Shown here: positions 1-64,000 of the stretch, piece after piece | Position numbering within the stretch: position 1 is the first letter of the stretch | Layout: each line of letters begins with the position of its first letter | NCBI RefSeq assembly: GCF_014133895.1 | Contig: NC_050734.1 | Coordinates: 434,001-498,000, forward strand | Reading direction: 5' to 3' | Source: Torulaspora globosa | Taxonomy: Eukaryota; Ascomycota; Saccharomycetes; Saccharomycetales; Saccharomycetaceae | Length of the DNA stretch: 64,000 nt | Notes under the pieces: generated by a model | What the model was told of the DNA's origin: nothing | The model's database searches: none | Seen by the model: only the letters and a program-made list of their open reading frames with translations | Translations under genes and position numbers: made by a program

Positions 1-792
1 TTCCTGCTCATTAAGGCCGTCAATTATTGACAGTAGCTCCATTCCACCATGGTCATTCTCACCATTCTCCTCATCAACCCCGCCTTCAGATGGATTTGAA
101 ACGGGTTCCTGGCTCGGCAGTTCGAAGTCTTCCGGTAAAAATATCGATTCTCTCCTCGAGCTCTTTCGCCTTTTCCTCCTTGCAGCGTTTTCTTCTTGAT
201 TAGCAGCACTGTCGCCATTGCTTGCAGACGCTTCCAGCTCAGGTGCGCCAATCACTTGATTAGCCGCGTCTAAAAACTGAATGCTATTAGCTGACTTATT
301 GTCTCCTTGCGACGAGCCCAGGCTTCGTCTTTTTCGCAGTATAGACCTCAATTGGCCAGATTTATCGGAACAAGTGAGACCTTCCTTGGCCCTAACACTG
401 TCAAACATAAGAAAAATCTCCTCAACTCTATGCGATATCCCACTTTCCAGAACATCCAACTGTTCACTCAGTCTTCTCTTGTAATTCATCTCTCCAATTG
501 ACACCTTGGATCGAAGTGTCACATTTTCCTGAACCAACTCGCTTATCTTGTTTTCAATCTCACTAAGCTTCACCATCAGCGAAGAATTGGCCCTCGCTAG
601 CTGCGTGTTCTGCTGCGAATAACTCGCTTTAATTGCTTCCACCTTATTCTTCTGGAAGTCCATCAGATTTTGCAGTTCCTGAATCTGAGGAATACTCTCG
701 CCATTGTTCGCGGCTACCGTCATCTCGCCAGCTCCCTCAACTTTGCCGCCGTCACCATTATCTTTTGTTTTTCTTCTCAATGTCCTCGCCAT
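1..792 (-). CDS. SGO1: Shugoshin, 3' end cut by window edge
   Basis: Shugoshin protects centromeric cohesion and senses lack of tension between sister kinetochores. The frame is open from the ATG at 790-792 down to base 1, so only the first 264 residues are visible. Residues about 35-130 form the family's N-terminal coiled coil, with the block SELVQENVTLRSK near residues 84-96 matching the S. cerevisiae protein as I recall it. A basic cluster (RRKRRKSSRR) follows near residue 205. The C-terminal SGO motif that binds phosphorylated H2A lies outside the window. The gene is divergent from DAD2 with about 256 bp between the two starts. S. cerevisiae orthologue YOR073W. Confidence 0.88.
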   Translation of the reverse strand, partial: MARTLRRKTKDNGDGGKVEGAGEMTVAANNGESIPQIQELQNLMDFQKNKVEAIKASYSQQNTQLARANSSLMVKLSEIENKISELVQENVTLRSKVSIGEMNYKRRLSEQLDVLESGISHRVEEIFLMFDSVRAKEGLTCSDKSGQLRSILRKRRSLGSSQGDNKSANSIQFLDAANQVIGAPELEASASNGDSAANQEENAARRKRRKSSRRESIFLPEDFELPSQEPVSNPSEGGVDEENGENDHGGMELLSIIDGLNEQE

Positions 793-1048
793 CCTTCCAA
801 TGCATTCACACACCGGTTGCAACCCTCTATAGCGCCTATATAGGTCTTCCAGACGTGGATCTCTGCAATAGAGCCGCTGCTTAGCGTCTCTTTTGTGTTT
901 ACCAAAGGTGTATGTTTGTTTATGTCTGCTATAAGAGCATCGGGCAAACGATCATCCGGAACGGCCGATATTGTTAAACCCATCGAAGATAACTGAAGAG
1001 CCATTAGAAGACCATTGAAGCACATTGTGGTACTCTGACGCCGGGAGG

Positions 1049-1402
1049 ATGTCGATGGAAAGTCAGATTGCCTTAAAGAAGAGGGAGCTCGAAGCTCTGA
1101 AGCGAATCACGTCGTTGACCGATGAGATGAAACAACAATTGGATGGATTGGCCGGCCAAGTTCGTCAAATGGAGAGTAATGCTGAGACGGTATCGGAGGT
1201 CATGAGAAACTGGAATTCAATCATGAGGTCTATATCGCAAGCAGGATTGAGTCTTTTACAGTACGCCGAGGGTGACTACGAAGTTGGTGCCTGGGCTCCA
1301 GAGGCTAGGGAAAACGACGGCTCGCAGAGTAGAGAGCCTACGAGAACGACTCCGTTGCCGGAGACTTTGGTGAGGATCAGGGTGGATGAGACGGAGAATT
1401 AG
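1049..1402 (+). CDS. DAD2: DASH/Dam1 complex subunit Dad2
   Basis: Small subunit of the ten-protein DASH ring that couples kinetochores to spindle microtubules. The 117-residue product starts with a heptad-like coiled coil (KKRELEALKRITSLTDEM), carries the conserved block NWNSIMRSISQAGLSLLQYA, and ends with LPETLVRIRVDE. All three are hallmarks of Dad2. I chose the ATG at 1049; the frame is open upstream to a TTG at 1025, and a second ATG lies two codons downstream at 1055. The gene converges on NUP133 with 48 bp between stops, the same pairing as YKR083C-YKR082W in S. cerevisiae. Confidence 0.93.
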   Translation: MSMESQIALKKRELEALKRITSLTDEMKQQLDGLAGQVRQMESNAETVSEVMRNWNSIMRSISQAGLSLLQYAEGDYEVGAWAPEARENDGSQSREPTRTTPLPETLVRIRVDETEN

Positions 1403-1450
1403 GGGTTTTTGGCATGTTTGTTTAAATACAACAGTTAAACGTATATCGCG

Positions 1451-4400
1451 CTAACAATACTCGACTGTGTTTGATTCATAGTTTACTGGACATTTGTTGC
1501 CGCTTGCTTCAAGGGCAGTGCCGATAATAGATTTAATGCGATCTTCAAAGTCATGCCCGTGTTGCTGTACAGACTCAAGTTCTTTTTCGAGGATTGCGTG
1601 GATCTTATCAAGGTTGACGTCGAGGCCCTGGTACAGCTCGGTTAAATAGGCCTTGTTCAAGAGGGCTCTATCAGTAAGCAATTCCAAACTTGGTAGGGGA
1701 CAGCCAGAGACATATAATTCTTCTTCGAAAAATCTTCTTAGGACGCGATATAGCACTGTTTGAGTTGCGTCTGTAACATTGGACCATTGGTGTTCGGTTA
1801 AAACGCACCTTCTCCAGACGGTCGAAATTAAAAAGCGTTTGGTTTCATGAGATAGCGTATTGTTTTCGAAAGCGAGCAACTTCAGAGCACAATATGGTGC
1901 CTCGGCGTCATTGAGCATCGAGTACATCTCTACGATTAACTCTAGTTTCAAGCAGTTTTTCGCCTTGAGTTTTTCTGCTAACAAGGCAAACACTGAGTCT
2001 AGCTCAGTGTGCTCGAATCTTGAAGCGATTTTTATTCCTATTTCGCTTATCCTGTGGAACAAATCATTCTGACCGTCTATGATATCTAAGTCCTCTTGTA
2101 TTCTGTTTATCTTGGTATCGTTTAGCTGTCCATTATCTTGGACTAATGCGCTCAGTTTGGCAATGCTTAAGTGGAACTGCCGCTTGCCTACCGACTCTTT
2201 CAGACCCGCGTCTCCAACGGCAATTTGAGATAGCGTATTTGTGGCTTGATCGTACCTCTCATCTAGTATGTCTTGTATCCAGGCAACATCGCCGTACTGT
2301 TCTGAACTTCCTAGAAATCTCAATAAGAATGTATGTTGTTCTGGGAAACGAGTGAAAAGCTCCTTTAGCTTATTGTGCTCAACATAATAGTTGAAAAGAG
2401 TGGCGGCGAATTCATAGCCCATTTTACTGAAGTATTTGTCGTAGACATCTTTTGAACTGCTGAAGTCTAAAGTCTCTAGCGTTTCTACCAAAGATCCCAT
2501 ATCATTGTAGAAGTCGGCAATCTGTATGGAAAATTCCTGTAGACCATATTCGCATAAGACCTGTGCCCAGCTCAGGTGATTGCTTTCATACAGAACCTGA
2601 ATCTCATTGTACAAAGGAGATTCTTTACGATTTTCACTCTCGTTGAACCACAAATTTGCCTGATGAAAACAGTAATATAAAATCTTTATCATAACAATGA
2701 GCCACTGTTCTTCTTTTTCTGTAACGGTCGTTAGAGAAAATTTGAAATCAAAAAAGATGCTATTCACAGCTTTTAGGATTCTGAGATTCGAAAACCATGG
2801 TAGTTCCCGGTTCAATTCTAAGGGATCCAAATTAAGCGTACCATACCTTAAAACTCTTTCACCTTGATCCAAAACGGCATCATAAAAACAGTTACTCAAG
2901 AAGAGGGCAGTCTCAACTCGGAAGGTGTCAGATGCCAATGAGGCTGAACGGGTCGCAACCTCACTCAAAAACTCAGTGAAAAGATGAGGAAACTTGTCCA
3001 AATGATTGCGCACTAAGTCTTCCATTTTTAAACCATTTTCGCAGCCTGATAAAATATAACTCCAGATGCCAGCTAGATCTGATGATCTCTCCAGTATCTC
3101 AAGCAAGCTGTAACAGCACTTCATTATCTCATATCTTTCCAAAAGATCTAACTTAGTGAAGGGCGATATTTTGTAGTTGAAATTATCAGAAACAAAGTTT
3201 AGCAAGTTATCGTACAGTTCCATCCGTAGCCTTAGATGCTGGCCCAAGGTATTCAACATAGGCGGGATGTACTTGCCTGTCGAAAAGAAAATTTCGTTGC
3301 CCGACGACCTTAGATCCTTCTCAACTTCCTCGTTTTCTAAAGTCAGCTCTTTCGGAAGATTAAACTCGATGGGACTAGAATAAACTTTCGAAAAATACAC
3401 GGCCTGGTCAATATGGGATTTGATGAATCCTATGTCGTCCGAATTGGCAGTTTCACCTTTATCGATGAGGCTTATCTCAAATACGCTGATTTGGTTGTCC
3501 ATAAGATATAAAGACTCTGAGTTAAAACCAGAACCGATGATTTTGACGTCACTGCGAAAACTTATTATGTCTTCCCATTTTCTTCTAAACGAGTATGTCG
3601 AATCTAGATTGGAGCTCACCTGGGTCAGAACGACTGCGTCAGAAAACAGTATGAACACCGTTGTTGTCGGTCTTGTTTCGGCTTCGAGGCTACTGGGAAC
3701 ATACAACTGAGGTTTATGACTATCATCGAAGGGCAAAACATACGTGTTTAGTCGATAGGTGGAAAAGATAGTAAAACTTTTGGTCTTCTCGTCCAGTAAT
3801 ATGGTTGTTAAAATGTAATATGTTTCTTTATCGTTTTGTATGCTTGAAAGAATCAAATGAGCGGACGCTAAGTCCGCAAAAAGAGGATGCGAGTCAAGTA
3901 TCTGCAAAGTGCCATGGGCAAATGGATAGAGATCCTGTAAGGAGTCCAATATTTGCTGGAAGACGTTCACTTCCACCCTCCTGAAGCAATTGATGCCAAC
4001 CGACAGATGCCATGTCTGGAAATTTCCCTCTTTTGTCACCACATAAATCAATCTTTCTCCTCTTCCAACTATCGGACCATTTTTCACCGATATAACCTCT
4101 TTATATCTGCTGAACGAACGGAATAGAAGCCCTCGCTGGGACTTAATGAGCTGCTGTTTCAGCTGCACCTTTGGTTTACCAGATGAGTCCCTTATTGTTG
4201 CGAACAAGACTCTTCCAAAAGACGTTGCTATAACAATCCCTGCAGGCTCACAATTTGTAGCAATGGTGACAGTCTCGCCATCTTTGAGATGCAGATTCAA
4301 CGAGTGCGCTTTGTTTTTCGACAGTTGTAAATGTAGGTTGTTTATCGACTCGATATCTTCGTAGTATATGAATTCGCTGTTTTTCCGGTGTATGATGCAA

Positions 4401-4906
4401 ACACCACCGGAGGAGCCTGCAGAGCCATCAATAAGCATCTGAGTCGACTCGTCTATGGCTGATGGACGTGTAAATAAACACTTTGGTGCCACATTTAGTA
4501 CCTCATGTTCTTGATGCAGGGGGATTCGAGAGACATTAACATGTTTTTGGGTCGAATGGTAATCCCAGATGTACAGATTGTTGACGTCGCCAACAAGAGC
4601 TTTTCCAAGAAAAGTATCCACGACTCCTTCTATCTTGTCGCCCTCTAGCGGCCGCGACGACAGGTCAGGCGCCAGCCTCTTTACCACGTACTTATCATTC
4701 TCGGTAAGAATCCTCTCATTATTGAAGCGGCCCTGGCTGTGATGACATTCATTGGAACTCTCCATTAAAGAACTGTAATACCCACTAGTACTAGCGTTGT
4801 TTAGCACCGAGTTAGTGCTATCATCGGCCTCAACATCGTTCTCAGGCAACGCGGCGGAAGTGTCAATCTCCTTCCTTAGCTGAAACAAAGGACGGCCCGC
4901 ACTCAT
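1451..4906 (-). CDS. NUP133: Nucleoporin Nup133
   Basis: Component of the Y-shaped (Nup84) coat complex of the nuclear pore, needed for pore distribution and mRNA export. The product is 1151 residues, about the length of the S. cerevisiae protein. The N-terminal half, after a polar Ser/Asn-rich leader of about 70 residues, has the alternating beta pattern expected of a seven-bladed propeller. The C-terminal half (from about residue 530) is helical and ends in a Tyr/Cys tail. It starts at an ATG at 4904-4906 and is divergent from RPF2. Orthologue YKR082W. Identification rests on overall resemblance, length and conserved neighbours. Confidence 0.9.
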   Translation of the reverse strand: MSAGRPLFQLRKEIDTSAALPENDVEADDSTNSVLNNASTSGYYSSLMESSNECHHSQGRFNNERILTENDKYVVKRLAPDLSSRPLEGDKIEGVVDTFLGKALVGDVNNLYIWDYHSTQKHVNVSRIPLHQEHEVLNVAPKCLFTRPSAIDESTQMLIDGSAGSSGGVCIIHRKNSEFIYYEDIESINNLHLQLSKNKAHSLNLHLKDGETVTIATNCEPAGIVIATSFGRVLFATIRDSSGKPKVQLKQQLIKSQRGLLFRSFSRYKEVISVKNGPIVGRGERLIYVVTKEGNFQTWHLSVGINCFRRVEVNVFQQILDSLQDLYPFAHGTLQILDSHPLFADLASAHLILSSIQNDKETYYILTTILLDEKTKSFTIFSTYRLNTYVLPFDDSHKPQLYVPSSLEAETRPTTTVFILFSDAVVLTQVSSNLDSTYSFRRKWEDIISFRSDVKIIGSGFNSESLYLMDNQISVFEISLIDKGETANSDDIGFIKSHIDQAVYFSKVYSSPIEFNLPKELTLENEEVEKDLRSSGNEIFFSTGKYIPPMLNTLGQHLRLRMELYDNLLNFVSDNFNYKISPFTKLDLLERYEIMKCCYSLLEILERSSDLAGIWSYILSGCENGLKMEDLVRNHLDKFPHLFTEFLSEVATRSASLASDTFRVETALFLSNCFYDAVLDQGERVLRYGTLNLDPLELNRELPWFSNLRILKAVNSIFFDFKFSLTTVTEKEEQWLIVMIKILYYCFHQANLWFNESENRKESPLYNEIQVLYESNHLSWAQVLCEYGLQEFSIQIADFYNDMGSLVETLETLDFSSSKDVYDKYFSKMGYEFAATLFNYYVEHNKLKELFTRFPEQHTFLLRFLGSSEQYGDVAWIQDILDERYDQATNTLSQIAVGDAGLKESVGKRQFHLSIAKLSALVQDNGQLNDTKINRIQEDLDIIDGQNDLFHRISEIGIKIASRFEHTELDSVFALLAEKLKAKNCLKLELIVEMYSMLNDAEAPYCALKLLAFENNTLSHETKRFLISTVWRRCVLTEHQWSNVTDATQTVLYRVLRRFFEEELYVSGCPLPSLELLTDRALLNKAYLTELYQGLDVNLDKIHAILEKELESVQQHGHDFEDRIKSIIGTALEASGNKCPVNYESNTVEYC

Positions 4907-5093
4907 TTCTACTTCCTGGAAAGATGGTCACGGCGTCAATTATTAGCCCCAAATAGCTTCGAAACTGGCTTCACGTATCCTTACTACGGTCGACAACTTA
5001 TGGATTAGTGCCTTCAGACGCCGAATTCTTCGTAAAGGCTTTATTTGGAATCGCTTGTGACGATCGGTAAATATCATCATGTACGACACAATG

Positions 5094-5138
5094 AAATTTT
5101 TCAATAAGCTCATCGCAACTAAAAACAAAGCTCATCGC
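5094..5138 (-). promoter_or_regulatory. RRPE-like and two PAC motifs upstream of RPF2
   Basis: The 307-bp NUP133-RPF2 divergent spacer carries AAATTTTTCA (5094-5103, ten of eleven bases of the reverse RRPE motif) followed by two copies of CTCATCGC (5109-5116 and 5131-5138). CTCATCGC is the reverse complement of the PAC motif GCGATGAG. In S. cerevisiae RRPE and PAC mark ribosome-biogenesis genes and bind Stb3 and Dot6/Tod6. They lie 76-120 bp before the RPF2 ATG. No other element is evident in this spacer. Confidence 0.75.
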
Positions 5139-5213
5139 TAGACCAGAAAGCTATTAAGAAGGCCCAATTGCTCGTTTGGGTTCCGATTAGTGCTTTGATC
5201 TGTACGGGATAGG

Positions 5214-6275
5214 ATGATTAGAACCGTCAAACCAAAGAATGCGAGGTCCAAGAGGGCTCTCAAAGAAAGAGAGTCTAAATTGGTTGAAAACGTCAAACAG
5301 GCGCTTTTCATCCCAGGGCAAACATCTTCGAAGCTTTTGCACGATGTGATGGTGGACCTGGGTGCTTTGAAGAAACCAGATATCAAAAGATTTGGTAAAA
5401 ATAACAATATTCGTCCCTTCGAGGATCATACGCCTTTAGAGTTCTTCAGCGAAAAGAACGACTGCTCGTTGATGGTCCTAGCGACCAGTTCCAAAAAGCG
5501 TAAGAATAACCTGACGTTCGTACGTACATTTGGTTATAAAGTTTATGACATGATTGAACTGCTCATCGCGGAAAATTACAAGCTACTGTCGGATTTTAGG
5601 AAGCAAACCTTTGCCATCGGCATAAAGCCGATGTTTTCCTTCCAGGGTTCAGCGTTTGACACTCACCCCGTTTACAAACATGTGAAATCGCTGTTCTTGG
5701 ACTTCTTCAGAGGAACCGTGACAGATCTGCAGGATGTGGCAGGTCTGCAATATGTGATATCTGTGACGATTCAAGGTGACTTTCAAGACGGTGAGCCGCT
5801 ACCTAATGTTTTGTTTCGTGTGTACAGATTGAGAAGCTACAAAAGTGAGCAAGGCGGGCGTAAGTTGCCTAGAGTTGAGTTGGAAGAGACTGGTCCCCGT
5901 CTCGATTTCAAGATCGGTAGGATCCACTCACCATCTGCTGAGATGGAGAAGGAAGCATTCAAGAAAGCTAAACAGTTAGAAATGAAGACGCCCAAGAACG
6001 TCGAGACTGACCTGATGGGTGACAAGCTGGGGAGAATACATATGGGTAAGCAAGATCTCGGGAAACTGCAGACAAGAAAGATGAAGGGTTTGAAATCCCG
6101 ATTCGATCAGGACGACCAAGACGAGATGGAGGATTACATAAATGATAATGAGGAAGGGCTGAATCATGTCAAACGCGACAACGATGAAGTCGATGACGAC
6201 ACATACGGTGAAGATTTCGTCACTGCACCAGATATCGAAGAAGATCAGCCAGCCGCCAAGAAACAAAAGAAATAG
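5214..6275 (+). CDS. RPF2: Ribosome biogenesis factor Rpf2 (Brix domain)
   Basis: Nucleolar assembly factor that, with Rrs1, loads the 5S rRNP into pre-60S particles. The 353-residue product opens with a basic leader (TVKPKNARSKRALKERESKL). The Brix domain spans roughly residues 25-240 with the conserved pieces LFIPGQTSSKLLHDV, DLGALKKPD and PFED. An acidic/basic tail ends in AAKKQKK. Length is close to the S. cerevisiae 344 residues. Start is the ATG at 5214. It converges on MTD1 (68 bp between stops), as YKR081C-YKR080W do in S. cerevisiae. The promoter carries PAC and RRPE-like motifs. Confidence 0.95.
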   Translation: MIRTVKPKNARSKRALKERESKLVENVKQALFIPGQTSSKLLHDVMVDLGALKKPDIKRFGKNNNIRPFEDHTPLEFFSEKNDCSLMVLATSSKKRKNNLTFVRTFGYKVYDMIELLIAENYKLLSDFRKQTFAIGIKPMFSFQGSAFDTHPVYKHVKSLFLDFFRGTVTDLQDVAGLQYVISVTIQGDFQDGEPLPNVLFRVYRLRSYKSEQGGRKLPRVELEETGPRLDFKIGRIHSPSAEMEKEAFKKAKQLEMKTPKNVETDLMGDKLGRIHMGKQDLGKLQTRKMKGLKSRFDQDDQDEMEDYINDNEEGLNHVKRDNDEVDDDTYGEDFVTAPDIEEDQPAAKKQKK

Positions 6276-6343
6276 TTTATCAACCAATATTTCCGTCTGT
6301 ATCATACATATTAAACAATGAATCTAGAAGATTTCTTTCTCCC

Positions 6344-7321
6344 TCAGTTCTTTGCCTTGAGCTTTTCGGTGTTTTCGATGAGTCTCAGCATATTTCTCAG
6401 TAGCATGGAGATAGTGACTTTACCGGTCATTGGGACATACAAGGACGCCTTTTTCTTCACACTATCGTCAAAATTCTTGCTCGAGGAGAAATTTATACAC
6501 ACCGCACCGTCTGGGATATACTCCGTTGGGAACTTGTATTTTTCGGAGGGCACACCAGTGATGATGACATCTGCGTCCGAGCAGCATTCCTTCAATAGTG
6601 CATCAGAGTAAGGGCCCAAGTCTTCAACATGGTGTTTGGTGAATTTCAAGCTCTCTCCACGAGTGAATTTCTGCACATTGTTGACATCAACAGAGTACAC
6701 TATAGCGCCGTCATTTGCCAACAGTGCAGCCAGCGGTCTACCGACAATTTCAGACCTGTTCACCACAACACACTTCTTACCGTAAAGTCTGTTTCCCTCA
6801 GGCAAAAGAGTGTTGTAGATTTTCAGATACTCAAGAATCTTGACGATCGCCAACGGCGTACAAGGCAAAATGGACTTCAGCTGCTTCTCCTCGTCCAAAA
6901 ACCTCACGTTGTGGTACATGTTTTGGTAGTATACATGGTTGAGACCCTCCACGTCCTTCTCTCTAGCAACAACTTGCTGCAAGTACTGGTCCTGTGCATT
7001 GCCAAAAATTGGGTAATAAACCATTATCCCGTCTACGGAGTCATCTCTGTTAGCCTCTATGATCGCCTCCTCTAAAAAGTCCTTATCATCAATTCTTCTC
7101 AATTCATAACGAAACCCCATCGATTCACAGGTCTTCTTAGTCCAAGATGCGTACATCTCGGCAGCCGGATCGCCGTTGGCAAGAAACCCAACCAAAAGCG
7201 GACCCTGGGGTCGTATGTCCTTCATAGTCTCGACCTTTTTCGTAATCTCATCAGCGTATTCCTTGGCAACCTTCGACGCCAGAATGGTTGCCCCAGGTTT
7301 CACAGCATCAGATTCAGACAT
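6344..7321 (-). CDS. MTD1: NAD-dependent 5,10-methylenetetrahydrofolate dehydrogenase
   Basis: Cytosolic monofunctional enzyme that oxidises 5,10-methylene-THF to 5,10-methenyl-THF with NAD, linking one-carbon units to purine synthesis. The 325-residue product has the FolD-family blocks GPLLVGFLANGDPAAEMYA, LPCTPLAIVKILEYL and VVNRSEIVGRPLAALL (the Rossmann NAD site). The C-terminal block ends in TGKVTISMLLRNM. The start is the ATG at 7319-7321 (MSESDAVKPG); the frame runs four codons further to a TTG, but S. cerevisiae Mtd1 also begins with MS. Orthologue YKR080W. Confidence 0.95.
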   Translation of the reverse strand: MSESDAVKPGATILASKVAKEYADEITKKVETMKDIRPQGPLLVGFLANGDPAAEMYASWTKKTCESMGFRYELRRIDDKDFLEEAIIEANRDDSVDGIMVYYPIFGNAQDQYLQQVVAREKDVEGLNHVYYQNMYHNVRFLDEEKQLKSILPCTPLAIVKILEYLKIYNTLLPEGNRLYGKKCVVVNRSEIVGRPLAALLANDGAIVYSVDVNNVQKFTRGESLKFTKHHVEDLGPYSDALLKECCSDADVIITGVPSEKYKFPTEYIPDGAVCINFSSSKNFDDSVKKKASLYVPMTGKVTISMLLRNMLRLIENTEKLKAKN

Positions 7322-7774
7322 TTCACGCTCCAAAACTTCTCACAAAAGATATGAATAGTCTCACGTATAGAATTGCTGTCCAAACACAAGTGCAATTAAG
7401 ACCAGAGCCGCTTAAATAACCTTCTAAAAACACCGTTAAGACACCTTTGCTCATCATTTGTGATGTCCTTGAAGGCCATTCTCTTAATTAATTGACCGAA
7501 GTCAGAAAAAAAAAATCACGTGATTTTTCTAAATGTTGCAATAAGCTTCAAGAATGATCTCTGGAGCTCTGTAGAGGTCCATAATGGTCTCAGAAGGCCG
7601 CTATTGGTCTTCTTCATTCATGTTCTCTTCTTGTATTGTAGAAGCGCGCCGGTTTATCGATGCGAAGTGTCAGCTTAAAGGATTCCAATCGGCTTATGAA
7701 TGCAACAATATAAGGCTGAAAAGGAGGTTCCGCGAGGTTAGAGCGAGTTTATTCGTCACGGTGGCATTGGAAGT
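7322..7774. promoter_or_regulatory. MTD1-GYP1 divergent spacer with Cbf1-type E-box
   Basis: This 453-bp spacer separates two divergent starts. It contains an A-run followed by a perfect TCACGTGA palindrome at 7516-7523, the Cbf1-type E-box with its preferred flanks. I see no coding segment; the short open frame at 7584-7784 has no recognisable product and overlaps the GYP1 start. No tRNA or snoRNA was recognised. Confidence 0.5.
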
Positions 7775-9589
7775 ATGGGGCTGAGATCAAGCTCGAAAGA
7801 AATGCGCCAGAAGGAGCACGGTGGAGATTCGGGTCAATTGCATAGGAATAATAGTGGCACAAACTTGGTTAGTACATTGATGAAATCTTGGAAGATATCT
7901 TCGTTGCAGTCGCCGTCTCCGCAACGCAATTCCGTAAGTTCGCTGGATACATCTATGGGGGCCGATGGGAATTTTGATGCGATGTCGAGACAGCAAATGA
8001 GTGCTAGGAGCAACTCAAACTGCTCGCCGTTGAGATATGTGAGTCCTGGTAGAAGCTCTGGTGGCGGTAGCGGAAGCCGCAGCGAGAGCCCTCGGACCTC
8101 CAGGAGTCACGGATCTCGCCTCAATCATGGCAGTGGAAATAACGGGAGTGGAAAAAAGAGTGTTAGATACTTCAAGGACTTGGACGAAGATTGGAGCGCA
8201 GTGATAGATGACTACAATATGCCCATTCCTGTGATAGCGAACGGGGGCGTGGCGTCGCCGACGACGCCAAAACTGACCAGAGCATCCTCGATGACTTCTA
8301 CGCCTAACAACTCCAGCTCGAATGTGGCGACAAAGAACGGCAGAACTTCATTTTCGTATCCACAGTTGCCGCAGTTGCAAAAATCATATAGTTCTGAGCT
8401 GAGGTCTCAGCTGGAGCTGGAAAATGAGCGGGATGCGCAGGAATTGAGCGCCATCATGCAGCGAATAGCGAAGTTCGATGCAATCCTTAAGAACAAACAT
8501 ATTATAAATCAGCAAGAGCTAAGGCAAATCAGCTGGAATGGCATTCCGAAGCTTCATAGAAGCGTGGTTTGGAAGCTTTTGATTGGATATCTCCCGGCGA
8601 ACTCCAAGCGACAAGAACCGTTGTTGCGGAGGAAACGTAAGGAGTATCGCGATGGTTTGGCTCATACTTTCTCCAGCCAACATTCCAGAGATATTCCAAC
8701 TTGGCATCAGATTGAGATAGACGTGCCAAGAACTAACCCTCATATACCATTGTACCAATTCGAATCTGTGCAGAAAAGCCTCCAATGCATCCTTTATCTG
8801 TGGGCCATCAGACACCCTACAAGCGGATACGTTCAGGGGATCAACGACTTGGTGACCCCGTTTTATCAGACGTTTTTAACTGAATATATGCCGAAGTCGC
8901 AGATAGATGATGTGGAGAAGCTGGATCCCGAGTCTTACATGAGTCCCGAACAGCTGAGAGATGTAGAGGCAGACACTTTTTGGTGCCTCACCAAGCTTCT
9001 CGAACAAATCACCGACAACTATATCCATGGGCAGCCTGGGATCCTAAGACAGGTGAAAAATTTACAACAGCTAGTCAAAAGAATCGATAGAGACCTGTAC
9101 GATCACTTCAAAAAGGAGAATGTTGAATTCATTCAGTTTGCATTCAGGTGGATGAACTGCCTCCTCATGAGAGAATTCCAGATGAGCGCTGTAGTAAGGA
9201 TGTGGGATACCTACCTATCCGAGACATCAGTGGAGACTTCAGGATCATCTACAGATCTCATGCCGCCGCATACTCCGACTGAACCGATCAGGGCCACTTT
9301 TCAGTCTCCTGTCAAGGAATTTGCGTCACCTACGTCGTCCTCGGGCACTGCCGGCGACGAGGTGCCCAAGATGCGCCAGTCGTCACTTAACGAGTTTCAT
9401 GTGTTCGTGTGTGCAGCATTTCTAGTCAAATGGAGCGATCAGCTTCTCGAGATGGATTTTCAAGAGATCATAACCTTTTTACAGAACCCTCCTACTAAAG
9501 ATTGGAAAGAAAGTGACATAGAAATGTTGCTCGGCGAAGCTTACATTTGGCAATCTCTCTATAAAGATGCAACCTCCCATTGGCAATAG
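7775..9589 (+). CDS. GYP1: Rab GTPase-activating protein Gyp1 (TBC domain)
   Basis: Cis-Golgi GAP acting on Ypt1 and other Rabs in vesicle transport. The 604-residue product has a Ser/Gly/Asn-rich N-terminal third, then a TBC domain from about residue 250 to 560. Both catalytic fingers are visible: IEIDVPRT with arginine 319, and GYVQG with glutamine 354. A low-complexity Ser/Pro/Thr insert near residues 485-525 interrupts the C-terminal part of the domain. It ends in the block LLGEAYIWQSLYKDATSHWQ. Start is the ATG at 7775. Orthologue YOR070C. Confidence 0.93.
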   Translation: MGLRSSSKEMRQKEHGGDSGQLHRNNSGTNLVSTLMKSWKISSLQSPSPQRNSVSSLDTSMGADGNFDAMSRQQMSARSNSNCSPLRYVSPGRSSGGGSGSRSESPRTSRSHGSRLNHGSGNNGSGKKSVRYFKDLDEDWSAVIDDYNMPIPVIANGGVASPTTPKLTRASSMTSTPNNSSSNVATKNGRTSFSYPQLPQLQKSYSSELRSQLELENERDAQELSAIMQRIAKFDAILKNKHIINQQELRQISWNGIPKLHRSVVWKLLIGYLPANSKRQEPLLRRKRKEYRDGLAHTFSSQHSRDIPTWHQIEIDVPRTNPHIPLYQFESVQKSLQCILYLWAIRHPTSGYVQGINDLVTPFYQTFLTEYMPKSQIDDVEKLDPESYMSPEQLRDVEADTFWCLTKLLEQITDNYIHGQPGILRQVKNLQQLVKRIDRDLYDHFKKENVEFIQFAFRWMNCLLMREFQMSAVVRMWDTYLSETSVETSGSSTDLMPPHTPTEPIRATFQSPVKEFASPTSSSGTAGDEVPKMRQSSLNEFHVFVCAAFLVKWSDQLLEMDFQEIITFLQNPPTKDWKESDIEMLLGEAYIWQSLYKDATSHWQ

Positions 9590-9781
9590 CCTCTCTGGTT
9601 GGGACTGTTCTTAGTTGCCATATAAACTCTACCAATAACTCATCGAATTATGAATTTTTTTGGCAAACAATCACTCTAAGAGCATACATAGCACGCAAAC
9701 ACAATATGTAGACGTAGCACTGACCTGTAACTTCCGATCCGACTTTAGCGACGTTTTGAAGGTTTTCTGGTATCATCCTAG

Positions 9782-9979
9782 CTATCCAATTTCTGCATAG
9801 CAGCTATCATAGGAGAAGCGTTCAAGGTGTGGTCGCTCATTAAATCGCCTGCGCAGTCATCGACGCCAAGAATACCCAACTGCTCCCTCTACCGAACGGC
9901 TCTGAAGTCGAAACCATCTATAGGCAGAAACTTCTCCCTTAAGACAGAACGGAAAGAGGAAAGAGCACGGATATCGTCC
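9782..9979 (+). other. In-frame ATG-less leader upstream of TRZ1
   Basis: From the TAG at 9779-9781 to the TRZ1 ATG at 9980 the reading frame is open for 66 codons without a stop and without an ATG. Its second half is rich in Arg, Lys and Ser and has almost no acidic residue until the last dozen codons, as in a mitochondrial presequence. A GTG at 9827 and other near-cognate codons could serve as starts. The rest of the 390-bp GYP1-TRZ1 spacer shows nothing else I recognise. Confidence 0.4.
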
Positions 9980-12436
9980 ATGTATTCGCTTACGCCGGTG
10001 ACGCAGCCAACAGCGGATACAAAGCATCCATTGCTTCTATTGCAATCACACCATGGTGATCGATACTTCTTTGGTATGCTTGCTGAGGGATCGCAGCGAA
10101 GTCTGACTGAGAATAGAATAAGAGTTTCGAAATTACAAAATATCTTCCTAGCTGGTCGGTTGGACTGGAGTGCCATTGGCGGTTTACCGGGAATGATCCT
10201 TACGTTAGCTGATCAAGGCAAGGATAGTTTGACTTTACACTATGGAAGTGATATTTTGGATTATATCGTCTCCACTTGGAGATATTTTGTGTTTCGTTTT
10301 GGTCTTTCCTTAAGAACTAACGTAATGAAGGATCAGCAGGTCTACAAAGACTCCCTTCTCTCCGTGAAGTCAATCGTCATCCAAGGAGGAGACTTGGGGG
10401 TTAACTCCAAAGAAGGAGGATTGTTCACGGAGGAGGAAAAATCCGTTTTGCAATCCATTGTGTCTAATATGTTTCCTAAACATGCTCCCACCAGCAGGTA
10501 TGACCCTTCTTCAGATCTGCATCTCAATGTTGAGCTACCGAATGGCTTTGAAATGCCCCAGACAACTACAAGCTATGAGATATCATTCAAGCCCGTGAGA
10601 GGCAGATTTAAACCAGAGGAAGCCATACGTCTAGGTGTGCCCAAGGGCCCATCATTTGGAAAGCTAGCATCTGGTCAGGAGGTCATTTTACCGAACGGAA
10701 CTATCGTCAAACCTGAGGATGTTCTTGAGAAAGAGCGCCATTTCCCAAAAGTGCTCGTACTGGCCTTACCTGACGATTCTTTTGTTCAGAGCTTTCAGGA
10801 AAGGTTTAGAAATTACCCTTGCGAAGACTTAGGGCTTGTTTATTATTTCTTGGGCGAAGATGTAACCATAAATGAACAGATCATAAGGTTTATGGAGCTA
10901 TTTGGAGAGTCCATTCAGCATGTAGTTTCACATCCAAAAGTTTGCCCAAACAGTATTGCCTTCAAAGGGGCGGCAATGACCGTACTGAAGCTGAAGGCCA
11001 TGCAAATGGACTGCTACAACCTTCCAAGGACAGAGACAGTACTGTCAAAAGAATTTTATGAATGTTTCGATAAGAAATTGGAGGAAGGAACTACTCTCCA
11101 TCAAGTACAGGAAACACCTGTTACCAGCAAAATTCCAACAAGTCAAGTCCACGTTTTTACACAGAACTCGGAGATTCAGATAGAGTCTTTCACCAAAGGG
11201 GATGAAAAAATGAAAATCAAACTGGATCAGACGCCTGTGAAGGCCTGGTCCTGGGAATATGCATTCAAGAAACACGTCAAGCCGCTAAATCTGTGTCCCG
11301 CATCAGTTGAGCAAGCCATGCAAGCGAAAGGCGATTATAACAACTTCAATACAGCAGAAAAAAGCCAGAACGTCGAGATAATGACATTGGGAACTGGGAG
11401 TGCTTTACCCTCCAAATACAGAAATGTTATTTCGACTTTACTCAAAATTCCCTACGCAGCAGCTGAGGGCAAAATGAAAAATCGTATGGTGTTGTTAGAT
11501 GCTGGCGAAAACACTATAGGCACTATGCGCAGGAATTTCTCCTCGACTGCTCTGCAGACTATTTTCAAAGATTTAAGCCTCGTGTATTTGAGTCACTTGC
11601 ATGCAGACCATCATTTAGGAATCATTAGCATTTTGAAAGAGTGGTACAAGCATAATAAGCATAAAGATGAAAGTCTACTGTATATCGTCACTCCTTGGCA
11701 ATATAATAAGTTCGTGAATGAGTGGCTACTTCTAGAAGAACCTGATCTTCTAAAAAGGCTAAAGTATATTAGCTGTGAGCATCTAATCAATGATTCCTAC
11801 TTGAGGCGGGAAACGAGACCATTGAGTCTAGATGAATACCTCGATGTTTTCAGATCAAAGAAGCAAAAACGGCGCAAACTTGAGGTGAATCCAAACTCGT
11901 CTCTGAGAGAGTTGCCTGCTATAAGATCTATGCTGCGAGATCTAAATATTGCAAGTTTCCAAACTTGCAGGGCCAAACATTGTAACTGGGCTTATTCCTG
12001 CAGTATCACTTTTTTTGTAAATTCTTTCTCGAGAAGAGTGTTCAAGGTATCTTATTCTGGTGACACCAGGCCGAATATTGAGAAATTCTCGAAAGAAATT
12101 GGTTACCGCTCGGATTTGTTGATCCATGAAGCAACCCTAGACAATGAATTGGTGGAGGATGCGATAAAGAAGAGGCATTGTACTATTAATGAGGCCATCC
12201 AGGTCTCCAATGAAATGGAAGCTGATAAACTAATCTTAACCCATTTCTCGCAGAGATATCCTAAAGTGCCCCAGATTGATAACAATGTCACCGTGAAGGC
12301 GAACGAGTACTGTTTTGCGTTCGACGGGATGATAGTTGATTTCGAGAAGCTTGGGGAGCAGAAGGCCATATTCTCAAAATTGAACAAGGCTTTCCTTGAG
12401 GAAAGAAAGGAAGAAGAGCAAGAACAAACTCTTTAG
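9980..12436 (+). CDS. TRZ1: tRNase Z, 3'-tRNA processing endonuclease
   Basis: Long-form RNase Z that cleaves the 3' trailer of tRNA precursors in nucleus and mitochondria. From the ATG at 9980 (MYSLTPVTQPTADTKHPLL) it encodes 818 residues, against 838 in S. cerevisiae. The C-terminal metallo-beta-lactamase domain has the zinc motif SHLHADHHLG, with H539, H541, D543 and H544. It also has TLGTGSALPSKYRN, VSYSGDTRPN and the late block LILTHFSQRYP. The N-terminal half is the degenerate lactamase domain typical of the long form. It converges on VPS5. Orthologue YKR079C. See the finding on its upstream in-frame extension. Confidence 0.94.
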   Translation: MYSLTPVTQPTADTKHPLLLLQSHHGDRYFFGMLAEGSQRSLTENRIRVSKLQNIFLAGRLDWSAIGGLPGMILTLADQGKDSLTLHYGSDILDYIVSTWRYFVFRFGLSLRTNVMKDQQVYKDSLLSVKSIVIQGGDLGVNSKEGGLFTEEEKSVLQSIVSNMFPKHAPTSRYDPSSDLHLNVELPNGFEMPQTTTSYEISFKPVRGRFKPEEAIRLGVPKGPSFGKLASGQEVILPNGTIVKPEDVLEKERHFPKVLVLALPDDSFVQSFQERFRNYPCEDLGLVYYFLGEDVTINEQIIRFMELFGESIQHVVSHPKVCPNSIAFKGAAMTVLKLKAMQMDCYNLPRTETVLSKEFYECFDKKLEEGTTLHQVQETPVTSKIPTSQVHVFTQNSEIQIESFTKGDEKMKIKLDQTPVKAWSWEYAFKKHVKPLNLCPASVEQAMQAKGDYNNFNTAEKSQNVEIMTLGTGSALPSKYRNVISTLLKIPYAAAEGKMKNRMVLLDAGENTIGTMRRNFSSTALQTIFKDLSLVYLSHLHADHHLGIISILKEWYKHNKHKDESLLYIVTPWQYNKFVNEWLLLEEPDLLKRLKYISCEHLINDSYLRRETRPLSLDEYLDVFRSKKQKRRKLEVNPNSSLRELPAIRSMLRDLNIASFQTCRAKHCNWAYSCSITFFVNSFSRRVFKVSYSGDTRPNIEKFSKEIGYRSDLLIHEATLDNELVEDAIKKRHCTINEAIQVSNEMEADKLILTHFSQRYPKVPQIDNNVTVKANEYCFAFDGMIVDFEKLGEQKAIFSKLNKAFLEERKEEEQEQTL

Positions 12437-12506
12437 TTTGTATCATTGTATATTGTCTACGTAGTTTATTGCTCTTTTTATCCGAATCACTCTTCGTTGA
12501 ACTTGC

Positions 12507-14456
12507 CTATAAATTGTTTTGGTAAAAGGTTTCCCAAAGCTCTATAGCCTCTTTCTGTCCTTCTATGGCTGATTCAAGGAAAATTTCCATGCTGTTTCTG
12601 AAATCTTTGACTTTCTCGGCATCAAAGGAGCTGATCTCTACCTTAATCCGGTTGCCCACGTCTTGCCAGCTTTTCTTGATGATTTCGAATCTCCGTTTCA
12701 ACACTAAGTACTCATTTTTGTTTGTACTGAGTTTATCTAAACTGCTTTGTCCAGAATTTTTCTGCAGCCTCTCCAGTGAAGACTGTTTTCTTGTCATGTC
12801 TCCTTCCACTATTGCAAGATACTGGCCCAATTTAGCTCTCTGATTGAAGACCGCTTTCAAACTGGACAACAATCGTAAATACTCATCTAGTGTTATCCCA
12901 AGAGTGAGAGCTTCCTGCAAAGACGTTCTTTCTAGAGATTCCTTTATCCTTCTATGCGTTTGTGCAAAGTTTGTTAGTAAGTCCGAGCTTTTCTTGGTTA
13001 CTTCCAATGTTGCTAATGAATCGATGGTTCTAGCGAACTCTTCAGTAACCGAGGCTAATTCATTTCTTTGGCAATCCACTGACACCAGAGATTTATCTAG
13101 TTGGCTCAATTTCTCCTCCAAGAGATCTATGTTCTGCCGCTGTTCAACAAAAAAATCGTCTACCTCAACGTACTTTGGCGGTGAAGAGAAAGAAATATTC
13201 ATGAACCTCTTCTGCGACTCAGCATCGAGTCCGCCGTTTTTCAGTACGGTGGCGGCGTCCTCAGCGCCTAGCAGCTGAATCTCGCTGATATATATTTCCG
13301 AGAGATCATTGCTGTCATTAGAAGCGCCAGATCCCGTTATATGTTCCCGCTTTTTAGCATCACTGGCAAATTGTTCGCTTTTCAAGAACAACAGAAAATC
13401 TGGATCACTTTGAAGACTAGCTTTACCAGCGATCCTACGAAGCATCCTTTCCATTTGACATCTTCTGTTTTCAATAAAGTCCTGCTTGAATCTACCAACG
13501 GTTTGCTTTTCTGGTGGCGGCGGAATTATGCTACCCCAATGGTTGTTCTGAAGCTGGCGATAGAGCCATCTGAAGTCACTGTACCGTCTTATTACTTTAG
13601 CGTAAGACCCTTCAAATACCTCTGACCTAGATTCCACTGTGTACTCGACATGCATAGACGTGAGTTCCCCAACCTTTACAGGATCTTTGACCTCTATGTT
13701 GAACTCAATTAGCTTACTCTCTTCCTCATCTTTCTTCGTGACTCCTGATACGTCGCTTTCCAACGTTTCCTCGTTATCCTTCACGCCGCTGGGTTTTCTA
13801 GGAGACAGCTTGAAAAGCGGTTCATTCACCTGCTGCAGAATGCTAGTTCCCTTAGCACTCCCCGCCGATTCAGGTACTTGTTGTTCCTCTAATGACTCAT
13901 CGACAAACTCCTCCTGCTTTTTAATTTCGCCCAGCGGATCGGATATCTTGGCCTCAGTTGTAGCATTCCTGTCTAGTGCATGGCTGGATAATGGGCGACG
14001 TCGAATCCTTGCAGAATTAAACAGAACCTGTGGCTTAGTACTAGACCTATGGGAGCCAGACGAAGGTGCTTCGTTGGTTTCGTCACCCTGGGCACTCACG
14101 TCGCTCAGCTCTGGAAAGGCAATGTAGGTACTTCCCGAGAACAAGGGCTCCTCCTTCGCTTTAACCGGTGAGTCAATATTAGATTCCTTCACAGTAGTCT
14201 GTATATCCAAGAGAGGATCCTCCTCTGGTGCCAGTTTCTTCAAAAGATTTTCCTTCTTCTCCTGATTTGTACTATTCCACGCCTGAGCGCCCTCAGCGAC
14301 TGTCTTCGCTGCTTCTGGAAGTTCATTGTTCGTATCCTGGATCTGATCTTTGTTGGATAGGCTATTGAACCTTTCACCAAGTTCAGCAATTGCCGGCTCA
14401 TCCTTAGCACCCAATTCGTCCCAAACAGGGGCATTCAAATCTTCTTCGTAGTCCAT
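12507..14456 (-). CDS. VPS5: Retromer sorting nexin Vps5 (PX-BAR)
   Basis: Sorting nexin that, with Vps17, forms the membrane-bending half of retromer for endosome-to-Golgi recycling of Vps10. The 649-residue product begins MDYEEDLNAPVWDEL, like S. cerevisiae Vps5. It has an acidic disordered N-terminal region, then a PX domain at about residues 255-365 with RRYSDFRWLYRQL and the proline block IIPPPPEKQ. A helical BAR domain fills the last 240 residues. S. cerevisiae keeps VPS5 (YOR069W) and a shorter paralogue YKR078W; here there is one gene, closer to VPS5 in start and length. Long antisense frames over it look like shadows. Confidence 0.93.
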   Translation of the reverse strand: MDYEEDLNAPVWDELGAKDEPAIAELGERFNSLSNKDQIQDTNNELPEAAKTVAEGAQAWNSTNQEKKENLLKKLAPEEDPLLDIQTTVKESNIDSPVKAKEEPLFSGSTYIAFPELSDVSAQGDETNEAPSSGSHRSSTKPQVLFNSARIRRRPLSSHALDRNATTEAKISDPLGEIKKQEEFVDESLEEQQVPESAGSAKGTSILQQVNEPLFKLSPRKPSGVKDNEETLESDVSGVTKKDEEESKLIEFNIEVKDPVKVGELTSMHVEYTVESRSEVFEGSYAKVIRRYSDFRWLYRQLQNNHWGSIIPPPPEKQTVGRFKQDFIENRRCQMERMLRRIAGKASLQSDPDFLLFLKSEQFASDAKKREHITGSGASNDSNDLSEIYISEIQLLGAEDAATVLKNGGLDAESQKRFMNISFSSPPKYVEVDDFFVEQRQNIDLLEEKLSQLDKSLVSVDCQRNELASVTEEFARTIDSLATLEVTKKSSDLLTNFAQTHRRIKESLERTSLQEALTLGITLDEYLRLLSSLKAVFNQRAKLGQYLAIVEGDMTRKQSSLERLQKNSGQSSLDKLSTNKNEYLVLKRRFEIIKKSWQDVGNRIKVEISSFDAEKVKDFRNSMEIFLESAIEGQKEAIELWETFYQNNL

Positions 14457-14612
14457 ATTCCAGCAGTCTCTATATCGTTGAATCGATCCTTCTTTGAGAT
14501 GTTCTTTGGAGTTTGTTGTGCTCTTACCCTTTAGGAGCTTGATTAAGCTTATATATTAGAAAGGTATAAGCCTTTAACTATAAGAGCGACCCAAGTCAAA
14601 ACCTGACTAGGG

Positions 14613-16313
14613 ATGGAGGGCACCGCGTTGAGAGATGGGAAGGCCTCTGAGAAGCGGGAAGTCGAGAGACCAGTTTCTGTCATGAATAGACGGTTTTCAC
14701 TGTGGAACTTTTGGATTGCTTCGTTGGCATTAAAGCTGCTACTGATGCCGGATTATTACAGCACCGACTTCGATGTTCACAGGAATTGGCTGGCGATAAC
14801 CAGAAATCTGCCTCTGAAAGAGTGGTACTACGAAAGCACCAACCAATGGACGTTGGATTATCCTCCATTCTTTGCTTACTTTGAATGGTTTCTTTCACTG
14901 TTGGTTCCTGGCAAAGTTAGAAACGATGGCTGCCTCGATATAGTTGAAGTGGGTGAGTTTGGCTGGCCGACTGTGGTATTCCAGCGATTGACCGTCATTG
15001 CCAGCGAAGTTCTGCTGTTTGTTGTTTTGCAAGTGTACATCAACACAAGTTCCACAAGTGAAAAGACAAGAAGTTTTGTCGTTGCGTCCAGTATTGCTCT
15101 ATCTCCAGGCTTTTTGATTATCGATCACATTCACTTCCAGTATAATGGGTTCCTCTTTGCCATATTGATAGCTTCGATTGTTGCTGCGAAGCATAAGAGA
15201 TATATGTGGTGTGCAACGTTCTACGCCATCTCTTTATGCTTCAAGCATATCTTTTTATATTTGGCTCCTTGTTATTTTGTGTTTTTATTGAGGGCCTATG
15301 TGCTTAACTTCAAAGACTTCCAGTTCAAGAGTTACAAGGACCTGATCTACATTGTCCAATGGAGACATTTGCTAAAGATGGGATCTGCCGTTATAGGAGT
15401 CTTTCTATTGTGTTTCGGACCCTTTATCAGCGACATGCCTCAATTACTGAGCAGGCTGTTTCCCTTCTCAAGAGGTCTCACACACGCTTATTGGGCACCC
15501 AATTTTTGGGCCGTATACTCTCTTCTTGACAGAGTTCTGGCTTTCGTGATGCTTAAACTGCCCTATGTGCACAAGTTCGCGACGAAATTCATCTCACCTC
15601 CATTGATTCCAGAAAGTCTGGAAGAGTTGAGACAAATTCTGCTCGAGAAGAACAGTGGCACTAAAGGCTTGGTACAGGAGGTGTCTTTTACCATTCTTCC
15701 ACAGATAACACCAAAGTTAACTTTCATTTTGACCGTCTTTTACCAAGCATTAGCTGTCATCCCTCTGCTGTTCGATCCCTCGTTTAAGAGATTCATAGGA
15801 TCTCTGACTCTCTGCGGCCTCTCATCATACCTGTTCGGTTGGCACGTACATGAGAAGGCGATAATGCTGGTAATTATTCCCTTTTCCTTTTTGGTAGTTT
15901 GTGATAGACGCTTACTGTCCTCGTTCATGCTTGTGACGGCTGCAGGCTATGTTTCGTTGTTCCCGCTGCTTTATGAGAACCAGGATTTCTTGTTGAAGTG
16001 TTTATACACCATTGCATGGTGCATCATATACTTCTATGCCCTAAGGAAAACTTCGCAGCTAACTACCAGTGTCGAAAGAAGGGTCTTCTTCCTAGATCGC
16101 CTTTCGACTATCTATATCTTCCTATTAGTGGTTCTGGTCTTTGGGGTCCAGTTTTTCGAGGTCATGAATTGGAGATATCAATCATTCCAAAAGTTTGAAT
16201 TTTTGGGCTTGATGGCGTATAGCGTCTATTGCTCGCTTGGTGTTATCAGTTCGTGGATCGGTTTATCATGGATGTTTAATTTCGATGAGCCATTATGGAT
16301 GACAAACGAATGA
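14613..16313 (+). CDS. ALG8: Dolichyl-P-Glc:Glc1Man9GlcNAc2-PP-dolichol glucosyltransferase Alg8
   Basis: ER membrane enzyme that adds the second glucose to the lipid-linked N-glycan precursor. The 566-residue product is strongly hydrophobic with ten or more membrane segments. It carries the ALG6/ALG8 family signatures near the N-terminus: YYSTDFDVHRNWLAIT with the acidic pair in the first lumenal loop, then WTLDYPPFFAYFEW. DHIHFQYNGFLF follows. HIHFQYNG with the later GWHVHEKAIM is typical of Alg8/Alg6. Start is the ATG at 14613. Length fits S. cerevisiae Alg8 (577). Orthologue YOR067C. Confidence 0.93.
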   Translation: MEGTALRDGKASEKREVERPVSVMNRRFSLWNFWIASLALKLLLMPDYYSTDFDVHRNWLAITRNLPLKEWYYESTNQWTLDYPPFFAYFEWFLSLLVPGKVRNDGCLDIVEVGEFGWPTVVFQRLTVIASEVLLFVVLQVYINTSSTSEKTRSFVVASSIALSPGFLIIDHIHFQYNGFLFAILIASIVAAKHKRYMWCATFYAISLCFKHIFLYLAPCYFVFLLRAYVLNFKDFQFKSYKDLIYIVQWRHLLKMGSAVIGVFLLCFGPFISDMPQLLSRLFPFSRGLTHAYWAPNFWAVYSLLDRVLAFVMLKLPYVHKFATKFISPPLIPESLEELRQILLEKNSGTKGLVQEVSFTILPQITPKLTFILTVFYQALAVIPLLFDPSFKRFIGSLTLCGLSSYLFGWHVHEKAIMLVIIPFSFLVVCDRRLLSSFMLVTAAGYVSLFPLLYENQDFLLKCLYTIAWCIIYFYALRKTSQLTTSVERRVFFLDRLSTIYIFLLVVLVFGVQFFEVMNWRYQSFQKFEFLGLMAYSVYCSLGVISSWIGLSWMFNFDEPLWMTNE

Positions 16314-16492
16314 ATTATAACCCTGTCAAATAAAGGCCGTATATTCGAAATTGCGTGAGAAGGTAGAGCGTAAATTATCCTGACCTGTTAAATTAATAGT
16401 TAATTATTACACCTTTCAAATGTCTATTATACAAATAAAAATAAAAGTCATCCAGTCAAAGCAAGCAAACAATAATATGAAGGTAAAGTTTC

Positions 16493-18115
16493 TTATTTCT
16501 CAGCAATCAATTTCTGCAAGGCAGCTCTAGCATCCTCTTGTTCCGGGCTGGTAGTCGCTAATTTGATCGAATCCTTGATAGTGTCCGTGGTCGCCTCACC
16601 AGTGAGTAACCCGGGGACAAATCTTGCGGTAAGAGAACCGTTCATAGTCTGTTGGATGAGTGGCGTGCACTCAATCATTGCAGAGATTGGTATCCCTTTA
16701 GATCTAGGAGTGGTAGGAATGGCGGGAAGTGTATCATTCCCTGCTGGCGTCGGCTTCTTGATCATCGGGACTGAACCTTGGTGTCCGATTGATGGAGGAG
16801 GTTCTTCAGCCTCCTGAGAAGTCTGTCTCGTTGAGCGTTCTTTAGCTGTTGAGCCAACTCTACGGCTTTGACATATGGATAAACCAGTCGAATCTTGTCT
16901 TTGCGGTGTAAAGGCCCGAGGTGATCCCCAGTTGACCCACGAAGGCGGCGTATTGAAGCATACTTGTTGATGCGACGGTTGTGACTGGCTGTAGTTCATT
17001 TCGGACCAGCTGGCTTCAGCATCATCTGTTAGAAGCAAGGGATCGGCACTTAAAAACTTGAAGACATACTGTTGCCGTTGAGCTTCTTGCTTATCCCGTT
17101 GCTCCTCGTTTTGGCCACCAATCCTCGGTCTCTGGTGTTGCAAAAGGCTGGAACCTCTTATTGGCGTCCGATTTTTGGGAGAGAACGTAATGATATTGGT
17201 CGACTGACCTAAACCCGTCAGATTGCTGTCACCACCACTAAAAAGACCAGCTTTGGGTGTGGAGACGATATCGAGCAAGACTTGATCAAGACCAGCATTT
17301 GGTGTAAAACCCGTTTTCACGGCAAAGGATACTCTCGGTGTCGAGGGCGGCTGCGGGGACTTCAACATAGTACTTGGGCTATCTACCATATTCGCTTTCT
17401 CATTTGTTTCTCGCGCCGTTTTCTTGACACACTCGAACGTGTTGGAGGCGTCACTACTCTTATTTTTCCCAGTTGTAGCAGTAGTATTTCTCATCTGCCT
17501 CAGCAAGCTCAAAACACGATTCTTCTCCGTGGCGGATATACCGCTTTGCGCCTTTTGACTCTGCGATACTTCACTAACTTTGTGCTCCACTTCGGCCTTG
17601 CCAGGTGAAGTGTTTGGCGAAGAGCCAGCGATTGTAGCTCTCCCGTTTTCGCCTATGGTCAATGCAAATTTGAACTGTTGGAATGCATCGCTGGCACCCT
17701 TCTCCTCATGAGAACTCCAAATAGGAACGGGCGGTGAACTCTTAAGCGACATTTTTGATGATGACTGAAAGATGCTGTCCGTGGATGACGGAGTAGAGCT
17801 GGCTGTCGCAGACCGATTAGTGCTAGTTTTCTTAGTCGGCGTCGTCAACAAAACACCGCGATATCTTCCTCTCTTAGCTGTCGAACCAGTTGCAGAGCGA
17901 CTCGAGTCATTATGGCAAGAAACGCCATAGCTACTGCTTCTTCTTCTCTTCCTTGGCGACGGTGTCGTCTGACCAACTTTCATCATAGGCCTTGAAAAGC
18001 TCTGAGCCCCCAACTTTTGAACTTTTATAGACGAATGCGCCATTGGACTCTCCAAGGGATTGCTATACTCCTTCGTAATTGGTGGTCTACCTCTCTTTCT
18101 TGCCGGTTTCTCCAT
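16493..18115 (-). CDS. MSA1: G1/S transcription co-activator of the Msa1/Msa2 family
   Basis: Msa1 and Msa2 bind SBF and MBF and tune the timing of G1-specific transcription. The 540-residue product begins with an AT-hook-like RKRGRPPITKEY and then SNPLESPMAHSSIKVQK, matching the recalled Msa1 N-terminus. The conserved islands KRGRYRGVLLTTPTKK and NRVLSLLRQM follow. The rest is Ser/Thr/Pro-rich and probably disordered, with many TP and SP sites (for example SAKTP-like and ATTSPEQ) suited to Cdk control. S. cerevisiae has MSA1 (YOR066W) and MSA2 (YKR077W); only one copy is here. Two MCB sites lie upstream. Confidence 0.85.
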   Translation of the reverse strand: MEKPARKRGRPPITKEYSNPLESPMAHSSIKVQKLGAQSFSRPMMKVGQTTPSPRKRRRSSSYGVSCHNDSSRSATGSTAKRGRYRGVLLTTPTKKTSTNRSATASSTPSSTDSIFQSSSKMSLKSSPPVPIWSSHEEKGASDAFQQFKFALTIGENGRATIAGSSPNTSPGKAEVEHKVSEVSQSQKAQSGISATEKNRVLSLLRQMRNTTATTGKNKSSDASNTFECVKKTARETNEKANMVDSPSTMLKSPQPPSTPRVSFAVKTGFTPNAGLDQVLLDIVSTPKAGLFSGGDSNLTGLGQSTNIITFSPKNRTPIRGSSLLQHQRPRIGGQNEEQRDKQEAQRQQYVFKFLSADPLLLTDDAEASWSEMNYSQSQPSHQQVCFNTPPSWVNWGSPRAFTPQRQDSTGLSICQSRRVGSTAKERSTRQTSQEAEEPPPSIGHQGSVPMIKKPTPAGNDTLPAIPTTPRSKGIPISAMIECTPLIQQTMNGSLTARFVPGLLTGEATTDTIKDSIKLATTSPEQEDARAALQKLIAEK

Positions 18116-18319
18116 CCCAACTGGCTAGCACACGCCCAAAATACTGCTTCGATGAGAGACTAAGCCAGCAGCTGCCTGTTACAAGCCAACTTCCTTATAA
18201 GGCGGGTTGTAGTCCAACAGCAATGCATTACAAGGCCCACTAAGTCCTTCGATTCATATCGCTTGACAGTTTCAGACGCTGCAGCATTCTTTTCTTAAAA
18301 GGGTAAAACCTTCAATTTG

Positions 18320-18352
18320 ACGCGTGAAGTTGAAATATCTGAGCTTACGCGT
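18320..18352 (-). promoter_or_regulatory. Two MCB elements upstream of MSA1
   Basis: ACGCGT occurs at 18320-18325 and again at 18347-18352, about 205-240 bp before the MSA1-type start. ACGCGT is the MluI cell-cycle box bound by MBF (Mbp1-Swi6). The spacer 18116-18542 also covers the 3' side of ECM4's downstream region and holds no recognisable gene; the 61-codon frame at 18317-18502 looks random. Confidence 0.65.
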
Positions 18353-18542
18353 TTCCTTGCTCATCTCATCTCAGCAGATGGAGCCCAGCAGCACGCTATC
18401 GGTTCCCAAGACTATATTGTATGCGCCTTGGCTTCTTGCATGGGCATGCAGTATACCTGCAAGCGTGCCACGACGGTTGTAGCTGTATTGCAGCATCGTT
18501 AAGCCGAAAACTAACAATGTTCACTAAGTAGAGCTACGTATC

Positions 18543-19649
18543 CTATAACGTTCCGATATCGGGCTTTGGACCTAGGGGCGTAATACCTAAAGGATTGATT
18601 CTCACATGAGAGCGGGTGTAGTGTAGCTTGATGTGATCGAAATCAGTGGTCAATTTGAAGGCGTCGTGGTTCCAGTACAGGTTCTTGAGCCACAGGTTTA
18701 TGTGTGGATAACCGTCTCTGATGGTGGTGAAGTTACACTTAAAGTGCTGCACATAGACTGGATCAAATCTGACGATGGTCGTGTAGAGTCTCACATCAGC
18801 CTCCGTTAACTGGTTTCCCACGGTGTAGTATTTTGCTAGAATACTCTTCAAGTCGTCACGACCGTACTGGGACACAAGGTTATCGTATTTTTCCTTCAAG
18901 ATAGCCTCTACCCTGTCCAAATGCTTGAAGACATTGGTCACCTCCTTCTCATAGACGACAGGATTCTCGGCGAACCCGGCTTTGTAAACACCGTTGTTGA
19001 TGTTGTCGTACACCCAACCGTTGAATTCATCGATGGCAGCCTCCAATTCAGATGGTACCAAGTTCACGCCTCTAAACTTCTCGTCAACAAACTCGTCGAA
19101 CACACCGCTGTTGAGAGTCCTGATGATCTGGGCACTTTCATTGGAGACGATCTTCTGAGTTTCCGTATCCCATAGGACGGGCACTGTGAACCTGGCAGAA
19201 TAGTTTGGGTCCTGCTTGTAATAGAGCTGGCTCAATCGCTCAAAGTGGTTGATGGGGTCAAACGAGCCGTCTTCAAACAATCTTGAGCTCTCATTCAGGA
19301 TCTCGCCATGGGGTCCTGAATGATCGCGGCTTGCGCCGTTGATTCCGCCTGCTGGCTGATAAAATCTAGGGTCCTTTGCGCTGTCGGCAGCTTTATCACC
19401 AGGTAGCAACCTCCATCCCTTGTCGTCCAAATGCCAGTGAACAACGCTTACACCAATGACTGAGGTCAAACCCTTCAAGCATCTTGTTATCAACGTCCTG
19501 TGAGCCCAAGGACAGGCCAATGAGACGTACAACCAGTATCTGTTTTTTGCAGGTTTGAACACTGGATGACTGGCTGAGATTGTTTCCTGAAACGAGGAAA
19601 CTTGCCTTTTAAAGGCCCCACTTTCGTCGTCTGCCCACTTCTTCGACAT
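18543..19649 (-). CDS. ECM4: Omega-class glutathione transferase Ecm4
   Basis: Glutathione-dependent thioltransferase/dehydroascorbate reductase of the omega (xi-like) class. The 368-residue product has KNRYWLYVSLACPWAHRTLI with the catalytic cysteine at C46 and the conserved VVHWHLDDKGW block. The second, helical domain has LTEADVRLYTTIVRFDPVY. Length matches S. cerevisiae Ecm4 (370). Start is the ATG at 19647-19649. The upstream region has a CCCCT stress element at 19754-19758 and a TGACTAA Yap1-type site at 19788-19794, which would fit a stress-induced gene. Orthologue YKR076W; a paralogue such as YMR251W is the alternative, but synteny favours ECM4. Confidence 0.9.
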   Translation of the reverse strand: MSKKWADDESGAFKRQVSSFQETISASHPVFKPAKNRYWLYVSLACPWAHRTLITRCLKGLTSVIGVSVVHWHLDDKGWRLLPGDKAADSAKDPRFYQPAGGINGASRDHSGPHGEILNESSRLFEDGSFDPINHFERLSQLYYKQDPNYSARFTVPVLWDTETQKIVSNESAQIIRTLNSGVFDEFVDEKFRGVNLVPSELEAAIDEFNGWVYDNINNGVYKAGFAENPVVYEKEVTNVFKHLDRVEAILKEKYDNLVSQYGRDDLKSILAKYYTVGNQLTEADVRLYTTIVRFDPVYVQHFKCNFTTIRDGYPHINLWLKNLYWNHDAFKLTTDFDHIKLHYTRSHVRINPLGITPLGPKPDIGTL

Positions 19650-20045
19650 TGCTATCGCTTAAGCACTCAATTGCTGTTATTGGTAGCTCCCTCGTCTTTT
19701 GATCCCTTTTGAGCTCAAGTGATGTCCCTTTTATACCTTTAAACAAGGACCCGCCCCTGTTTCTCAGTAAGCAATTGGGTAAGCCATCTGACTAATATGA
19801 GCAAGAACTTATCAAGAGGGTCTGCGGGAAGAGACGACTCAAATGTCTAATGGCATTAGCAGTAGTTTAGGTTTATGTACTTGAGACCATTTCGTTAGAA
19901 AAAGTTTGATAGATACTGTAGTACCACTGAAAGCTTATGAGTTAGTTCGGTAATAATATGAATAAATAATGTTGAAAACCGCTTGCAGGCTTGAATTTTT
20001 CTCTTTTAATCGTTCCTAACATGAATCATTTTTGTATCCTAGAAT
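19650..20045. other. Spacer between ECM4 start and CYT1 stop
   Basis: The 396 bp contain the ECM4 promoter (stress element and Yap1-type site noted under ECM4) and the CYT1 3' region, which is AT-rich near 19900-20030. I see no gene, tRNA or snoRNA in it. Confidence 0.6.
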
Positions 20046-20954
20046 TTATTTCTTGGTTGGTGGGTTGAAGACGAACTTTCTATTCTTGATAGCAGCCCAC
20101 TTGAACTTCTTGACCCAAACGGATAGCAAGTATAGGGAGGAAAGTATGATGATGGCTTTCAAACCCAATCTTTTCCTTTCGTCGTGTTCGGGCTCAGCAC
20201 ACCAGTGGAGGAACGTAGTAACATCCTTAGCCATTTGAGAAGTGGTTGCTGGAGTGCCGTCCTCGTACTCAACCAAATCGTCAAACAACACCCTGGCCAT
20301 CGCAATCGAGCCACCTGGGAAGTATGGGTTATAGTTGGCGCCAGGAGGCAGAACAACACCGGCTGGTGGCTCCTCTGGGTAGCCGGTCAAAAGAGAAAAG
20401 ATGTAGTCGGCGCCGCCGTGTCTAGCCTTGACGATCAAGGATAGATCTGGTGGCAAAGCACCCTGGTTGGCAGCCCTAGCTGCCTGTTCGTTGGGATATG
20501 GACCAGGAATGTAGTCAGCCAACTTACCTGGTCTCTTCTTTGGATTACCTTGCTCGTCTGGCTCATCGTCGTACTCGAACTCCGCAGCCATATCGCGTAC
20601 TTCGTTGTTGGTATGCGACACACCAACCAAAGTTCTCCAAGCGACTCTGTCCAGAGAGTGGCACGCGGCACACACTTCACGGTAAACCTGATAACCTCTT
20701 CTAATAGAAGCATGGTCAAACGTTTCAAATGGACCGTTCTGCGGCCAGCCGTACGCTGGCGCGTGTAAACCGTGTTCTGCTGCAGTCATAGCCTCAGCAG
20801 TGAGCGAATCAGCATAAAGCATGGTCGAAGCACCAACACCACCAACAATCGCACCACCAACCAAAAATTTCTTGCTCAAAGACGAACCAGCTTTCAAGCC
20901 AGTAGCAGTGGAAAACCCTCTCTGGGCTACACGTTTCGAAAACTGTGAAAACAT
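20046..20954 (-). CDS. CYT1: Cytochrome c1 of respiratory complex III
   Basis: Haem-carrying subunit of the bc1 complex, anchored in the inner mitochondrial membrane. The 302-residue product begins with an Arg/Ser-rich presequence (MFSQFSKRVAQRGFSTATG) followed by a hydrophobic sorting stretch around residues 30-48, the usual bipartite signal. The haem site CAACH is at residues 95-99. The axial methionine region IAMARVLFDDL and the C-terminal membrane anchor ALKAIIILSSLYLLSVWVK-like helix are present. Length fits S. cerevisiae (309). Start is the ATG at 20952-20954. A CCAAT box lies upstream. Orthologue YOR065W. Confidence 0.97.
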   Translation of the reverse strand: MFSQFSKRVAQRGFSTATGLKAGSSLSKKFLVGGAIVGGVGASTMLYADSLTAEAMTAAEHGLHAPAYGWPQNGPFETFDHASIRRGYQVYREVCAACHSLDRVAWRTLVGVSHTNNEVRDMAAEFEYDDEPDEQGNPKKRPGKLADYIPGPYPNEQAARAANQGALPPDLSLIVKARHGGADYIFSLLTGYPEEPPAGVVLPPGANYNPYFPGGSIAMARVLFDDLVEYEDGTPATTSQMAKDVTTFLHWCAEPEHDERKRLGLKAIIILSSLYLLSVWVKKFKWAAIKNRKFVFNPPTKK

Positions 20955-21248
20955 CCTATTGAAATAAAATAGATAGCCAAAACCCTCTTATTCAACCACT
21001 ATTCAAGTACGTTCTTCTTTCAAAAGGAAGATAAGTGAGAGCTGGAGGAATGGTAAAGTCCTATTCAATCAATATAAGAATCAAGCTTAACCCCTGCCTT
21101 GTATTAAACAAACACTTCCTTCCTTCGGTGTTATCGATTCTAAAGTCTTGAAGATTTAACGGTTTTTCTTCAATAAGCTTTCTGGTGAATTTTTCAAGAC
21201 GAGGGCAGTCGCTGCCTAGAAACACGCGTAGCGGCCTTTTTTCGCGCC

Positions 21249-21282
21249 TCTGATTGGCCAAAAATGCGTTTTGGCACGTGAC
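21249..21282 (-). promoter_or_regulatory. CCAAT box and E-box upstream of CYT1
   Basis: TGATTGGCC at about 21251-21259 is a CCAAT element on the minus strand, as bound by Hap2/3/4/5. GGCACGTGA at about 21273-21281 contains a CACGTG E-box. They lie roughly 300-330 bp before the CYT1 start, on the near side of the mitochondrial insert. Respiratory genes of S. cerevisiae, CYT1 included, are activated by the Hap complex. Confidence 0.5.
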
Positions 21283-21385
21283 CTGGCGCCATACTTAAGA
21301 GATCAAAATGTCAGTAAATCGTGTCGCTGATTTTATCGGGTATAAAAAATAATGGAAGATCGCTAGGCCCTGGGAATTGGTTGAG

Positions 21386-21412
21386 GGTGTATGAGGTGTA
21401 TGAGAGGTGTAT
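21386..21412. repeat. Short tandem GGTGTATGA repeat beside the mtDNA insert
   Basis: GGTGTATGA occurs at 21386-21394 and 21395-21403 and is followed after GA by GGTGTAT, giving a third partial copy. It lies directly before the AT-rich mitochondrial insert. It is G/T-rich, and the GGTGT core recalls yeast telomere repeats, but two to three units are too few to call. Confidence 0.45.
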
Positions 21413-21617
21413 TCAAGGTCTGGCTGGATAATAAAATAATAATAAAGTTATATAATAATTATAATTAATAACATAAAATATTTTAATCTTTAATATATAT
21501 ATATATATAGATATTATATATAATATGAATTATAATCTGAAATTCGATACTAGTTTTAATATAAACTTAAGTAAAGATTATTAACTTAAAGTTAACGGCT
21601 ATTATTATTATTTAATT

Positions 21618-21671
21618 TGATTATTATTACCAGCTTTAGTATGTTTAGTTACATCAACATTAGTAGAATCA
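21618..21671 (+). pseudogene. Fragment of mitochondrial COX1 exon
   Basis: Eighteen codons read WLLLPALVCLVTSTLVES, which lines up without gap with the Cox1 segment around CLVTSTLVESG of S. cerevisiae. The first codon is TGA at 21618-21620, which sits exactly at the conserved tryptophan and reads as tryptophan only in the yeast mitochondrial code. The match stops after the ES codons, so the fragment ends near 21671. Confidence 0.8.
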
Positions 21672-21675
21672 GCAC

Positions 21676-21858
21676 TAATTGTTTATATTTATAAGGTCCT
21701 AAAATTTTTCCATTCATTAATTCAAATACTCTTCTTCTTGCTTCTTTTTTACCAAAAATTAATCTTACAGTTTTATCACTATGTAAATATCTAAGGATTT
21801 TACCATATCCGATTAATTTTTTTAAATAATAAGCATTTTTAATATCTTTATAATTACG
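21676..21858 (-). pseudogene. Fragment of a mitochondrial LAGLIDADG homing endonuclease
   Basis: Sixty-one codons are open on the minus strand. They contain AYYLKKLIGYGKILRY, then KTVRLIF and FELMNGKILGPYKYKQL. This is the pattern of the region after a LAGLIDADG motif in COX1 and COB group I intron proteins (YIKSLLGYG... and LINGKL... blocks). The LAGLIDADG motifs themselves are not in the fragment. It abuts the COX1 C-terminal fragment at 21857-21858 with one or two shared bases. Confidence 0.7.
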
Positions 21859-21970
21859 ATTTAGAATATAATACAGATTTATTAGTTGCTTTAATATTTA
21901 AACCATTAATTAATTGATCATATAAGATATAAATAGATAAGAACAAGGAAATAACAGTAATAAATGAACC
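21857..21970 (-). pseudogene. Fragment of mitochondrial COX1 C-terminal end
   Basis: The minus-strand frame contains [18 protein letters not shown] and then NKSVLYSK. This corresponds to the last membrane helix and following tail of yeast Cox1 ([21 protein letters not shown] as recalled, with a few substitutions). A stop precedes and another follows the matching stretch, and there is no exon continuity with the COX1 piece at 21618, which lies on the opposite strand. Confidence 0.8.
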
Positions 21971-22029
21971 TTCCTAAATCTTATAAAATAAAAATAAAGG
22001 ATATTCAATTATAATTAAATATAATTAAC

Positions 22030-22092
22030 TGTAATTAATAAAAATCCATAAGTTAATTGATTTAAAAAATAAAATGGTACTAATTGTGGCAT
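22030..22092 (-). pseudogene. Start of mitochondrial ATP8
   Basis: The minus strand from the ATG at 22090-22092 begins MPQLVPFYFLNQLTYGFLL, matching the N-terminus of yeast Atp8 (subunit 8 of ATP synthase) with a single change (FYFM to FYFL). The match stops after about 21 residues, and a stop follows five codons later. Confidence 0.85.
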
Positions 22093-22381
22093 ATTTTTTT
22101 TATATATTTTTTGGAATTATGGTTGGTGAGATTTTTTTTTCAAGTTTTGTTCTTGGCTGGTCACTTTTGGTTGGCAGGATACAAAGCTTTATTGGTAATT
22201 AGGTGTTTACAGGTTCGTAGTTTTGGCTGAGCGGAATGTGTAGCTTCATTGATGGATTTAGATGGTTTGTACGGCGCTTGTGTGAATATTCATTGTTTCT
22301 GTCTTGTCTATAAGAAGTTGCGGCCGCACCGTCTGGTAGGAGTCGTCTGGCTTGATCACTAAGCAAGACAGAAGAAGAGCC

Positions 22382-22945
22382 ATGGACGTCAGATACAGCT
22401 TTCTGAATACGCTAGAACACTACCCGTGTGAGCTTATACGAGGGCTGTGGACGCTTCAGTCGCTAGATCTTCAAAGAACAGATGCTGGAGTGTCCCACGA
22501 ACGAGACCGATGGCTGGCGATGCACATGCAGAGCCAGTCGGAGCTACTGGAGAGACTTGCAGATGAGCAAATAAGGGCATTGAAGAGCCATAGAAGCCAG
22601 CTGATTGAACTGCAGGGAGTACGAAAGAGGTGCGAGGCTGCCAGAAGGAGGCAGAGAAGGCAGATGCAGCACAAGACGGACAAATTGACGATAAAGCTGA
22701 GTCTTAATAGCAGTAAGAAGAGCAAGCGTAATGTTGCGGAGGCTCCGAAAGTGCAGAATGTGAAATCCGCTGAAGAAGAGCCGGAACAGACCTATTGCTT
22801 TTGTAACAACGTGTCATACGGTGCGATGATTGCGTGCGATAACGAACTATGTCCCAGGGAGTGGTTCCATTACGGCTGCGTTGGCATAACGAAGCCACCC
22901 AAGGGGAAGTGGTACTGCAGCGCCGAGTGCCGAAAACAAGCGTAA
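22382..22945 (+). CDS. YNG1: NuA3 histone acetyltransferase subunit Yng1 (ING/PHD)
   Basis: Reader of H3K4 trimethylation in the NuA3 complex. From the ATG at 22382 ([22 protein letters not shown]) it encodes 187 residues. The ING helical domain is at the N-terminus. The C-terminal PHD finger (about residues 138-184) has the C4HC3 ligands in [22 protein letters not shown] and WYCSAEC, and the GPM-like MIACDN segment that binds H3K4me3. S. cerevisiae Yng1 has 219 residues and a lysine/arginine-rich tail after the PHD finger; here the protein stops four residues after the last zinc ligand. Orthologue YOR064C. Confidence 0.92.
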
Positions 22946-22994
22946 GAAGAAATGATTCAATTATGTAAGCTGTAAAACTACACTAGTGAGCCAT

Positions 22995-24158
22995 TTACAA
23001 GTCCTTCTTCAAAGTACCCATGAAGGCGTGCTTCTCAGCAGGGGTTTGGAATCTACCCTTACCGAACTTGGAAGCAGTGTCAATCCATTTCAAGTTGACC
23101 TCTTCGACAGCCTTTCTGGAGGTGTTGGTGTACAAAGACTTTCTCAAAGTCACGACTCTCTTTCTGGTACCTGGGATAGAACCCTTAACCATGACGAAGT
23201 CGTTCTTGACTTCACCGTAGTGGACGAAACCACCCATTGGGGTGATGGTCTTCTTGGTTCTGTCGAAAGAAGTGGAAGCGTTGGCCTCATCATCGCCCTT
23301 ACCGATTCTGTAGATCTTGTGGTTGATAGAAGTTCTGTGGTGGTAACCTCTTTGACCAGCTCTAGCAACGGACCACATAACGTGGGCTGGATGCCAAGCA
23401 CCAATACAAGCAACCTTTCTCAAACCTCTGTGGGTCTTTCTTGGTAGTCTCTTGGTACCCCATCTGTGGGTAACACCTTCGAAACCGTGACCCTTGGTGA
23501 CAGCGACAACATCGATCGTTTCGTTTTGCTCGAAGACAGAGTCCACGGAAACGGTCTTCTCGAAGTGTTCACGAGCCCAGTCAACCTTCTCGGAGATAGA
23601 ACCACCGTTCAATTGAATCTCAGCCAAGTGAGCCTTCTTTTGAGCCAATGGAGTCTTTCTGATTTGAGTGTGAGCCAAGACTCTGACGACAGTAGCGTAC
23701 TTCTTGATTCTGGCCAACTCTCTCTCGACAAGAGCACCATCTTGAGCGTATTTACCAGAGTACTTGGTGAAAGCCTTCTTCTTAGACTTGTACCAGTTCT
23801 TGTAAAATCTTCTCTTGATCTCATCAGACAAGTGCTCAGCCCACACGGTGGTCAAAGATCTCAAACCTCTTGGGGTCTCGACGTAACCAACGACACCAAC
23901 AACAACAATTGGTGGAGTGTCGACAACAGAGACGGCTTCAACGATTTCACGCTTGTGGAACTTGGAACCTGGTCTGTCCAAGTCTCTGACAATTGTAGTC
24001 ATACCAGCCTTGTAACCCAAGAAAGAAGTCAAAGCAACTGGCTTAGACTTGTCGTCCTTTGGGAAGGACTTGACTCTACCTCTAATGGAGGTAGCTCTCT
24101 TTCTTGGCAAGAAACCCAAATGACCGTGACGTGGTGCTTCGTATTTTCTGTGAGACAT
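22995..24158 (-). CDS. RPL3: 60S ribosomal protein L3 (uL3)
   Basis: Large-subunit protein at the peptidyl-transferase centre. It has 387 residues, the same as the S. cerevisiae protein. It begins [20 protein letters not shown], and internal blocks include [37 protein letters not shown] with the methylated-histidine context, and a [19 protein letters not shown] tail segment. Codon use is strongly biased, as expected of an abundant protein; that bias also opens long antisense frames that are not genes. Start ATG at 24156-24158. It converges on YNG1. Orthologue YOR063W. Confidence 0.99.
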
Positions 24159-24319
24159 ATTAGATGATGTTTTTGTGCGGACTTAAAAGAAGAATTCGTC
24201 CAAGAACAACTACGACTGTAAATACTGAAGTTGCAGAGACGTAGGTTATCTTTATACCAGTTGATCGATATGTTTGTTGATGCTCTCTGCTCATCGGAAA
24301 GTGAAAAATTTTTCAGCTC

Positions 24320-24348
24320 ATCACTCTGGACGTTTCGTCCCTAACGAC
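24320..24348 (-). promoter_or_regulatory. Pair of Abf1 sites upstream of RPL3
   Basis: ATCACTCTGGACG (24320-24332) fits RTCRYBNNNNACG on the plus strand. CGTCCCTAACGAC (24336-24348) fits the same consensus on the minus strand. They sit head to head, three bases apart, about 160-190 bp before the RPL3 start. The S. cerevisiae RPL3 promoter is an Abf1-driven ribosomal protein promoter rather than a Rap1-driven one. Confidence 0.65.
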
Positions 24349-24432
24349 CATAACATTTCCGAGATTTTTGTGACTGTCAGGTGGATGACTGGGTGTAACG
24401 TTGGAATGTCTGGGTGTTTATGAGACAATTTA

Positions 24433-24710
24433 CCCCACCGACACCCCACTTTGGGCCAGAACTTTTTCTGGCGCGGAAGAGGGACATATCGGCAGTTCGG
24501 GACAATTCTAAACAGGTGATTTTTTGTCCCTGCGGTAAAAAATTCAACGTAAGTGGGGCGCGGGGCAACGAGGGTGCCATTTTTGCGGGGGAGAAAGTGT
24601 TATGGTATTTTTCCGGCAAAGTCGTAAGTTTTTCCGACGCGTCGTGGGGACAAATATCGGCCGCCGCAGAAGTGGACGGACGGGAACATTAGGAGCCAAG
24701 GTGTGCGGGG
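24433..24710 (+). promoter_or_regulatory. Mig1-type GC boxes upstream of the YOR062C/YKR075C-type gene
   Basis: CCCCAC at 24433-24438 and 24444-24449, GTGGGG at 24553-24558, TTTTTGCGGGG at 24580-24590, GTGGGG at 24644-24649 and GCGGGG near 24705-24710 all fit the Mig1 core SYGGGG in one orientation or the other. The one at 24580 also has the T-rich flank Mig1 prefers. They lie 255-530 bp before the ATG at 24965. Confidence 0.55.
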
Positions 24711-24788
24711 ATTTAGGCTAGGGACGGAAAAACTAGACGTGCGGCTTAGTGGAGTGAGACGGAAAAAGTTTTTCCCAGAGTTTTTCCG
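24609..24788 (+). promoter_or_regulatory. Cluster of five CGGAAAA (Rgt1-type) sites
   Basis: CGGAAAA or its reverse complement TTTTCCG occurs at 24609-24615, 24630-24636, 24725-24731, 24760-24766 and 24782-24788: five copies in 180 bp, 175-355 bp before the ATG at 24965. Each fits CGGANNA, the binding consensus of the glucose-controlled repressor Rgt1. SGD describes the S. cerevisiae relatives as regulated by glucose and Rgt1, as I recall. Confidence 0.65.
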
Positions 24789-24964
24789 AAGAGCTTTGGT
24801 GGTTTAGGCTCCATAGTAAGGATCAAAAGTTACATGGGGAACTCATGTATAAAAGACCTGGGAGAATGGATCAGAGAACCGGTGAATCATATGGCGTTAG
24901 CAAGTCAGTTGTTTAAAATACAGGAGGATATTTAATTATCTCCACGAAAAGCATTTGGACCAAA

Positions 24965-25828
24965 ATGGCCAGTTTAGACGATACGATAATTTCACGTCAG
25001 AATTTGATGTTGCTGGACAACGTCACGAATTATAGAAAACCTGCATTGGATTACTTCCACCACCAGTTCAATAGTGATGCCTTGGAAATGCCCATGACCT
25101 GGACGCTACTACTGAAGATGAGGAAGCACAAGCTGCTGAGATTGCCCAGTTGTGCTATTGAGAACGATGCTGATTACAACACTTATTTAATGAGGCTGCA
25201 TCATTGCTTGTGGAGACGTTGGTCGATGGAGCATTTCAAACTGGAAAAACTGAAGATAGATCCGCTTTCGATAAATTGGAACAAAGAAACTGACATCACC
25301 GTGTTATATGGGCCGGACCTTACGGGTGTGATGGACGAAGAACCTGAGACGTCAGAAGATACATGCTCAGTGAAAGGTACTCAAGTAGAGAGGCAGTGCT
25401 CAACGGACTCAGAAGAAGAAGAATTAATTGGCGGCGGGGCCCGTGCATACACGTACTCATCGTCCGTTGATTCACATGCATCTTCCATCTTTGATGATAA
25501 CACTTGCATGAAAATGCATAGCAATTCGAGTACCAAGTCGTTAAAATTTAGCAATACGGTGCTGAGGAGAGACATCGATCGCCATGGAGCTTTTCAAGAA
25601 ACACATATACAGATCAATGACGCTCCAGAGATGCCACGCCACTTGCGTCGCCACAGAAAGAGCCACCGCAGGCATCGTTCTCGTAGTCGCCGCCATCATG
25701 ACGACGAGACCTACGGCAATGGAATTTTCGCGGATGAATTTATAAGCCACTCAGCGCCGTTAAACGATGATGAGCTGCTGTTGGAGATGAACATTTGCAA
25801 TTTGCGGGATCAAGAACTTTATATTTAA
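24965..25828 (+). CDS. Glucose-regulated Reg1-like protein of the YOR062C/YKR075C family
   Basis: The 287-residue product resembles S. cerevisiae YOR062C and YKR075C, a pair of uncharacterised proteins with partial likeness to the PP1 regulator Reg1. The N-terminal part contains NYRKPALDYFHHQF, WTLLLKMRKHKLLRLPSC and MRLHHCLWRRWSMEHF, the Reg1-like LLRLPSCAIENDADYNTYLMRL-type region. The middle is Ser-rich and acidic. Near the C-terminus is a His/Arg-rich run (RHLRRHRKSHRRHRSRSRRH) that could be a nuclear signal. No PP1-docking RVxF motif is obvious. It is one gene here where S. cerevisiae has two. The promoter has Mig1- and Rgt1-type sites. Confidence 0.8.
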   Translation: MASLDDTIISRQNLMLLDNVTNYRKPALDYFHHQFNSDALEMPMTWTLLLKMRKHKLLRLPSCAIENDADYNTYLMRLHHCLWRRWSMEHFKLEKLKIDPLSINWNKETDITVLYGPDLTGVMDEEPETSEDTCSVKGTQVERQCSTDSEEEELIGGGARAYTYSSSVDSHASSIFDDNTCMKMHSNSSTKSLKFSNTVLRRDIDRHGAFQETHIQINDAPEMPRHLRRHRKSHRRHRSRSRRHHDDETYGNGIFADEFISHSAPLNDDELLLEMNICNLRDQELYI

Positions 25829-25948
25829 TCTTTTGATAAAGGACGGAAAAGCATAAATAGTAACGAAAAAGCATTTGTATTATTATTAATTCGATCACGG
25901 AATGGTTCAAAGGGGTAAAGTTTCTATTAAAGTAAGGTATCTATGGGA

Positions 25949-26968
25949 TTACTCAAATTCTGCCTTGAAGAATTTATGATTCATAGCTTCCTTAGCCGTT
26001 AGTCTCTCCTGATGATCGTATCTCAATAAATTATCGATCAAGTCCACGATCTCAGGGACAGCTAATTTGGTTTCTCCCGTTATGAAATGACTCCAGGGTT
26101 TAGGAGTAAAATCCCTCATGATATTATCGTATTCGGACGGTAATTTCAATCCATATTTATTCAGATAGCCCAGCAGCTGTTTTGTACCTAACACGGCAGC
26201 GATCTTGACCAGTTGATCTGCGTTTGTTGAGCCCTTGAAGAAAGGCTCCTTTTTAAACACTATCGCTGCAAGCATACAGCCCACGGACCAAAGATCTAGA
26301 GAGTAGTCGTATTGGTTCAAGTTAACCAGCAGCTCGGGACCCTTGTGATATCTCGAAGCCACTCTCACATTATAATCGACCCCCGGGTGGTAAAATTCCG
26401 CCAGACCCCAATCGATCAACCTCAGCTTCCTCTCGCTTGGATCTATCATGACGTTTTGTGGCTTGACATCTCTATGCATGATGCCCATGGAGTGGCAATA
26501 ATCCAACGCAATAAGCAACTGTGTGAAATAGTACTGGATGTCACTCAGCTTGAAAGTCGGGTACAGCGCTCTGAAGTCCACATTTTTCACCTCTTCAAAG
26601 ATCAACGCCGGTATCTTGGAGCCCGGATCCTGAACAATATCTAACAGCCCGATAACGTTGGGACCGCCGGTCAAATTGGTCAGTATCTTCAGCTCTCGGT
26701 AAATCTTCTTCATCTTGACCGGTTTCAACACCTTGATCACACAAGGCTGGTTATTTAACACGCTCTTCCCACTGAAAACTTCCGAATACTTCCCTCGGCC
26801 GATCTTGCTGACAATCTCGTAATTTGAAATCTTCCCCCATTCAATTGTGACTCCTTGCTCATAATCCCAATACTCCTGAGGCCTTTTTTCGCAAGCATCC
26901 TTGTATACCCTGGCCACCGAATACACCCGACTGGACTTTTGGTTCAACGACGATGGAGGCAACGGCAT
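25949..26968 (-). CDS. CKA2: Casein kinase 2 catalytic subunit alpha'
   Basis: Constitutive acidophilic Ser/Thr kinase. From the ATG at 26966-26968 ([20 protein letters not shown]) it encodes 339 residues, the same length as S. cerevisiae Cka2. The glycine loop is [12 protein letters not shown], the CK2-specific basic stretch is [15 protein letters not shown], the catalytic loop is HRDVKPQN, and the metal site is DWG rather than DFG, as in all CK2. The frame runs four codons upstream to a GTG, which is not needed. It converges on the 24965 gene. Orthologue YOR061W. Confidence 0.97.
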
Positions 26969-27201
26969 GGCTCTGTTCACGCTTACTAACAGCCTTCAGA
27001 GAGGTCCCGAATATCCAACACACACCAGAACAGACTGATTCACCTTGCTGAAGCAGCTCCTCGGATGTTTTATAGTCTACACCCCTCGGCGTTCGAAAAG
27101 TTTTTTCCTACGCTGGCTATAACTACATAAGATCGATGCCCAAGCTAAGAACCACTAACTAGACCAGCCCATAATGCTCGACCTATCGTGCTGGAGATCG
27201 C

Positions 27202-27939
27202 ATGTTGACGCAGATTGCAACGCTGCGGTTCACTTTGGGTAGCAACTATGACAACATTGTGATTCGTGACGTTCAATTGTGGCGGGAGGGCCGTTCGTGC
27301 GACCAGCCGGTGCGACATCTTACGGGTACTCTTCTCCAGTACGTGGATCTCGACAAGCTGCCAGTGTGGGTCACTGGCAGCGGGACTGTAGCCACCTGTT
27401 TCACTGCCAGCTCGACAGCGGTAGCATACTTTACCAGCAAGTTAAGACGCGAGAGACGCGGGATCGTGGTACAAACAGGCGACGAGTTTCTCATACTGCA
27501 TCGGGAGAAGGATCAAGTGCGATGTCTGGAGGTCGATTTGGTCGCTAAAGCAAGAATTGACTCGCAGATCAATGCTCTCGAGGCGGCTGCGGCCGCGCCG
27601 ACCGCGGCCAAGGACGATAACATAGACGTGGTGCTGCGGCAGTCGCAAGAGAGAAAGAGCTTCAGCAACGAAAAGGTTCTGAAAAAGCTGCATGCGAGCG
27701 AGAAGAGATCACAGTTCAACCAGACGCTGTCGAAACTGATCCTGGGCGGGCTGCGACTGCGAGGCATACCCAACTCGCAGTCCGGATTCCAAAAGCTGTA
27801 CAAAATGACCTTCAGCGCGGCGGAGTTCTCTCACAGGAAACAACTGCAGGCATTGGCGGGCAACACGGGCGCAGAGATACCATTCGAAGAGCTCCAGGCA
27901 ACGGTAGAGACGCTGCTTGAACTGTTCACCAGATTCTGA
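27202..27939 (+). CDS. SLD7: DNA replication initiation protein Sld7
   Basis: Partner of Sld3 in Cdk-dependent firing of replication origins. The 245-residue product is close to the S. cerevisiae length (257). It has a beta-rich N-terminal half (about residues 1-110), a linker with an Ala run (EAAAAAPTAA), and a helical C-terminal domain ending in ELQATVETLLELFTRF. The block LILGGLRLRGIP near residue 190 is a family feature. Identification depends on weak overall resemblance plus its place between CKA2 and LPL1, as in S. cerevisiae (YOR060C). Confidence 0.85.
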   Translation: MLTQIATLRFTLGSNYDNIVIRDVQLWREGRSCDQPVRHLTGTLLQYVDLDKLPVWVTGSGTVATCFTASSTAVAYFTSKLRRERRGIVVQTGDEFLILHREKDQVRCLEVDLVAKARIDSQINALEAAAAAPTAAKDDNIDVVLRQSQERKSFSNEKVLKKLHASEKRSQFNQTLSKLILGGLRLRGIPNSQSGFQKLYKMTFSAAEFSHRKQLQALAGNTGAEIPFEELQATVETLLELFTRF

Positions 27940-28113
27940 CCAGCACGTGAGGAGGGCAGGGTAACGGGGGTATAAAAGAATCACATTCAGTGTGGCAAAG
28001 CGTAATGGCGATATAAAGAAGCAGGAACAATAGGCTTTCATTGTGACTCTCGAAGGCGTTCTATGGGCTCAATTGTCTGCTACCGCGATCAGTAAGAGGT
28101 TTACCAAGGTACA

Positions 28114-29454
28114 ATGGGGTCGGGCAAACATCTCGTTGTGTTTATCCATGGTTTGTGGGGCAACTATAAGCATATGAACTCTCTGAACACGGTGTTCGAG
28201 AGAGTTCTTGAAGGTAAACAGGAGTTTGTCTTTCTGACTCCCAGACAGAATGCTATGTTCAAGACGTTCGATGGGATTGAAATCGTGGGTTATAGAACAC
28301 TCTTGGAGATCTGCCAATTTATTGGCACGTTCAAGGATGAGCCTATCACCAAGATCAGCATTGTAGGTTATTCGATGGGTGGACTTATAGCTCGGTTTGT
28401 TATCGGCAAGATGTACGGTGAGTTTGGGAAGGTTTTCAGAGACATCGAGCCGCAGATCTTTCTCACCATGGCTACGCCGCATCTGGGAGTGGAATTTTAC
28501 AATCTTCAAAAATCGACTCTGAAAGGAATTTTCCAGGCGGTGATCAGAAGCCTGGGCTCCAGTATCTTGGGAAAAACAGGTAGAGAGATGTTCATTACCA
28601 ACTCAAGTAACGATGTTTTGGTTAAATTGACGCAAGGTGAGTTTTTGGACGGTCTGTCGAAGTTTAAGTGGAGGGCCGTGGTGGCTAATGTGAAGAACGA
28701 TAGGACAGTTGCATTCTACACTTCTTTTATCACGGACTGCGATCCCTTCCTTGCCACTAACAACGATGTCAAGTATATCTTCGAAGACAAGGTGCCAGGG
28801 TCCCACTATTCCAGGACCACTCCGCGGATCATTAGCATGGATCGGCTTGACCCGGAATTGAAAAGACCGAAACCGAAAAGAGACTTTTCAAGGTGGTTCA
28901 AGGTCTTGCCACTCATAGCCCTGTTCATCACGCTCATCCTTCCCGTAATGTTTTGTTTGAATATACTGGCAACCATTTATAGCAGCATCGTGACTTGGCG
29001 TTACAGAAAGCTGCTGCAGGAAGGTAAGCTGCCACTCTTAATTCACAACAAGTTAGGATTGAATGACGCTTTGAAAGAATATGCCACAGATATCTATGGG
29101 TCACTGATGAACGAAGAAGACGCTGAAGTGAATGATGATGAGTCGCAGGACGATATTTACGCCAATGGCGGAGAGGAGCATGTCCCGTGGAAGGAATTCA
29201 TCGACAAGTATTCAAGAGTTTGGTCAAATACAGAACAGTTTCCCAAATTGCCGCTTGACGAGAATCGGAGAACAATGCTAAAAAATTTAGACACACTAGA
29301 TTGGATAAGGGTTCCCATCTATATCAAATCTGCTAACGCTCATGGCGGAATCGTGGCCAGGAAGGGGCTCGATGATGACGTTCCGGACACGAGCGTCGCA
29401 TGTTTAGAATTCACGGCCCAACTAGCACAGTATCTCTTGGCTCATTGCAATTGA
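28114..29454 (+). CDS. LPL1: Lipid-droplet phospholipase Lpl1
   Basis: Alpha/beta hydrolase with phospholipase activity at lipid droplets in S. cerevisiae (YOR059C). The 446-residue product has HLVVFIHGLWGNYKHM near the N-terminus (oxyanion-hole HG) and the nucleophile elbow GYSMGG with serine 87. A hydrophobic segment LPLIALFITLILPVMF lies near residues 267-282, probably the membrane or droplet anchor. The C-terminal block LDWIRVPIYIKSANAHGGIV carries the likely catalytic histidine. It converges on AIM29 with only 33 bp between stops. Confidence 0.9.
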   Translation: MGSGKHLVVFIHGLWGNYKHMNSLNTVFERVLEGKQEFVFLTPRQNAMFKTFDGIEIVGYRTLLEICQFIGTFKDEPITKISIVGYSMGGLIARFVIGKMYGEFGKVFRDIEPQIFLTMATPHLGVEFYNLQKSTLKGIFQAVIRSLGSSILGKTGREMFITNSSNDVLVKLTQGEFLDGLSKFKWRAVVANVKNDRTVAFYTSFITDCDPFLATNNDVKYIFEDKVPGSHYSRTTPRIISMDRLDPELKRPKPKRDFSRWFKVLPLIALFITLILPVMFCLNILATIYSSIVTWRYRKLLQEGKLPLLIHNKLGLNDALKEYATDIYGSLMNEEDAEVNDDESQDDIYANGGEEHVPWKEFIDKYSRVWSNTEQFPKLPLDENRRTMLKNLDTLDWIRVPIYIKSANAHGGIVARKGLDDDVPDTSVACLEFTAQLAQYLLAHCN

Positions 29455-29487
29455 CGACCACAACTTTTCTGGCTTTATCAATATTCT

Positions 29488-29922
29488 TTACAACCATTTT
29501 TCTTCCGGATTCGCTTTGAATTTAAGGTAATCTTCCAGGTTGAAAAGTGTGATTTCAGTTTCATTTTCTATACCATACTGGCAAAGTTTCTTGTCGTTAT
29601 TTTGTAAATCCAGCACCCAGTCCTCGTCATGATCAAAGTTTATCACCAAATTGACCGTTTTCGATCCGTGGGCATGTGTATATATCTTCAAGCGGTTATA
29701 GTTAACATTGCGAAATGGCCTAAAAGCTCCCTCCTTGTTAATTCGTTCCAGACAGTCGTCCAACAGATCTCTGGCGGTTTTGCTCTGTAAATCATAGTTT
29801 TGCAAAACCATGTTCTTTACGTTTCTGTACGGAAAAGACTTGACGACTCTGATCGTTAGAGTAGAACTGGTCAAAGGTTTACTGCCCGAGGTTAAAGGTT
29901 CTTCAATGTCACAGTCAACCAT
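29488..29922 (-). CDS. AIM29: Aim29-type protein of unknown function
   Basis: The 144-residue product resembles S. cerevisiae YKR074W/Aim29 (155 residues), named for altered mitochondrial inheritance and otherwise uncharacterised. The visible blocks are LTIRVVKSFPYRNVKNMVL, TARDLLDDCLERI, YNRLKIYTHAHGSKTVNL and DEDWVLDL. The mixed alpha/beta pattern is compact, with no signal or membrane segment. This is the family of the human C7orf50/UPF0538-type proteins as I recall. Start ATG at 29920-29922. Confidence 0.88.
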   Translation of the reverse strand: MVDCDIEEPLTSGSKPLTSSTLTIRVVKSFPYRNVKNMVLQNYDLQSKTARDLLDDCLERINKEGAFRPFRNVNYNRLKIYTHAHGSKTVNLVINFDHDEDWVLDLQNNDKKLCQYGIENETEITLFNLEDYLKFKANPEEKWL

Positions 29923-30056
29923 TTGCAGTTCAAGCTAGGGATTCCAAGAGCTTTTAGATCAGATATAAGCGTTAATGTTGAGATGTGATTGATCGACGCC
30001 GATTATAAAAGCTTGGTGGTCTGGCAAACTTAGATCTGAGAAGAAAAAAATAAGAA

Positions 30057-30151
30057 CTCCTCATAGGGGGCTCGAACCCCTGACATTTCGGTTATCCTTG
30101 ATTTAAGCGATGCTTAAAAGCCGAACGCTCTACCAACTGAGCTAACAAGGA
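30057..30151 (-). tRNA. tRNA-Lys(UUU) with intron
   Basis: On the minus strand the gene begins TCCTTGTTAGCTCAGTTGG and ends with the T arm GGGGTTCGAGCCCCC, acceptor strand ATGAGGA and discriminator G. The anticodon is TTT. A 22-base intron follows one base after the anticodon, and the ripened molecule would be 73 bases. Acceptor pairs are all canonical or G-U. Sequence and intron position match S. cerevisiae tK(UUU). A Ty3-type remnant lies on its 5' side. Confidence 0.95.
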
Positions 30152-30524
30152 TGAGTTCTCGTTTGTTCAAAAAATATATAGAACTAATGCAGGCTGGGGT
30201 TGGGTTGAAACAACGCTTCTCAGTCATAAAGTGATAAGGTCCAAGTGAATGGTCTAATCAAGACAAATCCAGACTGTTATTAGTGGAACTCGAGTGGAGA
30301 AATCCAGGATTGGCATTGAACACAACTGGTAGGTTGAAGGTTACTGGCTGTCTTTGTCTGAAAATAAATCTCCTGTCAACATCAGCTCCGAAATCCCAGA
30401 GGAGAGTTCAGAGATCCCTTTTGAGTTTAGACACATGCTCCCCTATATCCTGCCATTATGCTTGGAAGATACGGTGAAGGATACCGGTAACGCATGAAGT
30501 ATCATATGGAAACATTTCCTTGCA

Positions 30525-31140
30525 AAAGCTAGGCATCTCGTGTTGTTTACCTGAAGAGACATCTGAGAGGTCCGGCCGCAGATTGGGCTCATCAATACAT
30601 GAATGAGAACGACCAGGACAACCTGGACGAGTCCTTTGACGACCTCATTAAAGTGTTCGGGAAACGCTTCCACAGAGAACCTGATGTCCATGCACTATGG
30701 AGCGCCCTAAAGGAATTATCTGAAGAAAACCTTGGCGTTGAACGGCTGAACCAGCATTTCAACAAGTACTGGGAACATATGCCCAAAGCGTTCAAGTATG
30801 ATGAACAGGTCGCGATAGCTTTTTATACCTGACAGCTCTGTAAGCCCACACTCGATAATGTATGCCGAAACAAACCTTTCACCTTGAGAGAGGCAATGAA
30901 GGAGGCGTTTTTCAGAATCGGGCATCATTTGATGACCGTAACGCCAGCGGTGCTGGAGATACTACCGTCTCTGCAGTCTTTGGCTCCAAAAATAATAGAT
31001 GGAAGAGATCCAGGAATCAAGAGAGAGTCCGTTCTAGTAAGCGACTAAGGTTCCTTCCAAAGACGACTGTATAAAACAGCAGCTATGGTTTTACTGCAAG
31101 ACAAAAGGTCGCCATTTGAACAAATGCAGGGCTCGTGGAT
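30525..31140 (+). pseudogene. Broken Ty3-type gag (capsid and zinc knuckle)
   Basis: From about 30525 the frame resembles Ty3 capsid: VVYLKRHLRGPAADWAHQY, then LSEENLGVERLNQHFNKYW and MPKAFKYDEQVAI. A stop interrupts it at 30830-30832, but homology continues in the same frame with NKPFTLREAMKEAF. After a frame change, WFYCKTKGRHLNKC (about 31093-31134) aligns with the Ty3 zinc knuckle CX2CX4HX4C. Its first ligand is changed from Cys to Trp. The 5' end of gag is too decayed to follow. Confidence 0.8.
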
Positions 31141-31232
31141 CGGAAATACACCCAGTGTATACTAAAAAATCAGCCAATTGTAGATTATATTTCCATTCCA
31201 GACATCGATACGGCTGAAAAATTGGTAGCAGA

Positions 31233-31470
31233 TTAATGTTTGATAGTGGATCGCCCACTTCATTCATCCGTTCGGATATGGTGAAGTTACTGAACGTGGG
31301 TAAATACAAACCCATTACTATTCCAACTCAGAAGTTTATCCCTACCAAAGCGTCGACTATTAGCCGAAGCTGTGAGGCTAACCTTTCCTGTCGAAGGCTT
31401 TCAGGTCACAGTAGCGGCATATGTCGTGGAGATTATGAGCTATGAAATGTTGATTGGATTCGCTACCCGA
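31233..31470 (+). pseudogene. Broken Ty3-type aspartic protease
   Basis: FDSGSPTSFIRSDMVKLLN (from about 31236) matches the Ty3 protease active-site block, with the catalytic DSG kept. After a frameshift near 31366-31370 the second half continues as VRLTFPVEGFQVTVAAYVV and then MSYEMLIGF, matching the Ty3 flap and hydrophobic-hydrophobic-glycine segment. A stop lies immediately before the active-site block in this frame. Confidence 0.8.
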
Positions 31471-32241
31471 ACTTTTTTCAATGGTACGACATCAAGTCCG
31501 AACCTGAAAGCTTATAACAACTTCGGCAGAGCTACTGTTCTGATTATGATTCTGCTGTTAATGATGGTAACTCTAGATCTTCTGAAACGTCTCTTTCGCC
31601 CGGTATTCCCGAAATGATTGGACTGAAATCCGTTGAAAATCGTAGTGAAGCCAAATTCGAGGATCCTCCTCCTATTCCCACTACTTCTGACACATCTAAT
31701 GCGCAAAGGGCATATGCAGCTAGTTGTTCTCCTTCATGTATTGGTGACCCCATTCTGGGGCAGAAGCTCTGCATAGATGATACAGGGAGCATCGCCCTTC
31801 CACCCTATCACATGGACACATCATATCCTTCCTGTTTATCCGTATCATTCAATGTGCCTTGACAACACAGGTCTGGGTGCCATGATTAGGAGGCCCGTAT
31901 TCTAATGGAATTGCTGGGCCTACCTCCACTTAAAATTGGACTTCATCGTGACAAGAAAAGAATAATTAATTCAGACAGACGCGGTAGAAACTACACATGG
32001 GTCCGCATTGTCAGGATAGTTTAACAGACAGAACAGAATAACTTAAAAGAGACTCAAGGCTAAATTGTCAATTCAGAATCGGATAAATTGGCCTCAACAT
32101 CCCGTTAAAACCTGTCGGTATCAGAACGAGATGTTAGAGCGATTCCTGCAACTAGCATCTGCGAAATCATTATTCTCAGGTATATAAACGTCGAGACTAC
32201 CATAAGGATGCAATAAATCCTAACGTTCTTGCAGTGGGGAG

Positions 32242-32324
32242 TTACCCGGCTTTGGATGAAAGTGTCACGTGGTCTCTTTTAGGATGAAATATGTTTGTGT
32301 CCATTTAGGGAAAGTTGTAAACAA
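32242..32324 (+). promoter_or_regulatory. Reb1 site and Mcm1-like/Forkhead pair upstream of ASE1
   Basis: TTACCCGG at 32242-32249 fits Reb1. CCATTTAGGG at 32301-32310 is one mismatch from the Mcm1 CC(A/T-rich)6GG box. GTAAACAA at 32317-32324 is a perfect Forkhead (Fkh1/2) site. The six-base spacing is the arrangement seen in the G2/M CLB2-cluster promoters, about 146-169 bp before the ASE1 ATG. A CACGTG lies between them near 32266. Confidence 0.55.
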
Positions 32325-32469
32325 AGTTGCAAAAACGGCAAGACATCGAATAATGAACTATAGATGCCTAGCCCTGCAGTCATTAAACTGATATAGCTGA
32401 AGTGGATTAGATGGTGAGTCGCATCTGGTAAGTTCAGCTATTCGGAGCGTTGCTGTTCATCGAGCGGCA

Positions 32470-35160
32470 ATGGTTTCTATCTCTGCAACTCCATCTTCAA
32501 TAGATATGATGAAAATATCCAGTTACAGCAATGGATCGCCGTTGACAACAACAGCAACTTCCACAAATACTTTGGGACCTCTGATCGCGACGCCGACAGC
32601 TAATGAGCGGATGGATCTGGTATGCGATTCGAAGGATTGTATGAAGTTGACGCCAGTTAACTTGAAATGTCTGGCATCTCCGATACGGCAGTCGTGCTTT
32701 GAAGTAGAGGAGTACAATGCTCATCGAAGTCTTGTGGCAGGCGATGTTTACAAGGAAAACTTCTCGCTGATTTCTAGACAATTGGAGAAACTTTTGGAGA
32801 ATCTAGATGTCATATTCAAGACCATAGGCTATTCCAACTCCGAGATAATAAATAAGGAGAAAATGGTCTTCAATACGCTATCGAACTCGATCAATGAATT
32901 TTTCGAGGAAGCTGAGAGAGATATGAAAGTCCTAACGGAAGAGAACGAATCCTCGCAAGAGATTCTTAATCGAATATTGGAAATAATTCATGATCCTAGC
33001 GGGCTACAATCGATACCAGACTTATATGTGAGGAACGCTATACTGGTACCTGAGAGCAAGAACGTTCCTGGATCTCCCAGAAAGCCGCTTTCACTTTTGA
33101 GTAAACAAAAATTGCTGACATCGGCCAAAACGTACGTATTCGAAGCGTATCTGCCCAAGCTTATGAGGTATTTGCAGGGTTGCATACAGCTGATGACGGT
33201 ATTCGAAGCGATCAAGGAGCCTCTACCGAATTTACCAATGGCCAATGTCATGTATTTCGTTCCCAGCCCGGACGTCTCAAAACGACTTAGGGATGCACTA
33301 AAGCGATGTCACAACGATGTTGATCTCATCTCTACATTTATTAAAGAAAACAAGCAAGAGCTGCTCTTCAGCGGGAAGTTTAGCGATATCTCAAGCGAAA
33401 TGACTCAGAAAATATTTCAATCTGCCGCGATCTACGAGGAGGAATATAAGAAGAGATTGAATGAAATAGTGTCAACTAAAACCGCATTGGAAGATCTTTT
33501 CAAAGTACTGCATATTGATCTGAAAAATGATCTCGATCCACAAACAATAGATATTTTATCCTACTATTCGGGTATTAAATCTGTTGAACGTCTTGACCGA
33601 TATCTGCCGGTGCATCAGCAAGTCAGGAATCATTTGCAAGAAACGATAAAAAAATTCCAGGATATCCATAGAGTACGAACCGAAAGCAAAGAGAAGCTGT
33701 TGAATAAATGCCAGAATCTTTGGCTAAAACTGAAAGTGCCTGCAACGTACGTGGAATCGTTCCTTTCCCAAACGGCTGGTCTGTCCCTTGATTCCATAAA
33801 AAAAGTCTCCCAGGAGCTGGAGAAACTGGAATCAATGAAGAAGCGTATAATCAAGACGCTTGTGAATGAATCATGGCAAAAAATAGAAGAACTGTGGAAA
33901 ATTTTACAGTACGACGAGCAGGAAAAATCACAGTTTTTGCTTACTTTCGATACATTAAGGAAATCAAGCTCAACCCTCCAGGATGATGAGAAACTGCTTG
34001 AGGCTTGCGAGAAAGAGATTCAAATTCTCGAAAAAAAATTAGCCGTCTACACACCAGTATTACAGCTCATCAAGGAGTTTAAGCAGCTGCAGGCAGATAA
34101 GGCTTCCCTCGATGAGAGCTCTAAAGATTCCTCAAGGCTACTCTTGAGAAATTCGCACAAAATTCTCCTACAAGAAGAGAAAACGAGGAAAAGGATAACA
34201 CGGCACTTCCCCAGAGTAATCCAGGAGTTAAAAGAGGGTCTTTGCAAAATTCAGAGGCTCTTTGGCAAACCAGTATTTCTAGGTAATGAGAAGCTGATTG
34301 ATATTGTGACGCAGCAGGAAGAAGAAATTATCTCCAAATATCCCAGGAGTAGACTGAATCTTGGAGCTAGGAAGCCTAGTAGGGTCCAGATTAAACATAG
34401 CCCCAGCAAGGTTGAAAAGCCCCAACCGGTCGTGAAGAAGGAAAGATGCAATGACACGCTACGGGATATTGTTGTCACGAGTTTAAGCGCCTTTCATCAG
34501 ACCCCATTGACTAAGATCACCAAGAGGGAACCTGAAGCTAAATTTGCAGCAGAAACTCCAGAATGTGCGTCGCAGTCCAATAGCATACTACAGCTATCCA
34601 GGTTCTCAAGCCCTCCGCGAACCTTGAGAAAACTTTTACCACCAAGGATTATTACAAGACAGGAATCGTCAAAGATACCAGAAGTAAAGCTTAAACGGTC
34701 GGAAAGCTCGAACCTACAGTCCTCTCCAATATTTAGACCGAAAGCTCTTGGAACTAAAAGAGAGCTAGTGCGTCCCACAAGGCTTTTTGCCGTATCGCCG
34801 AACAAGATCAATCAACGGAGCAGTCAAATCCCAGTACTGCACAAATCTGTGTCTGCCATAGCCGAAATGATAGGCAGGATCAGCGACAAGGAAAATATCG
34901 TAGATTCTACTCCCAGATTTCAGAGAAAGCCATCTAACGAAGGTGTAACCTTGAGCAGTCCCTACAGAGAGCCAGAAAACAGTGTGTATAAGATTTCCAT
35001 GTCTCCTGATGGGAAATGCCAACTGAATGTAAAACAAGGCGACATAGATAGTGCCTACGATGAGACTAGTATCATCGATGCTGAGAATGACAAGGATTTT
35101 CAAACATGGAAGAACGAGCAGCTATTAAAAATTAATGAACATTCCAAGGATATTTTATAA
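32470..35160 (+). CDS. ASE1: Spindle midzone microtubule bundler Ase1 (MAP65/PRC1)
   Basis: Crosslinks antiparallel microtubules in the anaphase midzone. The 896-residue product is close to S. cerevisiae Ase1 (885). After a polar leader, residues about 85-620 are long helical repeats, with the microtubule-binding spectrin block FGKPVFLGNEKLIDIVTQQE... preceded by CQNLWLKLKVP and LESMKKRIIKTLV. The C-terminal third is basic, disordered and has several SP/TP sites (SSPPR, SSPIF, DSTPR), plausible Cdk1 targets, and a KEN box (KENI, near residue 807) that could direct APC-dependent degradation. Orthologue YOR058C. Confidence 0.93.
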   Translation: MVSISATPSSIDMMKISSYSNGSPLTTTATSTNTLGPLIATPTANERMDLVCDSKDCMKLTPVNLKCLASPIRQSCFEVEEYNAHRSLVAGDVYKENFSLISRQLEKLLENLDVIFKTIGYSNSEIINKEKMVFNTLSNSINEFFEEAERDMKVLTEENESSQEILNRILEIIHDPSGLQSIPDLYVRNAILVPESKNVPGSPRKPLSLLSKQKLLTSAKTYVFEAYLPKLMRYLQGCIQLMTVFEAIKEPLPNLPMANVMYFVPSPDVSKRLRDALKRCHNDVDLISTFIKENKQELLFSGKFSDISSEMTQKIFQSAAIYEEEYKKRLNEIVSTKTALEDLFKVLHIDLKNDLDPQTIDILSYYSGIKSVERLDRYLPVHQQVRNHLQETIKKFQDIHRVRTESKEKLLNKCQNLWLKLKVPATYVESFLSQTAGLSLDSIKKVSQELEKLESMKKRIIKTLVNESWQKIEELWKILQYDEQEKSQFLLTFDTLRKSSSTLQDDEKLLEACEKEIQILEKKLAVYTPVLQLIKEFKQLQADKASLDESSKDSSRLLLRNSHKILLQEEKTRKRITRHFPRVIQELKEGLCKIQRLFGKPVFLGNEKLIDIVTQQEEEIISKYPRSRLNLGARKPSRVQIKHSPSKVEKPQPVVKKERCNDTLRDIVVTSLSAFHQTPLTKITKREPEAKFAAETPECASQSNSILQLSRFSSPPRTLRKLLPPRIITRQESSKIPEVKLKRSESSNLQSSPIFRPKALGTKRELVRPTRLFAVSPNKINQRSSQIPVLHKSVSAIAEMIGRISDKENIVDSTPRFQRKPSNEGVTLSSPYREPENSVYKISMSPDGKCQLNVKQGDIDSAYDETSIIDAENDKDFQTWKNEQLLKINEHSKDIL

Positions 35161-35242
35161 ACAGAAACACAAAACTGCATAGGCTAGTTTACGTAATGAT
35201 GATGCGATTTGTAACAATAGATAAAAGACGAAATTGAAAGGT

Positions 35243-36367
35243 CTACCAGCTCTTAGCTTCCATGCCTTCCGGTGGAGCTGTTTCGACTCTTTTCTTGGAT
35301 ACATCCTCCCAGTTGGTATTTAGTGCTGTTCCATTACTCTCTATGAACGATTTCATCATTGCTCTCTTAGTGTCTGGGTCCGCATCGGCGTACAGCTTTT
35401 GGAAAAACGCATCAGCAGAAGTGGAATCATCGTCGTTCTCGTCATCCAGGTCAAGCTTGGACCAGTCAATTTGCTTCTTGGAAGACGAAGGATAGCTGAG
35501 CGGCACATCTGTGCTCGAATTATTCGAAACTGAGGTATGAGGCGCGGCCTGAGCGGGACTTTCATCTTCAAGCGTTTTCCATTGCAAATTCTGCTTCTTC
35601 TTGAAGGTAATTTCCAACTTCTTTGTGAAGAGCTTGGCAGCGACTCCCTCTGGCATCACTTCATGTGCCAATTTTATAGCATATTGAAACTCAGAGCTGG
35701 ATCCAGGAATCAAGTACGAGATTTCTGCCGATCTTTTATCGGCCGCTTGTACGTGAACTGTCACATCTTTATCTGATTGAGGAAGGCGGGACGTAAACAG
35801 CGAAATGACGATATCATTCGACGTTTGGTACCAGTCAGTCCTCAGCTTCTCTTCAACTTGGACAGGTTTACTCTCCACGATGGCAGATGGCTGTTGAGCT
35901 TCTTTCACAGGCAGTTCCCGAATATCCTCGGCCCTTGGCACTTGCTTTTTGGCTCTTTTCTTCAGCTTTCGGTCCAGTTCCGCTTCCCACATCGGCAAGG
36001 TGTCGTCCTTATACCCATACTCTTTACATTTTCCCATGAAGCTGCTGGCCCTATCATAGTCCTTATCATTGAAGTAATGGACAAAGTGGCGGAAGTAAAC
36101 CAAACCAACTTTAGATCTGTCGCCTCTCGCCTGACTCAATTTCAACGCATCCTCCAAAAGCTGCCGGGCATTTTCGAGCGTCTGGTCGTTATGCCAGCCA
36201 GAAAATCCATAATAAAGCTTTTCCAACGCTGCTGCTTTGTAAACCGTACCCATCAAGTTCCCAGGGTAGTCGGTCAGGATTTTGTCATACAATTGCAGAG
36301 CCTTCAACGGATCGCGGTCGTCATATAAAACACTATATGCCGCTTTCAAGTCTTTATCGACAGGCAT
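35243..36367 (-). CDS. SGT1: Hsp90 co-chaperone and SCF/kinetochore factor Sgt1
   Basis: Sgt1 links Hsp90 to Skp1 for assembly of SCF ligases and the CBF3 kinetochore complex. The 374-residue product has the three family parts. TPR-like helices fill residues about 1-130. A CS domain lies near residues 175-270 (DWYQTSNDIVISLFTSRLP, with LEITFKKKQNLQW). The SGS domain at the C-terminus has KKQIDWSKLDLDDE, AFFQKLYADADPDTKRAMMK and SFIESNGTALNTNWEDV. Length is near S. cerevisiae (395). It is divergent from NOB1 and converges on ASE1. Orthologue YOR057W. Confidence 0.95.
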   Translation of the reverse strand: MPVDKDLKAAYSVLYDDRDPLKALQLYDKILTDYPGNLMGTVYKAAALEKLYYGFSGWHNDQTLENARQLLEDALKLSQARGDRSKVGLVYFRHFVHYFNDKDYDRASSFMGKCKEYGYKDDTLPMWEAELDRKLKKRAKKQVPRAEDIRELPVKEAQQPSAIVESKPVQVEEKLRTDWYQTSNDIVISLFTSRLPQSDKDVTVHVQAADKRSAEISYLIPGSSSEFQYAIKLAHEVMPEGVAAKLFTKKLEITFKKKQNLQWKTLEDESPAQAAPHTSVSNNSSTDVPLSYPSSSKKQIDWSKLDLDDENDDDSTSADAFFQKLYADADPDTKRAMMKSFIESNGTALNTNWEDVSKKRVETAPPEGMEAKSW

Positions 36368-36685
36368 TGCTTAGATCAACCACAGAGACCTGCTAACAAC
36401 ACAGTTCTTGGCTCTTCATCAACTGACCATTCACCTTATAATGATCAAATCCATGACGTATAAAGAGACCGCCAAGAACTTAACTATGGGCTTTATCGCC
36501 AAGACTTGAGATTTCCGGCAGCTAAACGGTATAAAGAGGCCACCAAGCCCGGATTTCGATTGCAATTCCTATTCTCATCATCATCGGCCAGCATTGAAGT
36601 GCTTTGTTGGACGCCAATGGGTCCATTTTTGGCCAAAATCCAAAAACGGCATCTCAAAGAGGCCTAATCGCTGCAAATTTTCTAT

Positions 36686-36708
36686 GCGATGAGATGAGAT
36701 GCGATGAG
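36686..36708 (+). promoter_or_regulatory. Two PAC motifs upstream of NOB1
   Basis: GCGATGAG occurs twice, at 36686-36693 and 36701-36708, joined by GATGAGAT-type sequence, 78-100 bp before the NOB1 ATG. PAC is the Dot6/Tod6 site of ribosome-biogenesis promoters. The remaining 418-bp SGT1-NOB1 spacer has no gene I recognise. Confidence 0.7.
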
Positions 36709-36785
36709 CTTTAAAGTGAAGAATTTCCACTAAAGCCTAGAGGAGGTTCACCATTGAGTCATTACTGTGAGTTGTATTGATTGCT

Positions 36786-38063
36786 ATGTCTACCGACGCT
36801 GTTGCCCACGTTAGGGCCCTTGTTCTGGATGCGACGCCGCTGATTACGCAGCCTTACACACATTACCAGCACTATGCGCAATCATTCTACACCTGCCCTA
36901 CTGTGTTCAACGAGATAAAGGATACGAATGCGAGGAAGAATCTAGAGATTTGGGAGTCGCTTGGGGTTTTGCGATTGAGACATCCTGCCCGGGAATCCAT
37001 CGATCGTGTGAGCGCTTTCGCTAAGCTCACCGGTGATTATTCTGTACTGAGTGCCAACGACATACACATTTTGGCTCTGACGTACGAGCTTGAGGCTGAA
37101 CTAAACAAGGGCGATTGGAGGCTGAGGAGGAAGCCCGGCGATTCTTTGGACCATTTGGACGAGGAAAAGGCCGACCAGAGTGAAGCCGTTGCGCAGGCTG
37201 CGGAATCTCAGCAGGACAAGCCAAAGAAGAACCGCAGAAGAGGTGGAAAGAAGCAGAGGGCTAAGCGAGAGGCTAGAGAGGCTGAGGCTTCGGCGGCGCA
37301 GGATAGCGCTGCCTCTGGGGACGACGAAGACGCAGACGACGGGGAATGGATCACCGTGGACAATCTAACCGAAGTGATGATCAGAGATAGTGGCGAAGAC
37401 ACCACTGGTGCGAGGGGCGTGGAGGCAACAGAGAAGGAGCGTATAATAGCTCTCAACGCGCCCAAGAACCAGGTCGCTCTTGCGACAGGCGACTTTGCCG
37501 TGCAGAACGTGGCGTTGCAGATGAACCTGAACCTGATGAACTTCATGTCCGGGTTGAAGATTAGGAGGCTGCGGAATTACATGATGCGCTGCCACGCCTG
37601 TTTCAAGCTCTTCCCGCTCCCCAAGGACGGCAACCCAACGCATTTCTGCCCGTCCTGCGGCGGCCAGGGCACTTTACTGAGGTGTGCCGTCTCGGTGGAC
37701 GGCCAAACCGGAGAAGTGACTCCCCATCTCAAGGCAAACTTCCAGTGGATCAACAGAGGCAACAGGTACTCGATTGCGAGCCCGCTGTCGAAGAACTCCC
37801 AGCGGAAGTACGGGAACAGAGGTACCGTGCACTCCAAGCCGCACGACTCCGACCTGATCGTCAGAGAGGACCAGAAGGAGTACCAGAAGGCCCTCAAGCA
37901 AGACGAGTGGACCAAGAAGCACAATGAAAAGATCCTCAACGACTGGATTGGCGGTGGATCCGCAGACAACTACATGTCGCCGTTCGCCATCACCGGGCTC
38001 AAGAGCCACACCGTGCGCGTGGGCAGAGGAAGGAACGCCAACAGCACCAGGAAGAAACGCTGA
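36786..38063 (+). CDS. NOB1: 20S pre-rRNA endonuclease Nob1 (PIN domain)
   Basis: Cleaves at site D to make the 3' end of 18S rRNA in the cytoplasm. From the ATG at 36786 it encodes 425 residues. The PIN domain begins ALVLDATPLITQ with the first catalytic aspartate. A charged linker (residues about 115-195) is rich in Glu, Ala and KKNRRRGGKKQR. The zinc ribbon has two Cys pairs, CHAC and CPSC, in MMRCHACFKLF and HFCPSCGGQG. The tail is basic and ends NSTRKKR. The frame extends three codons to a TTG that I do not use. Orthologue YOR056C. Confidence 0.95.
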   Translation: MSTDAVAHVRALVLDATPLITQPYTHYQHYAQSFYTCPTVFNEIKDTNARKNLEIWESLGVLRLRHPARESIDRVSAFAKLTGDYSVLSANDIHILALTYELEAELNKGDWRLRRKPGDSLDHLDEEKADQSEAVAQAAESQQDKPKKNRRRGGKKQRAKREAREAEASAAQDSAASGDDEDADDGEWITVDNLTEVMIRDSGEDTTGARGVEATEKERIIALNAPKNQVALATGDFAVQNVALQMNLNLMNFMSGLKIRRLRNYMMRCHACFKLFPLPKDGNPTHFCPSCGGQGTLLRCAVSVDGQTGEVTPHLKANFQWINRGNRYSIASPLSKNSQRKYGNRGTVHSKPHDSDLIVREDQKEYQKALKQDEWTKKHNEKILNDWIGGGSADNYMSPFAITGLKSHTVRVGRGRNANSTRKKR

Positions 38064-38374
38064 ACTAGCATTAGACACGTTTATAAGACGCCAACCAGGC
38101 CTAGATCTCATCTTTTGGCCATTTTTACGAATTTTCTGGTGTCAGCATTTACTGGCACTGTCACCTGATGGCCTCTGGCGTCCGAGGTGATCGGGGGCCA
38201 CCTAGTTGAAGCAAAATTTATAATACAGGCGTATACAGTCAAAGAGCTGGCAGGTGGCAAGACCAGTGTCCTATAGCTCCGTGTCAGGATCGGTACACTG
38301 TATATCAGGGTGGGTTCTCTGGAATCGTTAGTGGAAAGAGGTGGTTGGTCCGGAATTTAGCGGTAGTGGGAAAA
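38064..38374. other. NOB1-VHS3 spacer
   Basis: The 311 bp between the NOB1 stop and the VHS3-type ATG show no gene, tRNA or clear transcription-factor site that I recognise. Confidence 0.5.
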
Positions 38375-40306
38375 ATGACCGTCCCTATGAAGGATAAGAA
38401 GACTCATGGAGTTATTTCGCCAAGATTTGTCTCTGCTGCAAGCAAACCCAATCCTGATGGGTCCTTTAGTTCGCCCAGTATTCTTCAGGCACACAGCACA
38501 CACAGCGGCGCTGGGAGCGGTGCGTCAAACGCCGATTCTGCGGTGCCAAGAGCATCTGTGAGTCCTGGAAGCTCGCAAACCAAGTCTATCATGAACGTAA
38601 GCGGCACTTCCGGTGCGGTGATAAGCAATAGTCCCGAACCAGGGCTCAAGAGGGTGGCTACAGTCACTTTTAGCGACTCAAAGTTTACGAGTGGGAAACA
38701 GGGAACCACAGAGCCAGAGGGTGAGCAAGTTGCGGGGAAGAGTACATTGGCGGGTGAATCAGGCGACAAGAGCGGTGGTGCTGGCGTTGGGCCTCAGAGC
38801 ATCACTGCTGAACGTCATAAACCGGCGAAATCTAGTCCTCTTCTGGCGACGAACAAGCAGGTTTCTCCTGCCAAGCCTAAAAGCTCTGAGACGAAGGCTA
38901 CGTCGTTGGTTCCTGAGCAAAAGAAGATCAACGGGTTGATAGCTCAGGAGATTTCAGGCGGTAAGCGGCCTCCTATCAGTCCAAAAGTAGGCTCTGCGGA
39001 GGAGCCGTATAAGGAAAACGAGGATCACCCGCATTTTTACGTTGAAGACCCCTTGCATATTCCTTCGACTAGGTCCAGATCGAATAGCACGAGCCCAAAG
39101 CCACCGCTGGGGCTTACAGGTACCGTCGGCGAACAAGAGGGACCCAGAGTTGTGAGACCTGTCGAGCCCACCACATTGGAAGCTGTGCTTGAAGAAAATA
39201 CGGGACAGAAGATAGCACCGAATATTCCCAAGAGAGAGAATGTTAAGAACATAGACGCTCGGCTTCCGCAAGATGATGGGAAATTGCATATTCTTTTCGG
39301 GGCCACAGGCTCTCTGGCGGTTTTCAAGATCAAGCTAATGATTAAGAAACTGGAAGAAATTTATGGCAGAGACAGGGTTAGCATACAGGTGATACTCACG
39401 CAGTCGGCGGAGCGGTTTTTCACAAAGAGATACACTAAGAAATACAGAGGTTTTGATGGAGTGCAGCGGATCGGTTCCGAAACATCAGTTGACTCTCGTT
39501 TGAATTCGGGTCTAGTACCTACTTCGTCGAATCTTGGAAATGGCCAACAAAGCACATCCCAGCAAGCCCAGCAGTCCTCTCCGCAGGATCAACATCACAT
39601 CGCACATCAAAGAATATCGAGCAACCCGTTGGTAGCTCCAGGAACTCCGACGCAGGGTGCCTGTTCAGCGGCAGCACAGGTTGAGTTGCCCCCTCATATC
39701 CAAGTCTGGGTAGATAAAGACGAATGGGACGTGTGGGAGCAACGAACAGACCCCGTGCTGCACATCGAATTGCGTCGTTGGGCGGACATTCTTGTGGTCG
39801 CGCCATTGACCGCCAACACGCTGTCCAAGATTGCTCTAGGACTTTGTGATAATCTATTGACTAGTGTTATCAGAGCTTGGAATCCCATGTTCCCGATTTT
39901 CCTGGCGCCCTCGATGGTAAGCAGCACCTATAACTCAACGATGACCAAGAAACAGCTGAAAATCATCAAGGAGGACATGCCATGGATTACCGTTTTCAAG
40001 CCTTCCGAAAAAGTCATGGGTATCCACGGTGACATTGGCCTTGGTGGTATGATGGACGGCAACGAGATCGTGGACAAAGTGGTGATGAAGTTGGGGGGCT
40101 ATCCAAAGGACGATAAAGAGGAAGAAGAAGAGGACGACGACGAAGAGGACGACGAGGAGGACGAGAGCCAAGATGCCGATAAGACCAAGGTCGATGACCA
40201 AGACGATGACGACGAAGAAGATGACGATGATGATGACGATGACGATGACGATGATGATGACGACGATGATGATGAAAACGATCAAAAACAGGCAAGCACG
40301 ACCTAG
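38375..40306 (+). CDS. VHS3: Hal3-type PP1 inhibitor / PPC decarboxylase subunit (Vhs3/Sis2)
   Basis: Fungal Hal3 proteins inhibit phosphatase Ppz1 and, with Cab3, form phosphopantothenoylcysteine decarboxylase for coenzyme A. From the ATG at 38375 the 643-residue product has a Ser/Pro-rich disordered N-terminal half. A flavoprotein domain follows (about residues 300-570) with HILFGATGSLAVFKIKL, the catalytic-histidine block DPVLHIELRRWADILVVAP, and LTANTLSKIALGLCDNLL. A very acidic Asp/Glu tail fills the last 65 residues. S. cerevisiae has VHS3 (YOR054C) and SIS2 (YKR072C); one gene is here, so the symbol stands for the pair. Confidence 0.9.
   Translation: MTVPMKDKKTHGVISPRFVSAASKPNPDGSFSSPSILQAHSTHSGAGSGASNADSAVPRASVSPGSSQTKSIMNVSGTSGAVISNSPEPGLKRVATVTFSDSKFTSGKQGTTEPEGEQVAGKSTLAGESGDKSGGAGVGPQSITAERHKPAKSSPLLATNKQVSPAKPKSSETKATSLVPEQKKINGLIAQEISGGKRPPISPKVGSAEEPYKENEDHPHFYVEDPLHIPSTRSRSNSTSPKPPLGLTGTVGEQEGPRVVRPVEPTTLEAVLEENTGQKIAPNIPKRENVKNIDARLPQDDGKLHILFGATGSLAVFKIKLMIKKLEEIYGRDRVSIQVILTQSAERFFTKRYTKKYRGFDGVQRIGSETSVDSRLNSGLVPTSSNLGNGQQSTSQQAQQSSPQDQHHIAHQRISSNPLVAPGTPTQGACSAAAQVELPPHIQVWVDKDEWDVWEQRTDPVLHIELRRWADILVVAPLTANTLSKIALGLCDNLLTSVIRAWNPMFPIFLAPSMVSSTYNSTMTKKQLKIIKEDMPWITVFKPSEKVMGIHGDIGLGGMMDGNEIVDKVVMKLGGYPKDDKEEEEEDDDEEDDEEDESQDADKTKVDDQDDDDEEDDDDDDDDDDDDDDDDDDENDQKQASTT
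40110..40290 (+). repeat. GAC/GAT/GAA codon repeat encoding acidic tail
   Basis: Within the VHS3-type gene, about 180 bp consist almost only of Asp and Glu codons, ending with a near-pure GAT/GAC run at about 40203-40275. The mix of GAC and GAT shows it is kept as protein sequence and not only as a slipping microsatellite. Acidic tails are typical of fungal Hal3 proteins. Confidence 0.85.
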
Positions 40307-40704
40307 CCTGTCCATCGTCATCTTGCATCGTGCAACGCAACACACCGGCCTTTGCTATGTAGTATTTGCACTTTAATTATTTGTACGTTTGTAGCACTAA
40401 ACTCTCCGTAAGCCCCAGCGTAGGACGGCAACGGAGATGTCCTAAGCAACCATACAATGAATAATCCATCTTTCGGTTCAACTTGGCTATATTTCTTACT
40501 GTCCGACGGGTAAGCTGCTTAGCTAATTAGTCAAATAAAAAAAAAAAAATTGAAGTGATGGTCATCGAGAAGATCTTCTACAAAGAGGGAGCCTTCCAGC
40601 CGTTATATAAGCTCAAGAAACTGGATATTTGGTACTCACTTGATTTCCAAAGTTTCTTCCAATTTTGAGCAAAATCCAGTAACTACAAGCCAATATTTCA
40701 CGAG
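40307..40704. other. VHS3-DRE2 spacer with Reb1 site and poly(A) run
   Basis: The 398-bp spacer has CGGGTAA at 40507-40513 (Reb1 core) followed closely by a 13-base A run at about 40537-40549. Reb1 plus poly(dA) is a common nucleosome-free promoter pattern in yeast and would serve DRE2. No gene is seen. Confidence 0.5.
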
Positions 40705-41640
40705 ATGACAGAAGCCGAGTTAGGCCTGCTGCTCATACATCCAGCGGTGACGACGGAGCCGGAGCTACTTGCTAAAGCCCTGGAAGAGGCGGCAGCGAGC
40801 GGTGTGCAAATTGCTGACCAGTTTCTGATAACCAAGATCAATGACAAATCGGTCGCTGTCGAGGACGAGAAGTACGATGTGATCTACTACCTGACTCCGG
40901 AGAAGAGGGACGCTATCAAATTCCCAGCCACGCTTATTCCGGTGCTGGCGGATGCCCTGAAGCCCAACGGGAAACTCTACGGCCTTCCCGACACCTACAA
41001 GCTCGATGCGTTGATCAACGGCTTCACCACGGCAAGCGAGGGCAGATACCACTGGGTGAAGAGCGCTGTGCCACAGGACACGGCGACAGCCGTGCCGCTA
41101 AAAGCCAGGGCCAATGGCGGCGGAGCGGCCAAGAAGCTGCCAAGCTTCAAGAGAGCCTCCAGTCCGGTCCAGGTCGCCCAGCAGGACAACGACAACGTCC
41201 TGGAAGACGAGTACGACGACGACAACGTCAACACCAGCGGCAAGGCCAAGTTCTTTGCAGATCTACACAACCCGCCAGCAGAGCTCATCGAGGAGGAAGA
41301 GCTGGTCGCCGACTCGCGCGACCCAACTGGCATCACCATGATCACCTGCGGCAAGACCAAGACAAGAAGAAAGAAGGCTTGCAAGGACTGCACATGCGGC
41401 ATGAAGGAGCAGGAAGAGCAGGAGGTGGACCAGGTGCGCAAGAACCAAGACGCCGTCGTCAAGTTCTCCGAGGACGAACTCACAGAGATCGATTTTACCA
41501 TAGAGGGCAAGAAAGTCGGAGGCTGCAACTCCTGCTCGCTGGGAGACGCCTTCCGGTGCTCGGGATGTCCCTACTTGGGGCTTCCAGCTTTCAAGCCGGG
41601 CCAGAAGATCAACATCGGCAGCATCCTAGACGACATCTAG
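40705..41640 (+). CDS. DRE2: Cytosolic Fe-S assembly protein Dre2 (anamorsin)
   Basis: Accepts electrons from Tah18 for cytosolic iron-sulphur cluster assembly. The 311-residue product has an N-terminal methyltransferase-like domain ([30 protein letters not shown]). A linker follows, then both Fe-S motifs: the first in [20 protein letters not shown] (CX11CX2CXC), the second in [15 protein letters not shown] (CX2CX7CX2C). It ends [20 protein letters not shown]. The linker is shorter than in S. cerevisiae (348 residues in all). Start ATG at 40705. Orthologue YKR071C. Confidence 0.97.
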
Positions 41641-41829
41641 TCAGTTTCCACTACTTCGCCAAGTTCCTTCCAGTTTTGTCAAAGCCGGGGGCTTCATCGG
41701 GCGGTGGCGTTTGCGGCTGTATCAGTCACCGAGGTATATAAGAGACGAGGTAGATAAGAGATTAGTAAGGACCTAGTAGAGTTTGTATAAACTGCTTGGT
41801 TGGAATACCAGTTGGCATTTAAGTGTAGG

Positions 41830-42258
41830 ATGAATACAGATCAAGTTAGAGTGGCGGAGAAACCACAAGAGGCTGCTGGTGGCATGTCGAAAGAGGATCT
41901 AGCGAGTGTTGAGAAGCTGGGAAAGACGGGAACAGATACCAGCAGTAGTTCGTACGGTCAGGAATCGATATCACCGGCCATTGTGCCAACACGGAGCAAT
42001 ACGGGTCTGAATAGCAGTAAAGTGTCGAAAAAGACGTCGAAAAAGAAGAAGAATGCGTGCTATTTCGATAAGTGCAGTAGTGCAGCGTCTAAATTCATTG
42101 GAGATTGCAACTTCTGCAAGGGCCACTTCTGTTCCAAGCATAGGCTGATGGAAAATCATGCGTGTGAGGGACTGACGTCGTGTAAAGAGGCGATGCACAA
42201 GCGTAACGCGGACAAGCTGGCCAGGGAGCAGACGAGAGTACCCAAGATTCAGATCTGA
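41830..42258 (+). CDS. TMC1: AN1-type zinc finger protein Tmc1
   Basis: Small AN1 zinc-finger protein tied to proteotoxic stress in S. cerevisiae (YOR052C). From the ATG at 41830 it encodes 142 residues. After a polar N-terminal half and a Lys-rich stretch (KVSKKTSKKKKN) comes the AN1 finger with ligands in CYFDKCS, GDCNFCKGHFCSKHR, and the HAC block, then a helical basic tail ending RVPKIQI. The frame extends ten codons to a TTG; I use the ATG because it begins MNTDQV. It converges on the YKR070W gene. Confidence 0.92.
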   Translation: MNTDQVRVAEKPQEAAGGMSKEDLASVEKLGKTGTDTSSSSYGQESISPAIVPTRSNTGLNSSKVSKKTSKKKKNACYFDKCSSAASKFIGDCNFCKGHFCSKHRLMENHACEGLTSCKEAMHKRNADKLAREQTRVPKIQI

Positions 42259-42311
42259 GGCGGCATAGGACACAGTATTTACGTTGAGTATGTACAAGGG
42301 AACATTCTTTA

Positions 42312-43376
42312 TCATTTGGACCCGGCGTCGAGCACCGCGGTGACCGCTTCGTAGACATCGTTGACGATCATGGTGGGCTTGACATGGTTCAGAGGCACCC
42401 CGTCCCTGTACACGCCTGTTCTGACGAGGCAGCTCTTCCAGCCGTACTGTTGGGCTCCGATGATGTCGCTTGCCGGGTTGTCGCCGACCATGTAGACATC
42501 GTGGAAGGGACTCTGCTCCGGTGGCTGTCCCAAGACGGGCAGTGTCTGTTCTTGAGAAGCTGTGTCACCCGCTAGAAGCTTCTGCCTCCAGTCTATCAGC
42601 ACATGGTGTGCGAAATCATACGTCAGTTTCGTTGGCTTGCCTAAGGTGTTGTCTTCCAGCGCCAGTCCGCCGTTGAGTTCGGAGTAGAGTTTCCTGACGA
42701 GATGGCGGAACGCACCCTGGCCAAACCTGTTCAATTCGTAGCTATTGGCCCAGAGCAGGTCCCGGTTGGAGAAGTAGATGGGTATGGAGGGCTTGCTCGA
42801 TTGCTCGTCCCTCACCGTGTCCAACATGCCGTTGGAGCTGTTGATTGCATCCGAAATGATTTGAATATCAGCACCCCAATCGTGGGGGTCGTTGAACACC
42901 AACACTGCATCGAATCTCTTGCTGTCGATATCGGGTATCACCTTCGAGTACTCTAGCAGTTGCTCGGTGCTGAGTCCCGAAAAGGGAGCAATGTCTCTCC
43001 TATATCTGAGAATATCGGTTTGGTGGACCACATCCTTGAAACCATAGCTTTCAGCTACCTTTCTCACAGACGGAGTTCCCACCGCCAGGATTCTTTCATA
43101 CTTGTTGACTAGACCTTTGTAGGGACTATGGCTCAGGATGACTTGCAAGGGTGAAATGGGAACGTCCAAGGCCTTTGAGATAAAATTAGCTCGCTGCTCC
43201 TCCAATTGGCCACCGCCGTTGGTCAGTAGAATGAATGGTACCTTGCTGTTATGCAACAGCTGGAGGGCCTCGCTTGCACCGGGAATAGGAGCTCTTCCTC
43301 TAAGTAAGACACCGTCAATGTCGAATGCAAACGCAATGTTTCTGCTGCTGCTTTGGAACAGTCGCTTGAATATCAT
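42312..43376 (-). CDS. HAD-superfamily phosphatase, YKR070W type
   Basis: Mitochondrial HAD-family hydrolase of unknown substrate; S. cerevisiae YKR070W has 352 residues, here 354. Motif I is FDIDGVLLRG (nucleophile aspartate near residue 19), motif II is ILLTNGGGQLEEQRA, and the last motif is YMVGDNPASDIIGA. The order and the NagD/CECR5-like cap fit class IIA. The N-terminus MIFKRLFQSSSRNIAF is short, basic and free of acid, consistent with a mitochondrial presequence. Start ATG at 43374-43376. Confidence 0.92.
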   Translation of the reverse strand: MIFKRLFQSSSRNIAFAFDIDGVLLRGRAPIPGASEALQLLHNSKVPFILLTNGGGQLEEQRANFISKALDVPISPLQVILSHSPYKGLVNKYERILAVGTPSVRKVAESYGFKDVVHQTDILRYRRDIAPFSGLSTEQLLEYSKVIPDIDSKRFDAVLVFNDPHDWGADIQIISDAINSSNGMLDTVRDEQSSKPSIPIYFSNRDLLWANSYELNRFGQGAFRHLVRKLYSELNGGLALEDNTLGKPTKLTYDFAHHVLIDWRQKLLAGDTASQEQTLPVLGQPPEQSPFHDVYMVGDNPASDIIGAQQYGWKSCLVRTGVYRDGVPLNHVKPTMIVNDVYEAVTAVLDAGSK

Positions 43377-43523
43377 TTGCTAGAGATCTCAACTGGCAAC
43401 CTGGTGGGATTTTATTAACCACTGTAATTTCTCGAGGTCTGCGCGTTATAAGCATCGCATTAAGAGAATGCTACTGCTAGAGTCGCTATGGTGCTCTCAC
43501 TGGAAATCGTGTTCTTCGTTATT

Positions 43524-45281
43524 TTATGTAATGATATCTGCTAAAGACGAAATCTCTATGTCCGTGCCAGCGAGGCCTTGTTCGACATAATACTTGCGAG
43601 TGTCACTGAACTCTGTGTCCTCTTGCGGAAGGAGAGCGGCGACTGCTTTGCCCAGAACCAGCAACCCCGGTGGTCTGGATCCGATCTCTTCAACGACCTG
43701 TGGCACATATTTCAACAATGTTCTTGTGATCCTTTGATCTTTGCAAGAGGCTCTCTCGACAATTGCGGCAGGAAGGTCTTCATCCCAGTCTTGCTTGAGT
43801 AGCGCCTGAACCAGCGTCTCAGCCCTGTGCAGGGCCATTAGAAAGACAGTGGTCCTGGTAGAGACAAATTCTGGTATGGCAGGCAGGGCGCCCTTCTTAC
43901 CGGTACCGGTGCAGATCAAGGTTTGGTCCGCAACGTCCCTTTGCGTGGCCGGTATCTTGGCCACCACGGTCGACGCCAGGGCGGAGCTGAGACCAGGAAG
44001 CACTTGTGGTTCGTAGCCGTGCTGCTTGAAGAACAGATATTCCTCGCCACCGCGTCCAAAGATGTACGGATCACCTTGCTTTAACCTTACGACCTTCTTG
44101 CCCTGTAGCAGCCCTTCCAGGCCTCTTTCGAGCAGCTCGCTCTGGGCCTTTTCAGCGTTCCCAGGGAACTTACGTGCAATGAAAACTTCTGTCTCGCCTG
44201 GAACCAGCTCTAACACCGACTGCGGAACCAGCTTATCTGCCAGGATAAGATCAGCAGTCTTTATTTCGTTCAATGCACCAAGCGTAAGCATAGACACCGA
44301 TCCCGGACCGCTGCCGACCAACGATATGGAACCTTTCTTCTCGCGCCCGTCGGAAGTCCGGTTATCGATTAAAGTGGTCAGTTCCGTGCCCTTTCTGTCC
44401 AATGAATCCTTCATATCAGAGACAGTCGTTGTACTCTCAGCAGGCGTTTCTGCTGCTGAGGCGCCCTCGGCGGTCGCAGTGTTCAGAGAATCGACGTCAA
44501 CGTCCGCCAGTTTAGCTAGCGGATAGTACTCTATCAGCTGGGATAGCCATCTTGTTCTCCTCAGCTTCTGCTGCCTTTCTGTCATGTGGAACTCTTCGAC
44601 AAGCCCGTTCAGCTTATGGCTTTCCCAGCCGTCGTCGTTCAGGCCGTACCAGTTGTTCTCGACAACTGCCAACTCAGCAGTGGGTTCGTAATGCGCCTCC
44701 AACAGCTCCTTCTGGTCCTCGTTGATGATCTGGCTTCGTATCCTGCCCATGTTACTCACCACCTCGGAGATATTGACTGGAAGGCTTGCCACGATCTCTC
44801 TCTTGATTCTGTTCGCCAAGATGCAGCCCTGTCCGTTCGTTGTCACCGCTATCTGCAATCCACTGCCCTTGGGATCATTATACGTCGAAATCATGTGGAA
44901 AGTAGAGTACTCCGGTCTCTGCAACGTATTGATGGGGATCCTCATCTTCACACAGAGCTCATAAATTTCTCTCGCCAAGGGATACTCGGTCATTGGTAAA
45001 TTCACAAACACTCGATCAACCACTTTAGCCACCACCGGACGTCCCAAACTGGTCAAATCAGACATCCTAAAATCTCGGTCTATAACCTGCAAACCAGTCC
45101 CATGGCTGATCTGCGCCAATTGTTTCAATTCGCTTTCCCCGCTGACCTGTACAACAACGGGAGTCGCTCCAGATTCATGGATCGCCTTAATACGCTTCAT
45201 ACATATCGAAACGTTCGCCGTGCCGATCAACAGATGAATTTCATTCTCGCAACCAGAAGCAATGATAAGTGGAACAGTCAT
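43524..45281 (-). CDS. MET1: Uroporphyrinogen-III C-methyltransferase (sirohaem synthesis)
   Basis: Makes precorrin-2 from uroporphyrinogen III for sirohaem, the cofactor of sulphite reductase, hence the methionine need of mutants. From the ATG at 45279-45281 it encodes 585 residues (593 in S. cerevisiae). The N-terminal 240 residues form a CysG-like dehydrogenase/dimerisation fold (VPLIIASGCENEIHLLIG). The C-terminal methyltransferase domain has LVGSGPGSVSMLTLGAL, the SAM-binding VVRLKQGDPYIFGRGGEE, and VLPGLSSALA. The frame extends five codons to a TTG. It is divergent from ETT1. Orthologue YKR069W. Confidence 0.96.
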   Translation of the reverse strand: MTVPLIIASGCENEIHLLIGTANVSICMKRIKAIHESGATPVVVQVSGESELKQLAQISHGTGLQVIDRDFRMSDLTSLGRPVVAKVVDRVFVNLPMTEYPLAREIYELCVKMRIPINTLQRPEYSTFHMISTYNDPKGSGLQIAVTTNGQGCILANRIKREIVASLPVNISEVVSNMGRIRSQIINEDQKELLEAHYEPTAELAVVENNWYGLNDDGWESHKLNGLVEEFHMTERQQKLRRTRWLSQLIEYYPLAKLADVDVDSLNTATAEGASAAETPAESTTTVSDMKDSLDRKGTELTTLIDNRTSDGREKKGSISLVGSGPGSVSMLTLGALNEIKTADLILADKLVPQSVLELVPGETEVFIARKFPGNAEKAQSELLERGLEGLLQGKKVVRLKQGDPYIFGRGGEEYLFFKQHGYEPQVLPGLSSALASTVVAKIPATQRDVADQTLICTGTGKKGALPAIPEFVSTRTTVFLMALHRAETLVQALLKQDWDEDLPAAIVERASCKDQRITRTLLKYVPQVVEEIGSRPPGLLVLGKAVAALLPQEDTEFSDTRKYYVEQGLAGTDIEISSLADIIT

Positions 45282-45403
45282 ATCTGCCTCTAACAAAAAT
45301 TTACCTCAAAGAACTACACCATTAGTCTAGCACAGGCTCATTAACGAGCTCACAAGACTTATATACGTTAAGCAATTGCAAGTGTCACAGTTACTGTCGG
45401 TGA

Positions 45404-45464
45404 GCCACATTCATCCACTTAGAATTACATCGGCTCACTATAAGTGTGTCGCAATGTCACGTGA
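45404..45464 (-). promoter_or_regulatory. Cbf1 site and Met31/32 core upstream of MET1
   Basis: TCACGTGA at 45457-45464 is the Cbf1 palindrome, and GCCACA at 45404-45409 is the reverse complement of the Met31/32 core TGTGGC. They lie 123-183 bp before the MET1 ATG. Cbf1-Met4-Met28 with Met31/32 is the known switch of sulphur genes. The rest of the 665-bp MET1-ETT1 spacer (45282-45946) holds no gene I can support; the 140-codon antisense frame at 45438-45860 looks random. Confidence 0.65.
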
Positions 45465-45946
45465 GAGTGAAAAATTTCGCTGTAAATCAACGACAGAAAC
45501 CATCGATTTTGACCAGAAGGCAGCAATTTGCACTGTCATGGCCCTGATTGTGGACCGGTATGCTGCCCAGGAGCAGTGCGGCAGCTTGTAAAAACGAGCT
45601 CGGGCGGTTGCCTTAGTATGGGCCGTTTTCACCGCTTGCTTAGCGTTTGTAGTCGCCAAGAACATTAAATATTCAACAGATGGTCGAAAATTATTTTGAA
45701 CTCGTAGAGACGGTTGCAAGCGTAGAAGTTGCTTGTCAATGCTGGCGGAGGTGAATTGAATTTTTTCAGTACGATATGGAGCTTCTTTCTTTTTCTGGCA
45801 TCGTTTATTGTCGAAGCTTCTTGCATGGACTGAGTTAATGGGTTTGAGCACAAGGCCCAATTAGCGTGGTAGGTGTATATAAACAGATGGAGTAAAATTG
45901 TTGGCAGCTTCCTGTTGAGGGCTGGAAGGGAGGGAGCAAGATAAAG

Positions 45947-47182
45947 ATGGCTAAGAGAGCTTTGGGCGTGGGGCAGAAGAACAAAGAGAAAAAGAGAAGG
46001 CTGGAGACCGAAACGGCCAAGGATTCGAAAGATGTCACTCCGGGAGCCGATCAGATTAGCGTGGAATTGGACGACAACGAGGATCTTGATAATGAATTTT
46101 CGCAGTTGAAGGGCCTATGGCAGACTTATTTCAATTCGGACAGAGAGAGTGATTACGTGGTGAACGGCGTAGTGCATGAGTGCGATAGATTACTTCGCCA
46201 ATCGCAAGAAGACGCAGAGATCAAGAAGAACCTAAACGACGAATTCCATGCTATCTATGCTTTGGCTCTGTCTGAGTTGACTGTCTTCAAGGCGGGCGAA
46301 GATGAGGATGACAAGAAGAACAGGAAGGTGGTGTCTGAATTCTTTGAAAACGCTCTGGAAAGGTGCGAGCTGGGTCTGTCCGTGTTCAAAGACTCGCAGC
46401 TGCTGAAGTTGGTCTTGGCAAAGATTGTCATACAGAGAATTCCCTTGGAGTACATCTCGCGGTTGAAGGTCAACAGCAAGCCAGGCGCTCTGGGCGTGGA
46501 TATCAGTGAACAGCTAGAAAAGGCGAAGGAGAACTTCAACGTCAACAAGGACTATCTGGAGCTTTCTTTCGAAGTTCTGCAGATGTTTGACGATCTCCTG
46601 GACATTGTGGAAAACTTTGGCCACGAAAATGACATAGACGAAGGCTTGGACAGTGACCAGGACGAGGAGCTAGAGCGGGTGGAGCTGTCTCCAAAGCATC
46701 CGCTGTACAAGTTGCAGCAAAATCTGTCCGAGAACTACCAATGGCTGAGAGATGAGATGATCCGGTTACTGGGCGCCACGGATGACAAGAAATTCGAGAA
46801 GCTGTATCGCAACATTGCAAGATCGGCTGGCCATCTGCTTTTGAAGGCGGCTGAGGAACCAACGAGCGTTTTCATGCACTTGCAGTACGGGGAAGGCGAG
46901 CAAGCGTCCAAGGACGGCGAGAAATGTAAGACGGCCCAACAGGAAGCGCTGAAGAACACGAAAGACGCATTGAAGTACCTGGAAAAGGCTCAAGTTGAGG
47001 ACGAGCCTGAAACATGGGTTGAAGTCGCGGAGGCCTACATCGATCTGGGTAATTTGTACGATTACCAGTCCAAGGACCAAGAGAACTCCTACCGCATCGC
47101 GGAGGATATTTTGAAAAAGGCCAACAAAGCCTCGCACGGCAAATTTCAGGACATCTTGGACAACCTGTTGGACAAGGATTGA
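45947..47182 (+). CDS. ETT1: Nuclear translation-termination factor Ett1
   Basis: Negro-family nuclear protein that acts with Tpa1 in stop-codon recognition in S. cerevisiae (YOR051C). The 411-residue product, against 412 there, starts with a basic nuclear signal ([18 protein letters not shown]). It is otherwise acidic and helical, with TPR-like helices such as [20 protein letters not shown] and [20 protein letters not shown] near the end. Start ATG at 45947. Confidence 0.93.
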
Positions 47183-47485
47183 ATAGTTATTTAGTAGCCA
47201 TGTTGTATCAAATCGAAATCACCAACAACTGAAGCACTCGGCGCAGGGCTTTTTGGAAAGAGCATGTAGAGCACGACCCAAAGCCAATTGAAGATAGTCA
47301 GACGCTATCAGGCTGCCCGTCCTGGTACTAATGGCTTCTTCATCTTCTAAGTAGGTCAGAGCCAGATTCACGTGATCTTCTTATAGTAACGACTATATCT
47401 ACCAGCGTCTTCTAACCATCAGCCAAGAGTCCAAGATGAGCATCAATAGGTTGACTGTCGGCCATTCCGCTGGATATCGGGTATA
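47183..47485. other. ETT1-BET3 spacer with E-box
   Basis: The 303 bp contain one TCACGTGA palindrome at 47368-47375, 111-118 bp before the BET3 start. No gene or RNA is recognised. Confidence 0.5.
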
Positions 47486-48079
47486 ATGTCATCCACACCA
47501 TCCACTAGTGGCCATTCAAAATCTCTTAGACTTGCTGGCGAGGACATCTGGAAGAATAAGACCGAGAAAGTCAATGGCGAACTGTTCACGCTAATGTATG
47601 GGGCAATTGTCTCGCAATTGTGCAAGGATTATCAACGATGTTTCCCAAAGGTAAATGACCAGTTGTATACGATGGGCTACAACATTGGAGTGAGGCTGAT
47701 CGAAGACTTTCTGGCTAGAACGGCGCTGCCACGCTGTGAAAATATGGTAAGGACTAGCGAAGTAATCAGCAAATGTGCTTTTAAGATCTTTTTGAACATC
47801 ACTCCTCAAGTTGCAAATTGGTCGGCTGACAAGATCGCATTTTCGCTAGTGCTGGTTGAAAATCCATTGAGCGACTTTGTTGAGCTTCCCATGGATGCGA
47901 TGAAGCAACTGTGGTACTCTAATGTGTTGTGTGGAGTTCTCAAGGGTGCACTTGAGATGGTGCAACTTGATTGTGATGTATGGTTTATCTCGGATGTATT
48001 AAAAGGCGACCCACAGACAGAGATTAGGGTGAAACTGAATAAAGTTCTTAAGGACGAGATTCCTATTGGTGAGGATTAG
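47486..48079 (+). CDS. BET3: TRAPP complex core subunit Bet3
   Basis: Core of the TRAPP tethers that activate Ypt1 at the Golgi. The 197-residue product fits S. cerevisiae (193). Family blocks are NGELFTLMYGAIVSQLCKDY, MGYNIGVRLIEDFLAR, CAFKIFLNITPQVANW, NPLSDFVELP and LCGVLKGALEMVQ. The cysteine that carries the buried acyl chain appears to be C84 in RTALPRCENM. Start ATG at 47486. It converges on GPT2. Orthologue YKR068C. Confidence 0.96.
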   Translation: MSSTPSTSGHSKSLRLAGEDIWKNKTEKVNGELFTLMYGAIVSQLCKDYQRCFPKVNDQLYTMGYNIGVRLIEDFLARTALPRCENMVRTSEVISKCAFKIFLNITPQVANWSADKIAFSLVLVENPLSDFVELPMDAMKQLWYSNVLCGVLKGALEMVQLDCDVWFISDVLKGDPQTEIRVKLNKVLKDEIPIGED

Positions 48080-48166
48080 GCTCCGGTGGTCATTAGATAT
48101 GAAGCTGCTCTGTACTTATAAACGTCGTATAATTCATGTCTTTATGATTAAAGACGAAGCGGGAGG

Positions 48167-50329
48167 TTAATCTGCCTTCTCGTGCTGCCACTTCTTCCTA
48201 ATTAAGGCGGTGATTTTGGAGGCACCTTCATCCGGTTCAGGTGAAACCTCCAGTTCGTCATCACTGTGATCCTCGGGATGCTTCCCCTCTGAGAAAATAG
48301 GAACGTCCGTTAAAGAACCGCGAGAGTTGATTTTGGATAGCGCATTCGATGCCATGGAAGTTTCAGAATGCACCGAGGCCGAACGGCTACGTGAACTGAA
48401 GAGCGTCTCCTCGGTCAGTTCACCATCAGCTTCTGATGATACCTCCTCCACATGATCATCGAAACGTGTTTTTATCTTGTCGAAGTTAGGGAAGACTTTG
48501 GGTCCTAATTCGTTACACACAGCTGTTATCTCCAGACTTAAGCGCTCACGCATACTCTGAAGTTGCTTGATTTTCTTTCCAGGGTAGATGAAGGTAATGA
48601 ACAGCGGTGGTAATGACTTGAACAAGTCCATGCCAATCTCCCCTGTCTTGAGACTCGAGTAGGTAGCAGACACCAAGAGGGCATAGAAATAGCAAAATTG
48701 GAGAAGCTTGCTGTCGAACGGAACCCACAGTTTAGATACCCAGACGTTATGACGGGAATACAGGAAGACCAGAATGAAGGAGTAGGTAACATATAGGATA
48801 GGCGCAAACACCAGGGCAAACATCAGTTTCCAGGACGCAATCAGATCGGTCCCTTTTATTTTGACCACCGATTTTGAGAGACCCTCTTTAGCCTTTTTCT
48901 TCGCATAAATGCTGCAGCTAATGAAGATCGGTGTGAACAGGATGGACCCCGGCAGCGAGAGCACGAAGAATATCGATAGTCTTATCAGTCTCTCGATCAA
49001 AACAAACAAGCTCCTTAGCACCTCAGTCTTTCGAGTTTTCAGCTCCATAACTTGATGGTCCTTCAAGCCAAGCGAATACAAGGCATTGTTGTATTTGTTG
49101 ACCATCTGTTGTAGATGAATGATGCGCGGATCGTCCTTGTACTTGGAGTAGCCGATAAGTAGCCTTCTGTTTATTTCCACGACGTTAGACAGCGAAACTT
49201 TGCCTCTCGCTGGCTGATACAGCCTCCGCGCCGCCTGGATCGTCATCAAGACGTCGAAGCTAGGCGCATTTTCCGTGACGGCATAAAGAGCGTTAGTGAT
49301 AGTCTTGAGCAAATCTTCCACAGTTCCCCTCGGATCTTCAGCGTATTTTCTGCCCAACTCGGGCCCCACAACGATCGGCTCCCCGTATTCCAACACTGCC
49401 CTCGATCTGAACTTGTCCCGGTGAAAATAGTGCAAACCGCAGGGCACAACGTGCACCCTCATATTCGGGTCAGCTGCCGCCGCTCCGAGCGCCATAATGG
49501 CCACTCCCGCCTTGATCGGCAGCAGCGACGGCCTATCGTGCGACCCGCCCTCCGGGAAGATCCCGACGCAGCCGTTGGTGTGCAGATGGTCAAACACGTT
49601 CTGGAACGTCTTCGAATTGTCGATCTTGGCCGCGTACTTGAAGTTCGTGCCCTCGGTCAACAGCTTTCTGATCTTGTCATTGCTCTTAAACTTGAAGGGC
49701 GCCTTCAGAACCAAAGTCTCGTCGTCCAAAACCTCGCTAATCTGCGCGTTCCCCAAATAGTTGGGCAGCCCGATCAGCGACTTGGCAACGAACCTTCTGC
49801 TGAACTCCGGCGACCCGCCGCCCTCGACCCGGCCCTTGATCACCTCCGGAGCATTCTCCAGGTCCGGACAGTATATTTTGACGCTCGCATCGATCGGCTT
49901 CAAATTATCCTGCGCTCTAGGCACCGGAATCGCCCCAGTACAACGGCCAAACAGCGAGACGAACCGCTGCTTCAAGCTCGACTCCGCGGTGACAAAGCAA
50001 ACCTGCCTCGACCGCGTAGCAGAGTCCTTCAACAGCTTCCTGGTCGTCACCATCACCAGCGACGGATCGATGAACTGATTAGCATGAGGTGCGCAAACCA
50101 TCAACGTCGGCGTACCCGTACCAGGAACATTGTGACCACCACGAACCTTGATCTCTCGGAAGAATATCGTGAATATCACATTCAAAATAAACAGCGAACA
50201 GTCAAACAACCACGTTCGAATCGAGTACGTGTATCCATTATAGTGATTCACATAGCCAACCGTTGCGTGAGCTATGTGAGGTTTTGCCTCCTTACGCTCC
50301 GCTGCCGTATCGCCTTTCTCTTCCACCAT
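48167..50329 (-). CDS. GPT2: Glycerol-3-phosphate acyltransferase Gpt2/Sct1 type
   Basis: ER and lipid-particle enzyme for the first acylation step of glycerolipid synthesis. The 720-residue product has a first membrane segment near residues 40-58, then the PlsC blocks: CAPHANQFIDPS (catalytic H82), VCFVTAESSLK, and FPEGGSHDRPSLLPIKAGVA. Further membrane segments lie at about residues 440-475 and 495-560. The C-terminal tail is acidic and Ser-rich (SSRSRSASVHSETS), a likely phosphorylation region. The 5' half of the gene is much richer in C/G-ending codons than the 3' half. Orthologue YKR067W; YBL011W (SCT1) is its S. cerevisiae paralogue. Confidence 0.94.
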   Translation of the reverse strand: MVEEKGDTAAERKEAKPHIAHATVGYVNHYNGYTYSIRTWLFDCSLFILNVIFTIFFREIKVRGGHNVPGTGTPTLMVCAPHANQFIDPSLVMVTTRKLLKDSATRSRQVCFVTAESSLKQRFVSLFGRCTGAIPVPRAQDNLKPIDASVKIYCPDLENAPEVIKGRVEGGGSPEFSRRFVAKSLIGLPNYLGNAQISEVLDDETLVLKAPFKFKSNDKIRKLLTEGTNFKYAAKIDNSKTFQNVFDHLHTNGCVGIFPEGGSHDRPSLLPIKAGVAIMALGAAAADPNMRVHVVPCGLHYFHRDKFRSRAVLEYGEPIVVGPELGRKYAEDPRGTVEDLLKTITNALYAVTENAPSFDVLMTIQAARRLYQPARGKVSLSNVVEINRRLLIGYSKYKDDPRIIHLQQMVNKYNNALYSLGLKDHQVMELKTRKTEVLRSLFVLIERLIRLSIFFVLSLPGSILFTPIFISCSIYAKKKAKEGLSKSVVKIKGTDLIASWKLMFALVFAPILYVTYSFILVFLYSRHNVWVSKLWVPFDSKLLQFCYFYALLVSATYSSLKTGEIGMDLFKSLPPLFITFIYPGKKIKQLQSMRERLSLEITAVCNELGPKVFPNFDKIKTRFDDHVEEVSSEADGELTEETLFSSRSRSASVHSETSMASNALSKINSRGSLTDVPIFSEGKHPEDHSDDELEVSPEPDEGASKITALIRKKWQHEKAD

Positions 50330-50967
50330 ACCTATCTAAAGGACCCGTTCTCTACACGATGCCATTCAATCTAACAACCTTATTCCACTCCCTCTGCTCG
50401 TATTCCCCTGCTTAATATGTGCTTTCGGAAGGAAACCTAACCCCGTTGGCTGTTTTCCAAGGAAACCCGCCAAATGGTAGCGCCGCGCGGCCAACAATTC
50501 CATCGAGATCTGAAATCTTACCAACTATATATCATACAGAGTTAAGATCATCGCCAATCGCCACAATGGCGAACGCTCGCCAGGCCCACAGCTGGCCCCA
50601 TCCGACACGGCTCTTGTAAGGCCTGAACAGGCTGCCCACTGTCGATTTCCTTGATCGTCATCGGAACAACATTGTTCCGGCTCCGCGGATCTAGAGCCAG
50701 ATGAAAAATTACGCATACTTGACCTTGAGGAACCTGCTACGAAGCATACGCCTCTAGGGTCTCGAGCAGCCGGCCTCCTGCAGGAGGTTTTGGTTGCCGG
50801 CGTAATGCCCGTCAGTTGTTCGTGGACCGTGGCATTGTAGTGTGTCGGATCCCTGGAAGAATTTCGGCTGTAGTGTTTATAAGCAGGAGAGATTTCAGGG
50901 TTCTGGTGACGTGGATTCGCTGGGAACAGCTCAGTGGTTCTCGGATCTTTCTTTGTTCTGTCGTACT
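50330..50967. other. GPT2-RSB1 divergent spacer
   Basis: This 638-bp spacer carries the RSB1 promoter with one perfect PDRE and the GPT2 promoter. The frame that reaches the RSB1 ATG is open back to a GTG at 50842, but that stretch has no recognisable family sequence. No other gene is seen. Confidence 0.5.
50682..50689 (+). promoter_or_regulatory. PDRE (Pdr1/Pdr3 site) upstream of RSB1
   Basis: TCCGCGGA is the perfect palindromic pleiotropic drug response element. It lies 279 bp before the RSB1 ATG. A one-mismatch version, TTCGTGGA, is at about 50818. RSB1 is a known Pdr1/Pdr3 target in S. cerevisiae. Confidence 0.7.
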
Positions 50968-52068
50968 ATGGACATAGCAACGCTGCTGGAAGTAAGTAAA
51001 AGAGATAGTGTAGTGGTGGATGGCCGGTCGCCAGTGTCGCTGTACAGCGGCATGGTGCCGAACCTGGCGTTCAATGTGGCAATGCTGGCGATCTGGGGGG
51101 TGCTGCTGAGCTGGCATACGCTGATGATCTGGTATCGGCAGTACTGGTTCTCGTCGGCGTTTGTGTGTGCGGCGATCCTGGAGGTGCTTGGGTACGTCGG
51201 CAGGGTGTGGTCGCACTTCGACGTGTATCTTGTGAACCCGTTCCTGATGCAGCTGGTGTGTCTGACGATCGCGCCCGTGTTCACGATGGGAGGCGTGTAC
51301 TACCAGCTGGCCAAGATGATCGAGATCTACGGCCACAGGTTTTCGCTGCTGCCGTCGCCGATGGCATACTCGTATATCTTCATCGCGTTCGACTTCATAT
51401 CTCTGGTGGTTCAGGCGGCAGGCGGCGGTGTGGCGGGCACCGAGTCGACAAACGGCGACAGCTCGGACACCGGTGACAACATCTTTATCGCGGGGCTGTC
51501 GCTGCAGGTTGCGTCGATGATTATATTCATGGTGCTCATGGGCCATCTGTATTACAAGGTTTTCGTCCAGACCCGTCTGGACCACAGCGGCCAGACCAAG
51601 CTGAGTCTCGGCTTGTTGAAGATCAGCCGCACCGAGATCGATTATCTGTACAGACAGAAGTTCAGCGACCTCAGGGTGCGTCCCGACCGCTGGGTGTTCC
51701 ATTACTTCCCTCTTGCTATGGTCGTCGCGGTTGCTACGGTCTTTGTCCGTTGCTGCTATCGTCTTGCAGAACTAGCCGCGGGCTGGAACGGCTATCTTAT
51801 CATACATGAGAACTACTTCATCATTCTCGATGCCCTGATGATTGCACTCGCCACCGTGGCGTTGTCGGTGTTCCATCCGGGATTCGCGTTCCAGGGAAGA
51901 CACGTCTCTATTCCTATCACGCATGGGCGTGTCGATCCGGAGACCGTAGAGAAGCCGCCGTTCGAGCCGGAGAAAGAGGATTCCTACATTGACTCTGGCG
52001 AGCAAGTTTCGGGACGTGGCAACGTCTTTATGAAGCCTTTCCAGAAGATGAAGAACGCCTTCAGCTGA
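50968..52068 (+). CDS. RSB1: Sphingoid long-chain base transporter/flippase regulator Rsb1 (RTA1 family)
   Basis: Plasma-membrane protein of the RTA1-like lipid-translocating family that lowers sensitivity to sphingoid bases. From the ATG at 50968 (MDIATLLEVSK) it encodes 366 residues with seven hydrophobic segments, for example PNLAFNVAMLAIWGVLLSW and IFIAFDFISLVVQAAGGGVA. RTA1 signatures include LEVLGYVGRVW and FIAFDFISLVVQ. A potential N-glycosylation site is not obvious in the short N-terminus. The C-terminus is charged and cytosolic in type. G/C-ending codons are frequent. Orthologue YOR049C. Confidence 0.9.
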   Translation: MDIATLLEVSKRDSVVVDGRSPVSLYSGMVPNLAFNVAMLAIWGVLLSWHTLMIWYRQYWFSSAFVCAAILEVLGYVGRVWSHFDVYLVNPFLMQLVCLTIAPVFTMGGVYYQLAKMIEIYGHRFSLLPSPMAYSYIFIAFDFISLVVQAAGGGVAGTESTNGDSSDTGDNIFIAGLSLQVASMIIFMVLMGHLYYKVFVQTRLDHSGQTKLSLGLLKISRTEIDYLYRQKFSDLRVRPDRWVFHYFPLAMVVAVATVFVRCCYRLAELAAGWNGYLIIHENYFIILDALMIALATVALSVFHPGFAFQGRHVSIPITHGRVDPETVEKPPFEPEKEDSYIDSGEQVSGRGNVFMKPFQKMKNAFS

Positions 52069-52287
52069 CATAGCCACTGAGAGGGCTGATGTAGAAGCTT
52101 TTCAAGTCGATCTCGTATAGCGATGATCTGCCCTGGCTGTGTTAGAAAAATGAAAAAAAAAAAAATACAATAGCAGTGGCTTAATATTCGGTCGCAGTCG
52201 TTGCTTCATAAATCAGGACCCTTTCTGTATCCGTATCATCCGTTTACATAGTTTATTGTTAGCTTTTCGCAAATTTAGAAACGGCGC

Positions 52288-53514
52288 TCAGCATGAGTGC
52301 AAGATGGCCAGCTCGCTTGCGCCAATCATCTCCAACTGCGAGTTTAGCACGTCCTGCGCCCACTTGTCAGATTGTTCGCAGCCGGTATCTAGCCACTGGT
52401 TGACGAACTCGGGCACGTCATCGACCTCGCAGAACTTAGCGGACTCGTTGATGCTGGTGTACAGTTGCTGGATCTGCGTGAAATCCACAGTGAAGCGCGG
52501 CCCGCAGTCCTCGCGCCTTCCACGCCAGATAGAGCTCCTGTGCGACTCGACGATTTTGCTCGCTCGCAGAGGCTGGTAGCCCGCCAGGATTCTGATCATC
52601 GAGAGGAAAGACGGATGCCATCGCTGCGGCGCGTCAATGGCGAACAATTTGTGCGCCGGGGCGACGGTCTTGAGCAGATCAAAGAGCTGTATCAACCGTG
52701 TCGGGATATAAAAGCCCGCTGACTGTTTTGCCGCACCGAGGTCGTACTTCTGCAATGCTCTTGACAAGCAGGAGTCGCACCAGTAATCCAGATCCGTGTC
52801 AAACCTCCGTGACTTGCCGCCAGACGTGTGGATGTCCATGTAGCATTGCTCCCAGTTGCCGACGCTCTTGTTGTACCTAACCAGATCATGAGAAGTGTTC
52901 TTGAAGATGTCGTTCAGCATCAGGAAGTAGACGGGATCCTCGATGACAAACTGCTGCGGGTGAGACGAGCTAGTAGACTCTGAAGTAAAGACAGCCGCGT
53001 CGCTGATGATCTGCACCTCGCCTGGGATATTCCGAGTCAACCTGCCAGACAGTTTCTGACGGTGGCTATGCAGCGGGACCATGGTGTATCTGATCCTCTC
53101 AAACATGTTGCTCGACAGTGCCTGTTTGAAGTACCCCATCATGCTCTCGGCTATTCTCAGTGACTGCGGGAGGTCTGTGTAGATGTTTATGATGTTCAAG
53201 TCGCTGTAGGGATAATGATTGAGCTTGTAGTCGACCAGCAACCACCGAGCTATGCTACGGGTCAGAATCGGATCATACAGCGTCAAGCGTTCTGTGTTAT
53301 CCGGGAGATCACTCAGCAGTTCTCCTCGCTTGGTAAAGAAGGTCTCATGTTTCATAATACTCGGCAGATTCAGCCATTCATAGTAGTCGCGCAAAGCCAA
53401 AGTGCCGCTTTCCCCCACATGAATTCCATTGCCTTTCCGCAACTGTTCGATCGGGATTAACGGATAGCTCCCCTTGAACCTTACCTGCGCAACCACTCCA
53501 GGAAATCTCCTCAT
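52288..53514 (-). CDS. Degenerate MidA/NDUFAF7-like protein (possible YKL162C relative)
   Basis: A 408-residue protein I recognise only in part. Its first residues, MRRFPGVVAQVRF, suit a mitochondrial presequence. The pieces LALRDYYEWLNLPSIMKHE and ARWLLVDYKL recall the start of the MidA/NDUFAF7 methyltransferase fold (DUF185). FVIEDPVYFLMLNDIFKN then SVGNWEQCYMDI recalls its FFxxEFFDALPV...W.E..VD block. The glycine-rich SAM loop (ELGPGRG) is missing: the expected place reads NIINIYTDLPQSLR. S. cerevisiae YKL162C, of similar length, is the likely relative. No counterpart sits between RSB1 and RAT1 in S. cerevisiae. Confidence 0.5.
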   Translation of the reverse strand: MRRFPGVVAQVRFKGSYPLIPIEQLRKGNGIHVGESGTLALRDYYEWLNLPSIMKHETFFTKRGELLSDLPDNTERLTLYDPILTRSIARWLLVDYKLNHYPYSDLNIINIYTDLPQSLRIAESMMGYFKQALSSNMFERIRYTMVPLHSHRQKLSGRLTRNIPGEVQIISDAAVFTSESTSSSHPQQFVIEDPVYFLMLNDIFKNTSHDLVRYNKSVGNWEQCYMDIHTSGGKSRRFDTDLDYWCDSCLSRALQKYDLGAAKQSAGFYIPTRLIQLFDLLKTVAPAHKLFAIDAPQRWHPSFLSMIRILAGYQPLRASKIVESHRSSIWRGRREDCGPRFTVDFTQIQQLYTSINESAKFCEVDDVPEFVNQWLDTGCEQSDKWAQDVLNSQLEMIGASELAILHSC

Positions 53515-53751
53515 ACAACGTAGCCAATCGACAGTTCTAGTTGATCCAATGCCAGCTGTAAAGCTGCTAAGACCCTCTCTTATATATAGCTACCATCTTA
53601 GTGGGATCTACCGTTTAAAGGTACAAGAGTCTTGTGAATTTTCAAGGTGCTTTAATATGGATGTGAAATTTCAGCTGGCTAGAACTGCTCGATGAGCCAA
53701 CTGTTTAGCATATCAGGCATTGAAGTTGGCTTCTAGTGGGCATTGGCTGCA

Positions 53752-56700
53752 ATGGGTGTTCCTTCGTTCTTCAGATGGCTTTCAAGGAAGTATCCTAAAA
53801 TCATATCGCCTGTTTTAGAAGAACAACCTCAGGTTATAGACGGTGTAACGTTACCTATCGATTATGCGGCTCCTAATCCTAATGGTGAGCTGGACAATCT
53901 GTATTTGGATATGAACGGTATTGTGCATCCGTGTTCGCATCCGGAGAACAAGCCTCCGCCTGAGACGGAAGACGAGATGCTTCTTGCCGTGTTTGAGTAC
54001 ACTAATCGAGTCCTGAATATGGCTAGACCACGTAAAGTGCTGATGATAGCTGTGGATGGTGTAGCTCCGCGTGCCAAGATGAACCAGCAACGTTCTCGTA
54101 GATTCAGAAGCGCCAGAGATGCTCAACTGGAAAATGAAGCCCGCGAACAAGTCATGAGGGAACGTGAGGAGATTGGAGAAGTAATTGACGAATCAGTTAA
54201 AAGTAAAAAAACCTGGGATTCCAACGCTATCACACCGGGAACTCCGTTCATGGATAAGCTGGCGGCGGCGCTACGTTACTGGACTTCCTTTAAGCTATCT
54301 ACAGATCCCGGTTGGCGAAATTTGCAAGTCATAATTAGCGATGCCACGGTGCCGGGCGAAGGTGAACACAAGATTATGAACTTCGTTAGATCGCAGCGGG
54401 CGGACCCTCAGTATAATCCGAACACCACTCACTGTATATACGGTTTAGACGCCGATCTGATCTTTTTAGGTTTAGCGACACACGAGCCGCATTTCAAGAT
54501 ACTGAGAGAAGATGTGTTCGCCCAGAACAATCGTAAAAGACACAACTTCAAGGATACTTTGGATATGACTGAGGAGGAGAAGCAGCTTATAGCCAAGGAG
54601 GACTCCGAAAAGCCATTTTTATGGTTGCACATCAGTGTACTGAGAGAATATCTGGCTGCTGAGTTGTGGGTGCCGAAATTATCGATCCCATTTGACCTGG
54701 AACGAGCCATCGACGACTGGGTTTTCATGTGTTTTTTCTGTGGTAATGACTTTCTTCCTCATCTGCCTAGTCTTGACGTCAGGGAGAATAGTATCGATAT
54801 ATTATTAGACATATGGAAGGTTGTCCTGCCGGGCTTGAAGTCTTATATGACATGTGATGGTGAGTTGAACTTGAAGTCTGTTGAAACGCTATTGGGACAT
54901 CTGGGTGCCCGTGAAGCGGACATCTTCAAGACGAGACACATCCAGGAGGTGAGAAAACAGGAATCAATTCAGAGGAGGAAGTTGCAAAGAGATGTTTCGA
55001 AGGGTCAGGATAGACATCCAACCAAGGTTAATGAGCAATTACAGATGTATGACACCCAAGGAAATCTTGCAACGGGCTCATGGAATCTCACTACAAGCGA
55101 TATGGTTAATCTGAAAAAGGAGATTATGTTAGCAAACGAAGGAGACGCTGAAGCGATAGCTATTGTAAAAGCGCAAAGTGATAAGAACGATCAAATTATG
55201 AAAGAAATAAGCTCAACTGACATGGATAAAGTTGTTAGCGAGGCTAATAAAGCCAATTACTCCGTTGCTGATCTAATGAAGAAGAAGTTGATAGCCAAGA
55301 AGCACAAGCTGGAGCAGGAAGAAGCGAAACAAGAACGTGAGGCCAAACGAGCTAAAGCCGAAGAAGAAAACATAGACGTAAAGCAGGCGGCAGCAGAAAG
55401 AGAACTGGATGAAGAAATCAGAGCCGAGATCATCAATGAAGTCGAAGAGGAAGATGCCGATGATGATGATGAGGATAATGATGCTGATGAGAATGAAGAG
55501 CCTATAGAAAGCGGACAGATCTCCTTCGAAGATCCAAAGGGGGGCCAGTCTGTGCCAGTCGTCTCTTCGGGTGGTATGCGCAGTGGAGTCTTTGACAGTG
55601 ATGCTGAGGTGAGGCTATATGAACCTGGTTATAAAGAGAGATACTATATTGCCAAGTTCAATATCGGCGAACAAGAAATTGAGCCTTTGAGGAAGGATCT
55701 TGTAAAGCATTACATTGAAGGTGTCTCATGGGTTTTAGCCTATTATTATCAAGGCTGTGCGTCATGGGATTGGTTTTATCCTTATCATTATGCACCATTT
55801 GCTGCCGACTTTATTGGTATAGCCGACATCAAGATCGAGTTCGAAAAGGGTGAGCCAATCTTGCCTTACGAGCAACTGATGAGTGTGCTCCCTGCGGCCT
55901 CTGGTCACACGTTACCTCCTATATTCAGGCCTTTGATGAGTGATCCAGACTCGGAGATTATAGACTTCTATCCAACAGAGTTCCCGATTGATATGAATGG
56001 AAAAAAAATGTCGTGGCAAGGCATAGCGCTCTTACCGTTCATTGAGTCTAAGAGACTGCTGAGAGTTGTGAGAGAGCAGTATCGACTTTTATCCGATTAT
56101 GAGAAATCGCGTAATGTTCGTAAGGATCCGGTTCTAATCATCAGCAATAAAAACGTCAACTATGAGAAGTTTGCGAAGCGCTTATTTAAAGAAACTAGCG
56201 AGGAGACGGATCTAAAGTTTCAGCATTTCAAGAGTGGCCTTAGCGGTATCGTTTCAACTGATGTTGAAGGATTTCAGCTGAATAGCAAAATGCAGTGCCC
56301 TATTCAGACGGGCTCCCTGCCCGAGCTTTCTACGAACCTATTTCTCAAGATGGCATTCAAATTGCAGCCGCTACCTGGGAGAAATAAGTCTGTGACACTG
56401 AATGGTTTTATACCATCCGAACCAGTTTTATCGCCTTATGATTTGGATGCCATCTATTACAGATACAATAACAGCCAAAATGGTAACCGATCTGGTCGTT
56501 GGAATTTTGAAAATGATATGAGGCAAAACAAAGTACCTGTGGGCCCCAGCGGTACCACACAATATAAGCCACGAGTTGGAGGATTTCGGTCTTTTTACTA
56601 TTTTGGACAGATGAACAACACAGCCAACTATTCCAATGAGTACAATGGTAGGAATTATCAGCAAGCGGAACAATATGCAGGTCAAAGAAGATATCCCGGT

Positions 56701-56907
56701 GCTGACAACTACAGAGGTAACAGCGGAGGCGCAAAGAACCAGTACAATACCCATCAGAGCCGTTACTCCGATAGCTATGGAACTGGTGCCGGTCGCAGCT
56801 ATAATGTTCGCGACAGACAGTATTCGGGCAATGGTACTGCCATTGGAAGAAGGTATCAGGGATCTAATAGGCCAGCATACAAATCTGGATATACACCGCG
56901 CCGATAA
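53752..56907 (+). CDS. RAT1: Nuclear 5'-3' exoribonuclease Rat1 (Xrn2)
   Basis: Processive 5'-3' exonuclease for rRNA/snoRNA trimming and RNA polymerase II termination. From the ATG at 53752 (MGVPSFFRWLSRKYPKI) it encodes 1051 residues (1006 in S. cerevisiae). The XRN N-domain has NLYLDMNGIVHPC, VDGVAPRAKMNQQRSRRFRS, DATVPGEGEHKIMNF, YGLDADLIFLGL and FFCGNDFLPHLP, giving the acidic metal-binding set. A helical acidic insert lies around residues 520-600. The C-terminal tail is rich in Gly, Asn, Tyr and Arg. The frame extends three codons to a TTG. Orthologue YOR048C. Confidence 0.97.
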   Translation: MGVPSFFRWLSRKYPKIISPVLEEQPQVIDGVTLPIDYAAPNPNGELDNLYLDMNGIVHPCSHPENKPPPETEDEMLLAVFEYTNRVLNMARPRKVLMIAVDGVAPRAKMNQQRSRRFRSARDAQLENEAREQVMREREEIGEVIDESVKSKKTWDSNAITPGTPFMDKLAAALRYWTSFKLSTDPGWRNLQVIISDATVPGEGEHKIMNFVRSQRADPQYNPNTTHCIYGLDADLIFLGLATHEPHFKILREDVFAQNNRKRHNFKDTLDMTEEEKQLIAKEDSEKPFLWLHISVLREYLAAELWVPKLSIPFDLERAIDDWVFMCFFCGNDFLPHLPSLDVRENSIDILLDIWKVVLPGLKSYMTCDGELNLKSVETLLGHLGAREADIFKTRHIQEVRKQESIQRRKLQRDVSKGQDRHPTKVNEQLQMYDTQGNLATGSWNLTTSDMVNLKKEIMLANEGDAEAIAIVKAQSDKNDQIMKEISSTDMDKVVSEANKANYSVADLMKKKLIAKKHKLEQEEAKQEREAKRAKAEEENIDVKQAAAERELDEEIRAEIINEVEEEDADDDDEDNDADENEEPIESGQISFEDPKGGQSVPVVSSGGMRSGVFDSDAEVRLYEPGYKERYYIAKFNIGEQEIEPLRKDLVKHYIEGVSWVLAYYYQGCASWDWFYPYHYAPFAADFIGIADIKIEFEKGEPILPYEQLMSVLPAASGHTLPPIFRPLMSDPDSEIIDFYPTEFPIDMNGKKMSWQGIALLPFIESKRLLRVVREQYRLLSDYEKSRNVRKDPVLIISNKNVNYEKFAKRLFKETSEETDLKFQHFKSGLSGIVSTDVEGFQLNSKMQCPIQTGSLPELSTNLFLKMAFKLQPLPGRNKSVTLNGFIPSEPVLSPYDLDAIYYRYNNSQNGNRSGRWNFENDMRQNKVPVGPSGTTQYKPRVGGFRSFYYFGQMNNTANYSNEYNGRNYQQAEQYAGQRRYPGADNYRGNSGGAKNQYNTHQSRYSDSYGTGAGRSYNVRDRQYSGNGTAIGRRYQGSNRPAYKSGYTPRR

Positions 56908-57419
56908 GCGTTCTATAAGTAGCGAGTTGGAAAATGTACCTACGGAGAGAAATAAAGCTTGAAGCGACCGCAGTTTGTTTCGGCGGTGATCAACCATATA
57001 AAAATATGTACAGTCATAATTAGGTTCTAGACGAACCCTCAGCCGCTCAAGAAAGAGGCGTATCTTCGCAAGCTTAGGTGCATCTAAGAGAGAACTGATT
57101 AGACGCCAAAGAATTGTTCGAACCCATGTTGCTTACCAGCATACTGATCTCGGTTTCTTTATTTTTGGAGTAGGTTTAATGTTTTGGCGATGCTACAGCA
57201 TATTAGCAAAGCACGCAGTACAACAAAAGCATAAATAGATTTCATAAAGTCGAAACTTAGAGAAAAACTTTGAAATCCCGGCAATTAGGCCACGAAACCG
57301 GTTTCATGACGACGGGACAGCATATTTTCTATAATGGCAATATGAGCGCTTTAATGATCACACTGTATGGATATCGAAATATGGGGTTAATGAGAAAGCT
57401 AAAATCCCAACAGTTAGCA
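56908..57419. other. RAT1-tRNA-Glu spacer
   Basis: About 510 bp with no coding frame of note. A TTCGAAC near 57116 resembles a B box, but no tRNA can be folded around it. I see no clear snoRNA boxes. Nothing else is recognised. Confidence 0.4.
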
Positions 57420-57491
57420 TCCGATGTAGTGTAACGGCTATCACATCACGCTCTCACCGTGGAGACCGGGGTTCGACTCCCCGCTTCGGAG
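57420..57491 (+). tRNA. tRNA-Glu(CUC)
   Basis: The 72-base gene begins TCCGATGTAGTGTAACGGC and has the anticodon loop CACGCTCTCACCGTG (anticodon CTC). Its T arm is CGGGGTTCGACTCCCCG, and the discriminator is G. It is intron-less, and a T run downstream (57496-57501) is a plausible polymerase III stop. It matches the S. cerevisiae tRNA-Glu family closely, but the acceptor stem has a U6-U67 mismatch (TCCGATG against CTTCGGA). Confidence 0.93.
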
Positions 57492-57542
57492 TTCTTTTTT
57501 AATTTTCTCTCTTGCTATCCCTTAGCTATTTAGGGGGACGAC

Positions 57543-58102
57543 CGGAAAAACATATCCAGAGAAAATCCGGGTCCGGAACATCTTTTTTTGGAGAACAAAG
57601 TGGGGGAGGGGGAGACACACCGGAACAGCGGAAAAAAGCAGCAGGAGAAAACGCCGTGGGAAAATGCAACAAGCCTCCCGAACGTGTTTGTCTAGGGAGA
57701 AAGAACAAAGCCCACAGTTTAATTTTTCCGTTCCGGCGCCGCGTCTGCTTCCCCTCCACGCTGATGGGCACATTTTGCAGCTTACAACCCGTAAACCACA
57801 GCGTACAACGCCGCAAAAACGTGCAGAAGAAAATCCGGTCGGGTTATTTGAGGGCAAAAAAGCATAGTTTTTGCGTGCAGTGGAGAAATATTCCTATTTC
57901 TTCCTGACCAGGTAGATAATCCAGGCTGATAAACCCTTGTCAGACTTTGAATATAAGCCAGTACTAGGAAAGTGCCAAGAAGTTTTGATTTCCGATTTTA
58001 ATTAGCACTGTTTGAGTTGTATTTACGACAACATTTGATTGATCAGCGACTTTCAAGCTTTTTTTGAGCGGAGTACGCTTTGTTCACAATTGTACCGGAA
58101 TA
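57543..58102 (+). promoter_or_regulatory. Cluster of CGGANNA (Rgt1-type) sites upstream of STD1/MTH1
   Basis: Sites fitting CGGANNA are CGGAAAA 57543-57549, CGGAACA 57574-57580, CGGAACA 57621-57627, CGGAAAA 57629-57635, reverse CGGAAAA 57724-57730 and CGGAATA 58096-58102. Four fall within 93 bp. GTGGGG at 57600-57605, next to GAGGGGGA, is Mig1-like. In S. cerevisiae STD1 is controlled by Rgt1 and MTH1 by Mig1. The 131-codon frame over 57512-57907 has no family features and is not called. Confidence 0.6.
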
Positions 58103-58182
58103 ATTTTTTTGATAAGGTATTTCAATTTATAAGCTTAGAGCACAAGCTTTATTAGAGGCTAGGAGAAAATATTATTCTCACA

Positions 58183-59550
58183 ATGTTTGTTTCTCCTCCA
58201 CCGGCTTCAACGACAGGCCGTGGTCTCTCTAAGAGACAGGGTGGAACAAGCAATCATCGGCATAAAGCCAATAGTGGGTTTTTACAATCGATCCCAGAAG
58301 GATCGTCGGCTGTGTCTTATGCTCCGTCGATGGGATCATCACAGTCGTTGGAAGGTTCTCTTTATCAAACGGATTCCCAACCACAGATTCCTATGAAGAA
58401 GGATACGGCTAATTTTGTCAATGCACCACCAGAATACGCTGACCGCGCCAGAGACGAAATCCGTAAAAGGCTGCTGCCATCAGGGAACAGGACACATCGT
58501 TACAGCAGAGCTGACAGTGAAGTGTCGTCTAGACGGTCGAGTGATAATCGTAGTGTTTTTTCGTACAACACATCGTCGGATCAGTCGAGCATATTTTCGC
58601 AGCCAAGCACTGTTTTCACGCATTCCACCGTCGATAGCTCGCCATTTCTGCCTCCTCCAAAGATAGTCACGCATGTGTCGCTGCAGGATGCGCTGCCGAA
58701 GACCTTCTACGACATGTACGCTCCGGAGATTCTGATGTCAGACCCTTCGAACATTCTGTGTAACGGGCGCCCCAAGTTCACCGAGCGAGCGTTGCTGGAC
58801 TGGGAGTTGAACGATATTCGGTCGCTGCTTATAGTTGAGAAATGCAGGCCGGAGTGGGGAAACCAACTGCCGGAGATAGTCACCGATGCGCCCAATTTGC
58901 CGCATTTCAGGTTTCAACTGTTGCCCTTGAACTCGAGCGACGCGTTCATAATCGAGACGCTGGTGAGCTCTGACCTGTACATGGAGGCGAATTTGGATGA
59001 TCAGTTCAAACTGACGAGTGCCAGGTACACCGTGGCCGCGGCAAGGAAAAGACATGAGCAGATGACAGGCCGAGTAGAGCCCATAATGGAGCTGTCGAAG
59101 CCAGAATGGAGAAATATTGTCGAAAATTACCTGCTGAACATCGCAGTCGAGGCTCAGTGCAGATTCGATTTCAAACACCGCTGCTCCGAATATAAGAAGT
59201 TCAAATTCCAGCAATCCAATTTGAAAAGACCGCATATGCCTCCTCCAAAGCTAATTCCAAATACTGATAGAGGGAATTTCATGGAGAACAGCGATCGCTC
59301 GGCCAACGGCAGTAGTCTACTGAAGAAGGCGTTGTTGAAAAATCTGCAACTCAAGTCCTTCAACAAGAATAACGCGGGCGATACTAACAGTAACATTAAT
59401 GATAATAACGCAAGATCGGCTGGCTCGATACATCAGAACGAGGGGAAAATTTCGCTGACAAAGGAAGAGAAAGCCATGCTTTGGTCCCAATGTCAGGCAC
59501 AGGTCTACCAGAGGTTGGGCTTGGATTGGCAACCGGATAAAGTCTCCTAA
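58183..59550 (+). CDS. STD1: Glucose-sensing regulator Std1/Mth1
   Basis: Mth1 and Std1 sit below the glucose sensors Snf3/Rgt2 and let Rgt1 repress hexose transporter genes until they are degraded; Std1 also affects Snf1. The 455-residue product begins MFVSPPPAS, as S. cerevisiae Std1 does. It carries FVNAPPEYADRARDEIRKRLL, the block LQDALPKTFYDMYAPEIL, DPSNILCNGRPKFTERALLDW and RSLLIVEKCRPEWGNQLPE, and ends SQCQAQVYQRLGLDWQPDKVS. There is one gene where S. cerevisiae has STD1 (YOR047C) and MTH1 (YDR277C), so the symbol stands for the pair. Confidence 0.94.
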   Translation: MFVSPPPASTTGRGLSKRQGGTSNHRHKANSGFLQSIPEGSSAVSYAPSMGSSQSLEGSLYQTDSQPQIPMKKDTANFVNAPPEYADRARDEIRKRLLPSGNRTHRYSRADSEVSSRRSSDNRSVFSYNTSSDQSSIFSQPSTVFTHSTVDSSPFLPPPKIVTHVSLQDALPKTFYDMYAPEILMSDPSNILCNGRPKFTERALLDWELNDIRSLLIVEKCRPEWGNQLPEIVTDAPNLPHFRFQLLPLNSSDAFIIETLVSSDLYMEANLDDQFKLTSARYTVAAARKRHEQMTGRVEPIMELSKPEWRNIVENYLLNIAVEAQCRFDFKHRCSEYKKFKFQQSNLKRPHMPPPKLIPNTDRGNFMENSDRSANGSSLLKKALLKNLQLKSFNKNNAGDTNSNINDNNARSAGSIHQNEGKISLTKEEKAMLWSQCQAQVYQRLGLDWQPDKVS

Positions 59551-59712
59551 ACGTAGCATATTCTTTATAGCATCGCATTTATATAAGATTAATGAGTAAT
59601 CACGTGACACCTAAGTCTTATAGTACTCTTAGGTCTAAAATTATGGTGGTAGTGATGAGATATCGAATCATCACCAAGAGAGCTAGCCCCAGTGAAGCCG
59701 ATTGCTAGCGTA

Positions 59713-61125
59713 ATGAGCGAGAAGAAGGAGGATGCGGCAGCTTTGCTTGCATCATTGAAGATAGACTCCAAAAAGGAGGCAGAAACTCCCAAGACCGAGA
59801 CAACTGAGAAGAAAGATGATGCCAAGTCTGTCAGCAATGACAGAAAGGAAGTGGCAGCGGGTTCGAATCTGCTGAAGTCCGAGTATGAAGTTAAAGTTAA
59901 ATTGGCTGATCTGCAAGCGGATCCCAACTCGCCTCTATACAGCGTGAAATCGTTTGAAGAGCTCGGTTTGGCACCTGAGCTGCTGAAGGGAATATACGCA
60001 ATGAAATTCCAAAAACCGTCCAAAATTCAGGAAAGAGCATTGCCGCTATTGCTTCATAACCCACCAAGGAACATGATTGCACAATCGCAGTCTGGTACTG
60101 GTAAGACTGCGGCGTTCTCTTTGACCATGCTGACGAGAGTCGACGTCGCGTTGGGCGACGTGACTCAAGCCATCTGTCTGGCTCCGTCGAGAGAACTGGC
60201 CAGACAAACCCTGGAAGTCATTCAAGAGATGGGCAAGTTCACTAAGATAACCTCGCAACTGATCGTCCCGGATTCGTTCGCCAAAAACCAGCCTATCAAG
60301 GCCCACATCGTGGTCGGAACTCCCGGTACAGTGTTGGATCTGATGCGCAGGAAGCTCATCAACCTGCCACAGGTCAAGATCTTTGTGCTGGACGAGGCCG
60401 ACAACATGCTCGACAAGCAGGGTCTCGGTGACCAGTGTATTCGCGTCAAGAAGTTTCTGCCCAAGACGGCCCAGTTGGTTCTGTTCAGCGCTACCTTCGA
60501 CGAGTCCGTGAGAACGTACGCCAAGAAAGTGGTCCCCGACGCCAACACCCTAGAGCTGCAGAGGAACGAAGTCAACGTCGAAGCCATCAAACAGCTATAC
60601 ATGGACTGCAACAACGAAGACCACAAGTACGAAGTGCTCTGCGAGCTCTACGGGCTGCTTACAATCGGCTCGTCGATCATCTTCGTCTCCACAAAGAAGA
60701 CCGCCAACCAGCTCTACGCCAGGCTCAAGCACGAGGGCCACCAGGTCTCGATCCTGCATGGCGACTTGCAAAGCCAGGAGAGAGACCGCCTCATCGACGA
60801 CTTCAGAGAGGGCAGATCCAAGGTCCTCATCACCACCAACGTGCTCGCCCGCGGTATAGACATCCCCACCGTCTCCATGGTGGTCAACTACGACTTACCC
60901 ACCCTGCCCAACCGCCAGCCAGATCCCTCCACCTACATCCACAGGATCGGAAGAACAGGCCGTTTCGGCAGAAAAGGTGTGGCGATCTCGTTCGTCCACG
61001 ACAAGAAGTCCTACACAGTCCTATCCTCGATACAGAAGTATTTCGGCGACATCGAGATGACTCGCGTTCCCACAGACGACTGGGACGAGGTCGAAAAGAT
61101 CGTCAAGAAGACCCTGAAGGATTAG
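59713..61125 (+). CDS. DBP5: DEAD-box mRNA export helicase Dbp5
   Basis: Works at the cytoplasmic face of the pore with Gle1-IP6 to strip Mex67 from mRNA. From the ATG at 59713 it encodes 470 residues (482 in S. cerevisiae). After a Lys/Glu-rich leader come the Q motif FQKPSKIQ (99-106), Walker A AQSQSGTGKT, PSRELARQ, VLDEADNML, LFSAT, IFVSTKKTANQL, TNVLARGID and HRIGRTGRFGRKG. C-ending codons dominate the last two thirds. A TCACGTGA lies at 59600-59607 upstream. The frame extends seven codons to a GTG. Orthologue YOR046C. Confidence 0.97.
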   Translation: MSEKKEDAAALLASLKIDSKKEAETPKTETTEKKDDAKSVSNDRKEVAAGSNLLKSEYEVKVKLADLQADPNSPLYSVKSFEELGLAPELLKGIYAMKFQKPSKIQERALPLLLHNPPRNMIAQSQSGTGKTAAFSLTMLTRVDVALGDVTQAICLAPSRELARQTLEVIQEMGKFTKITSQLIVPDSFAKNQPIKAHIVVGTPGTVLDLMRRKLINLPQVKIFVLDEADNMLDKQGLGDQCIRVKKFLPKTAQLVLFSATFDESVRTYAKKVVPDANTLELQRNEVNVEAIKQLYMDCNNEDHKYEVLCELYGLLTIGSSIIFVSTKKTANQLYARLKHEGHQVSILHGDLQSQERDRLIDDFREGRSKVLITTNVLARGIDIPTVSMVVNYDLPTLPNRQPDPSTYIHRIGRTGRFGRKGVAISFVHDKKSYTVLSSIQKYFGDIEMTRVPTDDWDEVEKIVKKTLKD

Positions 61126-61373
61126 CCACCCTCGTACATCTTGTATAACTACATACTCGGTCAAGCTGAGCCCAAAGTGGACGCTTTCAGCCTCTCCGTC
61201 GACGATGACTGATCTCGCAGATATTATGCATGCTCGGTTTTTTCGCCCTCTCTTCCAGAAAGGGGGTCCAAGTTTGCTGGTCTCCGGTCAAAAAAGTATA
61301 TAAACTATCAACACTAACTGTTGCGATGAGCTTACGTTGAAACAGTGTAAAGCATCCAAAAAATAAAATTAAG

Positions 61374-61541
61374 ATGGATTCTTCCAAGATCGTCAGTATT
61401 ATCCTAGCAATATTTTTGCCACCACTATCAGTGTTCCTATCCTGCGGATTCGGTACCGAGTTTATTGTCGACGTGGTTTTGACAATCTTGGCTTTCTTCC
61501 CAGGTATGCTTTACGCCCTCTACCTGGCTTTCAAAGCTTAA
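61374..61541 (+). CDS. PMP3: Small plasma-membrane proteolipid Pmp3
   Basis: A 55-residue protein of the PMP3/UPF0057 (LTI6/RCI2) family that helps keep membrane potential and ion balance. The product begins MDSSKIVSIILAIFLPPLSV, a first membrane helix, and has the family loop CGFGTEFIVDVVLTIL and a second helix AFFPGMLYALYLAFKA. Length equals the S. cerevisiae protein. The S. cerevisiae orthologue is YDR276C, beside MTH1 and BSC2. This is the first chromosome-IV member in the interleaved order. A GCGATGAG lies at 61323-61330 upstream. Confidence 0.95.
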   Translation: MDSSKIVSIILAIFLPPLSVFLSCGFGTEFIVDVVLTILAFFPGMLYALYLAFKA

Positions 61542-61662
61542 ATAAAGTATCTAGTTCATGTTATTGTTTCGTAATAATATTTCGTACTTCGAGGCTAATT
61601 GTCTAACTAATAACTAGATCGATTTTCATTTAGTTTGCTATATACAGAACGGTCTGTTGGGC

Positions 61663-61854
61663 TTACAACTGCGGAGCCATCATTTCCATCAGTGGAGACT
61701 GGATGAAGGCTACGCCAGCGACAAAGAGGGTGCCATTGACGACAATGGTGTATAGTGGCGACTCCATGAACTTTTGGAATCTGGATTTTGGAGGCTGTGG
61801 GATGGCAGAAGCGCCAGGGGCCCCAACACCGGGCATACCGAACATTGCAGACAT
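61663..61854 (-). CDS. TOM6: Mitochondrial outer-membrane translocase subunit Tom6
   Basis: Tail-anchored small subunit that stabilises the TOM complex. The 63-residue product has a Gly/Ala/Pro-rich N-terminal part (MFGMPGVGAPGASAIPQPPK). KSRFQKFMESPLYTIVVNG follows, then a single membrane helix and the terminus IQSPLMEMMAPQL. This is almost the same as the recalled S. cerevisiae Tom6 C-terminus (61 residues). Start ATG at 61852-61854. Orthologue YOR045W. Confidence 0.96.
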   Translation of the reverse strand: MSAMFGMPGVGAPGASAIPQPPKSRFQKFMESPLYTIVVNGTLFVAGVAFIQSPLMEMMAPQL

Positions 61855-62144
61855 CTTTACCTGGCTCTCTCGAAGTGGTGAACTGGTCTTGCTGAAGTAG
61901 ACGGAAAAATTATAGGTATAACAAGAGCGTTCGTCAACAGTGACTCGCTAATTAAGAAGGCATGTTGTACTGCATTGAATAGCTAATCTATAGGTTGTTT
62001 GTATGGGAAGCTGTGGCTCAGTTAGCAACTAGGAAGTAGCAAAGACGTCAAAAGGCTAAACGAAAACGAAATGAATGTCCGGCACCTTTCTGTTATGTGT
62101 ATCGTGTATTTTATAGCAATTTGTTGTTCTTGACATCGGTAGCT

Positions 62145-62738
62145 TCAGTGCAAGGCTATCTCGGAGGACTTGGTGCGGCGCAGCTCCGTGAACTGTGGGT
62201 TTGCGCGGATCAGCTCGCCCAGATGCTCGGGAACCAGCGAAGCACACTTCAATCGGTCGCCACTGCCGGCAATGGTCGATCTTCTCGAGCTGGCGCCCTT
62301 CCTGGCGTGGAAATCGTGCGGCAAGCTTGTCAGGCAGTAGTTGGGAGAGTACGGCGTATCGCTCAGCGAGTGCTCGCTGCCGCTGTCGCACCCACTCAGT
62401 ATGCTCACGCCTGAACTGCCGCACCCCTCCCCGTCGCCGGCAGATGTGCTACTCTTCGGCACCTCTTCCTCGGCTCCCACAGGTTCGCTGTTCAGAATAC
62501 GTCCATTCCGCCCGGAAATGAACGATACACTAAGTCCGCTGTGGTTCTTGATGTGGTACGCCTGCCACCGGCAGGAGAAGCTCACCAGTCGACAGAGATA
62601 CAGTACCAGATCAAAAAAGTACAGTGTGATCACCGGCAGCAGTAGGATAAACACGAAGAAGTAGCATGTCCATTGATACACCCGGAACAAAACTTTAGCA
62701 ATCGTCCAAACAGTGTCCAATCCCGGCATCGCAACCAT
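62145..62738 (-). CDS. IRC23: Irc23/Bsc2-type membrane protein of unknown function
   Basis: The 197-residue product from the ATG at 62736-62738 (MVAMPGLDTVWTIAKVL) has a long hydrophobic stretch near residues 20-45, WTCYFFVFILLLPVITLYFF, followed by LVLYLCRLVSF. The rest is a Ser-rich, probably cytosolic C-terminal region. Place and pattern fit S. cerevisiae IRC23 (YOR044W) and its paralogue BSC2 (YDR275W), neither of known biochemical function. Sequence likeness is mainly in the membrane part, so neighbours carry much of the call. A GTG-started extension is not needed. Confidence 0.75.
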   Translation of the reverse strand: MVAMPGLDTVWTIAKVLFRVYQWTCYFFVFILLLPVITLYFFDLVLYLCRLVSFSCRWQAYHIKNHSGLSVSFISGRNGRILNSEPVGAEEEVPKSSTSAGDGEGCGSSGVSILSGCDSGSEHSLSDTPYSPNYCLTSLPHDFHARKGASSRRSTIAGSGDRLKCASLVPEHLGELIRANPQFTELRRTKSSEIALH

Positions 62739-63032
62739 TTTAGTACAGCAAAGCAAAGCAAACAAACTCTCTTTCTTTCTCTCGATCACCAGAAAATACC
62801 AGCTGCTTGCTCGATAGACGATAGATGTTATATGGTGCCTTAACTCATTAGCTGGGGCTTACCAAGAATGTTTATATGCAACCACATGTATCGTTAACTG
62901 ATTTTTTTTTTTTTTCTAAGTATTTTACCCGATGTATTCACTACGCAAATAAGCCTTTTTGTATCTTAAGGTTACTTAACTATGAAGGATTCTATAAAAG
63001 ATAGGCATTCTGGGACGGCGAGTTGGACGTAG

Positions 63033-64000
63033 TTACTCGACGCCGACAGCACTTAGCTCTAGAGTCCATACGCGACGGATGTGTAGCCTTACCGGGATAG
63101 ATATCTTGTTGAGACCGTCCTCGGGGTCCTTCGGGGTCTTGAGGCTTAACGTACGCACTTTCTTGTCTGGGTTGTCTTTGTTGGTGGCCCAAGAACCGTA
63201 CACTTGCACCTCCAGGTTGATCTTTTCTTCGCCCCACCAGCACTTACGGGCGGGCTTTCTCCAGAAGAGCAGTAGCTTTGGGTTTATGTCTGGGCGCGGG
63301 ACCAGGTCGTAGAGTCTTGGCGGTTCAGGGTGTCTTGTCTTGGAGCTGGATCTCTGGGCGGAGGAAGATCTGGAGCGGACGTTGTCGGCGAGCGTGGAGA
63401 GTCTTGATTTGCGCTTCTCTACGACGGGGCGGCCGTGCGACGCAATCGACGTTTGGGACGCGGATTTGGTGGGCAACAGCGCGTTTATGGCTTGATTGTT
63501 GCGGGAGGTCGTCCTGGAGAGCGAGTTCAGCGACACGCTCGATCCCACGGGCGTTATTGTGTTTTCCTGAGCGGCTTTGACCTCTTGTTCCCATTTTGCC
63601 CTCGCCGCGTGGTACTTCTGCCTGAATTCCTCTGTGGTCTCGTTGACAATCCGACATAGCGACAGCGAGCTGATCACTGTCTTGCCCGGCTCTTGGGTTC
63701 TGTTTTCCCATCGGGAGTCCTTCGCAAACCCCGACGAACAAAGCATATCCAGTAGATGTTGCTCGGCGGGCCCCAGGGTTCTTTCTTTGGAGTTCGAGTT
63801 GTTCTTGCCGTCCTTCTGCTTCTTGAGCCTGTTGGAAGAGTACAGTCCCTGGAAGATAGAGGCCTTCGCAGTTAAGTAGCTGCCTGCAGCTGCTTTCACT
63901 TGGGCCATCACATGGTATAGGAGATCATCACTGCTCTCGTCCGAATCGAACTCGAAATCGCTTTGGGGAACACAGTAATAATCTAAGTCTTCCCTTAGCA
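63033..64000 (-). CDS. WHI2: Stress and growth regulator Whi2, 5' end cut by window edge
   Basis: Whi2 binds the phosphatases Psr1/Psr2, activates the stress response through Msn2, and restrains TORC1 when amino acids are low. The frame is open on the minus strand from base 64000 to the stop, about 321 residues; the N-terminal BTB/KCTD-like part is partly outside. The visible start contains LREDLDYYCVPQSDFEFDSD, a run of the BTB region. The Ser-rich middle and the conserved C-terminal block with RLYDLVPRPDINPKLLLFWR, KPARKCWWGEE and IRRVWTLELSAVGVE follow. No ATG should be read as the true start here. Orthologue YOR043W. Confidence 0.92.
   Translation of the reverse strand, partial: LREDLDYYCVPQSDFEFDSDESSDDLLYHVMAQVKAAAGSYLTAKASIFQGLYSSNRLKKQKDGKNNSNSKERTLGPAEQHLLDMLCSSGFAKDSRWENRTQEPGKTVISSLSLCRIVNETTEEFRQKYHAARAKWEQEVKAAQENTITPVGSSVSLNSLSRTTSRNNQAINALLPTKSASQTSIASHGRPVVEKRKSRLSTLADNVRSRSSSAQRSSSKTRHPEPPRLYDLVPRPDINPKLLLFWRKPARKCWWGEEKINLEVQVYGSWATNKDNPDKKVRTLSLKTPKDPEDGLNKISIPVRLHIRRVWTLELSAVGVE

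Follow-up and report, generated by a model that had tools for sequence, protein, structure and literature searches.

How did pieces of mitochondrial genes come to lie between the nuclear genes CYT1 and YNG1 of the yeast Torulaspora globosa, and did they arrive together? We addressed this question in a 64-kb stretch of the genome, referred to here as the window (C8:434001-498000, in an assembly of 9.28 Mb and eight contigs), whose CYT1-YNG1 interval had been described, from the letters alone, as a mosaic of joined mitochondrial DNA fragments. Our analysis makes it probable that the interval holds a complex NUMT, in which several mtDNA fragments were joined at one break by end joining. Direct support for a complex NUMT comes from the mitochondrial coding pieces themselves, from the two orientations found within COX1, from junctions that nearly abut, and from the nuclear genes on either side.

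An AT-rich insert in a nuclear setting

The intergenic region contains an AT-rich insert with a GC content of 17%, against 46.6% for the 64-kb window as a whole; the outer edges of this insert, judged by composition, are accurate to no better than several bases (Table 1). The lowest GC content of any 300-bp interval is 15% inside the insert vs 33% elsewhere in the window, and in a sample of 20 genomic 10-kb stretches no such interval falls below 30%. A whole-genome DNA search with positions 21400-22130 as the query, in which simple repeats were skipped, returned one match, the query itself. The TA run of the insert also matches a short AT repeat at L018:3282-3319, which looks like simple sequence.

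The insert lies between CYT1 and YNG1, with RPL3 also nearby, on a contig of 914 kb, which in the assembly places it on a nuclear chromosome, as the definition of a NUMT requires. The Yng1 protein encoded next to the insert is 95% identical to an ENA protein and 84% identical to T. globosa HG537_0G02560, which points to a Torulaspora near that T. globosa record but distinct from it, and a search of this homologue against Pfam gave no family at E ≤ 1e-5. About 265 bp separate the end of the insert from the YNG1 ATG, and the interval between CYT1 and the insert holds ATTGG (CCAAT on the opposite strand) at 21253 and CACGTG at 21275; if these are control elements of CYT1, then they were left in place. 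The nuclear DNA directly to the left of the insert (window 21376-21425) is G-rich and contains repeated GGTGTAT-like units. A telomeric origin of this flank was considered and rejected, as inspection by eye of the first 120 bases of the eight contig starts revealed no such repeat.

Given this setting, we regard it as highly improbable that the locus is an assembly chimera of mitochondrial and nuclear contigs: the long contig carries nuclear genes on either side, the order RPL3-YNG1-CYT1 is also that of S. cerevisiae, and the insert is itself rearranged and not a run of mtDNA. The COX1 family model detected no gene when run over the assembly, a scan with the Cox1 protein gave a single match, which falls inside the insert, and no mtDNA contig was found. 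Searching the genome with Cob, Cox2, Cox3 and Atp6 of S. cerevisiae gave no matches; the 54-bp COX1 piece described below was overlooked by the scan with Cox1, so other NUMTs could have escaped searches of this kind.

Mitochondrial coding pieces within the insert

Within the insert we recovered all four coding pieces that the sequence-only reading had proposed, on the strands it had assigned to them and spanning 21618-22092 (475 bp). The C-terminal COX1 piece and the ATP8 piece are firmly identified by their similarity to yeast Cox1 and Atp8, and a scan of the genome with the PF05933 profile returned the ATP8 piece as its only match. The internal COX1 piece, WLLLPALVCLVTSTLVES, whose tryptophan codon is TGA, following the mitochondrial code, is clearly identifiable from its similarity to Cox1: it reached a local score of 87, against a maximum of 60 among 60 dinucleotide shuffles of the insert read in six frames and compared with three Cox1 references. 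Searched alone against the whole PDB, this short piece gave E=0.19, which is not significant, with yeast Cox1 as the top match. The homology to mitochondrial genes that a NUMT requires was established through the proteins of other yeasts as references.

Together, the recognized pieces account for ~415 of the 690 bp (63 + 111 + 54 + 189, less 2 shared), and we infer a mitochondrial origin for the remaining ~275 bp as well. The left part of this remainder (21427-21617) had no Rfam match, and BLAST comparison with fungal mtDNA matched it only as unfiltered low-complexity sequence.

Table 1. Features of the insert and its nuclear neighbors (window positions; COX1 residues in S. cerevisiae numbering)
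Feature	Position	Strand	Evidence
CYT1 (cytochrome c1), left nuclear gene	20046..20954	-	Pfam PF02167 Cytochrom_C1, E=3.3e-100
AT-rich insert, probable complex NUMT, 690 bp	21427..22116		Composition; edges approximate
AT-rich stretch, 11% GC, with TA run	21427..21617		Composition; presumably mitochondrial
COX1 residues 104-121	21618..21671	+	17/18 residues identical to Cox1 P0021
LAGLIDADG-type intron endonuclease piece, region after the catalytic motif (probable)	21673..21861	-	GC at codon position 3; profile score
COX1 C-terminal stretch, residues 457-493	21860..21970	-	PDB 6giq_a, E=8.9e-11
AT-rich stretch, 12% GC	21971..22029		Composition only
ATP8 codons 1-21, from the ATG	22030..22092	-	PDB 6b2z_A, E=1.2e-7; Pfam PF05933, E=7.4e-11
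AT-rich stretch preceding the ATP8 ATG, possibly ATP8 leader; right edge of the insert	22093..22116	-	Position and composition only
YNG1 homologue, right nuclear gene	22382..22945	+	84% identity to T. globosa HG537_0G02560, full protein

A probable endonuclease piece

The identities of the COX1 and ATP8 pieces are firm or clear, and the LAGLIDADG label given to the remaining minus-strand piece is likely, not proven. Its frame is open over 82 codons under translation table 3, a length equalled in 14 of 500 shuffles, and GC occurs at the third codon position in only 4 of 63 codons (p=0.0003). Against a profile built from 15 LAGLIDADG_1 domains of one fungal mtDNA (the contig labelled Streptomyces albospinus described below), the 63-residue core reached 10.6 bits and was outscored by 1 of 998 shuffles, and the full 82-residue frame scored 12.0 bits, above all 998 shuffles; the alignment is in register with the region that follows the catalytic motif. 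A test based on the best pairwise match gave a weaker result: 59 of 3000 shuffles were as good as the core, which scored 48, and another, unrelated frame from the insert reached 45. Searches of Pfam and PHROGs with this piece gave nothing convincing, NCBIfam gave one match below the cut-off (E=0.032), the best PDB match had E=1.2, and a protein database whose length limits exclude full-length endonucleases gave no candidates. A scan of the genome with the PF00961 profile gave no matches and also missed the piece in the insert.

Junctions and origin of the mosaic

The two COX1 parts, residues 104-121 on the plus strand and residues 457-493 on the minus strand, lie in opposite orientations, which excludes a single colinear mtDNA match and upholds the earlier description of the insert as a mosaic and not one colinear block. 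The insert therefore has the arrangement that defines a complex NUMT, namely several non-contiguous mtDNA fragments in differing orientations. The pieces abut or overlap within ~2 bp, at junction positions that are approximate: 21671 is the last base of the internal COX1 piece and 21673 the adjoining limit of the endonuclease frame, and the endonuclease and C-terminal COX1 pieces share ~2 bp. No clear signature of a target site or of microhomology could be established; the ends of the two flanks have words of up to 6 bp in common, the longest probably by chance. As had been suggested, a non-colinear mtDNA mosaic of this kind, in a nuclear intergenic region and with little or no filler between its pieces, is what end-joining repair would leave.

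Specifically, a double-strand break would have arisen between CYT1 and YNG1, end joining would have captured several short mtDNA fragments at the break, and ligation of these fragments in mixed orientation in a single event would have produced the ~690 bp of joined mitochondrial DNA. We consider end joining of several fragments the most likely route because insertions at S. cerevisiae breaks need Lig4 and can join two to four fragments, and because the lengths of our pieces (54-189 bp) fit. In S. cerevisiae, mtDNA capture at breaks requires Lig4 and yields NUMTs of 22-492 bp, the short ones measuring ~45-200 bp, and among ~33,000 insertions from wild-type cells kept stationary for 16 days nearly 4,000 are composites of two to four fragments, the majority of these composites carrying several mtDNA fragments, according to the accessible part of a preprint (PMC10802722).

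The main rival explanation, which we judge unlikely, is that the fragments were already joined in a rearranged, petite-like mtDNA molecule, from which one piece was captured. The ATP8 and C-terminal COX1 pieces lie on the same strand, with ATP8 first. COX1 precedes ATP8 in S. cerevisiae mtDNA, and if this order also applies here, then an ATP8 start followed by a COX1 C-terminus is the order expected from a circularized or tandem deletion unit. For complex organelle insertions, it has been proposed that fragments are concatenated before they insert (PMC2820518, in the portion available). Against this route, the opposite orientations of the COX1 parts would require an inversion in addition, and fragments joined at the break itself are common in experiments (PMC10802722, accessible part).

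Successive insertions over time at the same AT-rich site would also produce a composite insert, and we think this very improbable: the pieces abut, we recognized no nuclear DNA between them, and the authors of PMC6215612 describe it as the consensus that fragments are concatenated prior to capture or while it takes place, in the part of that paper available. End joining of several fragments in one event thus remains our preferred reading. Comparison of the junctions, and of divergence piece by piece, with mtDNA and with sister strains could date the insert and tell ligation at a break from capture of rearranged mtDNA.

State of the pieces and possible roles

All four pieces are free of stops and frameshifts under the mitochondrial code. 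We compared the two COX1 pieces with 34 Cox1 proteins (P0002-P0035, many of them from Saccharomyces; P0001, which is no ordinary yeast Cox1, was left out). In the internal piece none of four invariant columns is changed, and among 14 variable columns one residue is absent from all 34 proteins; in the C-terminal piece one of six invariant columns is changed, and among 31 variable columns one residue is likewise absent from all 34. These substitutions fit modest decay or change within the lineage and do not date the insert. It is possible that the insert is young, as had been proposed, and related species may lack it.

We expect no product from the insert, because its pieces are incomplete and one or more of their tryptophan codons would be read as a stop by the nuclear code, and annotators should not take them for genes. 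The idea of an ancient or transcribed gene was rejected, as no frame spans more than one piece. The insert could instead have come to serve the nucleus from its place between CYT1 and YNG1, which are divergent genes, by acting either as an origin of replication or as a spacer, poor in nucleosomes, that separates their promoters; we hold either role to be very improbable. The 11-bp origin consensus occurs in the insert 0 times exactly vs 0.43 expected and 9 times with one mismatch vs 6.2 expected with at most one mismatch; it is not enriched, and a role as origin was set aside since the motif is not above expectation. NUMTs can act as origins in S. cerevisiae (PMC3050842, in the part available).

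Comparison with known NUMTs

Nearly every yeast species examined is reported to carry NUMTs (PMC5499181, available portion), and a review notes that NUMTs can hold non-continuous pieces in different orientations (PMC2820518, portion available). The Torulaspora insert most resembles the complex NUMTs recovered at HO breaks in S. cerevisiae, which likewise consist of short, mostly mitochondrial fragments (two to four in that case) joined at one place, with overlapping sizes; those insertions are experimental and lie at MATa, whereas ours occurs naturally and in a different genus, and both its break and the repair genes involved are deduced (PMC10802722, accessible part). The nuclear chromosomes of S. 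cerevisiae also contain pieces of mtDNA, both resident and newly captured, that are nearly always intergenic, but those analyzed measure 22-236 bp and are rich in origin motifs, whereas the Torulaspora insert shows no such enrichment and totals ~690 bp, a size above that range that counts against our reading (PMC3050842, in the part available). NUMT clusters likewise occur in the genome of Pichia sorbitophila, a yeast of another lineage, with 24 NUMTs in 15 clusters (PMC3284337, available excerpt). Complex organelle insertions of plants also combine fragments from different places and in different orientations, with blunt junctions or 1-7 bp of microhomology, but unlike our ~690-bp insert the examples considered are kilobases long and may include plastid DNA (PMC6215612, part available).

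We found no description of a Torulaspora NUMT in the parts of the open-licence literature available, so the insert may still be reported elsewhere. It would represent a natural multi-fragment NUMT in Torulaspora; complex insertions are already known in yeast, and in other respects it would be an ordinary repair scar.

Other candidates and searches

The mobile elements called WHO in Torulaspora contain pieces of genes (PMC7282813, in the part available), and an element of this type was set aside from the listing of open reading frames, which has no ORF of at least 120 aa wholly between CYT1 and YNG1. In a plus-strand frame of the insert, a match to a sodium symporter family below the Pfam cut-off (E=0.0045) was dismissed as chance similarity of a hydrophobic stretch. 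RNA genes in the insert were likewise rejected, with no Rfam match at E ≤ 10 and no genes called by ARAGORN in three settings; a relaxed ARAGORN setting gave many low-score calls there, which we took as noise. Elsewhere in the window, at 30057-30151 on the minus strand, ARAGORN called a tRNA with an odd four-base anticodon, which could reflect an intron in the tRNA or else a misfold.

Searches of yeast mtDNA against viral and prokaryotic contig collections gave no confirmed relative or no match. A phage tblastn search gave two matches (E=2 and E=8), and a plasmid blastn search gave 12 records, each covering 5-7% of the query. One such collection search listed 351 relatives, of which 80 were kept, bacterial by title except for one archaeal; these 80 all entered one tblastn search, GC content was determined for four, and L023 alone was examined closely. 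This contig, labelled Streptomyces albospinus JCM 3399 (L023, NZ_BMRP01000034.1:42577-62828; also L103-L123), has 29% GC over 20 kb and contains COX1- and COX2-like frames under table 4, together with 15 LAGLIDADG_1 matches, which supplied the domains of our profile, and six LAGLIDADG_2 matches. These features suggest that mtDNA of a fungus has contaminated a bacterial assembly.
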